This document shows, in pieces, positions 1-64,000 of a stretch of DNA of 64,000 nucleotides (within the stretch, counting starts at the first letter, position 1; each line of letters starts with the position of its first letter). The notes below the pieces were generated by a model, which was not told the DNA's origin, did no database searches, and saw only the letters and a program-made list of their open reading frames with translations. The DNA is from Rhodoferax potami (GTDB taxonomy: Bacteria; Pseudomonadota; Gammaproteobacteria; Burkholderiales; Burkholderiaceae_C): positions 2,997,001-3,061,000 of the forward strand of contig NZ_JAVBIK010000001.1 of the NCBI RefSeq assembly GCF_032193805.1, written 5' to 3'. A program made the translations under genes and the position numbers.

Positions 1-139
1 TACCTGCAGCAGCCACTTCGAGGTCCACACCGGAGCCTGCGCTGCCGAGGATCATGCCGCTGGTGGAGTCCACAATTGCTGCGCACATCGCGCCGTCAGT
101 GGTCAACAGCTCTTCTAGGGTTTGGTTGATAGTTGCCAT
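1..139 (-). CDS. Roadblock/LC7-like protein, 5' part only
   Basis: The first 46 codons of a minus-strand gene that runs off the left edge of the window, starting at an ATG at 139. The visible part contains a GAMCAAIVDSTSGMILGSAG-type stretch followed by an LE-V-AAAG stretch. This resembles the N-terminal beta strands of small Roadblock/LC7 (MglB-like) proteins, which bind or regulate small Ras-like GTPases. It is the last visible gene of the minus-strand group 2348 to 1, which also holds a GTPase and two other Roadblock-type proteins. It is separated from the gene before it by about 100 bp, so it may have its own promoter. The family call rests on pattern resemblance over a short fragment. 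Confidence 0.6.
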   Translation of the reverse strand, partial: MATINQTLEELLTTDGAMCAAIVDSTSGMILGSAGSGVDLEVAAAG

Positions 140-240
140 GTCAAAAGTCTTTCAGTTGTTCAAACATCAAACGCTGCGGTATCTTTTATTTTGACGAGTG
201 CCCCGCAGCTACGCACAAGCTGGTGTGCCCGGTGGAGTTC

Positions 241-606
241 CTATTGCGCCTCAAGAATGAGGCGTAATTGGTGAATCCTGTTTCTCCACTCCGGCAAATT
301 CATTAGTTGATGGGTTTCGCAGACGGTGACAAACACCATGTCTGCGCCGCAATCGGTCAACATCACGCTGTCAGATTCGTGGGTCAGCGTGCAACTGTCC
401 AAAGCTCCGAAGCCCTCAAACAACGGTTTCATGCGGAGGTGAAGCCGCCAGTAGTCGCTCGCGGCTTCTGCCATTGCAACAAAGTTGTCCAACGCTCCGG
501 CGGCATGCCACACCATGCCCGCCGAAATCTCTACAACAGCGCACCCTTTGACTCCGGGGGTTTTGGCCATGCTGTCAATTTTTGCCCGGATGTATTTGGC
601 ATTCAT
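241..606 (-). CDS. Small Roadblock-like protein of the GTPase operon
   Basis: A 121-residue cytoplasmic protein with no signal peptide or membrane segment. Its N-terminal third (GVKGCAVVEISAGMVWHAAG) has the same layout as the Roadblock/LC7 strand-turn-strand seen in its two neighbours: a small hydrophobic strand, a polar turn, then a strand ending in AG. The rest is not recognisable to me. The start ATG overlaps the stop of the preceding Roadblock gene by four bases (ATGA), so the two are probably translationally coupled. I infer a role as partner or regulator of the nearby Ras-like GTPase. It could also be an unrelated small protein of the same operon. Confidence 0.6.
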   Translation of the reverse strand: MNAKYIRAKIDSMAKTPGVKGCAVVEISAGMVWHAAGALDNFVAMAEAASDYWRLHLRMKPLFEGFGALDSCTLTHESDSVMLTDCGADMVFVTVCETHQLMNLPEWRNRIHQLRLILEAQ

Positions 607-1037
607 GCCGTCAGCAGGGTTTGGGCCATGGTCCGCCCGCGATAGGCTACCTGGGCCAAAACTCCGGTGGAGTCGGAGACCACATTCACAATCAATTGCA
701 CGTCCTTGCGGTTCACAGTGAACACTTGCACAAAGCCCTGATCCGAATTGATGACCACGCTGTTGGCCGCACCTAATGAGGTTTCTTGGGCCACCACGGC
801 GCCGATTGCTGATATTGAGCTCGCCATGGCGGCAATCCGGGAAGCGTCAATAGTTCCGGTGGTCGCAGAAGCAATGTCAAATCCATCGATCGTTGCAATC
901 ACCACCGCTTTAATGCCGGTGAGTTCGTTTAAAAAGGCTTGTGCTTCTCGCACCGCTAGGTTTTTGAGCAGGGGGCTCACAGCGTGGGATTGGGTCATGG
1001 GCGGGTTGCGGTGTATGCGGCGATGGTGTTTATTCAA
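603..1037 (-). CDS. Roadblock/LC7 domain protein (MglB-like)
   Basis: Roadblock/LC7 proteins dimerise and act on Ras-like GTPases as MglB does on MglA. Here the domain spans roughly residues 25-135, with the typical IKAVVIATIDGFDIAS strand, an alternating Ala/Ser helix (RIAAMASSISAIGAVVAQE) and a GANSVVINSDQGFVQVFTV strand pair. The chosen start is a TTG at 1037. It has AGAGG seven bases upstream and overlaps the GTPase stop as TTGA, matching the ATGA overlap at the other end of the gene. An ATG at 998 gives a 131-residue protein but has no visible ribosome binding site. Tight coupling to the GTPase gene supports a GTPase/regulator pair. Confidence 0.8.
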   Translation of the reverse strand: MNKHHRRIHRNPPMTQSHAVSPLLKNLAVREAQAFLNELTGIKAVVIATIDGFDIASATTGTIDASRIAAMASSISAIGAVVAQETSLGAANSVVINSDQGFVQVFTVNRKDVQLIVNVVSDSTGVLAQVAYRGRTMAQTLLTA

Positions 1038-1561
1038 TCCATAGCCTCTACTTGCATCAGCAAGGAGTCGATCAGAAGTAGCACGTCGGAACGTCGGCGC
1101 ACATCTACCGGGATGATCGGAATCAAGTGGTTGTGTTCAAACAGGAAATCGGCGTAGTCGTCGATTGACGGGGACAGATGGGTTTCAGTTCGGCCTACGC
1201 CAATCACGCAAGGGCTGTTCTGCAGCTCTTTATGAAAACCTTCGAGGTATTTGTTCAGGTCTTGCAGGGGGGTAGGACGTGAGTTGTCCACCAGAATAAT
1301 GATTCCCAGCGCATTGGTGGCCAGTACGCCCCACAAGAAATCAAAGCGCTCTTGTCCGGGGGTGCCGAATATCCGCAGCCTTTCCCCGCTGTCGAGCTGC
1401 ACCGTACCAAAATCCAGCCCTACCGTGGTTTTGGCTTTCGTATGCGTGGTGTCAGTATTAACCACATCCGTGGTGATAGGCGGGGTATCACTGATAGCCG
1501 CTATGGCGGTGGTTTTACCGGCGCCCATAGTGCCTGTGATCAGGATTTTGTGTTCTCTCAT
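1034..1561 (-). CDS. Ras-like small GTPase (MglA/CvnD-like, COG2229 type)
   Basis: A 175-residue single-domain GTPase. The P-loop GTMGAGKTT lies at residues 10-18. The G3 region reads FGTPGQERF (residues 65-73), with the TPGQ form typical of bacterial MglA- and conservon-type GTPases rather than DxxG. The position expected for the NKxD base-specificity loop reads GVGRTE (121-126), so G4 is degenerate. There is no C-terminal lipidation signal or membrane segment. It sits between a winged-helix-like protein and a Roadblock protein, the usual setting for polarity or signalling switches. Specific function is unknown. Confidence 0.85.
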   Translation of the reverse strand: MREHKILITGTMGAGKTTAIAAISDTPPITTDVVNTDTTHTKAKTTVGLDFGTVQLDSGERLRIFGTPGQERFDFLWGVLATNALGIIILVDNSRPTPLQDLNKYLEGFHKELQNSPCVIGVGRTETHLSPSIDDYADFLFEHNHLIPIIPVDVRRRSDVLLLIDSLLMQVEAMD

Positions 1562-1574
1562 GGGTGGAGACCTC

Positions 1575-2348
1575 TCAGATCCCGAGCTTGCGCCGGATGG
1601 CAGAGAGAAAGCTGCGCTTTTGCTTCTGGCGCGGCGCTGCGCAAGTGGCGGTGCTCAGACGCGGCACACTGACAGACGGGGTAGCTAACGCCACGTTAAC
1701 GATTCCAAAGCTTTGCAGCACTGTAATGAAGGCCTGCACTTCTGCCACGGCGATGCCTGAGCTTTGTGACAGCTGCTCTATTGAAAAGGGCTTGCGGCTG
1801 ATCAGGTTGGCCAGCCGGATGCGATCTTTGCTGTCACGCAGAACCGCTTGCGGTGGCCAGCGCTTGAGTTTGTATTCTTCAGTGTTTTGCGTGCCCGCCA
1901 GAGGACCATAGATAGTGCTGGACGACAGCGCTGCTGCCGTGATCGGGCTTTGCAGGTGAGTCGGAGTCCGCTCTTCAACTGGTGCTAAAGGCGCAGCATG
2001 GGTCTCAGCGAAGGAGCCGAACACATCGAACGGTTCGGGCAACAGCTCTCCGAACACCGTCGGCTGCAATTGGTTTTGCAAGCCGAGCAGCAGCGCTTCG
2101 AGTTGGTCGGCTTCTATCGGGCGACTCAAAGCTCCGGCTGAAGCAGCTACGCCCTCCGGTAGCACATCGACGACCACCGCGCAGCGTGCTTTTGCAACTG
2201 CGTTCGCGCAGAGCAGGGCATCGAAAGGGCCCTCTACCGCATATTCCCACGCGAACTGGGCGTTGCCTTTGAGCAAGCGCAGCAAAATACGGACGCGGCT
2301 GACCTCGGCGCTTTCCAAGCCTTCAATTCCGAGTTTTAGCGCAGTCAT
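1575..2348 (-). CDS. Uncharacterised protein with putative C-terminal winged helix
   Basis: First gene of the GTPase/Roadblock operon, 257 residues, ending 13 bp before the GTPase start. Residues 1-85 look like a compact alpha/beta domain (VRILLRLLKG, FDALLCANAVAK, CAVVVDVLPEG). Residues 90-165 are a Pro/Ala/Thr-rich linker. Residues 175-225 (RIRLANLISRKPFSIEQLSQ through AEVQAFITVLQSFGIVNV) read like a winged helix-turn-helix. The C-terminal tail is basic (RQKQKRSFLSAIRRK). The order winged-helix protein, GTPase, Roadblock recalls actinomycete conservons, where CvnC (DUF742) accompanies CvnD and CvnB. Homology to CvnC is a guess. Confidence 0.65.
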   Translation of the reverse strand: MTALKLGIEGLESAEVSRVRILLRLLKGNAQFAWEYAVEGPFDALLCANAVAKARCAVVVDVLPEGVAASAGALSRPIEADQLEALLLGLQNQLQPTVFGELLPEPFDVFGSFAETHAAPLAPVEERTPTHLQSPITAAALSSSTIYGPLAGTQNTEEYKLKRWPPQAVLRDSKDRIRLANLISRKPFSIEQLSQSSGIAVAEVQAFITVLQSFGIVNVALATPSVSVPRLSTATCAAPRQKQKRSFLSAIRRKLGI

Positions 2349-2500
2349 GTCCTAGGGTCCTGTGGGGTGATTGGGGTGTGAGGGAAGTGTAGGCAGCTTG
2401 GCCCGACTTACAAAGTCTTGCTTATTTAGTAATGTGACTTTGTTCCGCTTGATTGCGGACTAATTGCGCGATTTTGCTGGTTATCGCAAAGCGGAGTGAG

Positions 2501-2524
2501 TTTGGGGGTAATTTCGCCCCCAAA
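2501..2524. repeat. Inverted repeat downstream of the GGDEF-EAL gene
   Basis: An eight-base perfect stem (TTTGGGGG / CCCCCAAA) with an eight-base loop, ten bases beyond the minus-strand stop at 2534. It may end transcription of the GGDEF-EAL gene, but no T-run follows on the minus strand. The rest of the 185 bp gap (2349-2533) shows no gene and probably holds the promoter of the GTPase operon. Confidence 0.45.
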
Positions 2525-2533
2525 TCCACACAT

Positions 2534-5533
2534 TTAACGGATCGGATTGGGCGCCAAGGCCAAAACGTCTGCAATGGGTTCGGGTTGATGTAGGTAGTAA
2601 CCCTGTACGAAATCGATGCCAATAGCGCGAACCCGTTCAAGAACCTCCGCCCGGTCCACGAATTCGGCAACAGTTTTAACACCTACGACTTGGGCTACCG
2701 CTGCAAAACAGCGGACTGCTGCGTCGTCCAAGGGGTCGTCAATGACGTCGCGGACGAACTGTCCGTCAATCTTCAAAAAGTCAACGCTGAGGTTCTTCAG
2801 GTAGCCAAAGGATGACGCGCCGGCGCCGAAGTCGTCCAGCGCAATGCGCAAGCCGAGCTTTTTGGCCTGCTCGATAAATACGCTGGCATCGGCCATATTG
2901 GTGACCGCTGCGGTCTCAGTAATCTCTAGGCAAATTCTCTGGCAGATGGCCGGACCTGCGTTTTGCAGCTTCTCAAACGCCAGGCGGTGGAATGCCCTGT
3001 CGCCGATAGATTGCCCGGAGAGGTTGACGCACAAGGTGTCGATGCCTGACAGATGTGGCGTATCCCGCAGGCACTGGATGGCGTGCTTAAGCACCCAACG
3101 GTCGACGCGCGATGCCAGGTGAAACCGTTCTGCCGCGGGCAGGAATGCGCCGGGTTGCACCAGGCTTCCGTCGGTCTCGCGCAAGCGCACCAGCACCTCT
3201 GCATGGAGACCATGCACGCCATCGTCCAAGGCGGTGATCCGCTGTGCGTACAAGACAAACCGGTTTTCGTCCAAGGCTTGTTCAAGGCGGGCGGCCCACT
3301 GCATTTCGCCGTGGCGGGCGTGCATCGCAAGATCGGTGTCAAACCAGGCGTGCACCCGGTTGCGGCCTGCGTCTTTGGCGGCGTAGCAAGAGATGTCTGC
3401 AGCCTGCATTGCGGCGGCGACATTGGCCCACCGGTTGTCCACCGGCACCAGGCCAATGCTGGTTCCGATGCGGAATCGTTTGCCGTCATGGATGAAGCGG
3501 AAGTCGTCCATGCGCTCACAAATTTGCTGAGCCACGCGTTGCGCATGCTCGGCAGAGCAATGCTCCAAGATCACCCCAAACTCATCACCGCCCAAGCGTG
3601 CCAATGTGTCACGGGCGCGGACCACCTCGCTCAGCAGTTTGCTCACTTGCTGCAACAGCTGGTCGCCTACGGAGTGGCCGCAGGCATCGTTGACGAGCTT
3701 GAATTGGTCCAGGTCAATGAACAAAAGCGCGTGATTGCTTCGATCTTCGTGGGCGCGGTTGAGCACATTGCGCAGTCGCGTCTCAAACTCGGTCCGGTTG
3801 ACCAGGCCGGTGAGTGCATCGTGGGTCGCACGGAAGCTCATTTCGCCGCTAAGACGGCGCTGTTCGGTGACATCGTGAAACACCAATACGACGCCCAGAA
3901 TCTCGCCGCTATCGCTGCGGATGGGGGCGGCCGAGTCTTCGATGCCGTACTCCTGGCCTTCACGGGAGATCAAAACGGTTTGGTGTGCCAAGCCGGTGGT
4001 TTTTCCTTGGGCTAGGCAGGTGGTCACCGGGTTTTCTGTGGGGGCGCGGGTCTCTTCATTGACGATGTGGAACACATACCCGATGGGCTTGCCCTTGGCT
4101 TCCGTGTTCAGCCAGCCCGTCATGCGCTCAGCCACCGGGTTGAGCCAGGTGATCTCGCCCGCTGCGTCGGTGGTGATGACGGCGTCGCCAATGGACTGCA
4201 GCGTGACGCGCAACAGCTCGTGCTGGCGGGCAAGGTCTGCTCTGATGTTGTGCAGTCTGGTGATGTCTTGAAACGTGCCGACCAGGCGCACCGGAGCGCC
4301 GTTATCGAACTCAGCGGCGCCGACGGCGCGCACCCATATTTCAGTGCCATCTGCTTGGATGAAGGGGAGCTCCAAGTCCCAGCCCTCGCCAGTTGCCATC
4401 GCCGTCTCTACGGCGGCTTGTATTACGGGCCTGGCTTCTGGCGCGTAGAAGTTGATCGCTGTGGCAATTTCCGGCACAAAGTCAGGTGGGACCCCATGAA
4501 TTTCATGGGTCTGGCCTGACCAGACCAGTGCGCCTGTGGCCAGGTCCAGCTCCCAGCCACCCACGCGCGCCACTTGACCTGTGCGCTGCAAGCGCTGCTC
4601 GCTTTGGCGCAGCGCGTCGTCCTGGCGTTTGCGTTCAGTAATGTCTTCCACCGAGCCCACATAGCCGGTGACATGGCCTGACTCGTCTTGGTTGGCTCTC
4701 GCTCGCGCCCGCACTGTGCGGACTTCTCCGTCGCCGCGCGAGATGCGGAATTCCGCGTCAAACTCGAGCCGCTGCAGGGCGGTTTGTTGCCACTCAGTGA
4801 ACACTGCCATCCGGTCGTCAGGGTGCAGGGCCTGCATCCATCCGTCGCCCAGGCTCTGGTAGTAGTCCAAGCCGTAAATCTCTTGCCAGCGTGAGTTGGT
4901 ATAGGTGCACGCGCCTTGCGCATCGGTTGCAAAAACACCGAGGGGGGACACCTCACTCAATGCCCGGAAGCGCAATTCGTTCTCGGCCAAGATTTGTGCC
5001 GTTCTTTGAGCTTCCAGATGCAGCTGCCGCTCATGTTCAATGGCACGGCGCCCTTCGAGTGCATGCACGGCGGCGGCAGCCAGGTGGGTCAGAATTTCGC
5101 GCTGTTGCTCCGTGAGTTGGCGGGGTACGCGGTCAATCACACAAAAGGTGCCCGCATGGGTGCCGTCACCCAGCCGCAGGGGGACGCCTGCATAAAACCG
5201 TATATCCGGGTTGCCAGTGACCAAGGCGTTGTCGGCAAAGCGCACATCTGCGGTGGCGTCAGGAACCTCCAAAATCTCATCGCCCAAAATGGCGTGCGCG
5301 CAAAACGCGAGTGCGCGCGGCGTCTCCGTGACACCGGGGAGCCCGACATTGGCTTTGAACCACTGGCGCTCTGTATCGACCAGGCTGATCAACGAGATCG
5401 GCACATTGCAGACCACCGCTGCTGCTTGCACCAAGGCGTCGAATGCCCGCTCGGGCGCAGTGTCAAGAATGCCGAGGTCGTGAAGGGCCGCGAGTCGTCG
5501 GGATTCGTTGTCCGGAAGGGAGGCTTGTGGCAT
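2534..5533 (-). CDS. Sensor c-di-GMP enzyme: GAF-PAS-PAS-PAS-GGDEF-EAL
   Basis: A 999-residue soluble sensor protein with no signal peptide or membrane segment. Order of domains: GAF (about 20-170), three PAS/PAC units (about 190-310, 315-430, 440-555), GGDEF (565-725), EAL (740-990). The cyclase signature LGGDEF is intact near residue 648, so diguanylate cyclase activity is plausible. The EAL signature reads EVL in AEVLVRL near 776. The other phosphodiesterase elements are present (ICLEITETA, ALDDFGAG, LKIDGQFV, KTVAEFVD). It is therefore probably bifunctional. It stands alone, facing the same way as the GTPase operon downstream. Confidence 0.93.
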   Translation of the reverse strand: MPQASLPDNESRRLAALHDLGILDTAPERAFDALVQAAAVVCNVPISLISLVDTERQWFKANVGLPGVTETPRALAFCAHAILGDEILEVPDATADVRFADNALVTGNPDIRFYAGVPLRLGDGTHAGTFCVIDRVPRQLTEQQREILTHLAAAAVHALEGRRAIEHERQLHLEAQRTAQILAENELRFRALSEVSPLGVFATDAQGACTYTNSRWQEIYGLDYYQSLGDGWMQALHPDDRMAVFTEWQQTALQRLEFDAEFRISRGDGEVRTVRARARANQDESGHVTGYVGSVEDITERKRQDDALRQSEQRLQRTGQVARVGGWELDLATGALVWSGQTHEIHGVPPDFVPEIATAINFYAPEARPVIQAAVETAMATGEGWDLELPFIQADGTEIWVRAVGAAEFDNGAPVRLVGTFQDITRLHNIRADLARQHELLRVTLQSIGDAVITTDAAGEITWLNPVAERMTGWLNTEAKGKPIGYVFHIVNEETRAPTENPVTTCLAQGKTTGLAHQTVLISREGQEYGIEDSAAPIRSDSGEILGVVLVFHDVTEQRRLSGEMSFRATHDALTGLVNRTEFETRLRNVLNRAHEDRSNHALLFIDLDQFKLVNDACGHSVGDQLLQQVSKLLSEVVRARDTLARLGGDEFGVILEHCSAEHAQRVAQQICERMDDFRFIHDGKRFRIGTSIGLVPVDNRWANVAAAMQAADISCYAAKDAGRNRVHAWFDTDLAMHARHGEMQWAARLEQALDENRFVLYAQRITALDDGVHGLHAEVLVRLRETDGSLVQPGAFLPAAERFHLASRVDRWVLKHAIQCLRDTPHLSGIDTLCVNLSGQSIGDRAFHRLAFEKLQNAGPAICQRICLEITETAAVTNMADASVFIEQAKKLGLRIALDDFGAGASSFGYLKNLSVDFLKIDGQFVRDVIDDPLDDAAVRCFAAVAQVVGVKTVAEFVDRAEVLERVRAIGIDFVQGYYLHQPEPIADVLALAPNPIR

Positions 5534-5704
5534 GTCTGCAGTACTCCGAAAGCGACAACGCGAGGGGCTCGCGTTCGACTAAGTTTGCGAATTTAACAAT
5601 TTTTCAGAGGCTTAGGGGGATTGAATACTGACATTACCCTGCAGTTTGCTCTTTTTGCTTTTCGGCAGAACCGCCGCTCCGCTGAAACACAGCAGCCAAA
5701 CTGC

Positions 5705-6088
5705 TCACAGCCAATAGATGGCGGCTAAGCCCAGTACCGCGGGCACGGTCTGGATGTACAAAATCCGAACCATCACCGTCACAGCACCCCACACGCCTGC
5801 CACCGCCACACAGGCCAAACCAAATAGGGCAAAAGCCTTGGCAATCGCCGGGTCAGGGTAGACCAGGCCCAGCAACAGGGCAGCGGCCAAAAATCCGTTG
5901 TAGCAGCCCTGGTTGGACATGGCCACCTTGCGCGACTCCACCTCAGAGGGCGGAATGGCAAAGACCTTCACCCCCCGGCTCTTGTAGAGCACGGTTTCCA
6001 GCAGAAAGATGTACACGTGGATCAGGCAGACCAGCGCGATGAGAGCTTGGGCGACTATGGGCAAAGTAGTTTTCCTTTCATTGAACAT
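5705..6088 (-). CDS. DUF1304 family membrane protein
   Basis: A 127-residue integral membrane protein with about four transmembrane segments (VAQALIALVCLIHVYIFLLE, FLAAALLLGLVY, a central ALFGLACVAVAGVWGAVTV and a C-terminal VPAVLGLAAIYWL). The layout and the conserved SNQGCYNGFLAAALL region match the DUF1304 family, whose function is not known. An ATG at 6088 gives the length used. A TTG at 6064 has AAAGG just upstream and gives a 119-residue protein closer to the family's usual start, so the true start is uncertain. It appears monocistronic. Confidence 0.8.
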   Translation of the reverse strand: MFNERKTTLPIVAQALIALVCLIHVYIFLLETVLYKSRGVKVFAIPPSEVESRKVAMSNQGCYNGFLAAALLLGLVYPDPAIAKAFALFGLACVAVAGVWGAVTVMVRILYIQTVPAVLGLAAIYWL

Positions 6089-6322
6089 TTACAACAGAGT
6101 AACTTCCTTTTCTCGCTCCTTGCTGTACCGGACACGGGTATTTCAAAGCTAGATGCTGTAGCGGCGTCAGTAAGGCTGCACACAGCGCAAAACGCGTAGC
6201 AGTAGTTGGTATGTTTATCCATCAATAGAAATCCTCGCAAGGCACTGTAAGTGAGCTTGTTTTGGATACATGAGCTCCAGAGAGCAAAGCCAAAGTAGTG
6301 CCGTCAATTTTCGCTGGGCGAA

Positions 6323-6348
6323 AAAAAAGGAACCTAGGTTCCTTTTTT
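6323..6348. terminator. Rho-independent terminator, bidirectional
   Basis: A perfect palindrome made of AAAAAAGGAACCT and its reverse complement, with flanking A- and T-runs. It lies 16 bp past the stop of the PEP-CTERM gene on the minus strand and can terminate from either side. The surrounding gap 6089-6363 shows no convincing gene. Confidence 0.85.
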
Positions 6349-6363
6349 GCTACGGACGGTGAA

Positions 6364-6954
6364 TTAGACCGCGTTCTGCTTGCGTCGCTTAACAATCGAC
6401 CCAATCAGTCCTATACCAGCCAACAGCATGGCGTAGGTCTCGGGCTCTGGTACGGCGGTTGTGAATGTGAAGTTGTCCATCACCCAATCGCTCCGACCAC
6501 CGTAGGTTTTAACGTGGACACGATCCACCAGCCCAGAATATCCGCTACCAATCCATTGGGCAGCGTTGCCACTGGTGCCCATTGAACCTACCGGGCTGGA
6601 CGCTACTAACTGGTTGTTCAGATAAAGGTCGAAGCTGGCAGTTGTATGGCCTCCGAAAAATGCGCCGTTGAACACCGATGCATTGGCAAAAGATACCCCT
6701 ATTTCATTGGAGTGGGCGAAAGCTACGTTGTCGCCGCTTGCTGCTGGGTAGCTGTATTGAGCGGTATCCCAAACTTGCCAACCGATACTCCAGTTTGAAC
6801 TGAAATCCCATGTCAGACCGCCATAGTGCTGGGGCATTTGCACTACGCCACCATTCGTTTGTAGATCATCGAAAGTAAGCACAGTTGTGTTAGCACTGGC
6901 CAAAGTTGCCGCAAACACCGATGCAGCAACCAAGATTTTTTTGACGTTTAACAA
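6364..6954 (-). CDS. PEP-CTERM sorting domain protein
   Basis: A 196-residue exported protein. An N-terminal Sec signal peptide (about 1-22, ILVAASVFAATLASANT) is followed by a beta-rich domain. The C-terminal tripartite sorting tail is VPEPETYAMLLAGIGLIG then a basic RRKQ end. Proteins of this type are processed by exosortase and tied to exopolysaccharide or biofilm matrix in Gram-negative bacteria. The start is a TTG with an excellent AAGGAGG six bases upstream; no in-frame ATG is better placed. A strong terminator follows. No exosortase gene lies in this window. Confidence 0.9.
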   Translation of the reverse strand: MLNVKKILVAASVFAATLASANTTVLTFDDLQTNGGVVQMPQHYGGLTWDFSSNWSIGWQVWDTAQYSYPAASGDNVAFAHSNEIGVSFANASVFNGAFFGGHTTASFDLYLNNQLVASSPVGSMGTSGNAAQWIGSGYSGLVDRVHVKTYGGRSDWVMDNFTFTTAVPEPETYAMLLAGIGLIGSIVKRRKQNAV

Positions 6955-7002
6955 GAGCAGCCTCCTTGATTAATAAGTTGCGAATTTATCTCAGATGGGT
7001 GT

Positions 7003-7036
7003 CAATCCGAATAGTCTATTTAGACTATTCGGATTG
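7003..7036. repeat. Perfect 16-bp inverted repeat with 2-nt loop
   Basis: Arms of 16 bases (CAATCCGAATAGTCTA and its exact reverse complement) separated by TT. It lies between the stop of the alpha-2-macroglobulin gene (7084) and the start of the PEP-CTERM gene (6954), both on the minus strand. There is no T-run, so it is not a classical terminator. It could be an RNA stem that shields the upstream mRNA end, or a binding site for a dimeric regulator of the PEP-CTERM gene. Confidence 0.7.
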
Positions 7037-7083
7037 GATAAATCGGGGAATTGCTGCATCGACTTGGGGCTGGAACAACCAAC

Positions 7084-10000
7084 TCAGTATTTCACCCCCA
7101 CCACCTTCACCCGCGCATTCGGCGCCTCCCCAAACATCTCCGGCGCGTACATCGCTTCCACGCGTGAGGGCGGCAGCGAAAACTCCCCTACGTTGTTCAG
7201 GCGGATGGTGTATTCCATCTTCACCACACCCTTGGGCAGGTACTCGTAGTAGCTGCGGAAGGATTCGAAGCTGCGTTCCTCAAATGCCGGCCAACCGTCG
7301 CCCTCGCGTTTCTCGCCCTGAGTGGCGATCTCGCTATCGCGGCCCAGGCCGCTGCCCAGAATCGTGGCGCCGCCGGGCACGGGGTCGGTGATGGCGACCC
7401 AAGTCATATCGGCGCTGGCGTTCACCTCGATGCTGATGCGCAGCACGTCTCCGCGCGTGTAGCTGCCAGCGGGCAGACTCTTGTTGGCTTGTTCCACGGG
7501 GGTGATGGTTTTCTTGATCTGATAGCCCGCAAAGAACGGTGCCTTCAACTGCACCGCCGCTACCGACTGCAACGTGAGCCACGGCTTGCCCGCACCCTGG
7601 TGGGTCACGTTCAAGGTGTCCTTGACCGCACCTTTCTCGGCAGTTTTGCTCCAGGGCAGGAACATGGTGTTGTTCTTCAGGTTACCCGGAGATGCGGGCG
7701 CGCCAAACATCGTGGTCTGGTGTGCAGCGCCGGATGCATCGGTGGTCTTGATGCGTTCCACCTTGCTCCAATCCACGCTCGCAGTGCCCACGCCGCCTGG
7801 GGCGTTTTCCAAGCTCTTCATGCTGGCCTTGGTGCTGCCTGCCACCGGCACCGCTTCAAACTTGGCGCTGAATTTTTCCAGGGCCGAGCCGCCCCACAGG
7901 TTGGCGGTGGTGGTGTGCCACGCTCCGTTTTGCTGGCGGCTGATGAAGCCGTTGGCCAGGCGGCCCATGTCGTCTTTCCAGGCCGGGTCGTCCAGCACGC
8001 TCAAGATCAGGCGCGCGGTGTTCACGTCGCCGTTTTGCATCAGCCACCACCAGTAATCGTCCTTCTCGGTGCTGAAGATCATCTTGGTGCCTTGGTAGCT
8101 AATGCGGCTACGCAGAATCTGGTTGGCCTCGGCCAGGCGCTTGTCGCGCTCGGGCACATCGGTCACTCGCTTCAAGATGTTGAGCCAGTCGATCACCGCA
8201 TGCGTGGGCCACTGGTTGGGCGCAATGGTGATGCTGTTCACCATACGGCCTTGGGCTTTGCCGTAGCGCGACAGGGCTTCGATGGCGGCCAGCTTGCGCA
8301 TGTCCAGGTCTTTGCGGGGGCTCCAGAACTCGCGCTGGATACGGCCTTCCACAAAGGCGATCAGGCCACGCTCCATGGGCGCGCGGATCTCGTCGCTGAG
8401 GGCAAACGCCGGGTCAATGCTTGCAGCCTCATGGGTTGCAGCCAGCAGGTAGGCGGTCAGCGTGTCACTGCCGCGATTGGCCTCTCCATCGCGCGGCGGG
8501 AAGTAGTTGGCCAAGCCATCGCTGTCCAGGTAGCTCGGTATTTGCGCGGCCACGCTTTGCCACAGCTTGCCATCGCGCAGGCCCACGCTCTTGCTGGTCT
8601 TTTGCTCCAGGCAGGCAAAGGGGTAAAGCGCAAACCAGTCTTTCACGCCGGGCAAACCTTCGGCCAGCTTGGGTTGCAGCGCCATCTTCAGGCCGCCACG
8701 GCCGGGCAGAGCATCGGCAGGCGCATTCACGTCCATGGTGAGCGGACCGTCAATCTGTACCAGCGTGGCCTGTTGCACCGTGAGCGGTACGGCAGGCACG
8801 ATGCGTTGGCGGGCCTTCAGCGCGTCTTTGGCGCCGCTGATGGTGTCCTTGGCCTCTATCTCCCACAGGATGGCCTCGTTGCGGCTCAAGGCGAGCTGTG
8901 CGGGAGCAGTCACGTTCCATGCAACCTCACGGGCATCTCCCGCAGGTATATCAATGGTTTGTTGCTCTAAATTTAATAGCGTGGCGCGCGGGGTTACCAG
9001 CACCTTCATGGCCTGCTTGGTGGTGTTGCGCAGGGTCAGTTGGGCACGGTACTGGTCGTCCTCACGCACCAGGGGCGGCAGGCCGCTGATGATCTGCAAA
9101 TCTTGCGTGGCGCGGATGCTGGTGCTGCCGGTGCCAAACAAGCCGGTGGAGGCATCGGCCACCGCAACAATCTTGAAGGTGGTGAGCGCATCGTTGAGCG
9201 GCACGGTCACTTGGGCTTGGCCGTTGGCGTCCAGCTTGAGCGCTGGCTTCCAAAGCAGCAGGGTCTCCAACAGTTCACGCGCGCCGCTGTGGCCGCCACC
9301 GCCACCGGGCGCCACGGCCTTGCGGCCATAGTGGCGCCGGCCGATGATTTCCATTTGCGCGGTGGATGTTTCCACGCCCCAGCTGCGCCGCTGCAACATG
9401 GCATCGAGCAGGTTCCAGCTGCGGTTGGGCATCAGCTCCAGCAGGGCCTGGTCTACCGCGGCCACAGCCACTTCGGCGTTGGCAGCCGGTTGGCCGTTGG
9501 GCAGCTTGACGGTGATGGTGACCTGCGCCTTGCCGCGCACGGCGTAGCTTTCCTTGTCGGCCTTGACGCTCACATTCAGTTCATGCGCCTGCGTGCCCAC
9601 GCGGATTTCGGCAACACCCAAGCGGAAGGCGGGCTTGCTCAAGTCCACCAGTGCAGTGGGCGCCACGTACTCGCGCCCCTCGTACCAGAAGCTGGTCCAC
9701 CACTCGCGCGGAGCCTTGTAGCCCCAGGTGAAGAAGCTGTACCACGGCACCTCGCGCAGGCGGCCGCGCAACACCAGCGCGCTCACATACACGTTGGGCC
9801 CCCAGCCTTCCTGAATCTTCAGGTGGATGGTCGGGTCCTGGCCGTTGAGCTCCACCACCTCGGTGTGAACAATGCCTTCGCGCTCCACGGCTACCAGTGC
9901 CGTGGCAAAGCGGAAGGGCAAGCGCACTTGGAAGTTGGCCGTCTCCCCGGCTTGGTAGCTCTTTTTCTCAGGCAGCAGGTCGATGCGGTCGTTGTTGTCG

Positions 10001-13000
10001 CCACCGAACCAGAGCTCGCCTTGCTTGGTCACATACACGCTGCTGGCGGCCTGGATGCTGTTACCCGAGCCGTCTTTGGCGGTCACCACCAGCTCCACCT
10101 GGCCGGCTTCGTTGACCTCGGTTTCGCACAGCAGCAGGCCGCGGGCATCGCTCTTGCCGGAGCAGACGCTGCCCAGTTCTTTGGTGCTGGTTTTGTTGTC
10201 GTAGGTGTAGAAGCCACCCACCATGCGCTTGCGGGTGGTGGTGGTGATGCGGGCGGTGGCTTTCACCTCCAGCGCCACCCCGGCTTGCGGTTTGCCGGAC
10301 AAGTCCAAGGCGAGCGCGCGGAACTTGATCTTTTGTCCGCTGGAGACCCAGCCCTCGGTCTTGATACCGGCAATCACGCTGGCAGGCCATAGAGTCTGGG
10401 TGCTGCGGATGGTTTGCACTTCGCCGTTGGGGTCGGAGTAGGTGGCTTCCAGCAGCAGGTCTTGCGGCTGGCGGCTCTTGGGCACATCGGCAATAGTCAG
10501 CTTGCCGCCGCCGTTCTTGTCGAGGGTGAGCGGCATTTTGTCGGCGATGACGCGCGCATCCGCGCTAGCGGTGTTTTCTTCTTCGCCGACGTCCGAGCGG
10601 GCTTGCTGCCCCACTTGCGGTGGCGAGAAGCTGAATTCGCTGAAGTCCGCAAAGCTCAGGCCTTTGGCCCGCACCAAGGCCGACACGCGCACCGGCAGGT
10701 TGACGGCGCCGCCGCCAGACACGTAGTTGATCTGCACATCCACCGGCACTTGGGGGGCGTTGACCAAGGGCTTTTTCTCGGTAGGGGTGACACGGCCTTC
10801 GAGCACCGGCAGCCGGAACTCTTCGACCCGGAACTCGCCGGTGTAAAAGTCTTGCCTTTCATTCCCACCGTTGCCACCCGTGAGCTGCACCTGGTAGGCG
10901 CCCAGCTTGGCGCCCTGGGGGATAGAGAAGCTGTTTTCTGCACTCAAGCCTCCGGTGGCGGTTTTGCGCCATTCCAGTGGCAGCGCGTATTGCTGGCCGC
11001 TGCCCATGTGGGTGATGAGTAGGGTGTGGGGCTTGGCATCCGGCAATCCGAAGCCTTTGCTGGTCTGGGTGCGCAGCACGTGCTTCATGGACACGGTTTC
11101 GCCTGCGCGCAGCAAGGTTCGGTCGAAGATGGTGTGGGCGACTTCGTCGGGCAGGGCCTGGCGGCTGGTGGGCACGTTGAAACGCCAAGGCTCAATGCCG
11201 CGGTTCCAGTCGCTCCAGGTGAAGGCCAGGTCTTGCACCGTGCCTTTGCCATCGGCTGCAGGCTGGGCGGCGCGGGCGCTCACAAAGTAGGCGCTGCTGT
11301 AGTAGCCGTCTTCCCCGTTGCAGCGGGGCGCTTGGGGCGACACGCCATTGAGGGTGGCAATGCCTTGGGCATCGGTCTGGCCACGGGCCACTTCTTGGCC
11401 CCGGCAATCGGACACCACCACTTGGGCACCGGACACGGGCTTGCCCTTGTCGAGCGAGGTCACCCAGGCGAGCGCATTCTCGCGGCCCAGCTTGAAATGC
11501 ACGCCCAGGTTGGTCACTAGTGCGGCGGTGCGGACATACATGGTGCGCCCTTCGCCATAGCGCTCGTCCAGTAGGCTGGTGCCCAGCTTTTGGGAGGCGA
11601 TCTCCACCACATGGAAGCCGGGGGGAGGGGAATGCCCACCACCTCGAAGGGGCGCGGGTCTTGGCTTTGGGGCTGGGGCAAGTCCAGCGTTTTGGCGCCG
11701 GGGCGGCCGTCTAAGAGCGAGAGCATGCGCGTTTGCACATAGTCGCGGTCGTAAGGGGTAGACGGCTTGGGCAGCTTGGCGCCCAGTTCGCGGGCGGCCT
11801 GGTTGCGGGAGATATTGGTTTCGTCGTAGCGCAACACCTTGCGGTACCAGGCAATGATGTCGGCGTCCGTCCCCGGCTGGAAGGTGCGCACCGTGCCGGC
11901 AGGCGCCTTGGCCCTGGATTTGTCCTGCTCAGCGTTCAGACCCTTGACCTTGAGCGCAGCTTCGACGTTGCGCAAAGTCACCGGCAGCATGGCCACGCCA
12001 TCGGGCTCGGCAAAGCGCTCCACGATGCCGAAGGGCGAGGCCGCAAACTTGGCCAGCGGCGGCATGGCGGCGGTGGCGGTTTTGAGCGGGAAGCTGTCCG
12101 CATTGCGCAGGGTGCGGCCGGACGCGTCTTTGAAATCTTTGGGCAGCGTCAAGGTCAACTGGGCCTGCTCGGGCAGGCCGCCTTCAAAGCGCACGCTGTT
12201 GACCACGTTGTCTTCGTCACCGCTGTCTTCCGCGAGTACGGGCTTGAACGTGTTCTTGCCGTCACTCAGGCGAATGGCTTGCAGCAGCTTGGCCGACACC
12301 GGCGCATTGAAGCTGAGCTGCAGCGGGCGAATCGGCAGGCAGGCAGCCTGGGCGTTCTCGCGTTCGCAGCTGAAGTTGGCCGCAAAAGGCTCGCGCACCT
12401 GGTAGGCAAACTGCCGCTCCACCGTGTTGGGCACGCCGGGGGTGGTGCCGGTGGCCGGCGTGGCCACACCCTTGCCGAACACCACACTCACTTTGGCCGA
12501 TGACGACAGGCGGCGCGCGCAAGTCATGGTCACATACGACAGCGGGTCAGCTTTGGCGTAGGCAGCCAGCCCTTGGGATTCCAGCAGGGCAGCCCGCTCT
12601 TTGCCCTCGAGCAGGCGGATGCTGATCTTTTCGCCCAGGTCGGATGCCTTGCACCACACATTGGCTTTTACGCTCTCCAGCGTGGCGGGGCCATTGAGCT
12701 CCAGAATAAAGAATTGTTCTTCATCGATGCGGTTGCCCTGGTAGGGCTGGATGCTGCGCACAAACGGGCCACTGCTATTAAATTTATAGCTGCTCGCGCC
12801 CGTAATATCTGCGCCCTTGGGCGATTTGAACCCTGTTTTGACTTGCACCGTGCAGCGCACACCGGGGGGCAGGTCGCGGTCGAAGTCGTAGGCCCACACG
12901 CGGTCGTTTACCCAGCGGCCTGTGCCTTTGGTCACTTGGGCGTCACTGCAGCTCAGGGTGAGCGGGGCTTCGGCCTTGGGGTCGCCGAAGTTAACCGCAC

Positions 13001-13136
13001 TCTCGTCAAACTTGGCCACCAGCTGGCGCACCTGCGCCACTTCGCCCTGGGGCGAAAGGCTGACGATTTGCAGTGCCTGGGCGCTCCAGGCAGAGGCCAG
13101 CCAGCTGCAGGCCAGCGTCAATTTTTTTATTTTCAC
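7084..13136 (-). pseudogene. Alpha-2-macroglobulin family protein, split by one frameshift
   Basis: A bacterial alpha-2-macroglobulin, a periplasmic protease trap. The frame opens at a GTG at 13136 (AAGGGA six bases upstream) with a Sec signal peptide ending AWSAQA. It runs to about 11,620, where the expected GIPLPPGFHVVEIA changes to PPASMWWR. The reading continues in another frame (open from 11610) to the stop at 7084. Adding one base to the six-G run 11620-11625 (C6 on the coding strand) joins the parts into about 2017 residues. The thioester motif CLEQ is present near combined residue 1507, and macroglobulin repeats surround it. It is the only gene between divergent promoters and the PEP-CTERM gene; no pbpC partner is visible. 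The frameshift may be real or a sequence error. Confidence 0.9.
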
Positions 13137-13262
13137 GGTGATTCCCTTAATGTGTTGCCAGCGTAGCCGATAACTTTGCTGTCTCGTTGACCACGGTTCC
13201 GCTCTCTTGACTTCTCCCTTGTGGGCGTCGCATATTGAAGGCAAATTTTTTTGTAATTAATT

Positions 13263-13290
13263 GAATCCGGCCGTGCGCCAAGTACGTATC
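13263..13290 (+). promoter_or_regulatory. Predicted ECF-sigma promoter for the DUF3034-hemoglobin operon
   Basis: GAATCC at 13263-13268 (with a preceding T), a 16-bp spacer, then CGTATC at 13285-13290, 55 bp before the DUF3034 start. The same motif and spacing occur on both strands upstream of the ECF sigma gene and the ferritin-like operon around 18,530-18,609. This suggests that the sigma factor at 17890-18465 controls this operon. The call rests on visual matching only. Confidence 0.6.
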
Positions 13291-13345
13291 TACATCGAGC
13301 AATCTGTTTTGTTTTCACTCCATCACTTTTGAACGGGAGCTGCCC

Positions 13346-14272
13346 ATGAAAATCCGGCTGACCATCATCGCCCTGAGTGCCGCTGCTGCTTGCAGCATGG
13401 CTGTTGCAGATACCGGGAAACTGTTACTGACCGGAGGCGTGAGCTCCATTGATGGAGCGGCCGGCGGTGGCTTGACTCCATGGGCCACCATTGGCACCAA
13501 TGCCACTGCGGGCGAAATGGGGGTATCTGCTCACCTGAGCCGTGCAGTAGTAACCGACTACCAGCTCAACACCATGGGTATCGCGTTCGCGTTCGACGAA
13601 CGCTTTGAAGTCTCTTTTGCGCAGCAAGAGTTCAATGCCTCTCCAGTTACCGCTTTGAACGGTTTGGGCTTTTCGGTTCAAAACGGCCAACGTATCAAAA
13701 TGGATGTTCTAGGCCTGAAGGTGAAGGTGGCGGGCGACGCCGTGCTCGACAGTGACACCCTGATGCCCCAGATTGCCTTGGGTGTTGAACAAAAGTCGGT
13801 CAATGCCGGCTCCATCACACCGGTCTTGGACTTTTTAGGCGCCAAAACCAGCGGTACGGATTTTTATGTCAGCGCTACCAAGTTGTTTTTAGCCAATAGC
13901 TTGCTGGTAAACGGCACTTTGCGTTACACCAATGCCAACCAAAACGGCCTCGTCGGTTTTGGCTCCAAGGCACCAGGAACGAACAGTGCTAGTTGGGTCC
14001 CGGAGTTTTCATTGGCTTACTTGGTCAACAAAAAAATTGCGATAGGCGCGGAGTACCGTGCCAAACCCAATAACCTCCGTTCGCTGGGGCAGGCGGCGAA
14101 TCTGGGCGAAGGATTGCAAGAGGACGCTTGGAAGGACGTGTTTATCGCCTGGGCGCCCAATAAAAACACATCATTGACGTTGGCCTATCTGGACTTGGGA
14201 CGCATTCTCCCCGGCGTCACCTCCAGCCGCAATCAAAGTGGCTACTACCTCTCGGGCCAATTTGCGTTCTAA
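13346..14272 (+). CDS. DUF3034 family outer-membrane-like protein
   Basis: A 308-residue exported protein with a Sec signal peptide (about 1-21, cleaved after SMAVA). The conserved GKLLLTGGVSSIDGAAGGGLTPWA opening marks the DUF3034 family. The rest is made of alternating amphipathic strands and ends in an aromatic residue (SGQFAF), as in outer-membrane beta-barrels. Localisation in the outer membrane is therefore inferred. Function is unknown. A GGGAG box precedes the ATG. The exported hemoglobin gene follows 37 bp downstream, and both appear to share the ECF-type promoter at 13263. Confidence 0.85.
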   Translation: MKIRLTIIALSAAAACSMAVADTGKLLLTGGVSSIDGAAGGGLTPWATIGTNATAGEMGVSAHLSRAVVTDYQLNTMGIAFAFDERFEVSFAQQEFNASPVTALNGLGFSVQNGQRIKMDVLGLKVKVAGDAVLDSDTLMPQIALGVEQKSVNAGSITPVLDFLGAKTSGTDFYVSATKLFLANSLLVNGTLRYTNANQNGLVGFGSKAPGTNSASWVPEFSLAYLVNKKIAIGAEYRAKPNNLRSLGQAANLGEGLQEDAWKDVFIAWAPNKNTSLTLAYLDLGRILPGVTSSRNQSGYYLSGQFAF

Positions 14273-14309
14273 GCGGCGACCCTCCATTTCATTCTAGGAA
14301 GCTCTCACC

Positions 14310-14747
14310 ATGAAAACACTTGTGATCTCAATCGCATTGGTAGCCGCTAGTTTCAATGCAAGTGCCCAAACCGTTGCTCCCGTCAAAAATGACGCGCTTT
14401 ATCAAGCCTTGGGCGGCACCGCTGGCTTGAAGTCACTGATGGATGTGTTTGTGGCAGGTTTGAAGGCAGATGCGCGCATTGGCGACCAGTTCAAAGACAC
14501 CAAATCCTCCTACCTTTCAGAACAGTTGACCAACCAAGTTTGTGTCCTTAGCGGTGGCCCATGCACTTACGACGGCGAAACCATGAAAAACGCACACGCG
14601 GGGCTCAAAATTAACAAAGGTCATTTCAATGCCTTGGTCGAAGTGCTGCAGGTTTCCATGGATGCGCGCAACATTCCATTCAGCACACAAAACCAGTTAT
14701 TGGCCTTACTGGCGCCCATGCATCGGGACGTGATTACCGTGAAGTAA
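14310..14747 (+). CDS. Exported group I truncated hemoglobin
   Basis: A 145-residue protein with a Sec signal peptide (about 1-20, ending NASAQ) followed by a truncated globin domain. The family pattern ALYQALGGTAGLKSLMDVFV is near the N-terminus, and NAHAGLKINKGHFNALVEVL holds the probable proximal heme ligand His96. Most bacterial truncated globins are cytoplasmic, so export to the periplasm is notable. Two cysteines (78 and 85) flank a short loop and could form a disulfide there. Heme-based oxygen, NO or peroxide chemistry is the general role of the family; the substrate here is unknown. It is second in the DUF3034 operon. Confidence 0.88.
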   Translation: MKTLVISIALVAASFNASAQTVAPVKNDALYQALGGTAGLKSLMDVFVAGLKADARIGDQFKDTKSSYLSEQLTNQVCVLSGGPCTYDGETMKNAHAGLKINKGHFNALVEVLQVSMDARNIPFSTQNQLLALLAPMHRDVITVK

Positions 14748-14760
14748 GCCAATTTGCTCC

Positions 14761-14796
14761 CCGTTAAAAAAGCCGCAATAGCGGCTTTTTTAACGG
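14761..14796. terminator. Bidirectional Rho-independent terminator
   Basis: Perfect 16-base arms (CCGTTAAAAAAGCCGC and its complement) around an AATA loop, with a T-run on each strand. It sits between the convergent hemoglobin and diguanylate cyclase genes and can serve both. Confidence 0.92.
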
Positions 14797-14815
14797 GTGC
14801 ACCTGCAGTCCACGG

Positions 14816-15958
14816 TCAGCGTAGTAATGCTTGATTGCGGCCTTGGTGTTTGGCTGCATAAAGTGCAGCATCGGCACGTGCGATGGTTTCATCACGTTCT
14901 TCTCTTGGAATCTGAGCGGTTACTCCGGCGGAGAAAGTCGCTTGAATCGTTGGATTGGACGACCAGTTGACCGGCGTGTTGCACGCGAGGCGCATGCGTT
15001 CCAAGATCTTGAGCGCTTCGTCGGGCGTGGTGTCCGGGAGCAGTAGCATGAACTCTTCGCCCCCCCAGCGGGCCAAAACATCGCCTGCCCGCAAGCAGGT
15101 ACTCAAAATATTAGCAAACAGGCGTAAGGCCTCATCACCCACCTGGTGCCCGTAGCGGTCGTTGATGTGTTTGAAATGATCGATGTCCAGCAGGCAAATA
15201 CACAGCGTTGTATGACCATCATGCCGGCGCTGTAGCTCATAGTCCCACAGTTCGTAAAAATGCCTGCGGTTGGGTAAGCCAGTGAGTTCGTCCCGGGTGG
15301 CCAGTTCGTGCACTTTGCCCAAAGCCAGCCCGAGAGCATCTTTTTGGTGTCTCAGTTTGATGCGAAGCGCACTCAATTGGGCCGCTAGCTTGGCAATAGC
15401 CGGCAGCACCAAGGCAGGCAGCAGAAAGTGGAATAACTCTATCCTGGGCTCAAAAATATGCGGCGCTTGCCAGGTGCATAAGCCGATGCCGATTCCCAGA
15501 CTAAATACCGATAACCAGCCAAGTTGCCAGCAACGGGCCGGCGGTAGTATGAAGGCACCAAAAACCAGTACTAAGGCCATGATCATGGGCATCAAGCCCC
15601 GCGCGGAAGGGTTGATCGCATAAGCCAAGGTTAGGACCACAATGGCAAACACCATTTGCATCAGTGTGAGTGCCGGGTCTTTGAAGCCTTTGGTGCGTCC
15701 GGTGCGAATGGCTAAATAAATGCCGCACTGCCCGACAATGATGAGCACTGCCAGCATAGACGCCTGCACCCAGGAGGCGAGCCCCATCCACACTGCCAAG
15801 GCTTCCAGCAACAGGCACACCATAAACACTGCCGCAGCTCCCAGCGTACGCGCGAGACGGATACGGAGCTTCGGGTCTGTGCCCAACAAAAGGCAGCTCA
15901 GAGAGCTCTGTGACGGAATGCCGTCTGTACTTGGTGGGATCTGGCTCTGCGTTGGCAT
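14816..15958 (-). CDS. Membrane-bound diguanylate cyclase
   Basis: A 380-residue protein. The N-terminal half (about 30-200) has five to six hydrophobic segments, for example VFMVCLLLEALAVWMGLASW and MLAVLIIVGQCGIYLAI. A short coiled linker leads to a C-terminal GGDEF domain (about 215-378) with an intact GGEEF signature near residue 298. It should make cyclic di-GMP at the inner membrane. An RxxD product-inhibition site is not evident. The next gene upstream on the same strand (15986-17038) is also a diguanylate cyclase, 27 bp away, so the two may be co-transcribed. Confidence 0.9.
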   Translation of the reverse strand: MPTQSQIPPSTDGIPSQSSLSCLLLGTDPKLRIRLARTLGAAAVFMVCLLLEALAVWMGLASWVQASMLAVLIIVGQCGIYLAIRTGRTKGFKDPALTLMQMVFAIVVLTLAYAINPSARGLMPMIMALVLVFGAFILPPARCWQLGWLSVFSLGIGIGLCTWQAPHIFEPRIELFHFLLPALVLPAIAKLAAQLSALRIKLRHQKDALGLALGKVHELATRDELTGLPNRRHFYELWDYELQRRHDGHTTLCICLLDIDHFKHINDRYGHQVGDEALRLFANILSTCLRAGDVLARWGGEEFMLLLPDTTPDEALKILERMRLACNTPVNWSSNPTIQATFSAGVTAQIPREERDETIARADAALYAAKHQGRNQALLR

Positions 15959-15985
15959 GGCTGGGCCCCGGTGGTTAGGCAGTGT

Positions 15986-17038
15986 TTAGTCCTGCTTTGG
16001 CACTTGTTGAGTGTCTAAATCGTTGCGTATGCAATTCCGGCCGGAGTGTTTGGCCAGGTACACCGCGCGGTCTGCTTCCATGATGGACTCTGTCAGTGGC
16101 CGATGAGGCATTACGGCCGCCACTCCGACCGAAATGGTGACTGACAGGGGCTCACGGTTCGCTTCCACGGCGACGCGCAATTTTTCAGCCACGATCATGG
16201 CTTTTTCGCGGCTGGTGTGCGCCAGACACACCACGAACTCCTCCCCGCCCCAACGGATCAGGTCATCGTCTTTGCGCAGCGTGTTACGCATCAATTGGGC
16301 AGTTTTTTGAAGGACAACATCACCGACCGCATGGCCGTAGGTATCGTTGACGTGTTTGAAATGGTCAATATCAATCAGCATCACAAACGAGGTAGGGTCG
16401 TTGTCGGATTGACGCTCCATTCGCCGCTCAATGCCCGGCATGGCATGCCGGTTCATGGCCCCGGTCAATGAGTCTGTGAACACGGTGGTCTTGAGTGTCT
16501 TTACCTCTGCCGAGGAGCTCATTACCGAAGAAAACAATTTGCCAAGGGCTTTGAACAGCCCAACGTCCATGTCTTCAAAGTAGTGAGGTGTCCCGGTGTA
16601 CACCACGAATAAGCCCACTTCCTTGCCATCAGGAGATGACAGGGGAACTGCCAGAGAGTTGACGATTCCGTATACGGTGGCTGCCTCTCGCCACGGGGGG
16701 AACGGGGAATCCGCCTCAATCACAAACGATTTGATTTGCTGGCCGCGTAGCACAGAGAAGGCTGGCCCCTGTTCGGTCAAAGGGGTGCGCACGACCTTCA
16801 GGTCTTTGGCGAAGTTGTGAGCCACCCCGGCGTAAACCTGCGGAAAAACGAGCAATGAGTCCGGATGACCGAACCATGTCCATGCCAACAAAATGTGCTC
16901 GCTGGCTTGGCACAGGGTTTCACAAAACGCGGCAACCACAGACAACTCGCCACCGGATTGGATCAAATCTGCCGCACTGGAAATGATGGCTTCCGCGATG
17001 GCGGAGCGTTCTGCAGATACATCTAAAGTCCGGCTCAT
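15986..17038 (-). CDS. GAF-like sensor diguanylate cyclase
   Basis: A 350-residue soluble protein. Residues about 10-170 form a GAF-like sensory domain (FCETLCQASEHILLAWTWFG through VYGIVNSLAVPLSSPDGKE). Residues about 185-345 form the GGDEF domain with VMLIDIDHFKHVNDTYGH and an intact GGEEF motif near residue 263. It should be an active cyclase tuned by a small ligand or redox signal. It lies 27 bp upstream of the membrane cyclase gene and 41 bp downstream of the anti-sigma gene on the same strand, so partial read-through from the sigma operon is possible. Confidence 0.9.
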   Translation of the reverse strand: MSRTLDVSAERSAIAEAIISSAADLIQSGGELSVVAAFCETLCQASEHILLAWTWFGHPDSLLVFPQVYAGVAHNFAKDLKVVRTPLTEQGPAFSVLRGQQIKSFVIEADSPFPPWREAATVYGIVNSLAVPLSSPDGKEVGLFVVYTGTPHYFEDMDVGLFKALGKLFSSVMSSSAEVKTLKTTVFTDSLTGAMNRHAMPGIERRMERQSDNDPTSFVMLIDIDHFKHVNDTYGHAVGDVVLQKTAQLMRNTLRKDDDLIRWGGEEFVVCLAHTSREKAMIVAEKLRVAVEANREPLSVTISVGVAAVMPHRPLTESIMEADRAVYLAKHSGRNCIRNDLDTQQVPKQD

Positions 17039-17079
17039 GGAAAGAAATCCTGTTCGCAGTTGCCTCGTTTTGAATGACC

Positions 17080-17880
17080 TTACAGCATTTTTTGAATCAA
17101 TGCACCTTTAAAAAGCACCGGACCGGTCGGGCCGCCTTCACCCGGGACGCCACCTTTGGGCTCCAAGCTGATGGCCAGGGTGGGCACGTCCCGCACATCG
17201 TTCTCGCCGGCAGTCAAGCGCAGCAATTTTTCTCCGCCCAACACACCCAGCGATTTCGGTCCACTGCCGGGCGGCAAGGCCCAGAGTTGCAGAGACTTGT
17301 CTCCCGCCTCTTGGAAGCCACCAACCCGTTGCAGGGTCAATTTTTTGCTTTTCGGGTCAAAAGTTACCAGCATCGACGCGGCAGCTTGGTTGTCCGCGAG
17401 CACCGCCACGTATTCGATCTGCGGAGTCGCTTGCAGCTGGGTTTGCAGTTTGGCAATCTCGCTGCCCATGTCCTGGCGCAGGTTGACGCCCACTGCAATG
17501 GCCGCCACCGTGGCAAACGCGCTGGCCGCACTGATGCCACGCCAGACGGTAAGACTGCGCAGCCAGCCTGTGAACGGCACCGGCTTATCGTTGGCTTCGG
17601 CAGTTGCCGCCGCGGTGCGACGGGCATAGAGCTGGGCTTGCTCGCGGTCAGCCTTGACGAGGTTGTCAATGCGCGTCCAGACGGCAGAGTCGGGTTGCAC
17701 GCTGGGTTGCAATTCGTTGATGCTGGCAAAACGGCTTTGCCAGATCAGGGCAGCAGCGCGCACCGGCGCTTGTTCGCGGGCCATGGCCTCAAAGCGGCGG
17801 CGTGCACCGCCACGCAGAGTGCCTAAGGCGTAGCTGGAGGCCAGTCGCTCCAGCAGTTCAGGGTGTTGATGAATTTTCAT
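17080..17880 (-). CDS. RskA-type anti-sigma factor
   Basis: A 266-residue single-pass membrane protein. The N-terminal cytoplasmic anti-sigma part (about 1-95, LASSYALGTLRGGARRRFEA) lacks the HxxxCxxC zinc motif. One transmembrane segment follows near 115-132 (GISAASAFATVAAIAVGV), then a periplasmic RskA C-terminal domain with QLWALPPGSGPKSLGVL. Proteins of this family hold an ECF sigma factor at the membrane until regulated proteolysis. It begins nine bases after the sigma gene stop, so the pair is an operon. The input signal is unknown. Confidence 0.88.
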   Translation of the reverse strand: MKIHQHPELLERLASSYALGTLRGGARRRFEAMAREQAPVRAAALIWQSRFASINELQPSVQPDSAVWTRIDNLVKADREQAQLYARRTAAATAEANDKPVPFTGWLRSLTVWRGISAASAFATVAAIAVGVNLRQDMGSEIAKLQTQLQATPQIEYVAVLADNQAAASMLVTFDPKSKKLTLQRVGGFQEAGDKSLQLWALPPGSGPKSLGVLGGEKLLRLTAGENDVRDVPTLAISLEPKGGVPGEGGPTGPVLFKGALIQKML

Positions 17881-17889
17881 GGGGTGCCT

Positions 17890-18465
17890 TCAGGCAAAAC
17901 GGGCCATGCACGCGCGGAGCTGGTCGAGCCCGCGGCGTATCCATGTTTTAACGGTTCCCAGCGGCAGCTGCAGCTGGGTGGCAAGCTCGGAGTGACTCAT
18001 GTCGCGGATGTAAGCGAGGTTGACCACTTCCCGTTGCTTGTTGTCGAGGCGACTCAGGCACTGATTCAATGCCCACGCCTGCTCACTGGCGAGTGCGGTG
18101 TCCATGGGGGTGGGGCCTTCACCGTCGAGGGTGTCGGCCAGCACATCGTCAATTTCCTGGGTGAGGTGAGAGCGCTCCGCAGCGCGCCGGCGCAAAAAGT
18201 CCAGCGCACGGCTGCGGACGATCAGTCCCATCCAGGCCATGGGCGGGCTCAGGCTGGCTGAATACCCGGGGGCAGATTTCCAGATATTCAAGAAAGCCTC
18301 CTGCAGCACGTCTTCGGCGAATTCGCGCTGGGTGACCACGCGCAGTGCCAAGCCGTAGAGCTTGCCGGCGCATTCGTCATACAGGGCCTTGAGGGCTTGG
18401 GCGTCCTGCTGGGCGATGCGTTCCAGCAGACCGATGAGCATGGTGTCGTGGTTATCAGCATTCAT
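17890..18465 (-). CDS. ECF RNA polymerase sigma factor (SigK-like)
   Basis: A 191-residue sigma factor with region 2 (about 28-95, ALYDECAGKLYGLALRV and EDVLQEAFLNIWK) and region 4 (about 130-185, REVVNLAYIRDMSHSELATQ and GTVKTWIRRGL). No extra domains are present. It is followed by its RskA-type anti-sigma factor. A promoter with TGAATCC and CGTACT reads into this gene from 18558, and a matching promoter drives the divergent ferritin-like operon, so autoregulation is likely. I infer a stress response aimed at envelope or redox damage, from the exported proteins it faces. Confidence 0.93.
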   Translation of the reverse strand: MNADNHDTMLIGLLERIAQQDAQALKALYDECAGKLYGLALRVVTQREFAEDVLQEAFLNIWKSAPGYSASLSPPMAWMGLIVRSRALDFLRRRAAERSHLTQEIDDVLADTLDGEGPTPMDTALASEQAWALNQCLSRLDNKQREVVNLAYIRDMSHSELATQLQLPLGTVKTWIRRGLDQLRACMARFA

Positions 18466-18529
18466 TCCTCCATTGTCAGCTAGAACTCGTTGCGGTTTGT
18501 GGCACCCATGCAGATGAGCACCTGTAACC

Positions 18530-18558
18530 AGTACGCACTAACCCTGAATCCGGATTCA
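18530..18558 (-). promoter_or_regulatory. Predicted autoregulatory ECF promoter of the sigma gene
   Basis: On the minus strand TGAATCC (18558 to 18552), a 16-bp spacer, then CGTACT (18535 to 18530), 65 bp before the sigma gene start. The -35 part lies in a perfect 14-bp palindrome (TGAATCCGGATTCA, 18545-18558). The motif is shared with two other promoters in this window. Confidence 0.6.
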
Positions 18559-18579
18559 CGAAAGTTTTTTTAAAAAAGT

Positions 18580-18609
18580 TGAATCCGATCCATCAGGGCG
18601 GCGCGTATT
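18580..18609 (+). promoter_or_regulatory. Predicted ECF promoter of the ferritin-like operon
   Basis: TGAATCC at 18580-18586, a 17-bp spacer, then CGTATT at 18604-18609, 66 bp before the first ferritin-like start. It is divergent from the sigma-gene promoter and has the same core. I expect it to be read by the neighbouring ECF sigma factor. Confidence 0.6.
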
Positions 18610-18674
18610 CGACTCGAGAGCTAGAAATTCTGGTCTCACTGGATTGCACAACCATCAACCGAAAGGAATCCGAC

Positions 18675-19268
18675 ATGACTTCCATTATTCAAACTGTGAA
18701 CGCGACTTCTATTGCATCCCGCCGTGGTTTCCTGGGCCGCACCGGCACCCTGTCCGCAGTAGCGGTGGCTATGTTGGCCGGCAAAGAATCTTTGGCGCAA
18801 GGTATGGGCGGCGACACCTCCAAGGACGTGAGCATCCTGAACGTGGCCTTGGGTCTGGAGCACGAAGCCATCAACGCTTACCAACTGGGCGCTGGCAGCG
18901 GCTTGCTGCAAAAGCCGGTGTTGGACGTGGCGGTGCGTTTCCAAGCGGACCACAAAGCCCACCGTGACGCACTGATTGCCACCATCCAAAAGCTGGGCGG
19001 CACACCGGTGATGGAAAAGAAACTCGACGAATATGCCAAAGCCCTGAAGGCAGACACCCTGCGCAACCAAGGCGACGTGCTCGACCTGGCAGCCCGCTTG
19101 GAGCTGGGCGCGATCAACGCGTACCTTGGCGTGATCCCCGCGTTTGGTAACAAGGATCTGGCCAAAGTGGCAGGCCGCTTGGCTGCTGACGAGACCATGC
19201 ACTACATCTTGTTGAACAACGCCATGGGCCGTCCGCTACCTGCCGGTGCTTTGTCCTTCGGTGCCTGA
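18675..19268 (+). CDS. Tat-exported ferritin-like domain protein, copy 1
   Basis: A 197-residue protein. A twin-arginine signal (SRRGFLGRTG, then AVAVAMLAGKESLAQG) suggests export in folded form through Tat. The mature part is a four-helix ferritin-like domain (PF13668 type) with LEHEAINAYQLG and DHKAHRDAL in one half and LELGAINAYLG and ADETMHYILL in the other, giving Glu/His residues that could bind a di-iron or other metal centre. The ATG at 18675 has AAAGGA upstream; longer frames start far from any binding site. It is the first gene of the operon opposite the ECF sigma factor. The protein is identical to copy 2 from the Tat motif onward. Confidence 0.9.
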   Translation: MTSIIQTVNATSIASRRGFLGRTGTLSAVAVAMLAGKESLAQGMGGDTSKDVSILNVALGLEHEAINAYQLGAGSGLLQKPVLDVAVRFQADHKAHRDALIATIQKLGGTPVMEKKLDEYAKALKADTLRNQGDVLDLAARLELGAINAYLGVIPAFGNKDLAKVAGRLAADETMHYILLNNAMGRPLPAGALSFGA

Positions 19269-19398
19269 TTTGTCCCCAGTAATTTGCAATTTCGATAAAT
19301 AAGTATCAATTTGCAAAGTTATTGATTTGTTGTTTAAAACGGTTAAGGTTCTGGTGGGGGCAATGATTGCACCCCACCTTCATTCAAGGAGTTCTCCA

Positions 19399-19977
19399 AT
19401 GACAAACGTGATTCAATCTTCCGCATCCCGCCGTGGTTTCCTGGGCCGCACCGGCACACTGTCCGCAGTAGCGGTGGCTATGTTGGCCGGCAAAGAATCT
19501 TTGGCGCAAGGTATGGGTGGCGACACCTCCAAGGACGTGAGCATCCTGAACGTGGCTCTGGGTCTGGAGCACGAAGCCATCAACGCCTATCAACTCGGCG
19601 CTGGCAGCGGCTTGCTGCAAAAGCCGGTGCTGGACGTGGCAGTGCGTTTCCAAGCGGACCACAAAGCCCATCGTGACGCACTGATTGCCACCATCCAAAA
19701 GCTGGGCGGCACACCGGTGATGGAAAAGAAGCTCGACGAATACGCCAAAGCCCTGAAGGCAGACACCCTGCGCAACCAAGGCGACGTGCTCGACCTGGCA
19801 GCCCGCTTGGAGCTGGGCGCGATCAACGCTTACCTGGGCGTGATCCCCGCGTTTGGCAACAAGGATCTGGCCAAAGTGGCAGGCCGCTTGGCTGCTGACG
19901 AGACCATGCACTACATCTTGCTGAACAACGCCATGGGCCGTCCGCTGCCTGCCGGTGCTTTGTCCTTCGGTGCCTAA
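19399..19977 (+). CDS. Tat-exported ferritin-like domain protein, copy 2
   Basis: A 192-residue tandem copy of the preceding gene. From the SASRRGFLG Tat motif to the C-terminal LSFGA the two proteins are identical. The DNA differs at about 17 synonymous sites plus the stop codon. Only the first dozen residues and the upstream region differ. It has its own AAGGA box, and the 130-bp spacer contains a repeated ATTTGCAA, but no TGAATCC/CGTA promoter. It is probably expressed from the upstream operon promoter. The next gene starts directly after its stop (TAAATG), so it is coupled to the cytochrome gene. Confidence 0.9.
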   Translation: MTNVIQSSASRRGFLGRTGTLSAVAVAMLAGKESLAQGMGGDTSKDVSILNVALGLEHEAINAYQLGAGSGLLQKPVLDVAVRFQADHKAHRDALIATIQKLGGTPVMEKKLDEYAKALKADTLRNQGDVLDLAARLELGAINAYLGVIPAFGNKDLAKVAGRLAADETMHYILLNNAMGRPLPAGALSFGA

Positions 19978-20373
19978 ATGAAAGCGCGCACCCTCTCGAT
20001 GTGGTGCGCCTTGGCGTGGGCCTTTGCTGGGCCTGCGCTGGCGCAGTCCCAAGCAATGGTCCCGTCGGTAAGCCGTGGGCAACAGTTGGTTGAGAGCCGT
20101 TGCTTCGGTTGCCATAGTGTGGATTCCAATCGCATTGGTCCCGCATTGGGTGGTGTGGTGGGCCGAAAAGCCGGCAAGGCCGAAGGCCACGACTATTCAA
20201 AAGCCCTTGCTGCAGCCACCCATACCTGGACGGTTGCGGGCCTCAAAGCATGGTTAACGGACCCCGAAAAGGTCGTTCCCGGTCAAGAGATGAACTATCG
20301 CTTAGACCTTGCGCAGGACAGGGAGGATGTGGTCGCCTACCTCGCCACATTGTCCAAACCCACCCGTCCCTGA
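19978..20373 (+). CDS. Class I c-type cytochrome
   Basis: A 131-residue periplasmic cytochrome c. A Sec signal peptide (about 1-22, ending GPALAQ) is followed by the heme-binding motif CFGCH (residues 42-46) and a probable axial Met105 in PGQEMNYRL. Size and layout fit a small monoheme class I cytochrome. Its ATG follows the ferritin-like stop with no gap, which suggests translational coupling. A role in carrying electrons to or from the ferritin-like proteins is an inference from position. Confidence 0.9.
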   Translation: MKARTLSMWCALAWAFAGPALAQSQAMVPSVSRGQQLVESRCFGCHSVDSNRIGPALGGVVGRKAGKAEGHDYSKALAAATHTWTVAGLKAWLTDPEKVVPGQEMNYRLDLAQDREDVVAYLATLSKPTRP

Positions 20374-20408
20374 TTTTTTAAAACGTTTCATCTGTCACAG
20401 GAGTTTTT

Positions 20409-20951
20409 ATGCAAACACGTACCGCTCTCTCCCTGATTGCCTTGGCTGCACTCACCGCTTGCGCCACCCAGCCAATGCGCGCACCCTTTAACCAGGCAGA
20501 CCTGCCTGCTGCGGTGCAAGTGCCCGCCGGCAACAAAGTGGCCCTGGAGCACGCTGCTGCTGGCGACGTGAAATACCAGTGCAGTGCCAAAAAAGACATG
20601 GCCGGCCAGTATGAGTGGGTGTTTGTGGGGCCTGATGCCGGTCTGAAAGATCGCAGCGGCAAAATTGTCGGCAAGTACTACGGCCCACCCGCCACCTGGG
20701 AAGCCAACGACGGCTCCAAAGTGACAGCTACTCAAGTGGCGGTGTCACCGAATGGCACAGGCAACCTGCCATTGCAACTGACCAAAGCCAACCCAGCCAC
20801 CGGCATGGGAATGATGCAAGGCGTGACCTTCATCCAGCGCGTAGCCACTGTGGGCGGCGCCGCCCCAAGCGCTGCATGCTCCAAGGCCAACGAAGGAGCA
20901 AGCCAGCTGGTGCGCTACACCGCTGACTACATCTACTACAAGGCAATGTAA
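20409..20951 (+). CDS. DUF3455 family lipoprotein
   Basis: A 180-residue putative lipoprotein. The signal peptide ends in the lipobox LTAC (Cys18). The mature part fits the DUF3455 family: VPAGNKVALEHAAAGDVKYQC, then YEWVFVGPDAGLKDRSGKIV, the YYGPPATWEANDGSKVTA segment and a C-terminal VRYTADYIYYKA. The family has no known function. It is the last gene of the ferritin-like operon and ends just before a terminator hairpin. Envelope location matches the other products of the operon. Confidence 0.88.
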   Translation: MQTRTALSLIALAALTACATQPMRAPFNQADLPAAVQVPAGNKVALEHAAAGDVKYQCSAKKDMAGQYEWVFVGPDAGLKDRSGKIVGKYYGPPATWEANDGSKVTATQVAVSPNGTGNLPLQLTKANPATGMGMMQGVTFIQRVATVGGAAPSAACSKANEGASQLVRYTADYIYYKAM

Positions 20952-20957
20952 GTAAGT

Positions 20958-21015
20958 TGCTATCAAAATAAGAGCTGCTAGCGCATATATGTAGTGCGCT
21001 AGCGGCTCTTTTTAT
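20958..21015 (+). terminator. Terminator hairpin formed by a dispersed repeat
   Basis: A long hairpin (AAGAGCTGCTAGCGCA pairing with TGCGCTAGCGGCTCTT) followed by a T-run ends the ferritin-like operon. The sequence, beginning TTGCTATCAAAAT, is a copy of the short dispersed repeat also seen at 23677 and, in shorter form, inside coding regions at 8964, 12772 and 34389. Confidence 0.8.
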
Positions 21016-21067
21016 GCCTGAAAAGAAGGGGCTTGTGTATGTGGAGTTGCCGGGTTTAAGCTGAGGT

Positions 21068-22963
21068 TTGGCGAACCTAGACATGCACATCATGCGTTTA
21101 CCCACCTCACTTCTCAAGCCGAATGTGACGCTGGCCGGCAGCGAGCTGAGCATGTTGTTCAGCCGGCTCTTGCGCACAACGACGGCTGCCAGTGTCTTGT
21201 ACCTGCTGGTGAGCCCTTTGCTCGGCAGCCACATCAACACATTGATTGCGCCGGCGCTGATCTCTATCGCTGGTCTGGTGTGCATGGGTTTGCAGTCCCG
21301 GGGCCGGTTCAAGACAGCCATCGCCATGTATGCGTGGATGCTCTGGAGCGTCGTGGCCCTGCAGTCCGCCATTCGCGGCGGGGCACTCAACCCGATACTC
21401 AATGTTGATTTGATCGTGATCCTGGTGGCCGGCTGGTTACTTGGCTTGCGCCACGCGCTCCAGTTGGCAATAGCCACGGTGCTGTGGCTCATTGCGCTCC
21501 CGGTGCTGCAAGAGGCCGGCTGGATTCACCCGGAGCCTGCGACCAATCCTTGGGGCATTTTGTTGGCGCAGGTGGTCATATTGACCGGCGGCTTTTTGGC
21601 TTTCCGGTTGGTGTTGGGCGCATACCAACAGCATGTTCAGAATGCGCAGACGCTCAATGCATCGCTCGCGGAGAAGCTGGACGATCTGTCCCGCAAGGAG
21701 GCCGCATTGCGCGAAAGCGAGCAGCGGGTCAGCCAAATCTTGCAGGCCAGTCCGCTGCCCATGTTGGTGAGCGAGTTTGAGCGAGGCACCTGCCTCGAGA
21801 TCAACCCGGCGTGGGAGCGCTCGTTCGAGCGGTCCCGCAAGGATGTGATCGGCCGCACCGCAGTAGAACTCGGGATGTGGCGAGACGAATCTTTACGGCG
21901 CGTGTTCAAACAACAGTTTGCTGATACGGGCCGGGTGGAGGGGTTCGAGGTTCGCCACGACTTGCCCGGTGGTGGGGTGCGGACTTTGCTACTTTCGTCC
22001 GAGCGTTTTTCGTACGGTGGGCAGTCGTGTGTGCTCACCATTTCTGTAGACGTTACCGAGCGCAAGCGGCTCGAGCAAGCGCTGATGGATCTGAATGCCA
22101 ACCTCGAGCAACGTGTGTCAGAGCGCACCCGTGCTCTGGACGAGGCGAATCAGCATCTCACCCAGACCATGGCGAATTTGCAACGCGCCCAGGACGAGCT
22201 CATCAGTATCGAGAAGCTGGCTTCTCTGGGGAGTTTGGTGGCCGGCGTTGCGCATGAGCTCAACACACCCATCGGTAACGCGCTGATGACCATTAGTACG
22301 CTGCAAGAAAAGAGTGAACGTGCCAGCCGCGAGGTGATGGCCGGCAGTTTGAAAAAATCTGCGTTTCAAGAATTTATGCACAGTTTGGTGGAGGGCACCA
22401 CACTCTCGCGCCGCTCTTTGGAGCGCGCGGTGAATCTCATTGGCAGCTTCAAGCAGGTCGCGGTGGACCAGGAGTCTGAGCGCCGGCGCACCTTTGATGT
22501 CCGCGAGACGGTAAACGAGGTGGTCGACATGCTCAGACCCAGTATGAAATTTCAGCGGCATCAGCTTTCCGTGGAGATACCGGAAGGTTTGCTGGTGGAG
22601 AGCTTTCCTGGTCCCTTGGGGCAAGTTGTCATGAATCTGGTCAGCAATGCCATGGTCCACGGTCTGGCAGATCGCGACGATGGTGCAGTGCAGGTGAGTG
22701 CCGCAAGCGCGCCAGATCACAAGTTTTTTGTGTTGACGGTGCAAGACAACGGGTGCGGCATACCGCCAGAGAATTTAGACCGTGTGTTTGATCCGTTTTT
22801 CACCACACGCTTGGGGCAGGGCGGATCAGGCCTGGGCTTGTCCGTCAGCCACCGCATCGTGACCCGCATTTTGGGTGGCCGCATCAAAGTGAGCTCGACG
22901 CTGGGTGGAGGATGTGCCTTCGAAATGACCCTGCCCAAGGTGGCTCCGCAGGTGGTGTATTAA
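21068..22963 (+). CDS. Membrane sensor histidine kinase with PAS domain
   Basis: A protein of up to 631 residues. Residues about 30-185 hold six hydrophobic segments forming a membrane sensory module. A coiled coil leads into a PAS domain (about 215-335), then a long coiled coil (LEQRVSERTRALDEANQHLT). The dimerisation domain carries AGVAHELNTPIGN, with the phosphorylated His near residue 395, and a GHKL ATPase carries DNGCGIPPEN and GSGLGLSV. The frame opens with a TTG at 21068; ATGs at 21083 and 21092 are alternatives and none has a clear binding site. No response regulator is adjacent, so it is an orphan kinase. Confidence 0.9.
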   Translation: MANLDMHIMRLPTSLLKPNVTLAGSELSMLFSRLLRTTTAASVLYLLVSPLLGSHINTLIAPALISIAGLVCMGLQSRGRFKTAIAMYAWMLWSVVALQSAIRGGALNPILNVDLIVILVAGWLLGLRHALQLAIATVLWLIALPVLQEAGWIHPEPATNPWGILLAQVVILTGGFLAFRLVLGAYQQHVQNAQTLNASLAEKLDDLSRKEAALRESEQRVSQILQASPLPMLVSEFERGTCLEINPAWERSFERSRKDVIGRTAVELGMWRDESLRRVFKQQFADTGRVEGFEVRHDLPGGGVRTLLLSSERFSYGGQSCVLTISVDVTERKRLEQALMDLNANLEQRVSERTRALDEANQHLTQTMANLQRAQDELISIEKLASLGSLVAGVAHELNTPIGNALMTISTLQEKSERASREVMAGSLKKSAFQEFMHSLVEGTTLSRRSLERAVNLIGSFKQVAVDQESERRRTFDVRETVNEVVDMLRPSMKFQRHQLSVEIPEGLLVESFPGPLGQVVMNLVSNAMVHGLADRDDGAVQVSAASAPDHKFFVLTVQDNGCGIPPENLDRVFDPFFTTRLGQGGSGLGLSVSHRIVTRILGGRIKVSSTLGGGCAFEMTLPKVAPQVVY

Positions 22964-23015
22964 GCCGCTATACTGGTCAAAAAAACAGTATCTCAGCGCA
23001 CCTAGCGGAGGCCCT

Positions 23016-23675
23016 ATGCTCAACGACACTGCCGCGCCCAACGGGCTTTTTACCGACGATGGCCACACCGCACGTTGCGTCTGGTGCCGTAGCACGGCCG
23101 AATACCAGCGCTACCACGACCAGGAGTGGGGCTTTCCGGTCCACAGCGACACGCGCTTGTTTGAGAAGATTTGCCTGGAAGGTTTTCAGGCGGGCCTGAG
23201 CTGGCTCACCATCCTGAACAAGCGCGAGTCCTTTCGCACCGCCTTTGCAGGTTTTGACATGGACAAGGTCGCCTTGTTCGATGAGGCCGATGAAAAGCGC
23301 CTGTTGCTGGACGCCGGCATCGTGCGCCACCGCGGCAAGATTGCTTCCACCATCAACAACGCCAAAAAGGCCCAGGAGCTGCGAGCCGAGTTCGGCAGCT
23401 TGGCAGCCTACTTCTGGAGCTATGAGCCGGCCAGTGGCAGTCGCCCGGCCACCATTACCCAGCAAACGCTCAGCGGCATGACGACCTCGCCGGAGTCGAT
23501 TGCGCTGTCCAAAGACTTGCGCAAGCGCGGCTGGAGCTTTGTGGGGCCCACCACCATGTATGCCTTTATGCAGGCCATGGGCTTGGTGAACGACCACCTG
23601 GAAGGCTGCCACGCTCGCGAAAGTGCTTTGAAGGCACGGGCGGCATTTGTGCGGCCCACCCGAAAGATGGGTTGA
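23016..23675 (+). CDS. tag: DNA-3-methyladenine glycosylase I
   Basis: A 219-residue base-excision repair enzyme that removes 3-methyladenine from alkylated DNA. The family signature is clear: RCVWC near residue 21, YHDQEWGFPVHSDTRLFEKI, then FQAGLSWLTILNKRE, the RHRGKIASTINNAK helix and GWSFVGPTTMYAFMQAMGLV with the closing HLEGCHAR. The Cys and His at the two ends form the structural zinc site known in Tag. Length is slightly above the usual 190 because of short extra ends. It appears monocistronic. Confidence 0.95.
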   Translation: MLNDTAAPNGLFTDDGHTARCVWCRSTAEYQRYHDQEWGFPVHSDTRLFEKICLEGFQAGLSWLTILNKRESFRTAFAGFDMDKVALFDEADEKRLLLDAGIVRHRGKIASTINNAKKAQELRAEFGSLAAYFWSYEPASGSRPATITQQTLSGMTTSPESIALSKDLRKRGWSFVGPTTMYAFMQAMGLVNDHLEGCHARESALKARAAFVRPTRKMG

Positions 23676-23676
23676 A

Positions 23677-23728
23677 TTGCTATATTTTTGATAGCTGCTT
23701 GCGCATATTCAACGGGGGCCAGAGCCCA
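23677..23728. repeat. Copy of dispersed intergenic repeat
   Basis: TTGCTATATTTTTGATAGC followed by TGCTTGCGCATAT and GGGCCAGAGCCC aligns with the repeat at 20958. It fills the gap between the convergent tag and XRE-cupin genes and may act as a weak bidirectional terminator. Confidence 0.6.
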
Positions 23729-23742
23729 TATTTATATAGAAA

Positions 23743-24339
23743 TCAGCCCAAGTGCTCCACCACCAGCACCGCTTTGGCCATGCCTTTGCCGGTGTTGCTA
23801 ATGGCGTGCTGCACGTCGACCGCGTAGCGCGCGCTGTCGCCGGCCTTGAGCACCTTGCTGCTGTCGGCGGCCTGCACCGTGAGGCTGCCGCTGAGCACCG
23901 AGAGGTGTTCTTTCGCGCCCGCCTCGTGCGGCTCGGAGGCCAGCACGCCGCCGGGCTCCACGGCCAGCTCGTACCACTCCACCCGACCCGCCAAGGCGAT
24001 CGGCCCCAGGATGCGCAGGGTGCACTTGCCGTCCGGGCTGGTGGTGACAGGGATGGTGTGGGCCGGTACCAGCTCCACCGTGGGCGTGGCCTTGTCGGCA
24101 GTGGTGTTGCCCAGCAGGTCAGTGAGGCTGATGCCCAGCGCCGTGGCCAGGCGCCACAGTACGCCCACCGTCGGGTTGGCCTGGTTGCGCTCCACCTCGG
24201 AGAGCATGGACTTGGACACCCCCGCACGTTTGGAGAGCTCGTCCAGCGACAGCTGTTGCGCCTTGCGGGCATCTTGCAGTTTGGAGCCTACGGCCGGGGG
24301 GCCGTCGATCAAGGGAGTAGGGTGGGGGACTTGCGCCAT
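23743..24339 (-). CDS. XRE-family regulator with cupin domain
   Basis: A 198-residue transcription factor. The helix-turn-helix is at about 18-75 (LSLDELSKRAGVSKSMLSEV). A C-terminal cupin domain (about 115-195) includes PGGVLASEPHEAG, HLSVLSGSLTVQ and GDSARYAVDVQHAI. This HutC-unrelated class usually senses a small metabolite through the cupin and controls an adjacent catabolic gene. It is divergently transcribed from the threonine aldolase gene across a 73-bp gap holding an inverted repeat, so that gene is its likely target. Confidence 0.9.
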   Translation of the reverse strand: MAQVPHPTPLIDGPPAVGSKLQDARKAQQLSLDELSKRAGVSKSMLSEVERNQANPTVGVLWRLATALGISLTDLLGNTTADKATPTVELVPAHTIPVTTSPDGKCTLRILGPIALAGRVEWYELAVEPGGVLASEPHEAGAKEHLSVLSGSLTVQAADSSKVLKAGDSARYAVDVQHAISNTGKGMAKAVLVVEHLG

Positions 24340-24372
24340 GTTGGTGTTGGTCGGTAAAATGGATTTTTGTTC

Positions 24373-24389
24373 GATATACCGGAAATATC
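24373..24389. promoter_or_regulatory. Possible operator between XRE-cupin and aldolase genes
   Basis: GATAT and ATATC half-sites separated by seven bases, in the short divergent region between the regulator (start 24339) and the aldolase (start 24413). The position fits a binding site for the dimeric XRE regulator that controls both promoters. The half-sites are short and AT-rich, so chance occurrence is possible. Confidence 0.35.
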
Positions 24390-24412
24390 CGCTAAAATGA
24401 TATTACACCGCC

Positions 24413-25483
24413 ATGACCACTTTGCCTACCTCCGTGACCACCGTTTCCCCTGGCCACTATTTACAGTTCGCCAGCGACAACACCTCCGGCATCTGCCCCG
24501 AGGCCATGCAGGCGTTCATGGCGGCCAACTCGGGCTTTGCAGCGTCTTATGGCAATGACGACGCCACACGCTTGGCCTGCGACCGCATCCGCGAAGTCTT
24601 TGAGGCGGACGCTGAAGTATTTTTTGTGTTCAATGGCACAGCGGCCAACTCAATCGCGCTGGCGTCTTTGTGCCAGTCCTACCAGGCCGTCATTTGCAGC
24701 GACACCGCCCACGTGGAGACCGATGAGTGCGGCGCGCCCGAGTTTTTCTCCAATGGTTCCAAGCTGCTCTCCGCCCCGCACCGCCACGGCAAGCTCACCT
24801 CGGCCGGCGTGCTGGAAGTCATCACCCGCCGCACCGATGTGCACTACCCGCGGCCCAAGGTGCTCACGCTCACCCAGTCCACCGAGATGGGATCGGTCTA
24901 CCAGAAGGGCGAAATCAGCGGTATCAGCCGCATCGCGCAAGAGCACGGCCTGAAGGTGCACATGGACGGTGCCCGTTTTGCCAACGCAGTGGCCGCACTC
25001 AAGGTGGCGCCGGCCGACATCACCTGGCGCGCCGGTGTGGATGTGCTGTGCTTTGGCGGCACCAAAATGGGCCTGCCGATTGGCGAGGCGATTGTGTTTT
25101 TTGACCGCAAGTTGGGCGAAGAGTTTTCTTACCGCTGCAAGCAGGCCGGGCAGCTGGCCTCCAAGATGCGTTACCTGTCCGCCCCCTGGCTGGCCATGCT
25201 GACCGATGGCACCTGGCTGCGCCACGCCGCCCACGCCAACGCCATGGCGCACCGCCTCTCAGAGCGCATAGCCGGCATCGCCGGTGCCGAGTTGCTACTG
25301 CCCACCGAGGTGAACGGCGTGTTCGTTAACCTGCCCGAACCCGCGATTGCCCGCCTCAAGGCCCTGGGCTGGACCTTCTACACCTTCATCGGAGGTGGTG
25401 CCCGCTTTATGTGCTCTTGGGCTACCACTGAGGAAGCTGTCGATCATCTGGCGGACGATTTGGAGCGGGTGTTGGCGGGCTGA
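24413..25483 (+). CDS. ltaE: Low-specificity L-threonine aldolase
   Basis: A 356-residue PLP enzyme of the beta-eliminating lyase/threonine aldolase family, cleaving L-threonine or allo-threonine to glycine and acetaldehyde. Features: FASDNTSGICPEAM at the start, SYGNDDATRLACDRIREVF, the HMDGARFANA aspartate that holds the PLP ring, and the Schiff-base lysine in FGGTKMG near residue 218. Length fits the family. It is divergent from a cupin-type regulator that probably controls it. The nudix gene follows 43 bp downstream on the same strand. Confidence 0.9.
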   Translation: MTTLPTSVTTVSPGHYLQFASDNTSGICPEAMQAFMAANSGFAASYGNDDATRLACDRIREVFEADAEVFFVFNGTAANSIALASLCQSYQAVICSDTAHVETDECGAPEFFSNGSKLLSAPHRHGKLTSAGVLEVITRRTDVHYPRPKVLTLTQSTEMGSVYQKGEISGISRIAQEHGLKVHMDGARFANAVAALKVAPADITWRAGVDVLCFGGTKMGLPIGEAIVFFDRKLGEEFSYRCKQAGQLASKMRYLSAPWLAMLTDGTWLRHAAHANAMAHRLSERIAGIAGAELLLPTEVNGVFVNLPEPAIARLKALGWTFYTFIGGGARFMCSWATTEEAVDHLADDLERVLAG

Positions 25484-25526
25484 CACCGGTGATATGGTGT
25501 TGCACTAACACTATGGGAGCCTCGCT

Positions 25527-26111
25527 ATGCAAAACAACGTGCGCGTGATTGAAGAAAAGGTGCTATCCAACAACTGGTACCTGTTGAAGACCACGACTTT
25601 TGACCTCTTGCGCCGAGACGGCACTTGGCAGCGCCAGCAGCGCGAGACCTATGACCGGGGCAATGGCGCCACCATCCTGCTCTACAACCGAGCGAAGCAA
25701 ACCATCATCCTGACCCGGCAGTTCCGGTTTCCCACGTTTGTGAATGGTTCGCCGGATGGCATGTTGGTGGAGGCATGTGCGGGCCTGCTGGACCAGGATG
25801 ATCCGGTCACCTGCATCCGCCGCGAGGCCGAGGAGGAAACCGGCTACCAGATCAACGATGTTCGCAAGGTGTTTGAGGCCTACATGAGCCCCGGCTCGGT
25901 GACCGAGCGTCTGTACTTCTTTGTGGGTGAGTATGCGGACAGCGACAAGGTGTCTGAGGGCGGCGGGCATCACCACGAAGGTGAAGACATTGAGGTGCTG
26001 GAGCTCGGGCTGGACGAGGCCTTGGCGCAGGTGGCCGCGGGCACGATCTGCGATGGCAAGACCATCATGCTCCTGCAATACGCCAAGCTGCATGGCCTGC
26101 TGGCGTCCTGA
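25527..26111 (+). CDS. nudK: Nudix hydrolase, GDP-mannose pyrophosphatase type
   Basis: A 194-residue nudix hydrolase closely resembling NudK, which cleaves GDP-mannose and related nucleotide sugars. Evidence: the N-terminal VLSNNWYLLKTTTFDLLRRD, the GNGATILLYN strand, QFRFPTF, and the nudix box ending REAEEETGY (about 98-106), preceded by AGLLDQDDP. The loop SEGGGHHHEGEDIEVLE is also typical of this subfamily. The first acidic position of the box is Asp rather than Glu. It is downstream of ltaE, possibly in one transcript. Confidence 0.85.
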   Translation: MQNNVRVIEEKVLSNNWYLLKTTTFDLLRRDGTWQRQQRETYDRGNGATILLYNRAKQTIILTRQFRFPTFVNGSPDGMLVEACAGLLDQDDPVTCIRREAEEETGYQINDVRKVFEAYMSPGSVTERLYFFVGEYADSDKVSEGGGHHHEGEDIEVLELGLDEALAQVAAGTICDGKTIMLLQYAKLHGLLAS

Positions 26112-26138
26112 ATATCAGACGCAGCGCTGACTGCTAAA

Positions 26139-26219
26139 TTCCCCCTGACGGCCAGAGCAGGGGGAACTCGTTACCCACGTACAGCGTGAGTCGCTGGCAA
26201 CTTGCGCTAATCGTTAGCG
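26139..26219. repeat. Two stem-loops in the nudK/argH convergent gap
   Basis: A perfect nine-base stem (TTCCCCCTG / CAGGGGGAA, 26139-26147 with 26158-26166) and a six-base stem (CGCTAA TCG TTAGCG, 26205-26219). They lie between two convergent genes and may stop transcription from both sides, but neither has a strong T-run. Confidence 0.5.
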
Positions 26220-26222
26220 GAC

Positions 26223-27656
<1,434 letters not shown>

Positions 27657-27696
27657 GGAAAGCGCTTTTCAGGAATGGAGTCAAAATCCGGTGGAC

Positions 27697-28734
27697 ATGA
27701 ACGACAACCAAATATTATCGACGTTCCACGAACTCACCCCAGCGGTGCCGGCTGCGCAGCCTGCGCCGGTGTTGGTGTTTGACGCCTGCCACATCGGTGT
27801 GGTGCTGCGTGCGGTGTTGTTTGTGGAAGTGTCGCTCGCGGTGGTCTGTATGTATGGCGCGACCAGCCTGTGGGATTGGGTGGCTCGCGTAGCGCTGGTC
27901 ACCGGCGCCGCACTGCCGGGCACCTTGGCATGGTTGCTATCAGCCTGTATTGCCAAGCGCTGGTTGGGTGCCATGCCCCGGGCAGCGCAGTACGCATTGG
28001 CCATTACGCTAGGTGGTGTGGCCGGTTTGTATGGCTGCGGGCTGCTGGCCTTGACGGGCCTGCTGGAGAGTCCGCCTTGGGTGTCCAGCCTGTTCTCCGG
28101 GGCCGTGTTGTCCAGCTTGCTAGTGGCGGCACTGGTGATGCGCGCCAAAGGCCGCACCCCGGCCGATACCGCAGCTCGCTTGGCGGAGCTGCAGTCGCGC
28201 ATCCGCCCGCATTTTTTGTTTAACACCCTCAATAGCGCGATCGCGCTGGTGCGCGCCGAGCCTGCCAAGGCCGAAGCCTTGTTGGAAGACCTGAGTGACC
28301 TGTTCCGACATGCGCTCAAAGACCCGAGCAGCTCGGTCACTTTGGGCGAAGAGTTGGCGCTGGCACAGCGCTACCTTGCCATTGAGCAAGTCCGGTTTGG
28401 GGAGCGCCTGCGGGTGCAATGGGAGTTGGACCCGCGGGCAGATCGCGCCCAATTGCCGCCGCTGATTTTGCAACCGCTGGTGGAAAATGCGGTCTGCCAC
28501 GGCGTGGAGCCGAGCCCTGTGGGCGCGGATATCAAAATATCGACCCGTTGCAAGGGGTCGGTGGTGGTGATCAAGGTCACCAATTCGGTGCCCGCCGGGC
28601 AGGGCGCGCGCGGCCATGGCCTGGCACTGAACAATGTGCAGGAGCGCCTGGCTTTGTTGCATGATGTGCAGGGCCAGTTTAAAAGCGGCCTGATAAACGG
28701 GGTGTACCAAGTGCGTATGGAGGTGCCTTTATGA
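27697..28734 (+). CDS. algZ: LytS/AlgZ-type membrane sensor histidine kinase
   Basis: About 345 residues. Four or five hydrophobic segments occupy roughly 25-150, followed by an atypical His-kinase domain (PF06580) with RIRPHFLFNTLNSAIALV (phosphorylated His near 171), then a GHKL ATPase with LILQPLVENAVCHGVEP and GHGLALNNVQERLALLH. The ATG at 27697 is chosen because it lies outside argH and has GGTGG upstream; the ATG at 27655 would overlap the argH start. The LytTR regulator gene overlaps its stop by four bases. The symbol is given from family plus synteny with Pseudomonas argH-algZ-algR-hemC. Confidence 0.85.
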   Translation: MNDNQILSTFHELTPAVPAAQPAPVLVFDACHIGVVLRAVLFVEVSLAVVCMYGATSLWDWVARVALVTGAALPGTLAWLLSACIAKRWLGAMPRAAQYALAITLGGVAGLYGCGLLALTGLLESPPWVSSLFSGAVLSSLLVAALVMRAKGRTPADTAARLAELQSRIRPHFLFNTLNSAIALVRAEPAKAEALLEDLSDLFRHALKDPSSSVTLGEELALAQRYLAIEQVRFGERLRVQWELDPRADRAQLPPLILQPLVENAVCHGVEPSPVGADIKISTRCKGSVVVIKVTNSVPAGQGARGHGLALNNVQERLALLHDVQGQFKSGLINGVYQVRMEVPL

Positions 28735-29495
28735 CTGCAATGCAGCCTGACAACCCTCTGAGGATCATGCTGGTGGATGACGAGCCTTTGGCGCGGGCGC
28801 GTTTGCGAACGCTGCTGGGCGACTGCAACGATCCGGCGGTTCACGTGGCAGCAGAGGCACCCAATGCAGAAGTTGCAGCACCCTTGCTGCGCGAACACCC
28901 AGTGGATGTGGTGCTGCTGGACATCCGCATGCCGGGTGACAGTGGCTTGAAACTGGCCAGCACCTTGCGCAGCTTGCAAAGCCCCCCGGCGATCGTGTTT
29001 GTGACCGCCCATGCCGAACACGCGGTAGCCGCCTTTGACCTTGAAGCGGTGGATTACCTGACCAAGCCGGTTCGCCTGGAGCGCCTGCAGCTGGCGCTAC
29101 AAAAAGCAGAGCGATACGTGCAGGCGAATAGAGGGCTGCAGGCCAATTTGGCTACTGAAGAGGTACTGGTGATTCAGGAGCGCAACCGCACTGAGCGGGT
29201 GCCTCTGTCGCGGGTGCTGTATTTCAAGGCTGAGCTCAAGTACATCACGGTGCGCACCGCTAACCGAAGCTACATCCTGGACGGGGCGCTCAACGACCTT
29301 GAAGAGAAGTTTGGTCAACAATTTATCCGCATCCACCGCAATGCCTTGGTCGCCCGCAAAATGGTGCGGTCCTTGGAGAAGCACTTTGATGCCGAAGAGG
29401 GCGAAGGTTGGGCGGTGCGGTTGCAGGGGCTAGATGAGCTGCTGTCCGTATCGCGCCGGCAATTGTCGACCGTCAGAGGGGTGCTTTCTCAATGA
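28731..29495 (+). CDS. algR: LytTR response regulator, AlgR-like
   Basis: A 254-residue response regulator. The receiver domain (about 10-125) has the acidic pocket VDDEP, the phospho-acceptor Asp64 in VVLLDIRMPG and Lys112 in DYLTKPV. The C-terminal LytTR DNA-binding domain (about 145-250) includes RVLYFKAELKYITVRT and FIRIHRNALV. It is translationally coupled (ATGA) to the kinase before it and to the solute-binding protein after it. In Pseudomonas the orthologous pair controls twitching motility and exopolysaccharide; whether that holds here is unknown. Confidence 0.88.
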   Translation: MTAMQPDNPLRIMLVDDEPLARARLRTLLGDCNDPAVHVAAEAPNAEVAAPLLREHPVDVVLLDIRMPGDSGLKLASTLRSLQSPPAIVFVTAHAEHAVAAFDLEAVDYLTKPVRLERLQLALQKAERYVQANRGLQANLATEEVLVIQERNRTERVPLSRVLYFKAELKYITVRTANRSYILDGALNDLEEKFGQQFIRIHRNALVARKMVRSLEKHFDAEEGEGWAVRLQGLDELLSVSRRQLSTVRGVLSQ

Positions 29496-30241
29496 GTCTT
29501 CGTCGTGCTTTGGTGTTGGGATCGTTGGGCAGTGCTCTGCTGCCGCTTGCCTATGCGAAACAAGGAGCGATCAAAGTACAGATTGGGGCTGAAGACGATT
29601 GGCGCCCCTACGCCTACACCTTGTCGGGCAAGCCAATGGGCTTTTCAGTGGAGCTGGTGCAGGCGGCGTGGGCGGCGGCCGGCGTCGAGGTGGAGTTGGT
29701 GGCCCTGCCGTATGCCCGCTGTATGCGCGAGGTCGAGGCGGGCAAGCTCCCCGCGTGTTTCAACACCCTGCGTGATTCGCGCACCGAAGACAAATACCTC
29801 TGGCACCGCCACCCCTTGTTTCGCGCCCGGATCGGGATTTACGGTCGCGCAGACGGCCCATCAGAGCCGGTGAACCTGCAAAGCCTTAAGGGAAAGCGCA
29901 TCGGTGTCACCAATGGCTATGACTACGGCAGCGCCTTTGATGATGACCCTGCCATGGTGCGCGATGTGGCCAACTCGGACCTCACCTCGTTGCGCAAGCT
30001 GGTTGCCGGGCGGGTGGACTATGCCTTGGTATATGACCGGGTGGCCAACGAAATCGCGGTGAATAACCAAGCGCTGGGCCAGCAGTTCCGCTTGCGCGGA
30101 ACGCTGCTGGAAACGGGGCTGTACCTGTCTTTCTCCAAGCGTTTCGATGGCGCTGCGGCGCTGGTGCAAAAGTTCGATGCCGGTCTGGAGACGATTCGCA
30201 AAAACGGGGAATACGCGCGCATTGAAGCCCGCTGGCGTTAG
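29492..30241 (+). CDS. Periplasmic solute-binding protein, family 3
   Basis: A 249-residue secreted protein with a signal peptide (about 1-22, ending LPLAYA) and a family 3 extracellular binding fold: VQIGAEDDWRPYAYTLSGKP, GFSVELVQAAWAAAGVEVEL, LPYARCMREVEAGK, then LKGKRIGVTNGYDYGS. No transporter permease or ATPase is nearby. Its start overlaps the LytTR regulator stop (ATGA), so it is made with the two-component system. A role as a periplasmic sensor partner of that kinase is an inference. A strong terminator follows. Confidence 0.88.
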   Translation: MSLRRALVLGSLGSALLPLAYAKQGAIKVQIGAEDDWRPYAYTLSGKPMGFSVELVQAAWAAAGVEVELVALPYARCMREVEAGKLPACFNTLRDSRTEDKYLWHRHPLFRARIGIYGRADGPSEPVNLQSLKGKRIGVTNGYDYGSAFDDDPAMVRDVANSDLTSLRKLVAGRVDYALVYDRVANEIAVNNQALGQQFRLRGTLLETGLYLSFSKRFDGAAALVQKFDAGLETIRKNGEYARIEARWR

Positions 30242-30258
30242 TCGATGCGCCACCCCAT

Positions 30259-30286
30259 AAAAAAAGGGCCCGAGGGCCCTTTTTGC
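30259..30286. terminator. Bidirectional Rho-independent terminator
   Basis: A-run, GGGCCC GA GGGCCC stem and T-run, placed between the convergent solute-binding-protein gene and ppc. It can end both transcripts. Confidence 0.9.
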
Positions 30287-30303
30287 TTTTTGGAAAACAC
30301 CGG

Positions 30304-33126
30304 TCAGCCGGTGTTGCGCAGTCCGGCGGCGATGCCGTTGATCGAGATATGGATCCCGCGCTGCACCCGTTCGTCGGCCTTGCCCTCGCGGTAGCGGCGC
30401 ACCAGTTCCACCTGCAGGTGGTGCAAGGGGTCGATGTACGGGAAGCGGTGACGGATCGAACGCTGCAACGCCGCGTTGTTGGCCAAGCGGTTTTTCTCGC
30501 CGGTGATGGTGGCGAGCGCCTGCGCGGTGCTGTGCCATTCGGCTTCGATGGCGCTGAAGATTTTCTTGCGCAGTCGGGCATCGCTGACCAACTCGGAGTA
30601 GCGGGAGGCCAGTGCCAAATCGCTCTTGGCCATGACCATGTCCATGTTGGACAGCAGGGTGCCGAAAAACGGCCACTGCTTGTACATTTTTTGCAGGAGC
30701 GCCACGCGTTCTTTTTGCTCTGCAGCCGTGCCGGAACCGACGAATTTTTGCACTGCCGAGCCAAACCCGAACCAACCGGGCAGAGTCAAGCGGCATTGGC
30801 CCCAGCTGAAGCCCCAGGGAATCGCGCGCAGGTCTTCAATCCGCTGTGAGGCCTTGCGAGACGCAGGGCGCGAGCCGATGTTGAGTTCGGCAATTTCGCG
30901 CAAAGGCGTTGAGCTGAAGAAGTACTCGGTGAAACCGGGGGTTTCATACACCAGGGCGCGGTAGGCCGCCATGCTGTTGCCGGAGAGCTCTGCCGCTGCT
31001 TCCAGGAAGGCCTTGGTGGCCGACTTGGTGGGTTGCAGCAAAGTTGCTTCCAGCGTGGCTGCGACCAGGGTTTCGAGGTTGCGTCGGCCGATTTCAGGGT
31101 TGGCGTATTTGGAGCCGATCACTTCGCCTTGCTCGGTCAAGCGGATCTGGCCACGCACGGTGCCGGGGGGCTGGGCCAAGATGGCCTGGTAGCTCGGGCC
31201 GCCGCCGCGACCCACGGTGCCGCCGCGGCCGTGGAACATGCGCAGCTGGATTTTGTGCTGGGCAGCCAGCACGTCAAACAATTCGACCAAGGCGATCTCG
31301 GCCCGGTACAGCTCCCAGTTGCTGGTGAAGATGCCACCGTCCTTGTTGGAGTCGGAGTAGCCCAGCATGATGTCTTGCTCGCCACCGCTGCGCTTGACCA
31401 AATCGGCCACACCCGTCAGTGCATAGAACTCCCGCATGATGGGCGCGGCATTGCGCAGGTCTTCAATCGTTTCGAACAGGGGCACCACGATCAGGTCGGA
31501 AATACCCGCCGCATCCAGGGTGCCGCGCATCAGGCCGACTTCTTTCTGCAGCAGCAGCACCTCGAGCAAGTCGCTCACGGTTTCGGTGTGGCTGATGATG
31601 TAGTGGCGGATCGCCTCGACGCCAAAGCGCTCGCGCATAACCTTGGCCATGGCAAAAATGGCGAGCTCGCCTTGGGCATGTGCCGAGTATTCCGCGCCGT
31701 GGACCCGCAGCGGGCGTGCGTCGTTGAGCAGGCCCATCAGCAGGGCACGCTTGGCATCTTCTGACAGGCTGCTGTAGTTGGCGTGCACACGGGCAGTGGC
31801 CAGCAGTTCTGCCACCACTTCTTCGTGCTTGTCAGAGCTCTGGCGCAAATCAACCGTGGCCAGGTGGAAGCCAAACACTTCCACCGCGCGGATCAGGGGG
31901 TGCAGCCGCTGTGCTGTCAGTGCGCCACCGTGGTTGGCCTTGAGGGAGGTCTCAATCACCCGCAAGTCGGCCACAAAGTCCTCGGCCAGCAGGTAGGGGT
32001 TTTGCGGTGCTACCGCATGGCGGGCAGCTTCGGTGCCGGTCAGGTCGGACAAGGTGGCGGCCAGGCGTGCATACATGCCGGTCAGGGCGCGGCGGTAGGG
32101 CTCGTCTTTGCGGTGGGCGTTCTGGTCCGGGGAGCGCTCAGCCAGCGCTTGCATTTCGGGGGTGCAGTCGGCCAGCATGGCGGAGATGGAGAGCTCACCG
32201 CCCAGGTAGTGCACCTCGGTCAGGTAGTGGCGCAGTGCCACTTCCGCCTGGCGGCGCAGGGCGTATTCCAGGGTCTGGGCGCTGACGTTGGGGTTACCGT
32301 CGCGGTCGCCACCAATCCACTGGCCCATGCGCAAAAAGCTGTGCACCGGTTGGTTGCCCAGCATGCTTTCGAGCTCGGCATACAGCTTGGGAATCTCGCG
32401 CAAAAACGTGGATTCGTAATAGCTCAAGGCGTTCTCGATCTCGTCGGCCACGGTGAGCTTGGAGAAGCGCAGCAAGCGGGTTTGCCAGAGCTGCATCACG
32501 CGGGCGCGCATCTGAGCTTCGTTGGCGGCCAGCTCTTTGGGGGTGAGTGCGTCTTTCTTGCTGTCGACGGTGCCGGCGCGCTGCTTGATCTCGTCGCGCT
32601 GGGTCAGCAGCTGGGCGATGTCGCGCTCGGCATCCAGAATGCTTTTACGCTGCACTTCGGTGGGGTGGGCGGTGAGCACCGGAGACACAAAGCTCTGGGC
32701 TAGGGTGTTCGAAATCGCTTTGGGCGCAATGCCGGCCCAGCGCAGGCGGGACATGGCGACTTCAATGCTGCCCTCTTGGGTATCACCCGCACGCTCGTGC
32801 ACTGCACGGCGACGGATGTGGTGGCGGTCTTCGGCTAGGTTGGCCAGGTGCGAGAAATACGTAAAAGCGCGAATCACGCTCACGGTCTGGTCGCCAGAGA
32901 GGCTCTTGAGCAGCTTCTTGAGGGCCTTGTCGGCTTCCTGGTCGGCATCGCGACGGAAGGCGACAGACAGCGTACGGATTTTCTCAATCAGCTCGTAGGC
33001 ATCCACACCTTCTTGCTCTCTGATTACATCCCCCAAAATGCGCCCAAGGAGGCGGATGTCTTCTACCAAGGGACGCTCGTTGTCTTTTGTGCGCTTGGCC
33101 GTTTCTGCGGCAGGTGCTTTATTCAT
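30304..33126 (-). CDS. ppc: Phosphoenolpyruvate carboxylase
   Basis: A 940-residue cytoplasmic enzyme that makes oxaloacetate from PEP and bicarbonate, an anaplerotic step. The catalytic His near residue 154 sits in [15 protein letters not shown], and other conserved blocks are [28 protein letters not shown] and [14 protein letters not shown] with the mobile-loop residues. The C-terminus ends [11 protein letters not shown], as usual for the family. Length is typical. It sits alone on the minus strand between the AlgZR locus and hemC. Confidence 0.98.
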
Positions 33127-33199
33127 AGGTCTGGGAGTGGGGTGGGGGAGGCTTCAGGTGAAGCAAGGAACGCGCCCATGCTAGCATCGAAGCCATATT

Positions 33200-34135
33200 T
33201 TGGATTACAGCCGAGTTACGATTTTGCCCACCTTTACGATCGCCACCCGAGAGAGCCGATTGGCGCTTTGGCAGGCTGAACATGTTCAGTCTTTATTAGA
33301 AAAAAACGGGTCAACGGTGGCCCTCTTGGGGATGACCACCAAAGGCGATCAGATCCTCGATCGCTCGCTCAGCAAAGTCGGTGGCAAAGGCCTGTTCGTC
33401 AAAGAGCTGGAGGTCGCCCTCGAAGAGGGCCGTGCCGACCTTGCAGTCCATTCCCTCAAAGATGTGCCGATGGAGCTGCCCGAAGGCTTTGTGCTGGCCT
33501 GCGTGATGGAGCGGGAAGACCCCCGCGATGCGTGGGTGTCCAGCACCTACGCCAGTGTGTTGGATCTGCCAACCGGCGCCATCGTCGGGACCTCGAGTTT
33601 GCGACGTGTGGCCCTTTTGCGCGCCATGCGCCCCGATCTGAAGATTGAGCCTTTGCGTGGCAACCTCGACACCCGATTGCGCAAGCTCGACGAAGGCCTG
33701 TACGACGGCATCGTTCTGGCGGCAGCCGGCCTGAAGCGCTTGGGTTTGGAGGCGCGTATTCGCGCGGTTTTTGAGCCTGAGCAGATGCTGCCCGCGGCCG
33801 GGCAAGGTGCCTTGGGCATCGAGATCAGGAGCGACCGTGCAGATGTGGCAGGCGCCTTGCAGCACCTGGTGCACACACCCACTTGGCTGGCGGTGTCCGC
33901 CGAGCGGGCGGTGAGCCGCATGATGGGCGGGAGTTGCTCGATGCCGTTGGCGGCTTATGCCCAGTTTGACGGTGAGCAATTGCGTATCCGGGCGGCTTGG
34001 GGCGATGCCGATGGCGTCCAGCCTGTGGTGTACGCGCACGCCAGTGGCCGTGTGGTCGACACCGCGTCGGCCATTGCGCTGGGTGAACAGGTCGCGCTTG
34101 CGTTGCAAGAAGGCGTGCGGGCGCAAACCGCCTAA
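33200..34135 (+). CDS. hemC: Porphobilinogen deaminase
   Basis: About 311 residues. It joins four porphobilinogen molecules into hydroxymethylbilane in heme synthesis. Family motifs: [45 protein letters not shown] and the dipyrromethane-binding Cys246 in [12 protein letters not shown]. No ATG lies near the N-terminus. The frame opens with a TTG at 33200, and another TTG at 33224 is equally possible, so the start is uncertain by about eight residues. It is the first gene of hemC-hemD-hemX-hemY. Confidence 0.95.
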
Positions 34136-34142
34136 GGCCGCG

Positions 34143-34937
34143 ATGCGCGTCGTCATTACCCGGCCTCAATCGGAAGCTGCACCGTGGCTCAAGGCACTTG
34201 CGGACGCCGGCTATCAGGCCGAATCCTTGCCCTTGATTGATATCCAAGCTGCGGCAGCAGTCGCGCCGCTCAGCGCGGCATGGGAGCGCTTGGGCAGCTT
34301 CGATGCCGCCATGTTTGTCAGCCGTAACGCGGTGCACTATTTTTTCGAACAAAAAACAATGGTGGCGACCGTGTTTACTGCGGGATCAGCTATCAAAACA
34401 AGAGCATTTGTGACGGGGCCCGGAAGCTATTCAGCGCTGCTGAAAGTCGGCGCCCAAGCGGCATGCATTGATGCGCCGGACCATGAAGGCGGCCAATTCG
34501 ATTCCGAAGCCTTGTGGGACGTGGTGTCCGCTCGAGTGGTGCCCGGTTACCGCGTGCTGGTGGTTCGCGGCACCACGGTGGATGCAGGCGCCAGCGATGA
34601 AGGGTTCGGTCGGGATTGGTTTGCCCGCCAGGTGAAAAGCGCCGGCGGCGAGGTGGAGTTCGTCGTTGCCTACCAGCGACAACGCCCGGTGTGGGGTGCG
34701 GACGCACTGGCCTTCGCCAAGCGCGCTGCCGCAGACGGCACAGTGTGGGTGTTCAGCAGCTCGGAAGCAGTGCGCAATTTGCAGGCCTGCTGCCCGGACG
34801 GAGACTGGAGCCGGGCCAAAGCCGTGGTGACCCATGCCCGCATTGAAACTGCCGCATTGGAAGCGGGCTTTGGGCAGGTTTTGCAGGCGAAACCTGTGCT
34901 GGGCGCGCTGTTGGCCTCGATAGAATCCCTGCAATGA
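34143..34937 (+). CDS. hemD: Uroporphyrinogen-III synthase
   Basis: A 264-residue enzyme that closes hydroxymethylbilane to uroporphyrinogen III. Sequence in this family is weakly conserved, but MRVVITRPQSEAAPWLKALA, FDAAMFVSRNAVHYFF, VTGPGSYSALL, VLVVRGTTVDAG and VWVFSSSEAVRNL match it, and the position after hemC is decisive. The ATG at 34143 is seven bases after the hemC stop. The segment coding TAGSAIKTRAF contains a copy of the short dispersed repeat (34389-34405), probably an in-frame insertion in a linker. Confidence 0.92.
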   Translation: MRVVITRPQSEAAPWLKALADAGYQAESLPLIDIQAAAAVAPLSAAWERLGSFDAAMFVSRNAVHYFFEQKTMVATVFTAGSAIKTRAFVTGPGSYSALLKVGAQAACIDAPDHEGGQFDSEALWDVVSARVVPGYRVLVVRGTTVDAGASDEGFGRDWFARQVKSAGGEVEFVVAYQRQRPVWGADALAFAKRAAADGTVWVFSSSEAVRNLQACCPDGDWSRAKAVVTHARIETAALEAGFGQVLQAKPVLGALLASIESLQ

Positions 34938-35986
34938 ACTCTGAAGCCCCCGAGCCTATTGCCAAGGATGCCGCACCTGCGGTTGGAGTGACTCCCATTG
35001 CGAAGCTGGCGGAGCCCCATCGTTGGTTGGGGGTTGTTGCCTTGGTGGCAGCCGCCGGCGCAATCGGCAGCGGGATGTTGTGGCAGAAGCTCGGCCAGGT
35101 CCAGGAGCAGTTGGCCCGCCAGACGGCGGATTCCGACGCGCAAGCCGGCGAAGCGCGGAGCACCGCCAAGCAGGCGCAAGAGCTCGCGATTGAAACCGCC
35201 GCCAAAATTGCCGTGCTGGATGCGCGCTTGAGCGAGGTGACACTGCAGCGCACGCAACTCGAAGAGCTGATCCAAAGTCTCTCGCGCTCACGCGACGAAA
35301 ACCTGGTAGTCGACATGGAGTCGGGCTTGCGCCTGGCTCAGCAACAAGCGCAGCTCACCGGAAGTGTCGAGCCTTTGTTGACGGCGCTGAAGTCCGCGGA
35401 ACAGCGGGTCAACCGCGCCGCGCAGCCGCGCCTGGCGCCGATCCAGCGCGCTATTGCCAAAGACATTGCACGTATTAAAAACACCGCGCTCTCAGACACC
35501 CCGGCCATGCTGCTCAAGCTGGACGAGTTGGTGTCTTTGGCGGATGAAATTCCGGTCAGCAATGCGCTGCCCTCGGCTAAAACTCCGCCGGTTTTGGAAC
35601 GTCAGGCCCAAGAGTCTCTGCCAGGTTGGTGGGGGCGTGTCGGTGTCGTGATCCGTGACGAAGTGCGAGGCCTGGTGCGGGTGAGCAAGATCGACAGCCC
35701 GGATGCCGCCTTGTTGTCCCCGGAGCAGGCGTTCTTCGTGCGCGAAAACTTCAAGCTGAAGGTGCTGAACGCGCGCTTGGGTTTGCTGGCTCGCCAAACC
35801 GAAGCTGCCCGTGCAGATTTGTCTGCGGCCTCTGGCTCGCTGACCCGGTTTTTTGATGGCTCGTCCCGCAAAACACAGGCGGCCCAGGCTGCCTTGCAGG
35901 TGCTGCAGTCTCAAATGCGCACCCTCGAGGTGCCGCGGGTGGACGATACCTTGGCCGCCTTGGCTACGGCAGCGGCGGGGCGCTGA
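34934..35986 (+). CDS. hemX: HemX-like membrane protein
   Basis: A 350-residue protein with one N-terminal transmembrane segment (about 32-54, WLGVVALVAAAGAIGSGMLW) and a large periplasmic part that starts with a coiled coil rich in Gln/Arg/Glu. It fits the HemX family, often annotated as a uroporphyrinogen-III methyltransferase although it has no methylase domain here. Its exact role is unsettled. The start overlaps the hemD stop (ATGA), and hemY follows two bases after its stop, so it is in the middle of one operon. Confidence 0.85.
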   Translation: MNSEAPEPIAKDAAPAVGVTPIAKLAEPHRWLGVVALVAAAGAIGSGMLWQKLGQVQEQLARQTADSDAQAGEARSTAKQAQELAIETAAKIAVLDARLSEVTLQRTQLEELIQSLSRSRDENLVVDMESGLRLAQQQAQLTGSVEPLLTALKSAEQRVNRAAQPRLAPIQRAIAKDIARIKNTALSDTPAMLLKLDELVSLADEIPVSNALPSAKTPPVLERQAQESLPGWWGRVGVVIRDEVRGLVRVSKIDSPDAALLSPEQAFFVRENFKLKVLNARLGLLARQTEAARADLSAASGSLTRFFDGSSRKTQAAQAALQVLQSQMRTLEVPRVDDTLAALATAAAGR

Positions 35987-35988
35987 TC

Positions 35989-37257
35989 ATGCGGTTTGCG
36001 CTTTGGTTGATCGCCCTGTTTTGCGTGGCTGTGGTGTCTGCACTTTTCGCAGGAAATAACCATGGCACGGTCACCTTGTTCTGGCCGCCTCACCGTATCG
36101 ACTTGTCGCTGAACCTCGTGTTGCTCGGCTTGGCACTGCTTTTTGTGACCTTGCATCTGGCCTTGCGTGCTTTGTCGGGACTGTTCAGCATTCCGCAGCA
36201 GGCACGTCGCTGGCGGCTCTCCTACAAAGAGCGGAGCATTTACTCCGGCCTGTTGGACACCATTTCCCATTTGGTGGCGGGCCGGTTTGTGCGGGCCCGC
36301 AAAGCCGCGGAGGTGGTGGTGGCGATTGAAGACGCGATGTTGGCCAGTGGCGATGCCTTGCCGGATGCCGCGCGCTTGCGCACATTGGCGCACCTGCTGG
36401 CTGCCGAGAGTGCCCATGCCCTGCAAGACCGAAGCCTCCGTGAGGCGCACTTTGAAAACGCACTTGCAGAGGCCAGCAGCAAAGAGGCTGGTGACTTACG
36501 GGATGGGGTTCAGTTGCGTGCAGCGCGTTGGGCTCTGGAGGATCGCGATTCAGCCGGTGCCGTGCGCTGGCTGGAGCAATTGCCCGTCGGCACGGCTCGG
36601 CGCACCATTGCACTGCGCTTACGCTTTAAAGCAGCGCGCCAGGCCCGAAATACCCGCGTGGCGCTGGATGCAGCCCGAGTGCTGACCAAACACCGGGCAT
36701 TCTCGGAAGTGGCGGGAGCCGGCATTGTGCGTGGGCTGGCCCTTGAGATGCTGCGCAACGCGCACGATGCTGCGCAGCTGTCGCAGGCGTGGGCGTCTTT
36801 GGAATTGTCCGAGCGACAGCAACCGGATGTGGCGCTGGAGGCTGCGCAACGCTTGCTCGGCGTGCAAGGTGATCCTGCGGTGGCACGTCTCTGGGTGTTG
36901 CCCCTGTGGGAGTCGCAAGGCCATAGCCTGACCACCGATCAACGGGTGCGGCTGACCGGTATTTTGGAAACCAGTTTCGGTGCCAGCGAGGCCTTGCCTG
37001 ACGCGGCTTGGCTTGCCCGCATCGAGCAGGCGCAAATGGCGCTGCCCGGTGATCCCTTGCTGCAGTACCTGGCCGGCGTGATGTGTGTTCGCTTGTCGCT
37101 GTGGGGCAAAGCGCAGGCTTTGTTGAAACAGTCCATCCCGCTGCTCAAGGATGCCGGTTTGAAGCGTCGGGCCTTGTTGGCCTTGGCCGATCTGGCCGAA
37201 CACCGCATGGACACCAAGGCGGCAGCAGAGGCTTACAAAGCGGCTGCAAGGGCGTAA
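35989..37257 (+). CDS. hemY: HemY-like TPR membrane protein
   Basis: A 422-residue protein of the proteobacterial HemY family, which is distinct from protoporphyrinogen oxidase. Two transmembrane segments are at about 4-22 and 40-62 (FALWLIALFCVAVVSALFAG and LNLVLLGLALLFVTLHLAL). The rest is helical with TPR-like repeats, for example LLAAESAHALQDRSLREAHF. A scaffold role in late heme synthesis is proposed for the family. It is the last gene of the heme operon; no clear terminator follows before the GGDEF gene. Confidence 0.88.
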   Translation: MRFALWLIALFCVAVVSALFAGNNHGTVTLFWPPHRIDLSLNLVLLGLALLFVTLHLALRALSGLFSIPQQARRWRLSYKERSIYSGLLDTISHLVAGRFVRARKAAEVVVAIEDAMLASGDALPDAARLRTLAHLLAAESAHALQDRSLREAHFENALAEASSKEAGDLRDGVQLRAARWALEDRDSAGAVRWLEQLPVGTARRTIALRLRFKAARQARNTRVALDAARVLTKHRAFSEVAGAGIVRGLALEMLRNAHDAAQLSQAWASLELSERQQPDVALEAAQRLLGVQGDPAVARLWVLPLWESQGHSLTTDQRVRLTGILETSFGASEALPDAAWLARIEQAQMALPGDPLLQYLAGVMCVRLSLWGKAQALLKQSIPLLKDAGLKRRALLALADLAEHRMDTKAAAEAYKAAARA

Positions 37258-37299
37258 ACCCATGGTGACGCCGCAAGGCGTTGGGGCTATTATGGTTTC

Positions 37300-38375
37300 A
37301 TGGCCTCACTTATTGAACACCTCATCAAGCTCACGGATCACCGCGACCGCGATCTGCTGGAGCTCACCCTCTCCAAAGCCCTGATTGACTTGGTGCCTAT
37401 CCAGCGGGTGCTGGTATCCAAGGTTGTCAGCGAAGAGGGCGTCAAACGCTGGATGGATGTCACCGTGCTCGATGCACGCGGTGGTGGCAAAGTGGTAGAT
37501 CCCTTGCGCGTGGACTTTCAAACCCTGCCTATGCTGGAGGACAACCGGGACCGCTTGCATTGCATCCAACGTCGTGAACGCGTCGAAATTGCCTGGGCGG
37601 GCGAGGACGGACCACGAATTACCTATTTGCCGCTATTTGCTGACCCGGTGGCCGACGTGGAGGGCGTGCTGGAAATCCATTCGGCCAGTGCGCTGCTCGA
37701 CGAGCAGCTCATGGTGATTGCGGATGTGTCGCGTGTTTTTCGCAATATGTACCGGTTGCTGGCCTACAGCGATCGGGATGCCTTGACGGGTCTGCTCAAC
37801 CGCAAGTCTCTGGATGACACGTTTTACAGCGCCGTCCTTGAAGAGTTGGGCGAGATGCAGGATGCGGCAGCCGAAGCCCGCCAGATCGTGTTGGCAGCGG
37901 GGCAGGAGCGCCGGCACCGGGTGCCTCCCAACTATTGGCTGGGCACCATCTGTGTAGATAACTTCGGCACGATCAACGACCATCATGGGCACCTGATCGC
38001 AGAGGAGGTGCTGCTCTTGGTCGCGCGCATCATGAACAACACCTTCCGCACCTACGATCGTTTGTACCGATTCGGGGGGAGCAGTTCGCGGTGTTGATGC
38101 ATTGCCCCGATGAGGCCTTGGTGCTTGCGGCATTTGAGCGGTTCCGGGCCAATATCGAGAAATTCAATTTCCCACAGGTGGGTCATTTGACGATTTGCGG
38201 CGGCTTCACCCGGGTGACGCCTGATGATTCGCCAAACACTGCCCTGGAGCGCGCAGAGCGCGCGGTTGACTATGGGCAGCACCACGGCCGGAACAAGGTC
38301 TTCAGCCATGCGGAACTCGTGCGTAAAGGCTTTTTTGCCGAGGCCCTGAAAATCGGTGCGGTGGATATTTTTTAG
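37300..38375 (+). pseudogene. GGDEF domain protein, frameshifted inside the signature
   Basis: The first frame (37300-38097) codes a GAF-like sensory part (about 1-150) and most of a GGDEF domain. It then changes from YRFGG to SSSRC and stops. The continuation in the next frame (38091-38375) reads FAVLMHCPDEALV through RAVDYGQHHGRNKVFS, the normal C-terminal half. One extra G in the six-G run 38073-38078 restores a 357-residue protein with the signature GGEQF. Either the gene is inactive or one base is missing from the sequence. If repaired, the GGEQF signature departs from GG[DE]EF, so cyclase activity is uncertain. Confidence 0.85.
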
Positions 38376-38400
38376 TGAGATATTGCCGGTAATCCGGCAT

Positions 38401-38429
38401 AAAAAAGGGCACCTCGGTGCCCTTTTTTT
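38401..38429. terminator. Bidirectional Rho-independent terminator
   Basis: A-run, GGGCACC TC GGTGCCC stem and T-run. It lies between the convergent GGDEF gene and rne and can end both. Confidence 0.92.
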
Positions 38430-38434
38430 ATGAA

Positions 38435-38459
38435 CAGTCACCGCGCATGGCGGTGACTG
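38435..38459. repeat. Stem-loop just past the rne stop
   Basis: A perfect ten-base stem (CAGTCACCGC / GCGGTGACTG) with a five-base loop, eleven bases past the rne stop and before the terminator at 38401-38429. It probably forms the 3' end structure of the rne mRNA. Confidence 0.6.
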
Positions 38460-38469
38460 GACTGGCAGC

Positions 38470-41442
38470 TTAAGCCGTTTGATCGTTCTCAAACGGAAGC
38501 TTCATGTCACGCAGATCGCGACGGGTCTCGACCAACACCAAGGGGCGGTCGTCAAGCTCCACAGGAGCAGGACGCTCGCGGGGGACGTGCACTGGCTTGG
38601 GTTCGGCGGCAATCGCAGCTTGCACGGCTGCGATTTTGTCTGCATCCGAGTTCACCCATTGCAGGCCAGAGCTGCTGGCCACTTCCACCAAGGCAGCGGT
38701 CGGCAGGCTGTAGCCTGCCACTTTGGGCATGCGTCCGGCAGGTGCCGCTTCCGCTACCTGGGCGGGCGCTGGCGCTACGGGTGCTGCGACAGGCGCTGCA
38801 GCTACCGGTGCGGGTGCGCTTACCTCAGCGGCCACTGGTGCGGCGGCTTGCGGTGCCACAGTCACGGCCACGGCTTCCGGAGCAGCACTCGCCTCGGGCG
38901 CCACTGCTGCGGCTTCTGCACCGTCGATCGCGTTGCGCTGACCATTTTCACCACGGGGGCCGCGGTTGCCACGGTCACGACCGTAGCGGTCACGCGAGCG
39001 GCGTTCACGCGGTTCCTGCGCAGCACCGTTGTCGGCGGCAGCTTCGCCAGTAGCGACGGCTTCAGCGACTTCGTTGCCGGTAGCGTCAGTCACGGCTGCT
39101 TGTGGCGCTTGACCTTCGTCCTGGCGTGGCGCCCGGTCGTTGCGGCGTCCACGGCCACGGCCATTGCGGCCTTCGCGTGGTTCGCGTCCTTCAGCGCTTG
39201 GGTCTGCTGCGGGCACTGCACCCTCTGTCAGCGCTTGGGGCGCTACTACTTCGCTGGTGGGCTCCGTAGCGCGTACGTCTGTGCGCTCGCCGTTGCGCGG
39301 TCCGCGGTTGCCGCGTTCGTTGCGGTTGCCGCGCTCCTGGCGGCCTTCGCGGGGCTGCTGAGTGCCACCTTGGTCGGCCTGAACGCTGACCTCAGGGTTG
39401 ACCGCTTTGGCTTGTTCGGCGTCCATGCGATCTTGGCGGGGGGCTTGGTTGCGTTCGTCGCGCTCATTACGGGCACCCCGTTCGCCACGCTCGGGGCGTG
39501 CATTGCGGTCACCGCGCTCATTGCGGTTGCCACGGTCATTGCGCTCGCCGCGGCTGTCTGGGCGGGCATCGGTACGTGCTTCGCCACGGCCTTCCGTATT
39601 GCGTTCGCCACGCTGGTTGCGGCCGCCGTTACGGCCACCATCGCGGCCTGGACGAGCTTCGCGCTTCTCTTCTGTCTTGACCGGAGCCGGGGCCACAGGG
39701 GCTGGAGCGGCAGCGGGAGCTGCAAACAAAGACTTGAGCCAAGCAAAGAAGCCTGTAGGTGCCGGGGCCGCTGCAACCGGAGCTGCGGGCGCTGCTATCA
39801 CCTTGACGGGTTCTGGCTTAGGAGGCGCGATCGGTGCGGGGGCATCAGGCAACACGCCCTTGATGACGGGCGTTTGCTTGTTGGTCGGCTCTTGGGAGCG
39901 ACGGGTCACACCTGTGCCTTCTTCCATGTCGTCAGCCATCTTGTAGCTGGCTTCGATGTGGTCGAGGCGTGGGTCGTCGTGCTTCAAGCGCTCAAGCTTG
40001 TAGTTGGGCGTTTCCAGGGTCTTGTTGGGCACCATCAACACATTGATGCGTTGCTTCAACTCGATCTTGGCAATTTCGGTGCGCTTTTCATTCAATAGGA
40101 ACGAAGCCACTTCCACGGGAACCTGACACAGCACCGAGGCGGTGTTGTCTTTGAGAGACTCTTCCTGGATGATGCGCAAAATTTGCAAGGCGCTGGACTC
40201 AGTGTCACGGATGTGGCCGGAACCACCGCAACGCGGGCAGGGGATGGACGCACCTTCGGACAAGGCCGGGCGCAGGCGCTGGCGGCTCATTTCCATCAAA
40301 CCGAACTTGGAGATGGTGCCGAACTGCACGCGGGCACGGTCCTGGCGCAGGGCGTCGCGCAAGCGGTTTTCCACTTCGCGGCGGTTGCGGGACTCTTCCA
40401 TGTCGATAAAGTCGATCACGATCAAGCCACCCAAGTCGCGCAGGCGCATCTGGCGGGCCACTTCGTCAGCGGCTTCTAGGTTGGTTCGGGTCGCGGTTTC
40501 TTCGATGTCGCCGCCCTTGATGGCGCGGGCCGAGTTCACGTCCACCGACACCAAAGCTTCGGTGTGGTCGATCACGATGGCGCCGCCCGAAGGCAATGTC
40601 ACGGTGCGGGCGTAAGCTGACTCGATTTGGTGTTCGATCTGGAAGCGGCTGAACAGCGGCGCGTCGTCGCGGTAGCGCTTCACGCGGGCTGCGTGCTCAG
40701 GCATCACGTGGGCCATGAACTGCTGGGCCTGCTCGTACACGTCGTCGGTGTCGATCAGGATGTCGCCGATGTCGTTGTTGAAGTAGTCGCGGATCGCGCG
40801 GATCACGAGGCTGGATTCCTGGTAAATCAGGAAAGCACCCTTGGCACCCTTGGCAGCGCCGTCGATGGCACCCCAGAGTTTCAACAGGTAGTTCAAATCC
40901 CACTGCAGTTCGGGCGCGCTGCGGCCGATGCCGGCTGTGCGGGCGATGATGGACATGCCGTTGGGGTATTCCAACTGGTCCATGTTTTCTTTGAGTTCAG
41001 CACGGTCGTCGCCCTCGATACGGCGGCTGACGCCACCGCCACGGGGGTTATTGGGCATCAGCACGACGTAGCGGCCGGCCAGAGAGATGAAGGTGGTCAG
41101 GGCTGCGCCCTTGTTGCCACGCTCTTCTTTTTCGACCTGAACCAGCAGTTCCTGGCCCTCGCGGATCGCGTCCTGGATGCGGGCATTGCTCGCAGACACG
41201 CCTTGCTGGAAATACTGCTTCGAGATTTCCTTGAAAGGCAGGAAGCCGTGGCGGTCTTCACCGTAGTCCACAAAACAGGCTTCTAGGGACGGCTCTACGC
41301 GGGTAACGACCGCTTTGTAGATGTTGCCTTTGCGTTGTTCGCGGCCTTCAATTTCGATTTCGTAGTCGAGGAGTTTTTGTCCGTCGACGATAGCCAAGCG
41401 GCGTTCTTCAGCCTGCGTGGCGTTGATCAGCATCCGTTTCAT
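38470..41442 (-). CDS. rne: Ribonuclease E
   Basis: About 990 residues; the main endonuclease of RNA turnover and rRNA processing. The catalytic half (about 1-510) starts [19 protein letters not shown] and carries the S1 domain, the DNase I-like domain with [14 protein letters not shown] and IVIDFIDME, and the zinc-link [12 protein letters not shown]. The C-terminal half is a disordered Arg/Asn/Gly/Glu-rich stretch, then Ala/Pro/Val-rich, as expected for an RNA- and degradosome-binding scaffold. The ATG at 41442 is chosen because AAGGA lies eight bases upstream; an ATG nine bases earlier touches that box. Confidence 0.97.
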
Positions 41443-41651
41443 GGATTGCATCCTTCTTCAATTAGTACATGCCCGGTGGGGGCTCACGAAGTCGGACTGA
41501 CGAATTGAAGTGAGGAGGAATTGCCGGAGAACTTCAGGTTACACGAGGTGTCGAAGCGTAGGCGCGTGGATGGGGACGAGGGAATGCGTTTGTGAACTCG
41601 CTACAAAAATGCTAGCTGGTTGCGCAGGTATTACCGGGGCTGCAGGCCGAT

Positions 41652-41691
41652 TTGTGCCACCAAACGGGGCGTAAACGCTCCGCAGGCACAA
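41652..41691. promoter_or_regulatory. Stem-loop in the rne 5' leader / rluC divergent region
   Basis: A two-part hairpin: outer arms TTGTGCC and GGCACAA, inner arms CGGGGCG and CGCTCCG with a TAAA loop. It lies 210 bp upstream of rne within the 495-bp gap 41443-41937, which shows no gene. In E. coli the long rne leader folds into hairpins that RNase E itself recognises, so this may be an autoregulatory element. It could equally act on the rluC side. Confidence 0.45.
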
Positions 41692-41937
41692 GGTGATCAG
41701 GCTTAGCAACACAAACATCTCGTTTCATTCCGCCCGCCAACCGTGGGTTGGCAGACTTGGGGTATTCCGTATCAGGGTTTCAATTCGTCGGCTTGACCGT
41801 GTGGTGTCGCTGCCATCACAGGCAGGTGGCGTGTGATTTACAGCTGGCGCCAAACGGGGACTTCGACCTTCCAGCGCTGCGTTCAGTGGGGTGTGGACTA
41901 AACTCCAGACAAATCAACCACTTACGGCGCGTCGCTA

Positions 41938-43024
41938 GTGAAACACATTATAGGGGGCAAAGAGCCCTCAACGGCCCCCCTGGCCAACACCCAAGTCAAA
42001 TCCGTGACGGTGGATGAAGACAGCGCTGGCCAGCGCCTCGACAACTTCCTGATGCGGGAGCTCAAGGGCGTCCCCAAGACCCACGTTTACCGCATCATCC
42101 GCAGCGGCGAAGTCCGCGTAAACAAAGGCCGCGCCAGCGCCGACACCCGCATTGCCGCGGGCGACCTTATCCGCCTGCCACCGGTGCGCACGTCCGAGCG
42201 TGCAGACCAGAAAACAGCTGCGATGGCCGAGCAGGCTCACCGCTTTGTGCCCGCCAAGGACTTCCCGGTGCTATTTGAAGATGACCATTTTCTGGCGGTG
42301 AACAAACCGGCAGGCGTGGCGGTGCATGGCGGTTCAGGGGTGAGTTTTGGGGTGATTGAGCAATTGCGCATGGCACGCCCCAAGGCGACGTTTCTGGAGC
42401 TGGTGCACCGGCTGGACCGGGAAACCAGCGGCATTCTGCTGGTCGCCAAGAAACGCAGCGCCTTGAAGAACTTGCAAGACCAGTTCCGCGAACGCGAGAC
42501 TGGCAAAACCTATCTGGCTCTGGTGGCAGGGCAGTGGCCGGCTGAATAAGAAGGTCTTGGACAAGTCTTTGCAGAAATACCTGCTGCCGGATGGTGAGCG
42601 CCGTGTCCGCGTGGTGGCCAAAGACCATGCGGACGCCATGCCGTCCTTGAGTTTGGTCAAGGTGCATTCGGTCACGCCCGCGGCTTGCGTTGCGCAAACG
42701 CCGCAGCAAAAGGCTTATTCCTTGTTGGAGGTGACGATCAAGACCGGTCGCACCCACCAGATCCGGGTGCACTTGGCCTCGGAAGGCATGGGCATTGTGG
42801 GCGATGACAAATATGGCGATTTCGAGCTGAACAAGGCGCTGGCCCGTGACGAAGGGCTCGTGCCGCTCAAGCGCATGTTTTTGCACGCCTGGCGATTCCA
42901 GTGCAACCACCCGGCGACCGGTGAGCGCGTGGCCCTGCAGACCGACCTGCCGCCCGAGCTTGCCCGTTTTCTGCTGCAGGCCATTCCTGAAGAACCGGGC
43001 GCGATGGCACCGGTTCAGGGTTAA
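41938..43024 (+). pseudogene. rluC: 23S rRNA pseudouridine synthase RluC, frameshifted
   Basis: RluC makes pseudouridines in 23S rRNA. The first frame, from a GTG at 41938, holds an S4 RNA-binding domain (about 20-80) and the catalytic HRLDRETSG (Asp near 160), then ends prematurely after GQWPAE at 42549. The second frame (visible from 42545, ATG-like codon at 42557) continues with NKKVLDKSLQKYLLPDGERR and TGRTHQIRVHLAS to the normal end. Removing one base near 42544 joins them into about 361 residues. The divergent rne-rluC order matches other proteobacteria. The frameshift may be a sequence error. Confidence 0.9.
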
Positions 43025-43032
43025 ATCGAGGC

Positions 43033-43707
43033 ATGAATTCCACCGCTTTCCGCCCCCGCCGTTTTGATCTGATCGCATTCGATTGGGATGGCACCTTGTT
43101 TGACTCCACCGCCCTCATTACCCGCTGCATCCAGCTGGCGGTGCAGGATGTAGGGGGCACCGTTCCCAGCGACAAGGATGCGTCCTATGTCATTGGTATG
43201 GGCCTGATGCAAGCATTGGCCCATGCCGCGCCGGATGTGCCGGCTGACAAATACCCGCTGTTAGGTGCACGCTACAAGCACCACTACAGCGTGCACCAGA
43301 ACGACATCACCCTGTTTACAGGTGTGCTGGAGATGCTGGATCGCCTCAAAGCCCGCCAGCACCTGCTGACAGTTGCCACCGGCAAAAGCCGAGGCGGCCT
43401 GAATGAAGCGCTGCGCGATGTGAACCTGCAAGGCATTTTTGATGGCTCCCGCACGGCGGACGAAACCGCCGGCAAGCCCCACCCCCTGATGCTGCAAGAG
43501 CTGATGATGGAATTCGGGGTGGAGGCTGACCGGGTACTGATGATCGGCGACACCACGCATGACTTGCAAATGGCGGTGAACGCCGGATGCGCCAGCGTGG
43601 CCGTGAGCTACGGCGCGCATGAGCCGGACAGCTTCGAGGTGCTGGGGCCCTTGGCGATTGCCCACTCCGTGGCGGAGTTGGACGCCTGGTTGCAGGCCAA
43701 CGCCTGA
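43033..43707 (+). CDS. HAD-family phosphatase (phosphoglycolate phosphatase-like)
   Basis: A 224-residue HAD hydrolase of subclass IA. Motif I is FDWDGTLFDS (Asp nucleophile near residue 17), motif II is VATGKSRGG, and motifs III/IV are GKPHPLML and MIGDTTHDLQMA. The cap domain is helical. Family members remove phosphate from phosphoglycolate and similar small metabolites; the substrate cannot be read from sequence. It follows rluC by eight bases, a neighbour arrangement common in betaproteobacteria, and precedes the Rieske gene. Confidence 0.9.
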   Translation: MNSTAFRPRRFDLIAFDWDGTLFDSTALITRCIQLAVQDVGGTVPSDKDASYVIGMGLMQALAHAAPDVPADKYPLLGARYKHHYSVHQNDITLFTGVLEMLDRLKARQHLLTVATGKSRGGLNEALRDVNLQGIFDGSRTADETAGKPHPLMLQELMMEFGVEADRVLMIGDTTHDLQMAVNAGCASVAVSYGAHEPDSFEVLGPLAIAHSVAELDAWLQANA

Positions 43708-43734
43708 CTTTGACACGCCAGATCAGGAGCCACC

Positions 43735-44118
43735 ATGCCAGACGCCCTTCCCGACACGCCCGGAATTGCCTTGTGCAACTCCGCTGATTTGGTGGATAGC
43801 GGGCTGGCGGTGCCTTTTGATGTGATCTATTGCGGGCAGACTTGTTATGCCTTTGCGATTCGCTATGCGGGCAAGGTGTATGCCTATTTGAATCGTTGCT
43901 CGCACGTTCCCATGGAAATGGACTACCAGCCCAACCGGTTCTTTGATTTGACCGGTCATTGGTTGATATGTGCCACCCATGGCGCCATGTACAGCCCCCA
44001 AACCGGCATGTGCCGCACGGGCCCGTGCCGAGGTGGGCTGGTCTCGATCGCCTTGTCCGAGGTGGATGGCGTCGTCCACTGGCATACTTCCTCCCATCTC
44101 CAACCGGTAGTGTTTTAA
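43735..44118 (+). CDS. Rieske [2Fe-2S] domain protein
   Basis: A 127-residue soluble protein made of a single Rieske domain. The cluster ligands are Cys55 and His57 (CSH) and Cys79 and His82 (CATH), and the GMCRTGPCRGG loop follows. No membrane anchor or signal peptide is present, so it resembles small ferredoxin-like Rieske proteins rather than the bc1 subunit. Its electron partner is unknown. It stops one base before the S49 peptidase ATG, so the two are co-transcribed. Confidence 0.92.
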   Translation: MPDALPDTPGIALCNSADLVDSGLAVPFDVIYCGQTCYAFAIRYAGKVYAYLNRCSHVPMEMDYQPNRFFDLTGHWLICATHGAMYSPQTGMCRTGPCRGGLVSIALSEVDGVVHWHTSSHLQPVVF

Positions 44119-45159
44119 ATGACGGAACCCCAAATGCCGACAGGTATGCCTGAAGATCCAAATATGCCTGTAGCCGGCAATGAGTCTGCGCAAGCAGCTC
44201 CTGAGAAGATAGCAAGTACCGCCAAGAATTCTGACGCGGGCTGGGAGCGTGCCACGCTGGAAAAGCTCGCAACTGCAACCTTGGTCGAGCAACGCAGCGC
44301 GCGCCGGTGGCGCAATGGCATCCGGATTGCATGGCTGGTGTTTCTGTCGGTGGTGGTGTGGATGGGCTTGCAACAAAGCGGCGCGCCCGCCGATATCGCC
44401 ACACCCCACACGGCGGTCGTGAGCATCCGGGGCGAAATTGCGTCAGGCAATGAGGCCAGTGCCGATGTGGTCGTAGCATCCATGCGCTCAGCCTTTGAAG
44501 ATCAGGGGGCGAAGGCCGTGGTCTTGTTGATCAACTCCCCCGGCGGCAGCCCGGTGCAAGCCGGCATCATCAACGATGAGATCCGGCGTCTGAAAGCGCT
44601 GCACAACAAACCGGTCTATGCAGTGGTCGAAGAGACCTGTGCTTCCGCCGCTTACTACATCGCTGTAGCAGCTGATGAAATCTATGTCGACAAGGCCAGC
44701 ATCGTCGGCAGCATCGGAGTGCTGATGGACGGTTTTGGTTTCACGGGCTTGATGGATAAGCTCGGTGTGGAGCGCCGTTTGATGACGGCAGGGGAGAACA
44801 AGGGTTTGCTTGACCCGTTCAGCCCCCAGACCGAGAAGCAGCGTGCCTTCGCCCAGTCCATGTTGGACCAGATTCACCAGCAATTCATTGCCGTGGTGAA
44901 AGAGGGCCGCGGCAAGCGGCTCACCGAGACCCCGGAGGTATTCAGCGGCCTATTCTGGACCGGTCAGCAGGCGATCGACCTCGGCTTGGCCGACAAGTTG
45001 GGCAATATTGATTACGTGGCCCGCGAAGTCGTGAAGGCCGAAGAGATCGTGGATTACACCCGCAAGGAAAACGTGGCCGAGCGGCTGGTCAAGCGTTTTG
45101 GTGCCTCGATCGGTGATGGTGCAGTGAAGGCGCTGCGTTCGTTGCCAGCGCTTCACTGA
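44119..45159 (+). CDS. S49 family peptidase (SppA/SohB-like)
   Basis: A 346-residue inner-membrane protease with a cytoplasmic N-tail, one transmembrane segment (about 75-92, IRIAWLVFLSVVVWMGL) and a periplasmic S49 domain. The nucleophile Ser lies in ETCASAAYYIA near residue 176, and the general-base Lys is probably the one in GFGFTGLMDKLGV. INSPGGSPVQAG forms the oxyanion region. The family degrades signal peptides and membrane proteins. Length fits the short, single-domain form. It directly follows the Rieske gene. Confidence 0.92.
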   Translation: MTEPQMPTGMPEDPNMPVAGNESAQAAPEKIASTAKNSDAGWERATLEKLATATLVEQRSARRWRNGIRIAWLVFLSVVVWMGLQQSGAPADIATPHTAVVSIRGEIASGNEASADVVVASMRSAFEDQGAKAVVLLINSPGGSPVQAGIINDEIRRLKALHNKPVYAVVEETCASAAYYIAVAADEIYVDKASIVGSIGVLMDGFGFTGLMDKLGVERRLMTAGENKGLLDPFSPQTEKQRAFAQSMLDQIHQQFIAVVKEGRGKRLTETPEVFSGLFWTGQQAIDLGLADKLGNIDYVAREVVKAEEIVDYTRKENVAERLVKRFGASIGDGAVKALRSLPALH

Positions 45160-45168
45160 ACGCGGGGC

Positions 45169-45924
45169 CTAGCGGCCGAGGGCGAACACGGTTGGCGTGG
45201 CGTTGTCCAAGGTCCAGCCGCTGTGTTTCCAGTGCTTGACCGTCTGGCTATGGGTGCAGGCAGTTGCCAGTGTCAGGCCGCTGGAGGTGGCCAGCCGTGT
45301 GTTGGTTTGCAGCGTTTGCAGCAGGCTCTGCAGCAGGGCGGTGTTGCGGTAGGGTGTCTCGATAAAAATTTGTGTCTGCCCGGATTTAAGCGCCAAGGAT
45401 TCCAGCTCCTTGATGCGCTTGATCCGTTCTGAGGGTTCGGACGGCACATAGCCGACAAACGCAAAGTTCTGGCCGTTCAACCCACTGGCAGCCAAAGCCA
45501 ATAAAAGCGATACCGGTCCCACCAAGGACACTACCGGAATCCCCAATTCATGGGCAGCACGCACCACCGACGAGCCCGGGTCGGCAATGGCAGGCATACC
45601 CGCTTCGCTCACCAGCCCAACGTCATGGCCTTGCAAAGCAGCGGCGAGCAGGGGTTTGGCGTCGAAGCCGCCAAGGTGGTCGCCTTTTTTGTGCACCTCC
45701 CGGGGGAGCTCTTGGAGCTGCATGTCTTGAATCGTTGTATTCAAAGGGTGCGATTCACCCACGCGCTTGAGGTAGGCCCGGGTGCTTTTGGCATTCTCGC
45801 AAATCCAGTAGCGCAAGGCGGCCGCACGCTGCAGGGTTTGCTGCGGCATGCTGTCTGAGAGGGGGCTTTGGCTTGTGCAGCCGAAATCCAGCGGCGCCGG
45901 CACCAAATACAGGGTGCCGGTCAT
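45169..45924 (-). CDS. RsmI-like SAM-dependent methyltransferase
   Basis: A 251-residue tetrapyrrole-methylase-fold enzyme related to RsmI. Evidence: TGTLYLVPAPL at the N-terminus, the EVHKKGDHLGGF segment, VGLVSEAGMPAIADPGSSVV (the SAM-binding GMP.I.DPG region) and VVSLVGPVSLLLALAASGL. The N-terminal part differs from canonical RsmI, so rRNA methylation is only probable. The ATG at 45924 overlaps the maf stop by four bases (ATGA), which favours it over the ATG at 45939. Confidence 0.85.
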   Translation of the reverse strand: MTGTLYLVPAPLDFGCTSQSPLSDSMPQQTLQRAAALRYWICENAKSTRAYLKRVGESHPLNTTIQDMQLQELPREVHKKGDHLGGFDAKPLLAAALQGHDVGLVSEAGMPAIADPGSSVVRAAHELGIPVVSLVGPVSLLLALAASGLNGQNFAFVGYVPSEPSERIKRIKELESLALKSGQTQIFIETPYRNTALLQSLLQTLQTNTRLATSSGLTLATACTHSQTVKHWKHSGWTLDNATPTVFALGR

Positions 45925-46526
45925 GTTGCTTGCTCCCACAGGTTCAAGCCGGCTGCACGCAGCATGCGGCAGGTGCGAATCAGCGGAAGTCCGACCAGCG
46001 CCGTGGGGTCATCGTTGTCAATCGCCTCCAGCAGGCTGATGCCCAAGCCCTCGCTCTTGGCGCTGCCTGCGCAGTCATAGGGCGTTTCCGCGCGCAGGTA
46101 TTGTTCTATTTCCGCATCGCCCAAGTCCCTGAATTGCACCCTCACAGGTGCCAAGTCCTCTTGCATAAAGCTGCTGGCTTTGCATACCACGGCCACGGCA
46201 GTTTGAAAAATCACCGTTTGGCCGCGCATGGCCTGCAATTGAGCCACGGCACGGTCATGCGTGCGCGGCTTGCCCAAAGGCTGGCCGTGCAAGTCAGCGA
46301 CTTGGTCTGAGCCGATCACAATGCAATCGGGGTGTATGTCTGCGACCGCGCGGGCCTTGGCCAGGGCGAGTCGGCGGGCAAGTGCCGCAGGCGCTTCGCC
46401 GGGAAGTGGTGTCTCATCTACATCAGGTGCCGCAACGATAAAAGGCAGGCGCAATCGCGCCAGGAGTTCGCGCCGGTATACCGAGGTGGAGCCCAGGACG
46501 AGTTTTCTGGAAGGGGAGCTTTGCAT
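45921..46526 (-). CDS. Maf-like nucleotide pyrophosphatase
   Basis: A 201-residue Maf/HAM1-fold protein, expected to hydrolyse non-canonical or selected nucleoside triphosphates. Conserved blocks are LVLGSTSVYRRELLARL, DVDETPLPGEAPAALA, IVIGSDQVADLHGQPLGKP and the ETPYDCAGSAKSEGLGISLL region. The SDQV and GKP pattern suggests the YceF-like subgroup that prefers 7-methyl-GTP. It is co-translated with the RsmI-like gene. It diverges from yceD, which starts 25 bp away. Confidence 0.9.
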   Translation of the reverse strand: MQSSPSRKLVLGSTSVYRRELLARLRLPFIVAAPDVDETPLPGEAPAALARRLALAKARAVADIHPDCIVIGSDQVADLHGQPLGKPRTHDRAVAQLQAMRGQTVIFQTAVAVVCKASSFMQEDLAPVRVQFRDLGDAEIEQYLRAETPYDCAGSAKSEGLGISLLEAIDNDDPTALVGLPLIRTCRMLRAAGLNLWEQAT

Positions 46527-46551
46527 GTAGCGATTCTCTTACACTGCGCGG

Positions 46552-47088
46552 ATGAAACATGAATACGTACCCCGTAGCCTTCCTGTCAAAGCCTTCGCAC
46601 AAGCTTCAGGCGCATTGGAGGGCAGCGTCCCGTTGACGGACATGGAGCGCTTGCGCGAGGAATCCCTGGGCCCGATCGAGGGAACATTGGTGAGCTTCTC
46701 CGCGGATGGAGAAATGCAAGAAGATGCAGCCGGTCAACCTGAACCATGGCTTCATCTCGAGGGATCCACTACCTTGGTGATGACGTGTCAGCGTTGTTTG
46801 GGGCCGGTTGCGACGGAGGTGGCTTTCGAGCGCTCTTTCCGTTTTGTTGCCAGCGAGGCACTTGCTGAGGTGGAGGACGAAGAGTCGGAGGAGGACGTCT
46901 TGGTGCTCAGCCGTGAATTCAATCTGCTAGAGCTGGTCGAAGACGAGCTGTTGATGTCTGTTCCACCGGTTCCCAAGCATGAGGAGTGCCCCGCGCCGGT
47001 CAAGCTTCAGGCGGCAGACGCTGATTTCGTTGATGCGCCCGCGGAAAAGCCGAATCCTTTTGCGGTGTTGCAGCAGCTCAAAAAGTAG
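46552..47088 (+). CDS. yceD: DUF177 / YceD family protein
   Basis: A 178-residue protein of the YceD/DUF177 family, which is encoded next to rpmF in many bacteria and is linked to 23S rRNA maturation. The conserved CQRCLGPV knuckle (residues 79-82 region) and a strongly acidic middle (EVEDEESEEDVLVL) are visible, as is the KPNPFAVLQQLKK C-terminus. It precedes rpmF by about 120 bp in the same direction, the usual arrangement. Confidence 0.92.
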   Translation: MKHEYVPRSLPVKAFAQASGALEGSVPLTDMERLREESLGPIEGTLVSFSADGEMQEDAAGQPEPWLHLEGSTTLVMTCQRCLGPVATEVAFERSFRFVASEALAEVEDEESEEDVLVLSREFNLLELVEDELLMSVPPVPKHEECPAPVKLQAADADFVDAPAEKPNPFAVLQQLKK

Positions 47089-47207
47089 GGGTTGGAGGCT
47101 GCGCGAAGTTTGGGCTATAATCTGAGGCTCCGCGTGCCAGACCTGCCGCGTTTTACTAACCCCAACCGTGTTGCCGCCTGCGCAGCACCTTTGCCCAGGA
47201 GCCGATC

Positions 47208-47390
47208 ATGGCAGTTCAACAAAACAAAAAATCTCCTTCCAAGCGCGGTATGCACCGTTCGCACAATGCACTGAACGTGCCCGGTATCGCAGTGGAACCC
47301 ACCACCGGCGAAATTCACTTGCGTCACCATATCAGCCCCACCGGTTTCTACCGTGGTCGCAAGGTGTTGAAGACAAAATCTGAAGCCTGA
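47208..47390 (+). CDS. rpmF: 50S ribosomal protein L32
   Basis: A 60-residue ribosomal protein. The N-terminal [20 protein letters not shown] and the C-terminal GFYRGRKVL block are diagnostic of L32. Zinc-binding cysteines are absent, as usual for proteobacterial L32. It is followed by a terminator-like hairpin and then by plsX, giving the standard yceD-rpmF-plsX-fab order. Confidence 0.97.
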
Positions 47391-47406
47391 TTCACCTGAA
47401 TCCCGC

Positions 47407-47444
47407 AAAGCCCGAAGCTACAGTTTCTGTAGCGACGGGCTTTT
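47407..47444 (+). terminator. Terminator hairpin after rpmF
   Basis: AAAGCCCG and CGGGCTTT outer arms enclose a perfect GCTACAG / CTGTAGC stem with a TTT loop, ending in a short T-run. It should reduce read-through from rpmF into plsX. Confidence 0.8.
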
Positions 47445-47498
47445 GTCATTTTGGGGTCGGATAATTGCCCGCTTTATTGTTGTTGGATTGAATTGCGC

Positions 47499-48524
47499 AT
47501 GATTACGATTGCCGTTGATTGCATGGGCGGAGACCATGGCCCAGAGGTAACGCTACCTGCTTGTCGTGAGTTTCTGGATCGTCATCCGGATGCTGCGTTG
47601 GTCTTGGTGGGCTTGGCCGATGCGCTGAAGGGCTTCTCCCACCCGCGTGCAAACGTGGTAGTCACCACAGAAGTGGTCACCATGGACGATGCCCTTGAGG
47701 TCGCCTTGCGCAAGAAGAAAGACTCTTCCATGCGGGTGGCGATTCAGCAAGTGAAAGACGGGGCAGCGCAAGCGGCTGTGTCTGCGGGCAACACCGGCGC
47801 GTTGATGGCCATCTCCCGCTACATTTTGAAAACGCTGGATGGTATCGAGCGCCCGGCAATTGCCGGACAAATCCCCAATGCGAAAGGTGGCGCAACCACG
47901 GTGCTGGATCTGGGGGCCAATGTGGATTGCTCGGCCGAACACCTGCTGCAGTTTGCGGTCATGGGCTCGGCGCTTGTGTCGGTGCTCAGCGGCGATGAGT
48001 CGCCGTCGGTGGGCTTGCTCAACATTGGTGAAGAGGTCATCAAAGGCAATGAAGTCATCAAAAAAGCAGGTGAACTTCTGCGAACTGCCGCGAAAACTGG
48101 CGATTTGAACTTTGTGGGTAATGTGGAAGGCAACGACATCTTCAAAGGCACTGCTGCGATCGTTGTGTGCGACGGCTTTGTGGGCAATGTGGCGCTCAAA
48201 ACCAGCGAAGGCTTGGCCTCGATGTTTGGCACGTTTTTGAAGGCTGAGTTTTCACGCAATATCTTGACAAAAATGGCGGCTATTGCTGCTTATTCGGTTC
48301 TAAATGCGTTTAAAAACCGCTTTGATCATCGGCGTTACAACGGTGCAGCCCTTTTGGGCTTGCGCGGTCTGGTGTTCAAGAGCCATGGTTCTGCCGACAG
48401 TCTGTCGTTCGGCAATGCCTTGAACCGCGCGTATGATGCAGCCCGAAACAACTTGCTGGACCGCGTTCAGGTTCGCATTGCCAAGGCGGCACCACTTTTA
48501 GCGGTCGCGGAAGCAGAGGCTTAG
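47499..48524 (+). CDS. plsX: Phosphate acyltransferase
   Basis: A 341-residue enzyme that makes acyl-phosphate from acyl-ACP for phospholipid synthesis. Conserved segments: [17 protein letters not shown] at the start, [55 protein letters not shown] and [16 protein letters not shown]. The ATG at 47499 gives the family's usual start; a longer frame begins in the intergenic region. It opens the fatty-acid cluster plsX-fabH-fabD-fabG-acpP-fabF. Confidence 0.97.
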
Positions 48525-48551
48525 TCTGAACGGGTGCACGCTACAACACCC

Positions 48552-49529
48552 ATGACACGTTATTCCCGAATTACAGGCACCGGTAGCTATGTGCCTCCCC
48601 GCCGGTTGACCAACGCGGACCTGGCGGCGCAGCTTGCAGCCCAAGGGGTTGAGACCTCAGATGAATGGATCGTGGAGCGCACCGGTATTCGCGCTCGCCA
48701 CTTTGTGGAAGCTGGTGTTTACAGCAGCGACTTGGCGCTGGAGGCCTGCAAAAGCGCCTTGAGCGCAGCGGGCTTGCAGGCGCAAGACATTGACTTGATC
48801 ATCGTCGCCACCTCCACGCCGGACATGGTGTTCCCCTCCACTGCATGTATCTTGCAAAACAAGCTTGGTGCCAACGGATGTGCCGCTTTTGATGTTCAGG
48901 CAGTCTGCAGCGGCTTCGTTTACGCGCTGACAGTGGCTGACGCGATGATTCGCACCGGCGGTGCGAGCAAAGCGCTTGTCGTGGGTGCCGAAGTGTTTTC
49001 CCGTTTGCTGGATTTCACCGACCGTACGACGTGTGTGCTGTTTGGCGATGGCGCGGGTGCCGTGGTCTTGGAAGCATCGGAAACCCCGGGCATCCTGGCC
49101 AGTGACCTGCATGCGGATGGCAAGCATGTCGGTATTCTTTGTGTACCCGGTCATGTATCAAACGGCCACATTCTGGGCGACCCCTTGCTCAAGATGGATG
49201 GGCAAGCGGTATTCAAGTTGGCGGTTGGCGTGCTGGAAGATGCGGCGCGGGCGACGCTGGCGAAAGCCGGCAAGACCGAAGCGGATATCGATTGGTTGAT
49301 TCCTCACCAAGCCAATATCCGCATCATGCAAAGCACCGCCAAGAAGCTGAAGCTGCCCATGGACAAAGTGGTGGTGACGGTGGATCAACATGGCAATACC
49401 TCGGCAGCCTCTATTCCGCTGGCATTGGACTCTGCGGTACGTGCCGGTCGGGTCAAGCCGGGCCAGAACCTGATGCTGGAAGGCGTTGGTGGTGGCTTCA
49501 CCTGGGGTGCAGTGCTCCTGACTTTGTAG
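48552..49529 (+). CDS. fabH: 3-oxoacyl-ACP synthase III
   Basis: A 325-residue ketoacyl synthase that starts fatty-acid chains from acetyl-CoA and malonyl-ACP. The catalytic Cys119 is in [13 protein letters not shown], and the His and Asn are in [10 protein letters not shown] and [26 protein letters not shown] closes the protein. The ATG at 48552 gives the typical [15 protein letters not shown] start; a GTG 18 bases earlier is an alternative. It lies 27 bp after plsX. Confidence 0.96.
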
Positions 49530-49582
49530 CAGGTCGTGCAAGCAGAATCACGGCTAGAGCTCAATTTGACGAAGAATTTTCT

Positions 49583-50533
49583 ATGAAACCATTTGCTTTT
49601 GTTTTTCCCGGTCAAGGCTCCCAATCGGTGGGCATGCTGGATGCATGGGGTGTACACCCCATCGTGTTGGAAACCTTGAAAGAGGCGTCTGACGCCTTGG
49701 GCGAAGATGTTGCCAAGCTGATTCACGAAGGACCCAAAGAGGCATTGGCCCTGACGACCAACACCCAGCCGGTGATGTTGGTGGCTGCCGTGGCGGCATA
49801 TCGGGTTTGGATGTCTGAAACCGGAGTAGCGCCTCAAGTGGTAGCAGGCCATTCGCTGGGTGAGTACTCGGCATTGGTTGCTGCAGGTGCCTTGACCTTG
49901 GCGCAGGCAGCGCCGTTGGTGCGCTTGCGTGCCCAGGCGATGCAAGAGGCGGTACCGGTAGGTGTAGGCGCGATGGCAGCCATTTTGGGTATGGATGCTG
50001 CGAAAGTGATAGCGGGGTGTGCAGAAGCTACGGCGGCTATGGCCGGTTCTGACTCTGAAGTCGTCGAAGCTGTGAACTTCAACGACGCAGGTCAAACCGT
50101 TATCGCGGGTAGCAAGGCGGCGGTGGATAAGGCGTGTGAAATTTTGAAAGCAGCAGGTGCCAAGCGCGCTTTGCTCTTGCCGGTGTCTGCACCTTTCCAC
50201 TCCAGCCTGATGAGGCCAGCGGCAGAAAAGCTCAAGGCGCGCCTGGAAGAGATAGAGATTGCCACACCGCAGATTGCGCTGGTGAACAACATTGACGTCG
50301 CTGTTGAAATGGATGCAGACCGCATTCGCGATGCGCTGTACCGTCAGGCTTTCGGGCCGGTGCGCTGGGTGGAATGTGTCCAGGCCATCAAGGCGCGTGG
50401 CTTGACCACGGTGGTCGAGTGTGGCCCCGGCAAGGTGCTGGCCGGTATGGTCAAGCGGATTGATGCAGAAATGACAGGGGCTGCCCTGTTTGATCCTGCG
50501 ACACTGGAAGAAGTGAAAGGATTGTTGGCATGA
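49583..50533 (+). CDS. fabD: Malonyl-CoA:ACP transacylase
   Basis: A 316-residue enzyme that loads malonyl groups onto ACP. The N-terminal FVFPGQGSQSVGML and the active-site GHSLGEYSAL (Ser91) are diagnostic, and VSAPFHSSLM carries the partner His. The ATG at 49583 gives the usual length; the open frame extends upstream into fabH but without similarity. The stop overlaps the fabG start (ATGA). Confidence 0.97.
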   Translation: MKPFAFVFPGQGSQSVGMLDAWGVHPIVLETLKEASDALGEDVAKLIHEGPKEALALTTNTQPVMLVAAVAAYRVWMSETGVAPQVVAGHSLGEYSALVAAGALTLAQAAPLVRLRAQAMQEAVPVGVGAMAAILGMDAAKVIAGCAEATAAMAGSDSEVVEAVNFNDAGQTVIAGSKAAVDKACEILKAAGAKRALLLPVSAPFHSSLMRPAAEKLKARLEEIEIATPQIALVNNIDVAVEMDADRIRDALYRQAFGPVRWVECVQAIKARGLTTVVECGPGKVLAGMVKRIDAEMTGAALFDPATLEEVKGLLA

Positions 50534-51276
50534 GCGAGATCAAGTTTGAGGGCCAAGTGGCGCTGGTGACCGGAGCCTCGCGAGGCATCGGCGCATCCAT
50601 CGCCTTGGAATTGGCGCGCAAAGGCGTCAAGGTGATCGGTACTGCCACCTCGGACGCTGGTGCGGCAAAAATCCGTGAGGCTTTGTCAGGCTTTGCAGGC
50701 TGTGATGGTCGCACTTTGGATGTGAATGATGGCGCTGCGGCGGAGGCGTTGGTGGACGCGATCGCCAAAGAGTTCGGCGGCTTGCATGTTCTGGTGAACA
50801 ACGCCGGCATTACCCGCGACACACTGGCCATGCGCATGAAAGATGACGACTGGGATGCGGTGGTGGACACCAACCTCAAGGGTGTGTTCCGCATGAGTCG
50901 CTCTGTTTTGCGCACCATGATGAAGCAACGGTACGGCCGCATCATCAGCATCACCTCGGTAGTCGGAGCGTCCGGCAACCCCGGTCAGGCCAACTACGCA
51001 GCCGCCAAAGCGGGCGTGGCGGGCATGACCCGTGCGCTGGCCCGGGAGCTTGGCTCGCGCAACATCACCGTTAACTGCGTGGCGCCCGGATTTATTGAAA
51101 CCGACATGACGGCCGGCCTGCCGGAGGAGCAACAAAAAGCCTTGCTGGGCCAGATTCCCCTCGGGCATTTGGGCAAACCCTCGGATATTGCGCACGCGGT
51201 GTGCTACCTTGCATCCCCTCAGGCGGGCTATGTCACGGGGCAGGAAATGCACGTGAATGGCGGCATGTACATGTAA
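50530..51276 (+). CDS. fabG: 3-oxoacyl-ACP reductase
   Basis: A 248-residue short-chain dehydrogenase that reduces 3-ketoacyl-ACP with NADPH. The cofactor site is TGASRGIGASIA, and the catalytic residues are Ser143, Tyr156 and Lys160 (SITSVVG and ANYAAAKAG). VNCVAPGFIETDMT and the GQEMHVNGGMYM end are typical of FabG. It is translationally coupled to fabD and lies 99 bp before acpP. Confidence 0.97.
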   Translation: MSEIKFEGQVALVTGASRGIGASIALELARKGVKVIGTATSDAGAAKIREALSGFAGCDGRTLDVNDGAAAEALVDAIAKEFGGLHVLVNNAGITRDTLAMRMKDDDWDAVVDTNLKGVFRMSRSVLRTMMKQRYGRIISITSVVGASGNPGQANYAAAKAGVAGMTRALARELGSRNITVNCVAPGFIETDMTAGLPEEQQKALLGQIPLGHLGKPSDIAHAVCYLASPQAGYVTGQEMHVNGGMYM

Positions 51277-51366
51277 GAAAAAAACCGCCGATGTGTCCGA
51301 ACGGCGACCTGGTTAGAGACTTGTCTCTAGGGCGGGTAAAATCTCGGATTCTTTTACAACCCTTAG

Positions 51367-51615
<249 letters not shown>

Positions 51616-51623
51616 TAGCCTTG

Positions 51624-51694
51624 GGCAATGCGTTAGTGCGCATTGCCAACCCGGCCGGCAACCGCAGGATCATCGCCTGCAGGTGTCCGGCCGG
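51624..51694 (+). repeat. Tandem stem-loops between acpP and fabF
   Basis: First stem: GGCAATGCG (51624-51632) with CGCATTGCC (51639-51647). Second: CCGGCCGG (51651-51658) with CCGGCCGG (51687-51694), enclosing a GCAGG/CCTGC stem. There is no T-run. They may stabilise the acpP mRNA or limit read-through into fabF. Confidence 0.55.
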
Positions 51695-51763
51695 TTCCTC
51701 CCCCATTCTCTGTATCGCCGCTATGGCGGTACTTCTTTGACGAACTATTGAATCCAGGTTTCT

Positions 51764-53008
51764 ATGTCCCGTCGTCGTGTTGTTGTCACTGGTTTAGGTT
51801 GTGTCAGTCCCGTAGGTAATACGGTGACAGAGGCTTGGTCCAATTTGCTGGCAGGTAAGTCCGGTATTGATGTCATTTCCAAGTTCGACGCATCTGCTTT
51901 TGCCTGCAAGATCGCCGGGGAAGTGCGTAACTTCGAGTTGGAGGCTTACATCAACTCCAAAGAAGCCCGCACCATGGATACCTTTATCCACTACGGTATC
52001 GCGGCTGCCATGCAGGCAGTGGTCGACTCCGGTATCAAGACCGGCGATGCCTTGAGTGACGAAGAGTCCACGCGCATTGGATGCGTGATCGGCTCTGGCA
52101 TTGGCGGCCTGCCAATGATTGAAAACACCCACGCAGAGTACACCAACCGCGGTCCGCGCCGGATTTCTCCATTTTTTGTGCCGGCCTCCATCATCAACAT
52201 GACTGCTGGCCATGTGTCCATGCGCTACGGCTTCAAGGGCCCAAACATCGCCATCGTCACCGCTTGCACGACCGGTTTGCATTGCATTGGTGAAGCGGGC
52301 CGCATGATTGAGTACGGTGATGCGGACGTGATGGTTGCTGGTGGTTCTGAGGCGACCGTATCCCCCTTGGGTATTGGTGGTTTCGCTGCCATGCGCGCCC
52401 TGAGTACCCGCAATGACGACCCGACAACTGCCTCCCGCCCTTGGGACAAAGACCGCGATGGCTTTGTCTTGGGTGAAGGCGGCGGCGTGATGGTGCTCGA
52501 AGAGTACGAACACGCCAAGGCACGCGGCGCCAAGATCTACGCTGAATTGGCGGGTTTTGGTATGAGTGCAGATGCCGGCCACATGACAGCCCCCAATATG
52601 GATGGCCCCCGTCGTGCCATGTTGAGCGCCATGCGCAACGCAGGTGTCAATGCTGACCAAGTGGATTACCTCAATGCCCACGGCACCTCCACGCCGCTGG
52701 GCGATGTAAATGAATCCAATGCCATCAAGGCCGCTTTGGGTGATCACGCCAAACGCGTGGTGGTGAACTCCACCAAGTCCATGACCGGGCACCTTTTGGG
52801 TGGCGCAGGTGGCTTGGAGTCGGTGTTTACCGTATTGGCTTTGCATCACCAAAAGAGCCCTCCGACCATCAATATCTTTAATCAAGATCCGGAATGCGAT
52901 CTTGATTACTGCGCTAACACGGCCCGCGATATGAAGATCGATGTCGCTGTCAAAAACAACTTCGGGTTTGGTGGCACTAACGGCACGCTGGTGTTCAAAC
53001 GCATTTAA
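51764..53008 (+). CDS. fabF: 3-oxoacyl-ACP synthase II
   Basis: A 414-residue elongating ketoacyl synthase. The nucleophile is Cys168 in [15 protein letters not shown], and the two His residues are in [11 protein letters not shown] and [13 protein letters not shown]. The C-terminal [14 protein letters not shown] is typical. It lies 148 bp after acpP across two stem-loops and ends the fatty-acid gene cluster. Confidence 0.98.
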
Positions 53009-53036
53009 TACACACGGCCAGTCACACTGACCCTCC

Positions 53037-53504
53037 ATGCAACGTCCACCGGCGACAAGTCTGCAGGTCTCGCGGTCAAAAAGGTTGGGCTGGCTTTTTG
53101 CCGGCCTGATTTTTTTGTTCTTGTGTGCGCCGCTCTACACCGTTTGGAGTGGCCAAGCATGGGATCGAACGCTGGCTGTGTGGGTCGCTTGGGGCGTCCT
53201 CAGTGCAAATTTAGTGCTTTCGTGGCGTCGTATGCCTGAAGGCCGGTTGCGTTGGGATGGTGAGACTTGGTATTGGGGGAGCCTGTCCCAACCCATCAAG
53301 GCTGTGCGCATTCAGTACGACTTTCAGCGCACCTTGTGGGTGCTGCTGCAACCGGAGCAAGGTCAGCAATTCGGTGTGTGGTTGGAGGCCGATGCTCTGC
53401 AACCCGAGCGTTGGCGCTCTGTCCGGCGTGCCTTGGTCTGGTGTGAAGAAACAGCGTGGGGCGCGGAGGTGTCAGTTGCGCCCGCCGCGGGGATGCACCC
53501 ATGA
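53037..53504 (+). CDS. Small membrane protein upstream of rpoE
   Basis: A 155-residue protein with two hydrophobic segments near the N-terminus (about 18-38, LGWLFAGLIFLFLCAPLY, and 46-62, AVWVAWGVLSANLVLSW) and a soluble C-terminal part. I do not recognise the family with certainty; YgfX-like proteins have a similar layout. Its stop overlaps the rpoE start by four bases (ATGA), so it is co-translated with the sigma factor. Function unknown. Confidence 0.75.
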   Translation: MQRPPATSLQVSRSKRLGWLFAGLIFLFLCAPLYTVWSGQAWDRTLAVWVAWGVLSANLVLSWRRMPEGRLRWDGETWYWGSLSQPIKAVRIQYDFQRTLWVLLQPEQGQQFGVWLEADALQPERWRSVRRALVWCEETAWGAEVSVAPAAGMHP

Positions 53505-54121
53505 CCGATGTGTTGGAACCCGCGCCCGATGCTGATTGGCCCTTGGTCGAACGCACGATCGCTGGAGATCAACGTGCGTATGGCCTGCTGGTCCTGAAAT
53601 ACCAGCGACGTATCCAGCGGCTGGTTGGGCGCATGGTTCGGGATGTGGATTTGGTCGAAGATATCACCCAGGAAACCTTTATCCGTGCCTACCGGGCGCT
53701 CCATCAATTCCGCGGCGATGCGCAGTTCTACACCTGGCTGTACAGAATTGCCGTCAACACGGCCAAAAAGTCGTTGTTGGAGCTGAAGAGAGATCGCACT
53801 ATTTCGGAGTCTTTCTTTGCCCGTGATGAAGAAGATGAAACTTCTTTCCGCCAAAACGAACCAAGTAGCGAAGAAACACCCGAAACCGTGCTGGCTGCTA
53901 AGGAAATTGCCGGTGTGGTGAACGCTGCGATGGAGGCTTTGCCGGATGAGCTCCGGCAGGCTGTCGTACTCCGGGAAATCGAAGGTTTGAGTTATGAAGA
54001 AATTTCACTCTCTATGGCATGCCCGATCGGTACCGTCCGATCACGGATTTTCCGTGCTCGTGAAGCGATTTCTGCAAAGTTGAAACCTCTTTTGGATAAA
54101 CAAACCGGCAAGCGTTGGTAA
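53501..54121 (+). CDS. rpoE: ECF sigma factor RpoE (AlgU-like)
   Basis: A 206-residue envelope-stress sigma factor. Region 2 includes RIQRLVGRMVRDVDLVEDIT and QETFIRAYRAL plus FYTWLYRIAVNTAKK, and region 4 includes LREIEGLSYEEISLSMACP and GTVRSRIFRAREAI. The ATG at 53501 overlaps the previous stop and gives the family start; a longer frame opens earlier without support. It is followed by its own anti-sigma, rseB and mucD genes, the standard algU-mucABD layout. Confidence 0.96.
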   Translation: MTDVLEPAPDADWPLVERTIAGDQRAYGLLVLKYQRRIQRLVGRMVRDVDLVEDITQETFIRAYRALHQFRGDAQFYTWLYRIAVNTAKKSLLELKRDRTISESFFARDEEDETSFRQNEPSSEETPETVLAAKEIAGVVNAAMEALPDELRQAVVLREIEGLSYEEISLSMACPIGTVRSRIFRAREAISAKLKPLLDKQTGKRW

Positions 54122-54126
54122 GTACT

Positions 54127-54726
54127 ATGGATCGCTTTTCCCAAAATCAAATGTCTGTTCAGGAGCAACTGTCTGCGCTAGCAGACGGTGAACTCGACTC
54201 CACGGAGTTGGGGGCTTTGCTGGATGCCTTGGAGCGTGATCCGGCGCACTATGCCGCATGGACAGGCCTGCACGCTGGCGCAGCAGCCGCGCGCGGTGAA
54301 CCAGTATCCGGAACCTCGGGCGATCTGGCTTTCTGGCAATCTATCCAGGGAAAAATCGCCTCCGAATCAATCTTGCAAGTTCAGCCGATGCCACCTGTCG
54401 GCGTGCAAGGCGCAGCGATGCGCAGCGCGCCACCTGCAAACGCCACTTTTTGGAAGGCACGTCGTTTTGCGTCGATCGCCTTGGTATTGGCGGTGGGCGG
54501 TGTCGCCTCTTTGCTTTGGCCTAGTGCCGGTACAGGCCCTTCCGACATGAGTGCGGCGCCCGCAGGGCCGGCACTGGCCGCAGCGACTACCGACGCGGGT
54601 GTCATGTTGCGCGATCCCCAGCTTGACGCCTTGATGGAAGCCCACCAGCAGATGGGCGGACATTCTGCCTGGCAGGGGCCTTCGGGCTTTTTGCGTAATG
54701 CTACCTACGAAAGGCCTTCTCGGTGA
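54127..54726 (+). CDS. mucA: Anti-sigma-E factor (MucA/RseA-like)
   Basis: A 199-residue single-pass inner-membrane protein. The N-terminal cytoplasmic part has the RseA signature VQEQLSALADGELDSTELGA, a transmembrane segment lies near 112-130 (FASIALVLAVGGVASLLW), and a periplasmic tail follows. It would hold RpoE until cleaved by site-1 and site-2 proteases. The ATG at 54127 is chosen over a TTG at 54115 that overlaps rpoE. Its stop overlaps the rseB GTG. Confidence 0.9.
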   Translation: MDRFSQNQMSVQEQLSALADGELDSTELGALLDALERDPAHYAAWTGLHAGAAAARGEPVSGTSGDLAFWQSIQGKIASESILQVQPMPPVGVQGAAMRSAPPANATFWKARRFASIALVLAVGGVASLLWPSAGTGPSDMSAAPAGPALAAATTDAGVMLRDPQLDALMEAHQQMGGHSAWQGPSGFLRNATYERPSR

Positions 54727-55733
54727 ACTGGCTGCGTAGCTGCCGGCTGTTGTCGCGTGGGTTCGTGCTGGCCTGCGTGTTGGGCGTGCAGGCTTGGGTG
54801 CCTGCGATAGCCCAAGAGAATTCTGTGAGTGCCTGGCTGACCCGTCTTCACGAGGCTTCCAAACATCGCACCTATACTGGCACTTTTGTGGTGTCTGCCG
54901 GTACGCAAATGGCGAGTGCCAAAATCTGGCATGTGTGTGAAGGCGAGCAGCAGTTAGAGCGCATTGAGCCATTAAGCGGCACGCCCCGCACCACCTTCCG
55001 GCGTAACTCCGAGGTGTTGACGCTCTTCCCGACGGCAAAAGTCGGTATTGCCGAGACGCGTGAGGCGACCAGCTTGTTCCCGGGGCTGTTGAAGTCCAAG
55101 GGGGCAGATCTTGATGAGTTCTACTCTCTCAAGACGATGGCATCGGAGCGCTTGGCCGGAGTGGATGCAGACGTGGTGCATATTCAGGCCAAAGATGGCC
55201 TCCGTTACGGATACCGGGTGTGGAGTGAGAAGAAATCCGGTCTGGTGATCCAGCTGCAAACACTGGATGTCGACGGAAAAACGCTGGAACAGTCCGCATT
55301 CTCGGAGCTCAACATGGATGCCCAAGTGAGCTCTGCCAAGCTCAACCAATTGATGGGGCAAACAGAGGGTTATCGCATCGAGCGGCGCACCACGGAGAAA
55401 ACGAGTGCCGCCGCCCAAGGATGGGCCATGAATGGGGGCGTCCCCGGATTCAAGCCCGGCGGTTGTTACATACGCCCGGTGGCCTTGTTGGCAGGTGCCT
55501 CCGGCAAAACAGATACCTCCATGCAATGGATGTTTTCCGACGGTTTGGCGACGGTGTCTCTGTTTGTTGAGCGATTTGATCCCAGCCGCCATATACAAGT
55601 TGGCGCAGCAGATTTGGGCGGCGCTACCCGGACGCAAACACGCAAGCTCGGCAATTGGTGGATCACCGCAGTAGGCGAGGTGCCCGCTGGTACCTTGGCC
55701 GTGTTCACTCAAGCGCTTGAACGCAAAAAATAA
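54723..55733 (+). CDS. rseB: Sigma-E regulatory protein RseB/MucB
   Basis: A 336-residue periplasmic protein that binds and protects the anti-sigma factor. A signal peptide (about 1-30, ending VPAIAQ) is followed by the lipoprotein-like N-terminal domain (WLTRLHEASKHRTYTGTFVV) and the smaller C-terminal domain (GWAMNGGVPGFKPGG, WMFSDGLATVSLFVE). The start is a GTG whose GTGA overlaps the mucA stop. Order and size match rseB/mucB of other proteobacteria. Confidence 0.93.
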   Translation: MNWLRSCRLLSRGFVLACVLGVQAWVPAIAQENSVSAWLTRLHEASKHRTYTGTFVVSAGTQMASAKIWHVCEGEQQLERIEPLSGTPRTTFRRNSEVLTLFPTAKVGIAETREATSLFPGLLKSKGADLDEFYSLKTMASERLAGVDADVVHIQAKDGLRYGYRVWSEKKSGLVIQLQTLDVDGKTLEQSAFSELNMDAQVSSAKLNQLMGQTEGYRIERRTTEKTSAAAQGWAMNGGVPGFKPGGCYIRPVALLAGASGKTDTSMQWMFSDGLATVSLFVERFDPSRHIQVGAADLGGATRTQTRKLGNWWITAVGEVPAGTLAVFTQALERKK

Positions 55734-55776
55734 GACCCTATCTCTGTCTCATCGGTTTTTTCAGGAAACGTTCCAC

Positions 55777-57237
55777 ATGACACATCACATCTTTTCAATC
55801 CGGCGTTGGGGCCTCGCGGTCATGTTGGGTGCATGTGCCGCATCCTTTTTGCCTTTGTCGGCAGCCTATGCGCAAGTCCGCGGATTGCCGGATTTCACCG
55901 AACTCGTGGATCAGGTGGGCCCTTCGGTTGTGAATATCCGCACCTTGGAAAAGGTTAGCGCTCGCGCACAACAGGGCGGACCGAATGAAGAGGAAATGCT
56001 GGAGTTCTTCCGTCGTTTCGGCTTGCCGATTCCCAACATGCCGAAACAGAACCCTCGCCAAAACCGCCCACAGCAGCAGGAAGAGGAACAGCCACGTGGG
56101 GTCGGCTCAGGTTTTATCTTGACCAGCGATGGCGTGATCATGACCAATGCGCACGTGGTGGACGGGGCAGACGAAGTCATTGTGACGCTCACCGACAAGC
56201 GGGAATTCAAAGCCAAGATTCTGGGGGCGGACAAACGCTCCGATGTTGCGGTGGTCAAAATTGACGCGACTGGTTTACCCGCAGTGAAGGTGGGTGATGT
56301 GAACCGCCTTCGGGTCGGCGAATGGGTCATGGCGATCGGTTCTCCGTTCGGACTGGAAAACACCGTCACCGCTGGTATCGTGAGTGCCAAACAGCGTGAC
56401 ACCGGTGATTTCTTGCCCTTCATACAGACAGACGTGGCCATCAACCCAGGAAACTCTGGTGGTCCTTTGATCAATATGCGCGGCGAGGTGGTCGGGATTA
56501 ACAGCCAGATCTATTCACGCTCCGGCGGCTTTATGGGAATTTCTTTTTCCATTCCGATGGACGAAGCGGTCCGGGTGAGTGACCAATTGCGTGCGTCGGG
56601 TCGCGTGTCTCGCGGGCGCATCGGCGTGCAGATCGACCAAGTGAGCAAAGAGGTTGCGGAATCTATTGGCTTGGGCAAACCCACCGGTGCGTTGGTTCGC
56701 GGCGTAGAGTCTGGATCCCCGGCTGAAAAAGCAGGTGTGGAAGCGGGTGACATCATCACCCGCTTTGACGGAAAGGTCATCGAAAAATCCAGCGACTTGC
56801 CGCGCATTGTGGGTGGCACCAAGCCTGGAACCAAAAGCACTCTGACCGTATTCCGCCGCGGTGGCAGCAAAGAACTGCAAGTGGTGATCGCTGAAATTGA
56901 AGCGGACAAACCCGTAGCAAAAGCCCCCGCGAAAGAGGAACGTCCGGCGGCATCGATTGCCACACAGGTCTATGGCTTGGCAGTGACCGCACTCACAGAC
57001 GCCCAGAAAAAGGAAGCGGGTGTCCGTGGAGGCGTGCGCATAGAGGCTGCCACGGAAGCAGCGGCTCGCGCGGGTTTGCGTGAGGGGGATGTGATTTTGC
57101 AAGTAGCCAACGTCGAAGTGTTAACCGTGAAGGAATTCGAGGCAGTGCTGGGCAAACACGACAAAACCAAGGCTTTGAATGTGTTGTTCCGGCGCGGTGA
57201 TTGGACGCAGTTCGCTGTGATCCGGGCTGGCCGATAA
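55777..57237 (+). CDS. mucD: Periplasmic serine protease Do (MucD/DegP-like)
   Basis: A 486-residue HtrA-family protease and chaperone. A signal peptide (about 1-32, ending SAAYA) precedes a trypsin-like domain with the triad His126 (TNAHVVDG), Asp156 (KRSDVAVV) and Ser227 (NPGNSGGP), then two PDZ domains (about 285-385 and 400-480). The ATG at 55777 has AGGAAA upstream. It is the last gene of the sigma-E group and is followed by a terminator. Confidence 0.95.
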   Translation: MTHHIFSIRRWGLAVMLGACAASFLPLSAAYAQVRGLPDFTELVDQVGPSVVNIRTLEKVSARAQQGGPNEEEMLEFFRRFGLPIPNMPKQNPRQNRPQQQEEEQPRGVGSGFILTSDGVIMTNAHVVDGADEVIVTLTDKREFKAKILGADKRSDVAVVKIDATGLPAVKVGDVNRLRVGEWVMAIGSPFGLENTVTAGIVSAKQRDTGDFLPFIQTDVAINPGNSGGPLINMRGEVVGINSQIYSRSGGFMGISFSIPMDEAVRVSDQLRASGRVSRGRIGVQIDQVSKEVAESIGLGKPTGALVRGVESGSPAEKAGVEAGDIITRFDGKVIEKSSDLPRIVGGTKPGTKSTLTVFRRGGSKELQVVIAEIEADKPVAKAPAKEERPAASIATQVYGLAVTALTDAQKKEAGVRGGVRIEAATEAAARAGLREGDVILQVANVEVLTVKEFEAVLGKHDKTKALNVLFRRGDWTQFAVIRAGR

Positions 57238-57283
57238 GCCAAGCAACCCTAAAGCACAGCAGGCTATGGGGTTGTTTGCAACA

Positions 57284-57310
57284 TAAAAAAGCCATGATTC
57301 ATGGCTTTTG
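57284..57310 (+). terminator. Terminator after mucD
   Basis: AAAAAAGCCATGA and TCATGGCTTTT arms form a stem with a two-base loop, 47 bp past the mucD stop, with an A-run before and a T-run after. Confidence 0.85.
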
Positions 57311-57390
57311 GCGCCTAGCTTTGATGGGGGCGGGGGTCTAAATCCATAGGCTTTTTTTAAGCGGTGGTTAGAATACGGGCGGTCGATTGA

Positions 57391-57420
57391 TTGAAGCAGG
57401 TATATGGAACTTGCGATAAT
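57391..57420 (+). promoter_or_regulatory. Sigma-70-type promoter in the mucD-lepA gap
   Basis: TTGAAG (57391-57396), an 18-bp spacer and GATAAT (57415-57420). A transcript would start near 57427 and run to the terminator at 57638-57668 or on into lepA. A second -10-like hexamer (TACAAT) is at 57591-57596. Confidence 0.5.
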
Positions 57421-57502
57421 CCATCATGTGGGAATCGATAGATTGCCCCACAGGCCTTCCACAGCTCTCCCACAAGTTGTTCAGTGGCGCCAAACACATT
57501 CT

Positions 57503-57511
57503 GTGGATAAC
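57503..57511 (-). promoter_or_regulatory. Perfect DnaA box match
   Basis: The complement of TTATCCACA, the consensus DnaA-binding nonamer, within the lepA upstream gap. Nearby CCACA-containing segments at about 57450-57475 match less well. A single box occurs often by chance; no origin genes are adjacent. Confidence 0.35.
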
Positions 57512-57637
57512 TTGTGAATATTTGTGCTGTTGCCGTGTAGCAACGACCCCCGATCCGGATTTTTGGGCTGTGCTTTTTGGACTTTTTGCCTACAATGAAC
57601 GTCCAACTATCGCAGTTGCCAAAAGATTGTTGGTTCG

Positions 57638-57668
57638 GGGCGCGTCTCACCATGACGCGCCCTTTTTT
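57638..57668 (+). terminator. Strong terminator just upstream of lepA
   Basis: GGGCGCGTC (57638-57646) pairs perfectly with GACGCGCCC (57654-57662), followed by six T residues. It has no gene upstream on this strand closer than mucD, which already has its own terminator. Confidence 0.85.
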
Positions 57669-57711
57669 CATGGCTGATCCTTTTAATTCAATTACTTGAA
57701 GCGCGTCGTTG

Positions 57712-59523
57712 ATGAATCACATCCGAAATTTTTCCATCATTGCCCACATTGACCATGGCAAATCAACGTTGGCCGACCGCTTGATTCAGTACTGCGGCGG
57801 ACTCGAAGCCCGCGAGATGGAGGCCCAAGTTCTCGACTCGATGGACATCGAAAAAGAGCGTGGGATAACCATCAAGGCCCAGACCGCTGCCTTGCAATAC
57901 AAGGCCAAAGACGGTCAGGTTTACAACCTCAATTTGATCGATACACCCGGGCACGTAGACTTCTCTTATGAAGTGTCGCGATCGCTGTCCGCGTGCGAAG
58001 GTGCATTGCTGGTGGTGGACGCCTCTCAGGGTGTTGAAGCGCAGACGGTGGCGAACTGCTACACCGCGCTGGACCTGGATGTAGAAGTTCTGCCTGTCCT
58101 CAACAAGATTGACTTGCCGAATGCTGACCCGGATAACGCGAAAAGCGAAATCGAAGATGTGATCGGTATTGATGCGAGCGATGCGATCGCTTGCTCAGCC
58201 AAGACCGGGCTAGGTATTGAAGATATCTTGGAAACCATCGTGGCGAAGATTCCTTCGCCAAAGGGCAATCCGGATGGTCCTCTGCGCGCGATGATCATCG
58301 ACAGCTGGTTTGACCCGTATGTCGGTGTAGTGATGTTGGTCCGTGTGGTGGATGGCCGTTTGGGCAAAGGCGAGCGCATCAAAATGATGGCGTCCGGAGC
58401 CACTTACAACGCAGACAACCTTGGCGTCTTTACCCCTGCCAACCAGCCTCGCACGTCGCTGGAAGCGGGCGAAGTGGGTTATATCATCGCGGGCATCAAA
58501 GAGCTGCAAGCGGCGAAGGTGGGCGATACCGTGACTTTGGTGAAAGCCGGAAGCGGCGGCGCTGCTTTTACTGCGACTGAACCCTTGCCAGGCTTCAAGG
58601 AAATCCAGCCCCAAGTGTTTGCGGGCTTGTACCCTACCGAAGCCAGCGAATACGACTCTCTGCGCGACGCTCTGGAAAAGCTCAAGTTGAACGACGCGTC
58701 TCTGCACTACGAGCCCGAAGTTTCACAAGCACTGGGCTTCGGATTCCGCTGTGGCTTCCTTGGTTTGTTGCATATGGAAATTGTGCAAGAGCGTTTGGAG
58801 CGCGAGTTTGACCAGGACTTGATCACCACGGCACCGAGCGTGGTGTACGAAGTGATGAAAAGCGATGGTGAAGTCATCATGGTCGAGAACCCATCCAAGA
58901 TGCCTGAAGTGGGCAAGACCGCCGAAATTCGCGAGCCTATCGTAACCGTCCACCTTTACATGCCCCAAGAGTATGTGGGTGTGGTGATGACGTTGGCCAA
59001 TCAAAAGCGTGGCGTTCAGATGAACATGGCCTACAAGGGCCGCCAGGTCGTCTTGACCTATGAAATGCCATTGGGCGAAATCGTGCTGGACTTCTTTGAC
59101 AAGCTCAAGAGTGTGAGCCGCGGTTACGCGTCCATGGACTACGAGTTCAAAGAATTCCGTGTGTCGGATGTGGTCAAAGTGGACATTCTGCTCAACGGCG
59201 AAAAGGTGGATGCGCTCTCCATCATTGTTCACCGCACCCAGTCGGCGTACCGGGGGCGTGCTGTCGTCGGAAAAATGCGCGAAATTATTTCCCGCCAAAT
59301 GTACGACGTGGCGATCCAGGCGGCCATCGGCGCCAACATTATTGCGCGTGAGACAATCAAAGCGCTGCGCAAAAACGTGTTGGCCAAGTGCTATGGCGGC
59401 GACATTTCCCGTAAGCGCAAGCTGCTGGAAAAGCAAAAAGCCGGTAAAAAGCGTATGAAACAAATCGGTTCTGTGGAGGTGCCGCAAGAAGCCTTCCTCG
59501 CCATTCTCCAAGTGGAAGATTAA
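57712..59523 (+). CDS. lepA: Translation elongation factor 4
   Basis: A 603-residue ribosome-associated GTPase. The G1 motif is [14 protein letters not shown], then [25 protein letters not shown] and [11 protein letters not shown]. Domains II, III, the EF-G-like V and the unique C-terminal domain ([20 protein letters not shown]) are all present at normal length. The ATG at 57712 is preferred to the TTG just before it. The stop overlaps the lepB start (TAATG). Confidence 0.97.
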
Positions 59524-60488
59524 TGCAAGCATTCACAGCAGCGGTATTGGGCGCCTTTGTTGCCTATGGAGCCTCTTGGTATTTCGGTTTGGTCGATGGC
59601 AACTTTGCGCTGCTGCTGTTCCTGGCCAGCGTAGTAACCGGTGCGTATTGGTTGGCTGAGCGCTTTTACTTTCTGCCCCAGCGCCAGCGTGCAGTCGCGG
59701 AACTGGAAGCACAAGACGCCAAGCGCCGCGAAGGCTTGGCCCGAATGGGGATCACCCAGATCGACGGCGATATTCAGGAGGCCAAAGTCAAGTTGCTGAT
59801 GCAGCCTTGGTGGCTGGATTGGACCGCGGGCTTGTTTCCCGTCATCATCGTTGTGTTTTTGTTGCGCTCATTCTTGTTTGAGCCTTTCAAAATACCTTCC
59901 GGCTCCATGATTCCGACGTTGCTGGTCGGTGACTTGATTTTGGTGAACAAATTCACCTATGGCGTCCGCTTGCCGGTCATCAACCTCAAGATCACGGAAG
60001 GCAACAAACCTCAGCGCGGTGACGTGATGGTGTTTCGCTACCCGCCCAAGCCCAGTCTCGATTACATCAAGCGGGTCGTGGGTGTGCCCGGGGATACCGT
60101 GGCCTACTTGAACAAGCGACTCACGATCAATGGCAAGCCGGTGGAAACCAATGCACTGCCGGATTTTCTGGATGAAGACGCAAGCCAATACTTCAAGCAA
60201 TTTGAAGAGAGCTTGGGCGAGAAGCCACATCGTTTGTTGAACGACGCTCGCCGCCCTGCCTTTATTGCCGGCATCGAGAAGTTTGATGGCATGGAGAATT
60301 GCAGCTACACCGTCGAAGGTGTCACCTGCACGGTCCCCGAAGGTCAGTACTTCATGATGGGTGACAATCGCGATAACTCGCTGGACTCCCGTTACTGGGG
60401 TTTCGTGCCGGATAAAAATATTGTCGGCAAAGCGTTTTTTGTGTGGATGAACTTTACCAATCTGAAGCGGATTGGCGCATTCCACTGA
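59523..60488 (+). CDS. lepB: Signal peptidase I
   Basis: A 321-residue membrane protease that removes Sec and Tat signal peptides. It has two N-terminal transmembrane segments (about 4-44 in part, and 102-119 VFLLRSF region), the catalytic Ser128 in IPSGSMIPTL and Lys183 in YIKRVVGVPGD. The GDNRDNSLDSRYWG box is also typical. It is translationally coupled to lepA as in most proteobacteria. Confidence 0.97.
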   Translation: MQAFTAAVLGAFVAYGASWYFGLVDGNFALLLFLASVVTGAYWLAERFYFLPQRQRAVAELEAQDAKRREGLARMGITQIDGDIQEAKVKLLMQPWWLDWTAGLFPVIIVVFLLRSFLFEPFKIPSGSMIPTLLVGDLILVNKFTYGVRLPVINLKITEGNKPQRGDVMVFRYPPKPSLDYIKRVVGVPGDTVAYLNKRLTINGKPVETNALPDFLDEDASQYFKQFEESLGEKPHRLLNDARRPAFIAGIEKFDGMENCSYTVEGVTCTVPEGQYFMMGDNRDNSLDSRYWGFVPDKNIVGKAFFVWMNFTNLKRIGAFH

Positions 60489-60521
60489 GTGTTTCACCAA
60501 CCAGCGTCCGGAAAATTCACT

Positions 60522-60869
60522 ATGCCTAGCAAAGCTCAACAGCGCGGAATTTCTTTTATTGGCCTCTTGTTTGTGGGCGCCGTGCTCGCGATGACGGGCG
60601 TAGTTGCCGCACAAGCCTTTCCAACCGTGATCGAGTATTTCGCGGTTGAAAAGGCGGTGCAGCGTGCCTCCACAGGGCAGTCGGTCGTGGAAGTGCGTGC
60701 GCTGTTCGACAAGCAGGCCGAAGTGGACACTATCAAGTCCATCACCGGCAAGGACCTCGAAGTCACCAAGGTAGGCGACAAAGTGGTAGTCGGTTTCGCG
60801 TACGAGCGCGAAATCCATTTGGCCGGCCCGGCCTACCTCACCCTTAAATACGCAGGACGATCCAAATAA
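60522..60869 (+). CDS. DUF4845 family protein
   Basis: A 115-residue protein with one N-terminal transmembrane segment (about 8-32, GISFIGLLFVGAVLAMTGVV) and a small soluble domain (IHLAGPAYLTLKYAG). It matches the DUF4845 family that lies between lepB and rnc in betaproteobacteria and some gammaproteobacteria. The N-terminus resembles type IV pilin-like signals, but there is no clear processing site. Function unknown. The rnc GTG follows its stop directly. Confidence 0.85.
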   Translation: MPSKAQQRGISFIGLLFVGAVLAMTGVVAAQAFPTVIEYFAVEKAVQRASTGQSVVEVRALFDKQAEVDTIKSITGKDLEVTKVGDKVVVGFAYEREIHLAGPAYLTLKYAGRSK

Positions 60870-61556
60870 GTGACAGATGGTTTGACCGCGCTGCAGCAGC
60901 GACTGCAGCACCAGTTCTCGAATATTTCATTGCTGTCGAGGGCTCTGACCCATCGCAGCTTCTCTGCTGACCACTACGAGCGCTTGGAGTTTCTGGGCGA
61001 CTCGGTACTGGGGTTAGCGATTTCCGATTTGCTCTACACCCGCTTGGGCAGTTTGCCTGAGGGCGATCTGTCGCGGGTACGTGCCAATCTCGTCCGCCAG
61101 GAAACCCTGCATGAGTTGGCCCTGAAACTCGGGCTCCCTGACGTGCTCAAGCTCGGGGAGGGCGAGATGCGCTCCGGCGGCCCCAAGCGGGCGTCCATCT
61201 TGGCGGACGCGCTCGAAGCCATCATTGGCGCGGTGTATCTGGATGCCGGGTTTAACACCGCGCAGGCACTGGTCCACCGCTTGTTTGAGGCGGTAGAAAT
61301 CAATCCGCACATGCAGGCTATCGGCAAGGATGCCAAGACCGAGTTGCAGGAGTGGCTCCAGGGTCGCAAAATGAAGGTGCCGGTCTACACCGTGGTGGGC
61401 ACCACCGGTGCCGCACACAAACAAAGTTTTGACGTGGAGTGCGAAGTCCCTGAGCTGCGCCTGTCGGAACGTGGTATCGGCGGATCCCGCCGCGCCGGAG
61501 AACAAGCAGCAGCTGCGGCCATGCTGCAAACCATTAAAGCAAAGGTCAAATCATGA
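60870..61556 (+). CDS. rnc: Ribonuclease III
   Basis: A 228-residue double-strand-specific endonuclease for rRNA and mRNA processing. The catalytic signature [12 protein letters not shown] is at residues 37-48, with the acidic residues of [13 protein letters not shown] later. A C-terminal dsRNA-binding domain (about 155-226) ends in [14 protein letters not shown]. The start is a GTG directly after the previous stop. Its stop overlaps the era start (ATGA). Confidence 0.97.
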
Positions 61557-62623
61557 ATGCTCCTAAAAAAGTAGCTGCTCGCGCAGAATCCACGGGCGCT
61601 AAGGGGCAAAAAGACTCTCAAACTCCAGTAGAGGCCGTCGAGGTGCAATCAGACCTGGACGCGATGCTCGAAGGCTTGCTCAAGAGCACCCCCAAGTTGG
61701 CCACCCCCGGTACCGATGGTGCCGGTCAGCGGTGTGGCTTGGTCGCGATCGTGGGCAAGCCCAACGTGGGCAAGTCCACCCTGCTCAACGCCCTGGTGGG
61801 GCAAAAGATCAGCATCACCTCGCGCAAGGCGCAAACCACACGCCACCGGATCACCGGCATGCGCACCGAAGGGCAGACCCAGTTTGTGTTTGTGGACACT
61901 CCCGGTTTCCAGACCATTCACGGCAACGCACTGAACAAGTCTTTGAACAAAGCGGTGCAGGGCGCAGTGTCCGATGTGGACTTGGTGCTGTTTGTGGTGG
62001 AGGCCGGCAGCTTCACGTCAGCGGACGAAAAAGTGTTGAAGCTGCTGGGAACAGGTATTCCGGTCGTGTTGGTCGCCAACAAGCTGGACAACGTGAAAGA
62101 GCGTGCCAGCCTGGCCCCCTGGTTGCAAGCCATGCAGGCCCGCGCCAAATTCACCGAAATGATTCCGCTGTCGGCCAAGAACGCCAAGGATATTGAGCGC
62201 TTGCTGGGTATCTGCGAGAAGTTCTTGCCCGAGCAAGCCTGGTGGTACTCGGAAGACGAGTTGACCGACCGCAGCGAGAAATTCATGGCCAGCGAGTTGG
62301 TCCGCGAAAAGCTGTTCCGCCTGACCGGTGACGAGCTGCCCTACACCTCCACGGTGGTGATCGACAAGTTCGAAGAAGAACCACCGCAGAAAAAGGGCCA
62401 AAAGCGCCTGTTGCGCATTGCCGCCACCATCGTGGTGGAGCGCGATGGCCACAAGGCCATGGTGATCGGCGACAAGGGCGAGCGCATCAAGCGCATCGGC
62501 ATGGAAACCCGTGTGGAACTCGAAAAGCTGGCGGATGCCAAGGTTTTTTTGGAGCTGTGGGTCAAAGTGCGCTCCGGCTGGGCCGATGACGAAGCGCGCG
62601 TGCGCAGCTTCGGGTATGAGTAA
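61553..62623 (+). CDS. era: GTPase Era
   Basis: A 356-residue GTPase that binds 16S rRNA and assists 30S assembly. G motifs: GKPNVGKST (residues 68-76), DTPGF, NKLD; the C-terminal KH domain includes [13 protein letters not shown]. It carries an N-terminal extension of about 55 residues rich in Ala, Lys and Ser before the GTPase domain, compared with E. coli Era. The extension is probably flexible. It is coupled to rnc. Confidence 0.97.
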
Positions 62624-62640
62624 ATTCACCCCCAGGCTTC

Positions 62641-62717
62641 GCGCACTGCGTGTCGCTTTGCCACCCCCCTTGCAGGGGGCAACGCCTGCAGGCTGGCACA
62701 GCCAGGCCTGCGGCGTT
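62641..62717. repeat. GC-rich hairpin element in the era-recO gap
   Basis: A CCCCCC TTGCA GGGGG stem (62664-62679) and a second long imperfect hairpin (AACGCC..GGCTGGC with GCCAGGCC..GGCGTT, 62681-62717). It resembles GC-rich intergenic repeats that I associate with Comamonadaceae genomes. Only one copy is visible in this window. Confidence 0.5.
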
Positions 62718-62750
62718 CGCTGGGTTTAGGCCCTCTCACTCCTACGATTC

Positions 62751-63500
62751 ATGGCGACCAAACGGATTGCGGACGAGCCGGCATTTGTGTTGCATCGCTA
62801 CGACTGGAGCGAGAGCAGCTTGATTTTGGAGGTGTTCACCCGCCACTACGGTCGGGTGGCATTGGTCGCCAAAGGGGCGAAAAAGCCCACTTCGAGTTTC
62901 CGCCCCATTCTGCTGCCTCTGCAGCCTTTGCACGTAGCCTTTGGAGGCGATGCCGAGATCCGCACTTTGCGCAGCGCAGAGTGGCAGGGCGGGCATGTGA
63001 TGCCGACCGGGGATGCTCTTCTGTCTGGCTACTACCTCAACGAGTTGCTCATTACTTTGTTGGCGCGGGACGACCCGCATGCCGCGCTGTTTGATATCTA
63101 TGCCCAAGTCGTCCGCGTCATTGCCAGCGAGCACGACGAAGTGCTCCAGGCGGCCCTGCGGACCTTCGAGTTGCTGTTGCTGCGCGAAGTGGGTTTTCTG
63201 CCCCAGCTAGATGCACAAACCATGACGCTGGCGCCTTTGCATGCCGATGTGCGTTATGTGCTGGTGCCTGAGGGCGGACTGCGGCAAGCAGGCCCTGACG
63301 ACCGGGTCGGCCTACTCGGAGCCCAGTGGGTGGCGCTGCAAGATGCGATCGCAGACGACGCCCCCTTCACCACCACGCTGCGGGCTTGCGCGGAGGTGAT
63401 GTCAGAACTCAAACCCCAGCTACGGGCGCTGCTGCACTACCATTGCGGCGTCAAGACGCTGCGCACGCGGCAGATGATGATTGATATTCAAAACCTATGA
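62751..63500 (+). CDS. recO: DNA repair protein RecO
   Basis: A 249-residue recombination mediator that helps load RecA on SSB-coated DNA with RecR. The N-terminal OB-fold includes [20 protein letters not shown] and [14 protein letters not shown] helical middle follows ([11 protein letters not shown]), then [15 protein letters not shown]. The C-terminus ends [13 protein letters not shown]. Length fits the family. Its stop overlaps the pdxJ start (ATGA). Confidence 0.95.
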
Positions 63501-64000
63501 AAACCCATCTCTCCGTCAACCTGAACAAAGTAGCGCTGGTGCGCAACACCCGCCACCTCGGCATTCCCAGCGTCACCCGCGCAGCGACTTTGTGCCTGGA
63601 GGCGGGCGCCGCGGGTATCACGGTGCACCCGCGCCCTGATGCCCGCCACATCCGCGCGCAGGATGTGCTGGACTTGGCGGAGCTGCTCAAAGCCTGGCCG
63701 GACCGCGAATTCAACGTCGAAGGCAACCCGTTTCACAACCTGATGGATTGTGTGCGCGACCTGCGTGAGCGCGGACTGCCCGTACATCAGGTGACGTTCG
63801 TGCCCGACTCGGAAGGGCAGTTCACCAGCGACCACGGCTGGAGCTTCCCCGCGGATGCCGCACGCTTGCAACCCTTGATCGACGAGGCCCATGCCCTGAA
63901 CCTGCGCGTGAGCCTGTTCATGGACGCAGACCCTGCCGCCATGGCGGCTGCCAAGGCGGTGGGCGCTGACCGCATTGAGCTCTACACCGAGCCGTTTGCC
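63497..64000 (+). CDS. pdxJ: Pyridoxine 5'-phosphate synthase, 5' part
   Basis: The first 168 codons of pdxJ, cut by the right edge of the window. PdxJ condenses 3-amino-1-hydroxyacetone phosphate with deoxyxylulose phosphate to pyridoxine phosphate. The family opening [33 protein letters not shown] and the later [24 protein letters not shown] and RVSLFMDAD segments are clear. It is translationally coupled to recO, closing the conserved lepA-lepB-rnc-era-recO-pdxJ order. Confidence 0.96.

Follow-up and report, generated by a model that had tools for sequence, protein, structure and literature searches.

A shared promoter motif probably connects a SigK/RskA-type sigma factor pair with genes of exported haem, ferritin-like and barrel proteins in Rhodoferax and related genera

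A stretch of 64,000 nucleotides of the Rhodoferax potami genome (the window) carries genes for an ECF sigma factor and a membrane anti-sigma factor, close to two groups of genes for exported proteins (Table 1). We propose that this pair is one autoregulated SigK/RskA-type switch which acts through a shared promoter on at least four transcription units and serves oxidant defence of the cell envelope; taken as a whole, this explanation is probably correct. The links between promoter motif and genes, and their conservation, are supported by sequence comparison, and from these we infer the sigma dependence of the promoters, the release mechanism and the oxidant role. While the SigK/RskA kind of pair is already known, no description of this regulon turned up in the literature searched. 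It would tie DUF3034, DUF3455, DUF4331 and exported truncated globins, families whose function is unknown or vaguely defined, to a single switch that can be tested and whose promoter is defined. These orphan families thereby gain a shared context in environmental host genera with cultured members, the motif can be used for locating the regulon in any relative, and the pair offers a Gram-negative system for studying SigK/RskA redox sensing.

Table 1. Genes and promoter motifs of the putative regulon in the window
Feature	Position	Strand	Evidence or detail
Promoter motif TGAATCC-N16-CGTATC, DUF3034-globin operon	13262..13290	+	CGTA end to ATG 57 bases
DUF3034 protein, predicted outer-membrane beta-barrel	13346..14272	+	Pfam PF11231, E=1e-89
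Exported truncated globin	14310..14747	+	Pfam PF01152 (Bac_globin), E=1.5e-9, above cut-off
GGDEF protein, last gene behind sigma operon	14816..15958	-	Pfam GGDEF
GAF-GGDEF protein, third gene after sigma and anti-sigma, same strand	15986..17038	-	Pfam
RskA-type membrane anti-sigma factor	17080..17880	-	Pfam RskA_C PF10099, E=9.4e-25
ECF sigma factor, SigK-type, Cys136 and Cys186	17890..18465	-	Pfam sigma-70 regions 2 and 4 (Sigma70_r2, r4_2)
Promoter motif, spacer 16, upstream of sigma gene	18530..18558	-	CGTA end to ATG 66 bases
Promoter motif, spacer 17, upstream of ferritin-like operon	18580..18609	+	67 bases to ATG
Ferritin-like protein 1, twin-arginine signal Arg16-Arg17	18675..19268	+	Pfam Ferritin_2, E=3.9e-23
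Ferritin-like protein 2, like protein 1 except first residues	19399..19977	+	96.9% DNA identity over 553 bases
Exported cytochrome c, Cys42, Cys45, His46, Met105	19978..20373	+	Pfam Cytochrom_C, E=2e-10
DUF3455 lipoprotein	20409..20951	+	Invariant lipobox Cys18, Cys58/Cys157

Three copies of the motif TGAATCC-N16/17-CGTAYY lie in the window, compared with 0.01 matches expected (mean of 100 dinucleotide shuffles of the window, maximum 1). As an earlier sequence-only reading had noticed, all three are at promoter positions; its start for the first site, 13263, was one base off. Start codons follow 57-67 bases past the CGTA end. The copy upstream of the sigma gene is, judged by its position, an autoregulatory site. 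In the whole genome (4.0 Mb), TGAATCC-N16/17-CGTA has seven matches and its reversed control none, and widening the spacers to 15-18 gives 10 matches against one for the control. The motif is not common genome-wide, and the refuting outcome named by the sequence-only reading, frequent matches at random positions, did not occur. Besides the window sites, the seven comprise one upstream of a DUF4331-lipoprotein-TPR-HupE operon outside the window, one upstream of an esterase gene, one at hisI/hisE and one in the interior of rpoB (hisI, hisE and rpoB identified by eye from translations). Such promoters often have TG ahead of CGTA and T or C after it.

Conservation was followed in 80 named loci with a sigma orthologue, from Rhodoferax, Polaromonas, Hydrogenophaga and their kin. 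Exact matches were counted from -350 to +150 bases around the longest-ORF start, excluding genes for which under 480 bases of this interval were available and homologues scoring 60 bits or less; a gene was called first in its operon if a crude gene caller placed no gene on its strand in the preceding 100 bases. The motif is present at 33/35 first-in-operon DUF3034 genes, 27/38 ferritin-like genes and 39/62 sigma genes, and at none of the 474 other first genes that served as control. Among remaining first genes it was found at 4/7 for cytochrome and 1/7 for globin, and at internal genes in 5/16 cases for sigma and 1/68 for anti-sigma; the 36 cupredoxin genes have none. Two counts speak against our explanation, namely only 2/10 first-in-operon DUF3455 genes and one of two DUF4331 genes (0/1 first, 1/1 internal). 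Some of the misses are wrong gene starts produced by the crude gene caller, since eight of the 41 sigma ORFs outside the first-in-operon list do carry an exact site, at a different distance. Of the others, seven have a site with one mismatch and 22 stand downstream of DUF3034 on its strand. When spacers of 10-25 were scanned, lengths 16 and 17 accounted for 125 of 127 box pairs (reversed control, one pair over the same 16 spacers). Spacer bases vary freely across the 80 loci while the boxes are kept, and the spacer of 17 recurs at 25/27 ferritin sites of relatives.

In a further set of 34 loci drawn from the whole family, 28 have an exact site upstream of one or more regulon genes and 21 have one upstream of sigma; the six with no exact site at any listed gene, despite an orthologue, count against the explanation. 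Within the genus, high motif counts are found where sigma is present (Mann-Whitney p = 0.00013, kinship ignored), and DUF3034 is confined to the 6 of 41 genomes with sigma and present in all of them. Across the family, 16 of 18 strict-motif genomes fall among the 34 of 150 with a sigma orthologue (Fisher p = 2e-10, kinship ignored; the cut-off of 55% identity was set after seeing a gap between 55% and 46%). The remaining two (G070 and G175), without a close orthologue, are unfavourable to our explanation, as are 6/28 strict-motif sites without a recognised target. Taken together, the same genes carrying the motif across genera, its absence from controls, its association with sigma and the co-occurrence of DUF3034 with sigma strongly support the proposal of the sequence-only reading that one regulon stands under a SigK/RskA-type pair.

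The sigma factor consists of regions 2 and 4 only, and its closest solved relative is SigK (4nqw), which gave the best match among 18 distinct PDB sequences (E=3.7e-22). Cys136 and Cys186 align with SigK C133 and C183 and are both present in 119/119 aligned sequences, an alignment that takes in the window sequence and some loci twice under different ids. Cysteines at these positions are given for 94% of ECF18, 56% of ECF19 and below 2% of other families (PMC7509140, excerpt). An anti-sigma homologue is found in 79/80 loci, the remaining one (L136) stopping at a contig edge, and the window's anti-sigma sequence contains no cysteine. By sequence, the two are a SigK/RskA-type pair (probably ECF18/19), sharing the sigma family, two redox cysteines and an adjacent RskA_C anti-sigma factor with the systems of Mycobacterium tuberculosis and Yersinia enterocolitica. 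An outside signal would cause the anti-sigma factor to let sigma go, probably via proteolysis, the cysteine pair may modulate this release, and freed sigma would guide RNA polymerase to the TGAATCC-N16/17-CGTA promoters. In M. tuberculosis, oxidation of the cysteine pair makes the SigK-RskA complex more stable, and SigK is freed by reduction (PMC7509140, excerpt), a poor fit with a simple model in which oxidant turns the switch on.

Known systems differ from this one in their targets or their anti-sigma factors. The products of mpt70 and mpt83 are fasciclins. Both genes are driven by the SigK systems studied (PMC7509140, excerpt), whereas the targets here are haem, di-iron-type and barrel proteins; neither of the genome's two fasciclin genes has the motif or a listed variant within about 1.5 kb, which speaks against a SigK fasciclin (MPT70/MPT83) regulon. 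Rhodobacter sphaeroides RpoE-ChrR, responding to singlet oxygen, is likewise an ECF sigma factor with an oxidant regulon; its -35 element, TGATCC, is similar to TGAATCC, and the zinc anti-sigma domain of this type (ECF11) has the motif CxxC. ChrR requires zinc coordination (PMC7406223, excerpt). The anti-sigma factor here bears RskA_C and lacks cysteine, and does not match the RpoE-ChrR type. The RpoE-ChrR pair of Rhodobacter capsulatus is described as nearer to SigK/RskA than to RpoE/ChrR; this SigK-like pair is induced by singlet oxygen and adjoins an operon with glutathione peroxidase (PMC7074977, excerpt), but its neighbours bsaA1 and cryB differ from the window's genes; the comparison covers sigma type, inducer and neighbouring genes. 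Haemophilus influenzae RpoE2-HrsE, responding to hypochlorite, is also an ECF sigma system over exported oxidant-repair genes, but HrsE is a 67-residue cytoplasmic anti-sigma factor of ECF group 13 and the targets are unlike those here (PMC7907618, excerpt).

Pfam confirmed the gene names given by the first reading, both ferritin-like proteins being Ferritin_2/DUF4439. The DUF3034 model (12 strands, moderate confidence, pLDDT 69.9) matches the FapF, OmpG and KdgM barrels, and C-terminal Phe308 is invariant in 34/34 aligned sequences. The exported globin combines the family match with a proximal-type His96, as expected of a truncated globin; this residue and Cys78/Cys85 are kept at 97% or more in an alignment of 45. 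The same level holds for the arginine pair, E62, E64, H93, H96, E143, E173 and H176 of ferritin-like protein 1 (45 sequences) and for the four cytochrome c residues in Table 1 (31 sequences). DUF3455 is modelled as an eight-stranded barrel. The second ferritin-like gene has no exact motif upstream in the window scan.

The three units of the window proposed earlier hold, but the extent then given was too small, as the DUF4331 operon makes a fourth. The esterase and a chemotaxis receptor likely belong to the regulon as well; a motif or variant lies upstream of a receptor-like gene in three genomes. That every controlled product is exported is nearly right, the exceptions being sigma itself and two GGDEF proteins encoded downstream of the anti-sigma gene. 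Periplasm and outer membrane would gain haem, di-iron-type and barrel proteins, with copper-type ones in relatives, which most likely keep oxidative damage (from peroxide or singlet oxygen) in check. The motif also precedes an exported glutathione peroxidase gene in three other genera (G081, G129, G141), which favours an oxidant response; against it, the genome's own exported glutathione peroxidase gene has no site even with up to two mismatches, and the genome has no photosynthetic reaction centre, making self-made singlet oxygen unlikely. An envelope redox or metal-stress programme, as first suggested, is plausible, given these peroxidase sites and the conservation of cofactor-type residues in the globin, cytochrome, cupredoxin and ferritin-like proteins.

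The same regulon might instead keep metals or the respiratory redox state in balance (iron, copper, nickel, microaerobic electron flow), a possible task but clearly a less probable one. Ferritin-like, cytochrome, cupredoxin-type and HupE/UreJ products would suit it, as would the freeing of M. tuberculosis SigK under reducing conditions (PMC7509140, excerpt); the glutathione peroxidase targets point the other way, and metal-sensor or metal-ATPase genes were not recognised among the targets examined. Somewhat more doubtful still is a joint reading, in which a thiol-tuned SigK-type sigma factor of Comamonadaceae would have changed its targets from adhesin genes to a self-contained redox module outside the cytoplasm, made up of an outer-membrane channel, a periplasmic globin, cupredoxin, Tat ferritin, cytochrome c, DUF3455 and DUF4331-HupE, which would intercept oxidants or nitric oxide there; spacer length (17 for ferritin, 16 for sigma and DUF3034) would be conserved because it sets relative output, and the esterase would be read from a leaderless mRNA. 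It is improbable that the regulon governs a lifestyle of attachment to surfaces or a host, with behaviour steered through the GGDEF proteins and the chemotaxis receptor: root-grown Delftia acidovorans raises ferritin-like, DUF3455 and fasciclin genes (PMC7725335, excerpt), the receptor-like sites would agree, and the window, G001 and G020 each have a GGDEF gene downstream of anti-sigma, but 73/80 loci have no GGDEF match. Reading of the motif by another sigma factor or regulator, with coincidental adjacency to this sigma, is very unlikely; G070 and G175 would fit it, while the autoregulatory sites, the arrangement of the 41 unlisted sigma ORFs and the association of motif and sigma at genus and family level contradict it. 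Chance or mere shared DNA ancestry is scarcely credible, for although some matches lie within coding sequence (rpoB, hisI/hisE and intron-type reverse transcriptases, named by eye), the reversed-control counts and the freely varying spacers between constant boxes contradict it. As for the last gene behind the sigma operon, its region matches neither G001 nor G007 at the DNA level, and this GGDEF gene occupies the place of a cupredoxin-like gene in close relatives.

The SigK-type ECF sigma factor of the window very probably drives a single regulon, marked by the promoter motif TGAATCC-N16/17-CGTA. All three sites of the form TGAATCC-N16/17-CGTAYY claimed by the sequence-only reading are present, where dinucleotide shuffling of the 64 kb window, repeated 100 times, gave a mean of 0.01 match, and Pfam confirmed the gene identities it had given. 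The motif is also rare genome-wide: in the 4.0 Mb of the same genome (3 contigs), TGAATCC-N16/17-CGTA has 7 matches and its reversed control 0, or 10 versus 1 when spacers are widened to 15-18. At the sigma promoter, the -35 box makes up one half of a perfect palindrome of 14 bases, TGAATCCGGATTCA, which is present in the related genome G001 and absent from G020.

Coordinates of the features discussed (window unless a locus is named)
Feature	Position	Strand	Remark
Alpha-2-macroglobulin-like ORFs	7084-11610 and 11517-13244		different frames
DUF3034-globin block	13000-16004		
DUF3034 site	13262	+	CGTA end 57 bases from start codon
DUF3034; globin	13346-14272; 14310-14747	+	
Second GGDEF; GAF-GGDEF	14816-15958; 15986-17038	-	
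Segment compared with G001	16005-18700		
Anti-sigma; sigma	17080-17880; 17890-18465	-	
Sigma site	18530	-	CGTA end 66 bases from start codon
Palindrome	18545-18558		
Ferritin-like site	18580	+	CGTA end 67 bases from first start codon
Ferritin-like pair	18675-19977	+	
Cytochrome c; DUF3455	19978-20373; 20409-20951	+	
hisI/hisE junction motif	L004, 1501-1530		
Esterase site	L042, 3513-3560		8 bases 5' of ATG
Motif before short ORF	L055 (G003), 606-632		
Strict sites of G116	L218, L236, L242, near 1501		
Strict site of G097	L240, near 1501		279 bases 5' of an ORF

Conservation of the motif was followed in the best 80 of 392 relatives found by a sigma-protein scan of named genomes (sigma identity 66-99%). 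They span Rhodoferax, Polaromonas, Hydrogenophaga, Curvibacter, Ottowia and further members of the Comamonadaceae or Burkholderiales, and many are metagenome assemblies. Their genes were assigned by a basic gene caller together with a search for homologues. The exact motif stands at 33/35 first-in-operon DUF3034 genes, 27/38 ferritin-like genes and 39/62 sigma genes, and at none of 474 other first genes or 260 other internal genes. Among 41 sigma ORFs outside that list, 22 sit 3' of DUF3034 on the same strand, with a site at DUF3034 for 19; eight have an exact site at a different distance, seven one mismatch (e.g. TGCATCC, TGAATCT) and four neither. The Hydrogenophaga-type operon runs DUF3034-globin-cupredoxin-sigma-anti-sigma. 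An automatic rule placed 120 of the 125 exact sites at regulon genes, and inspection added three (L173 and L189, ferritin-like; L178, sigma). The site of L131, whose gene is cut off by a contig end, is the counterpart of a close relative's ferritin site, which leaves that of L152 as the sole one without explanation. In a second set of 34 loci from a family sample, 28 have an exact site before one or more regulon genes, and in 21 sigma itself has one; none was found at the listed genes of the other six (L097, L115, L120, L123, L125, L126), which include two of the most distant sigma orthologues.

Spacer length is sharply restricted and specific for the target. When spacers of 10 to 25 were counted in the 1.33 Mb of the 80 loci, 89 matches had 16 bases, 36 had 17 and 2 fell to all other lengths combined; the reversed pattern matched once in total. 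Ferritin sites use 17 bases (25/27), sigma and DUF3034 sites 16 (38/39 and 32/33), a pattern followed by the window sites. One guess is that these lengths set promoter strength.

Sigma and motif travel together across genomes. Within the genus, a sigma orthologue (at least 76% identity) occurs in 6/25 genomes, which carry 7, 7, 5, 5, 7 and 9 motif sites, against 0 to 4 in the other 19 (mean 1.61 vs 0.25 per megabase; Mann-Whitney p = 0.00013, kinship ignored). Among 41 relatives, DUF3034 is confined to the same six (0/35 others; chance of the overlap 2e-7, kinship ignored). Among 150 family genomes, 34 bear sigma at 55% identity or more, and the strict motif TGAATCC-N14/15-TGCGTAT has 28 sites in 18 (reversed control 0), of which 16 fall among the sigma-bearing ones (Fisher p = 2e-10). 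No close sigma orthologue is present in the other two, G070 and G175; the G070 site adjoins a DUF3034-like gene.

The regulon is larger than the sequence-only reading had it. In our genome a site lies 48 bases 5' of a DUF4331 protein start, followed in its operon by an 87-residue lipoprotein, a TPR protein and a HupE/UreJ-type membrane protein; DUF4331 is also preceded by a site in three relatives (G001, G020, G009). The esterase site recurs in G001 and G020 and, at the identical 8-base distance, in G170 of another genus. So short a distance suggests a leaderless mRNA; the esterase reading frame of our genome is broken 3' of the signal peptide. A variant site, TGAATCT, lies 45 bases 5' of a gene resembling, by eye, methyl-accepting receptors; the corresponding genes of G001 and G020 are each preceded, at 46 bases, by an exact site whose spacer bases differ. 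The junction of hisI and hisE (genes named by eye) also carries an exact motif, either promoter or coding coincidence, which recurs in G001, G007 and G020 and is altered in G025.

Genes recognised 3' of the 28 strict family sites encode DUF3034 (5), DUF3455 (4), ferritin-like proteins (3), glutathione peroxidase (3; G081, G129 and, 300 bases past the site, G141), DUF4331 (2, one 766 bases on), esterase (2, one in our genome), sigma (1), a HupE_UreJ protein (1) and a weak FA_desaturase_2 match (1). Six sites have no recognised target. Three near-identical strict sites without one lie in G116. The ORF after the G097 site presumably resembles an ergothioneine-pathway enzyme. In G003, the short ORF behind an exact motif precedes a TonB-receptor-like gene (by eye), a possible extra member.

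The locus itself is probably mosaic. The segment from 16005 is 88% identical in DNA to G001, the DUF3034-globin part only 73%, with G007 likewise, and the stretch between them matches neither genome. The cupredoxin gene of G001 and G007 is missing, a GGDEF gene occupies its place, and the sole match to the cupredoxin elsewhere in our genome is a 38% identical protein. The DUF3034-globin cassette was thus probably exchanged as a block together with its promoter. The two ferritin-like proteins are identical past the signal region, as may result from recent duplication or gene conversion; G001 likewise has a second copy. Upstream, at 7084-13244, two overlapping ORFs share the sequence of a large exported protein that by eye resembles alpha-2-macroglobulin; its counterpart in G020 (L048) is open through 1655 codons.

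That every controlled product is exported held, by eye, for all window products (export signal or membrane segment) except sigma and the GAF-GGDEF protein; the second GGDEF protein is apparently membrane-bound. Residues conserved in at least 97% of sequences (any ligand roles being putative, judged from the pattern) are His96, Cys78 and Cys85 in the globin (n=45), Cys42, Cys45, His46 and Met105 in the cytochrome (n=31), E62, E64, H93, H96, E143, E173 and H176 in the ferritin-like protein (n=45; also Arg16-Arg17 of its Tat signal), Cys18, Cys58 and Cys157 in DUF3455 (n=40), and His99, His100, Cys149, His152 and Met155 in the protein without Pfam match for which they suggest the name cupredoxin (n=42). 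Models give a 12-strand barrel for DUF3034 (pLDDT 69.9) and an eight-strand one for DUF3455 (pLDDT 85.6).

The best solved relative of sigma is SigK of M. tuberculosis (4nqw), with whose two cysteines Cys136 and Cys186 align. Both are kept in 119/119 aligned sequences, and the third, Cys32, is variable; such a pair is typical of ECF18/19 (PMC7509140). The SigK disulphide stabilises the SigK-RskA complex and its reduction frees SigK, replacement of both cysteines by serine abolishes activation, and Rip1 cleaves RskA (PMC7509140). By homology, the switch may likewise combine thiol redox state and release, with a second, periplasmic input likely through RskA_C.

ECF sigma/anti-sigma regulons are already known as a kind; the present one was not found in the open-access literature searched. 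We give about even chances that oxidant defence is its main task. Defence of the envelope is favoured by the glutathione peroxidase targets and by the SigK-like pair of Rhodobacter capsulatus, induced by singlet oxygen (PMC7074977). Against it speak the absence of the motif 5' of our genome's own exported glutathione peroxidase and the thiol direction of SigK, since a complex stabilised by disulphide and released by reduction would not simply be switched on by oxidant. An independent lead on function comes from Delftia acidovorans, in which growth on soybean root raises expression of the ferritin-like CHL79_06465, the fasciclin gene numbered next to it (CHL79_06460) and two DUF3455 genes (PMC7725335).
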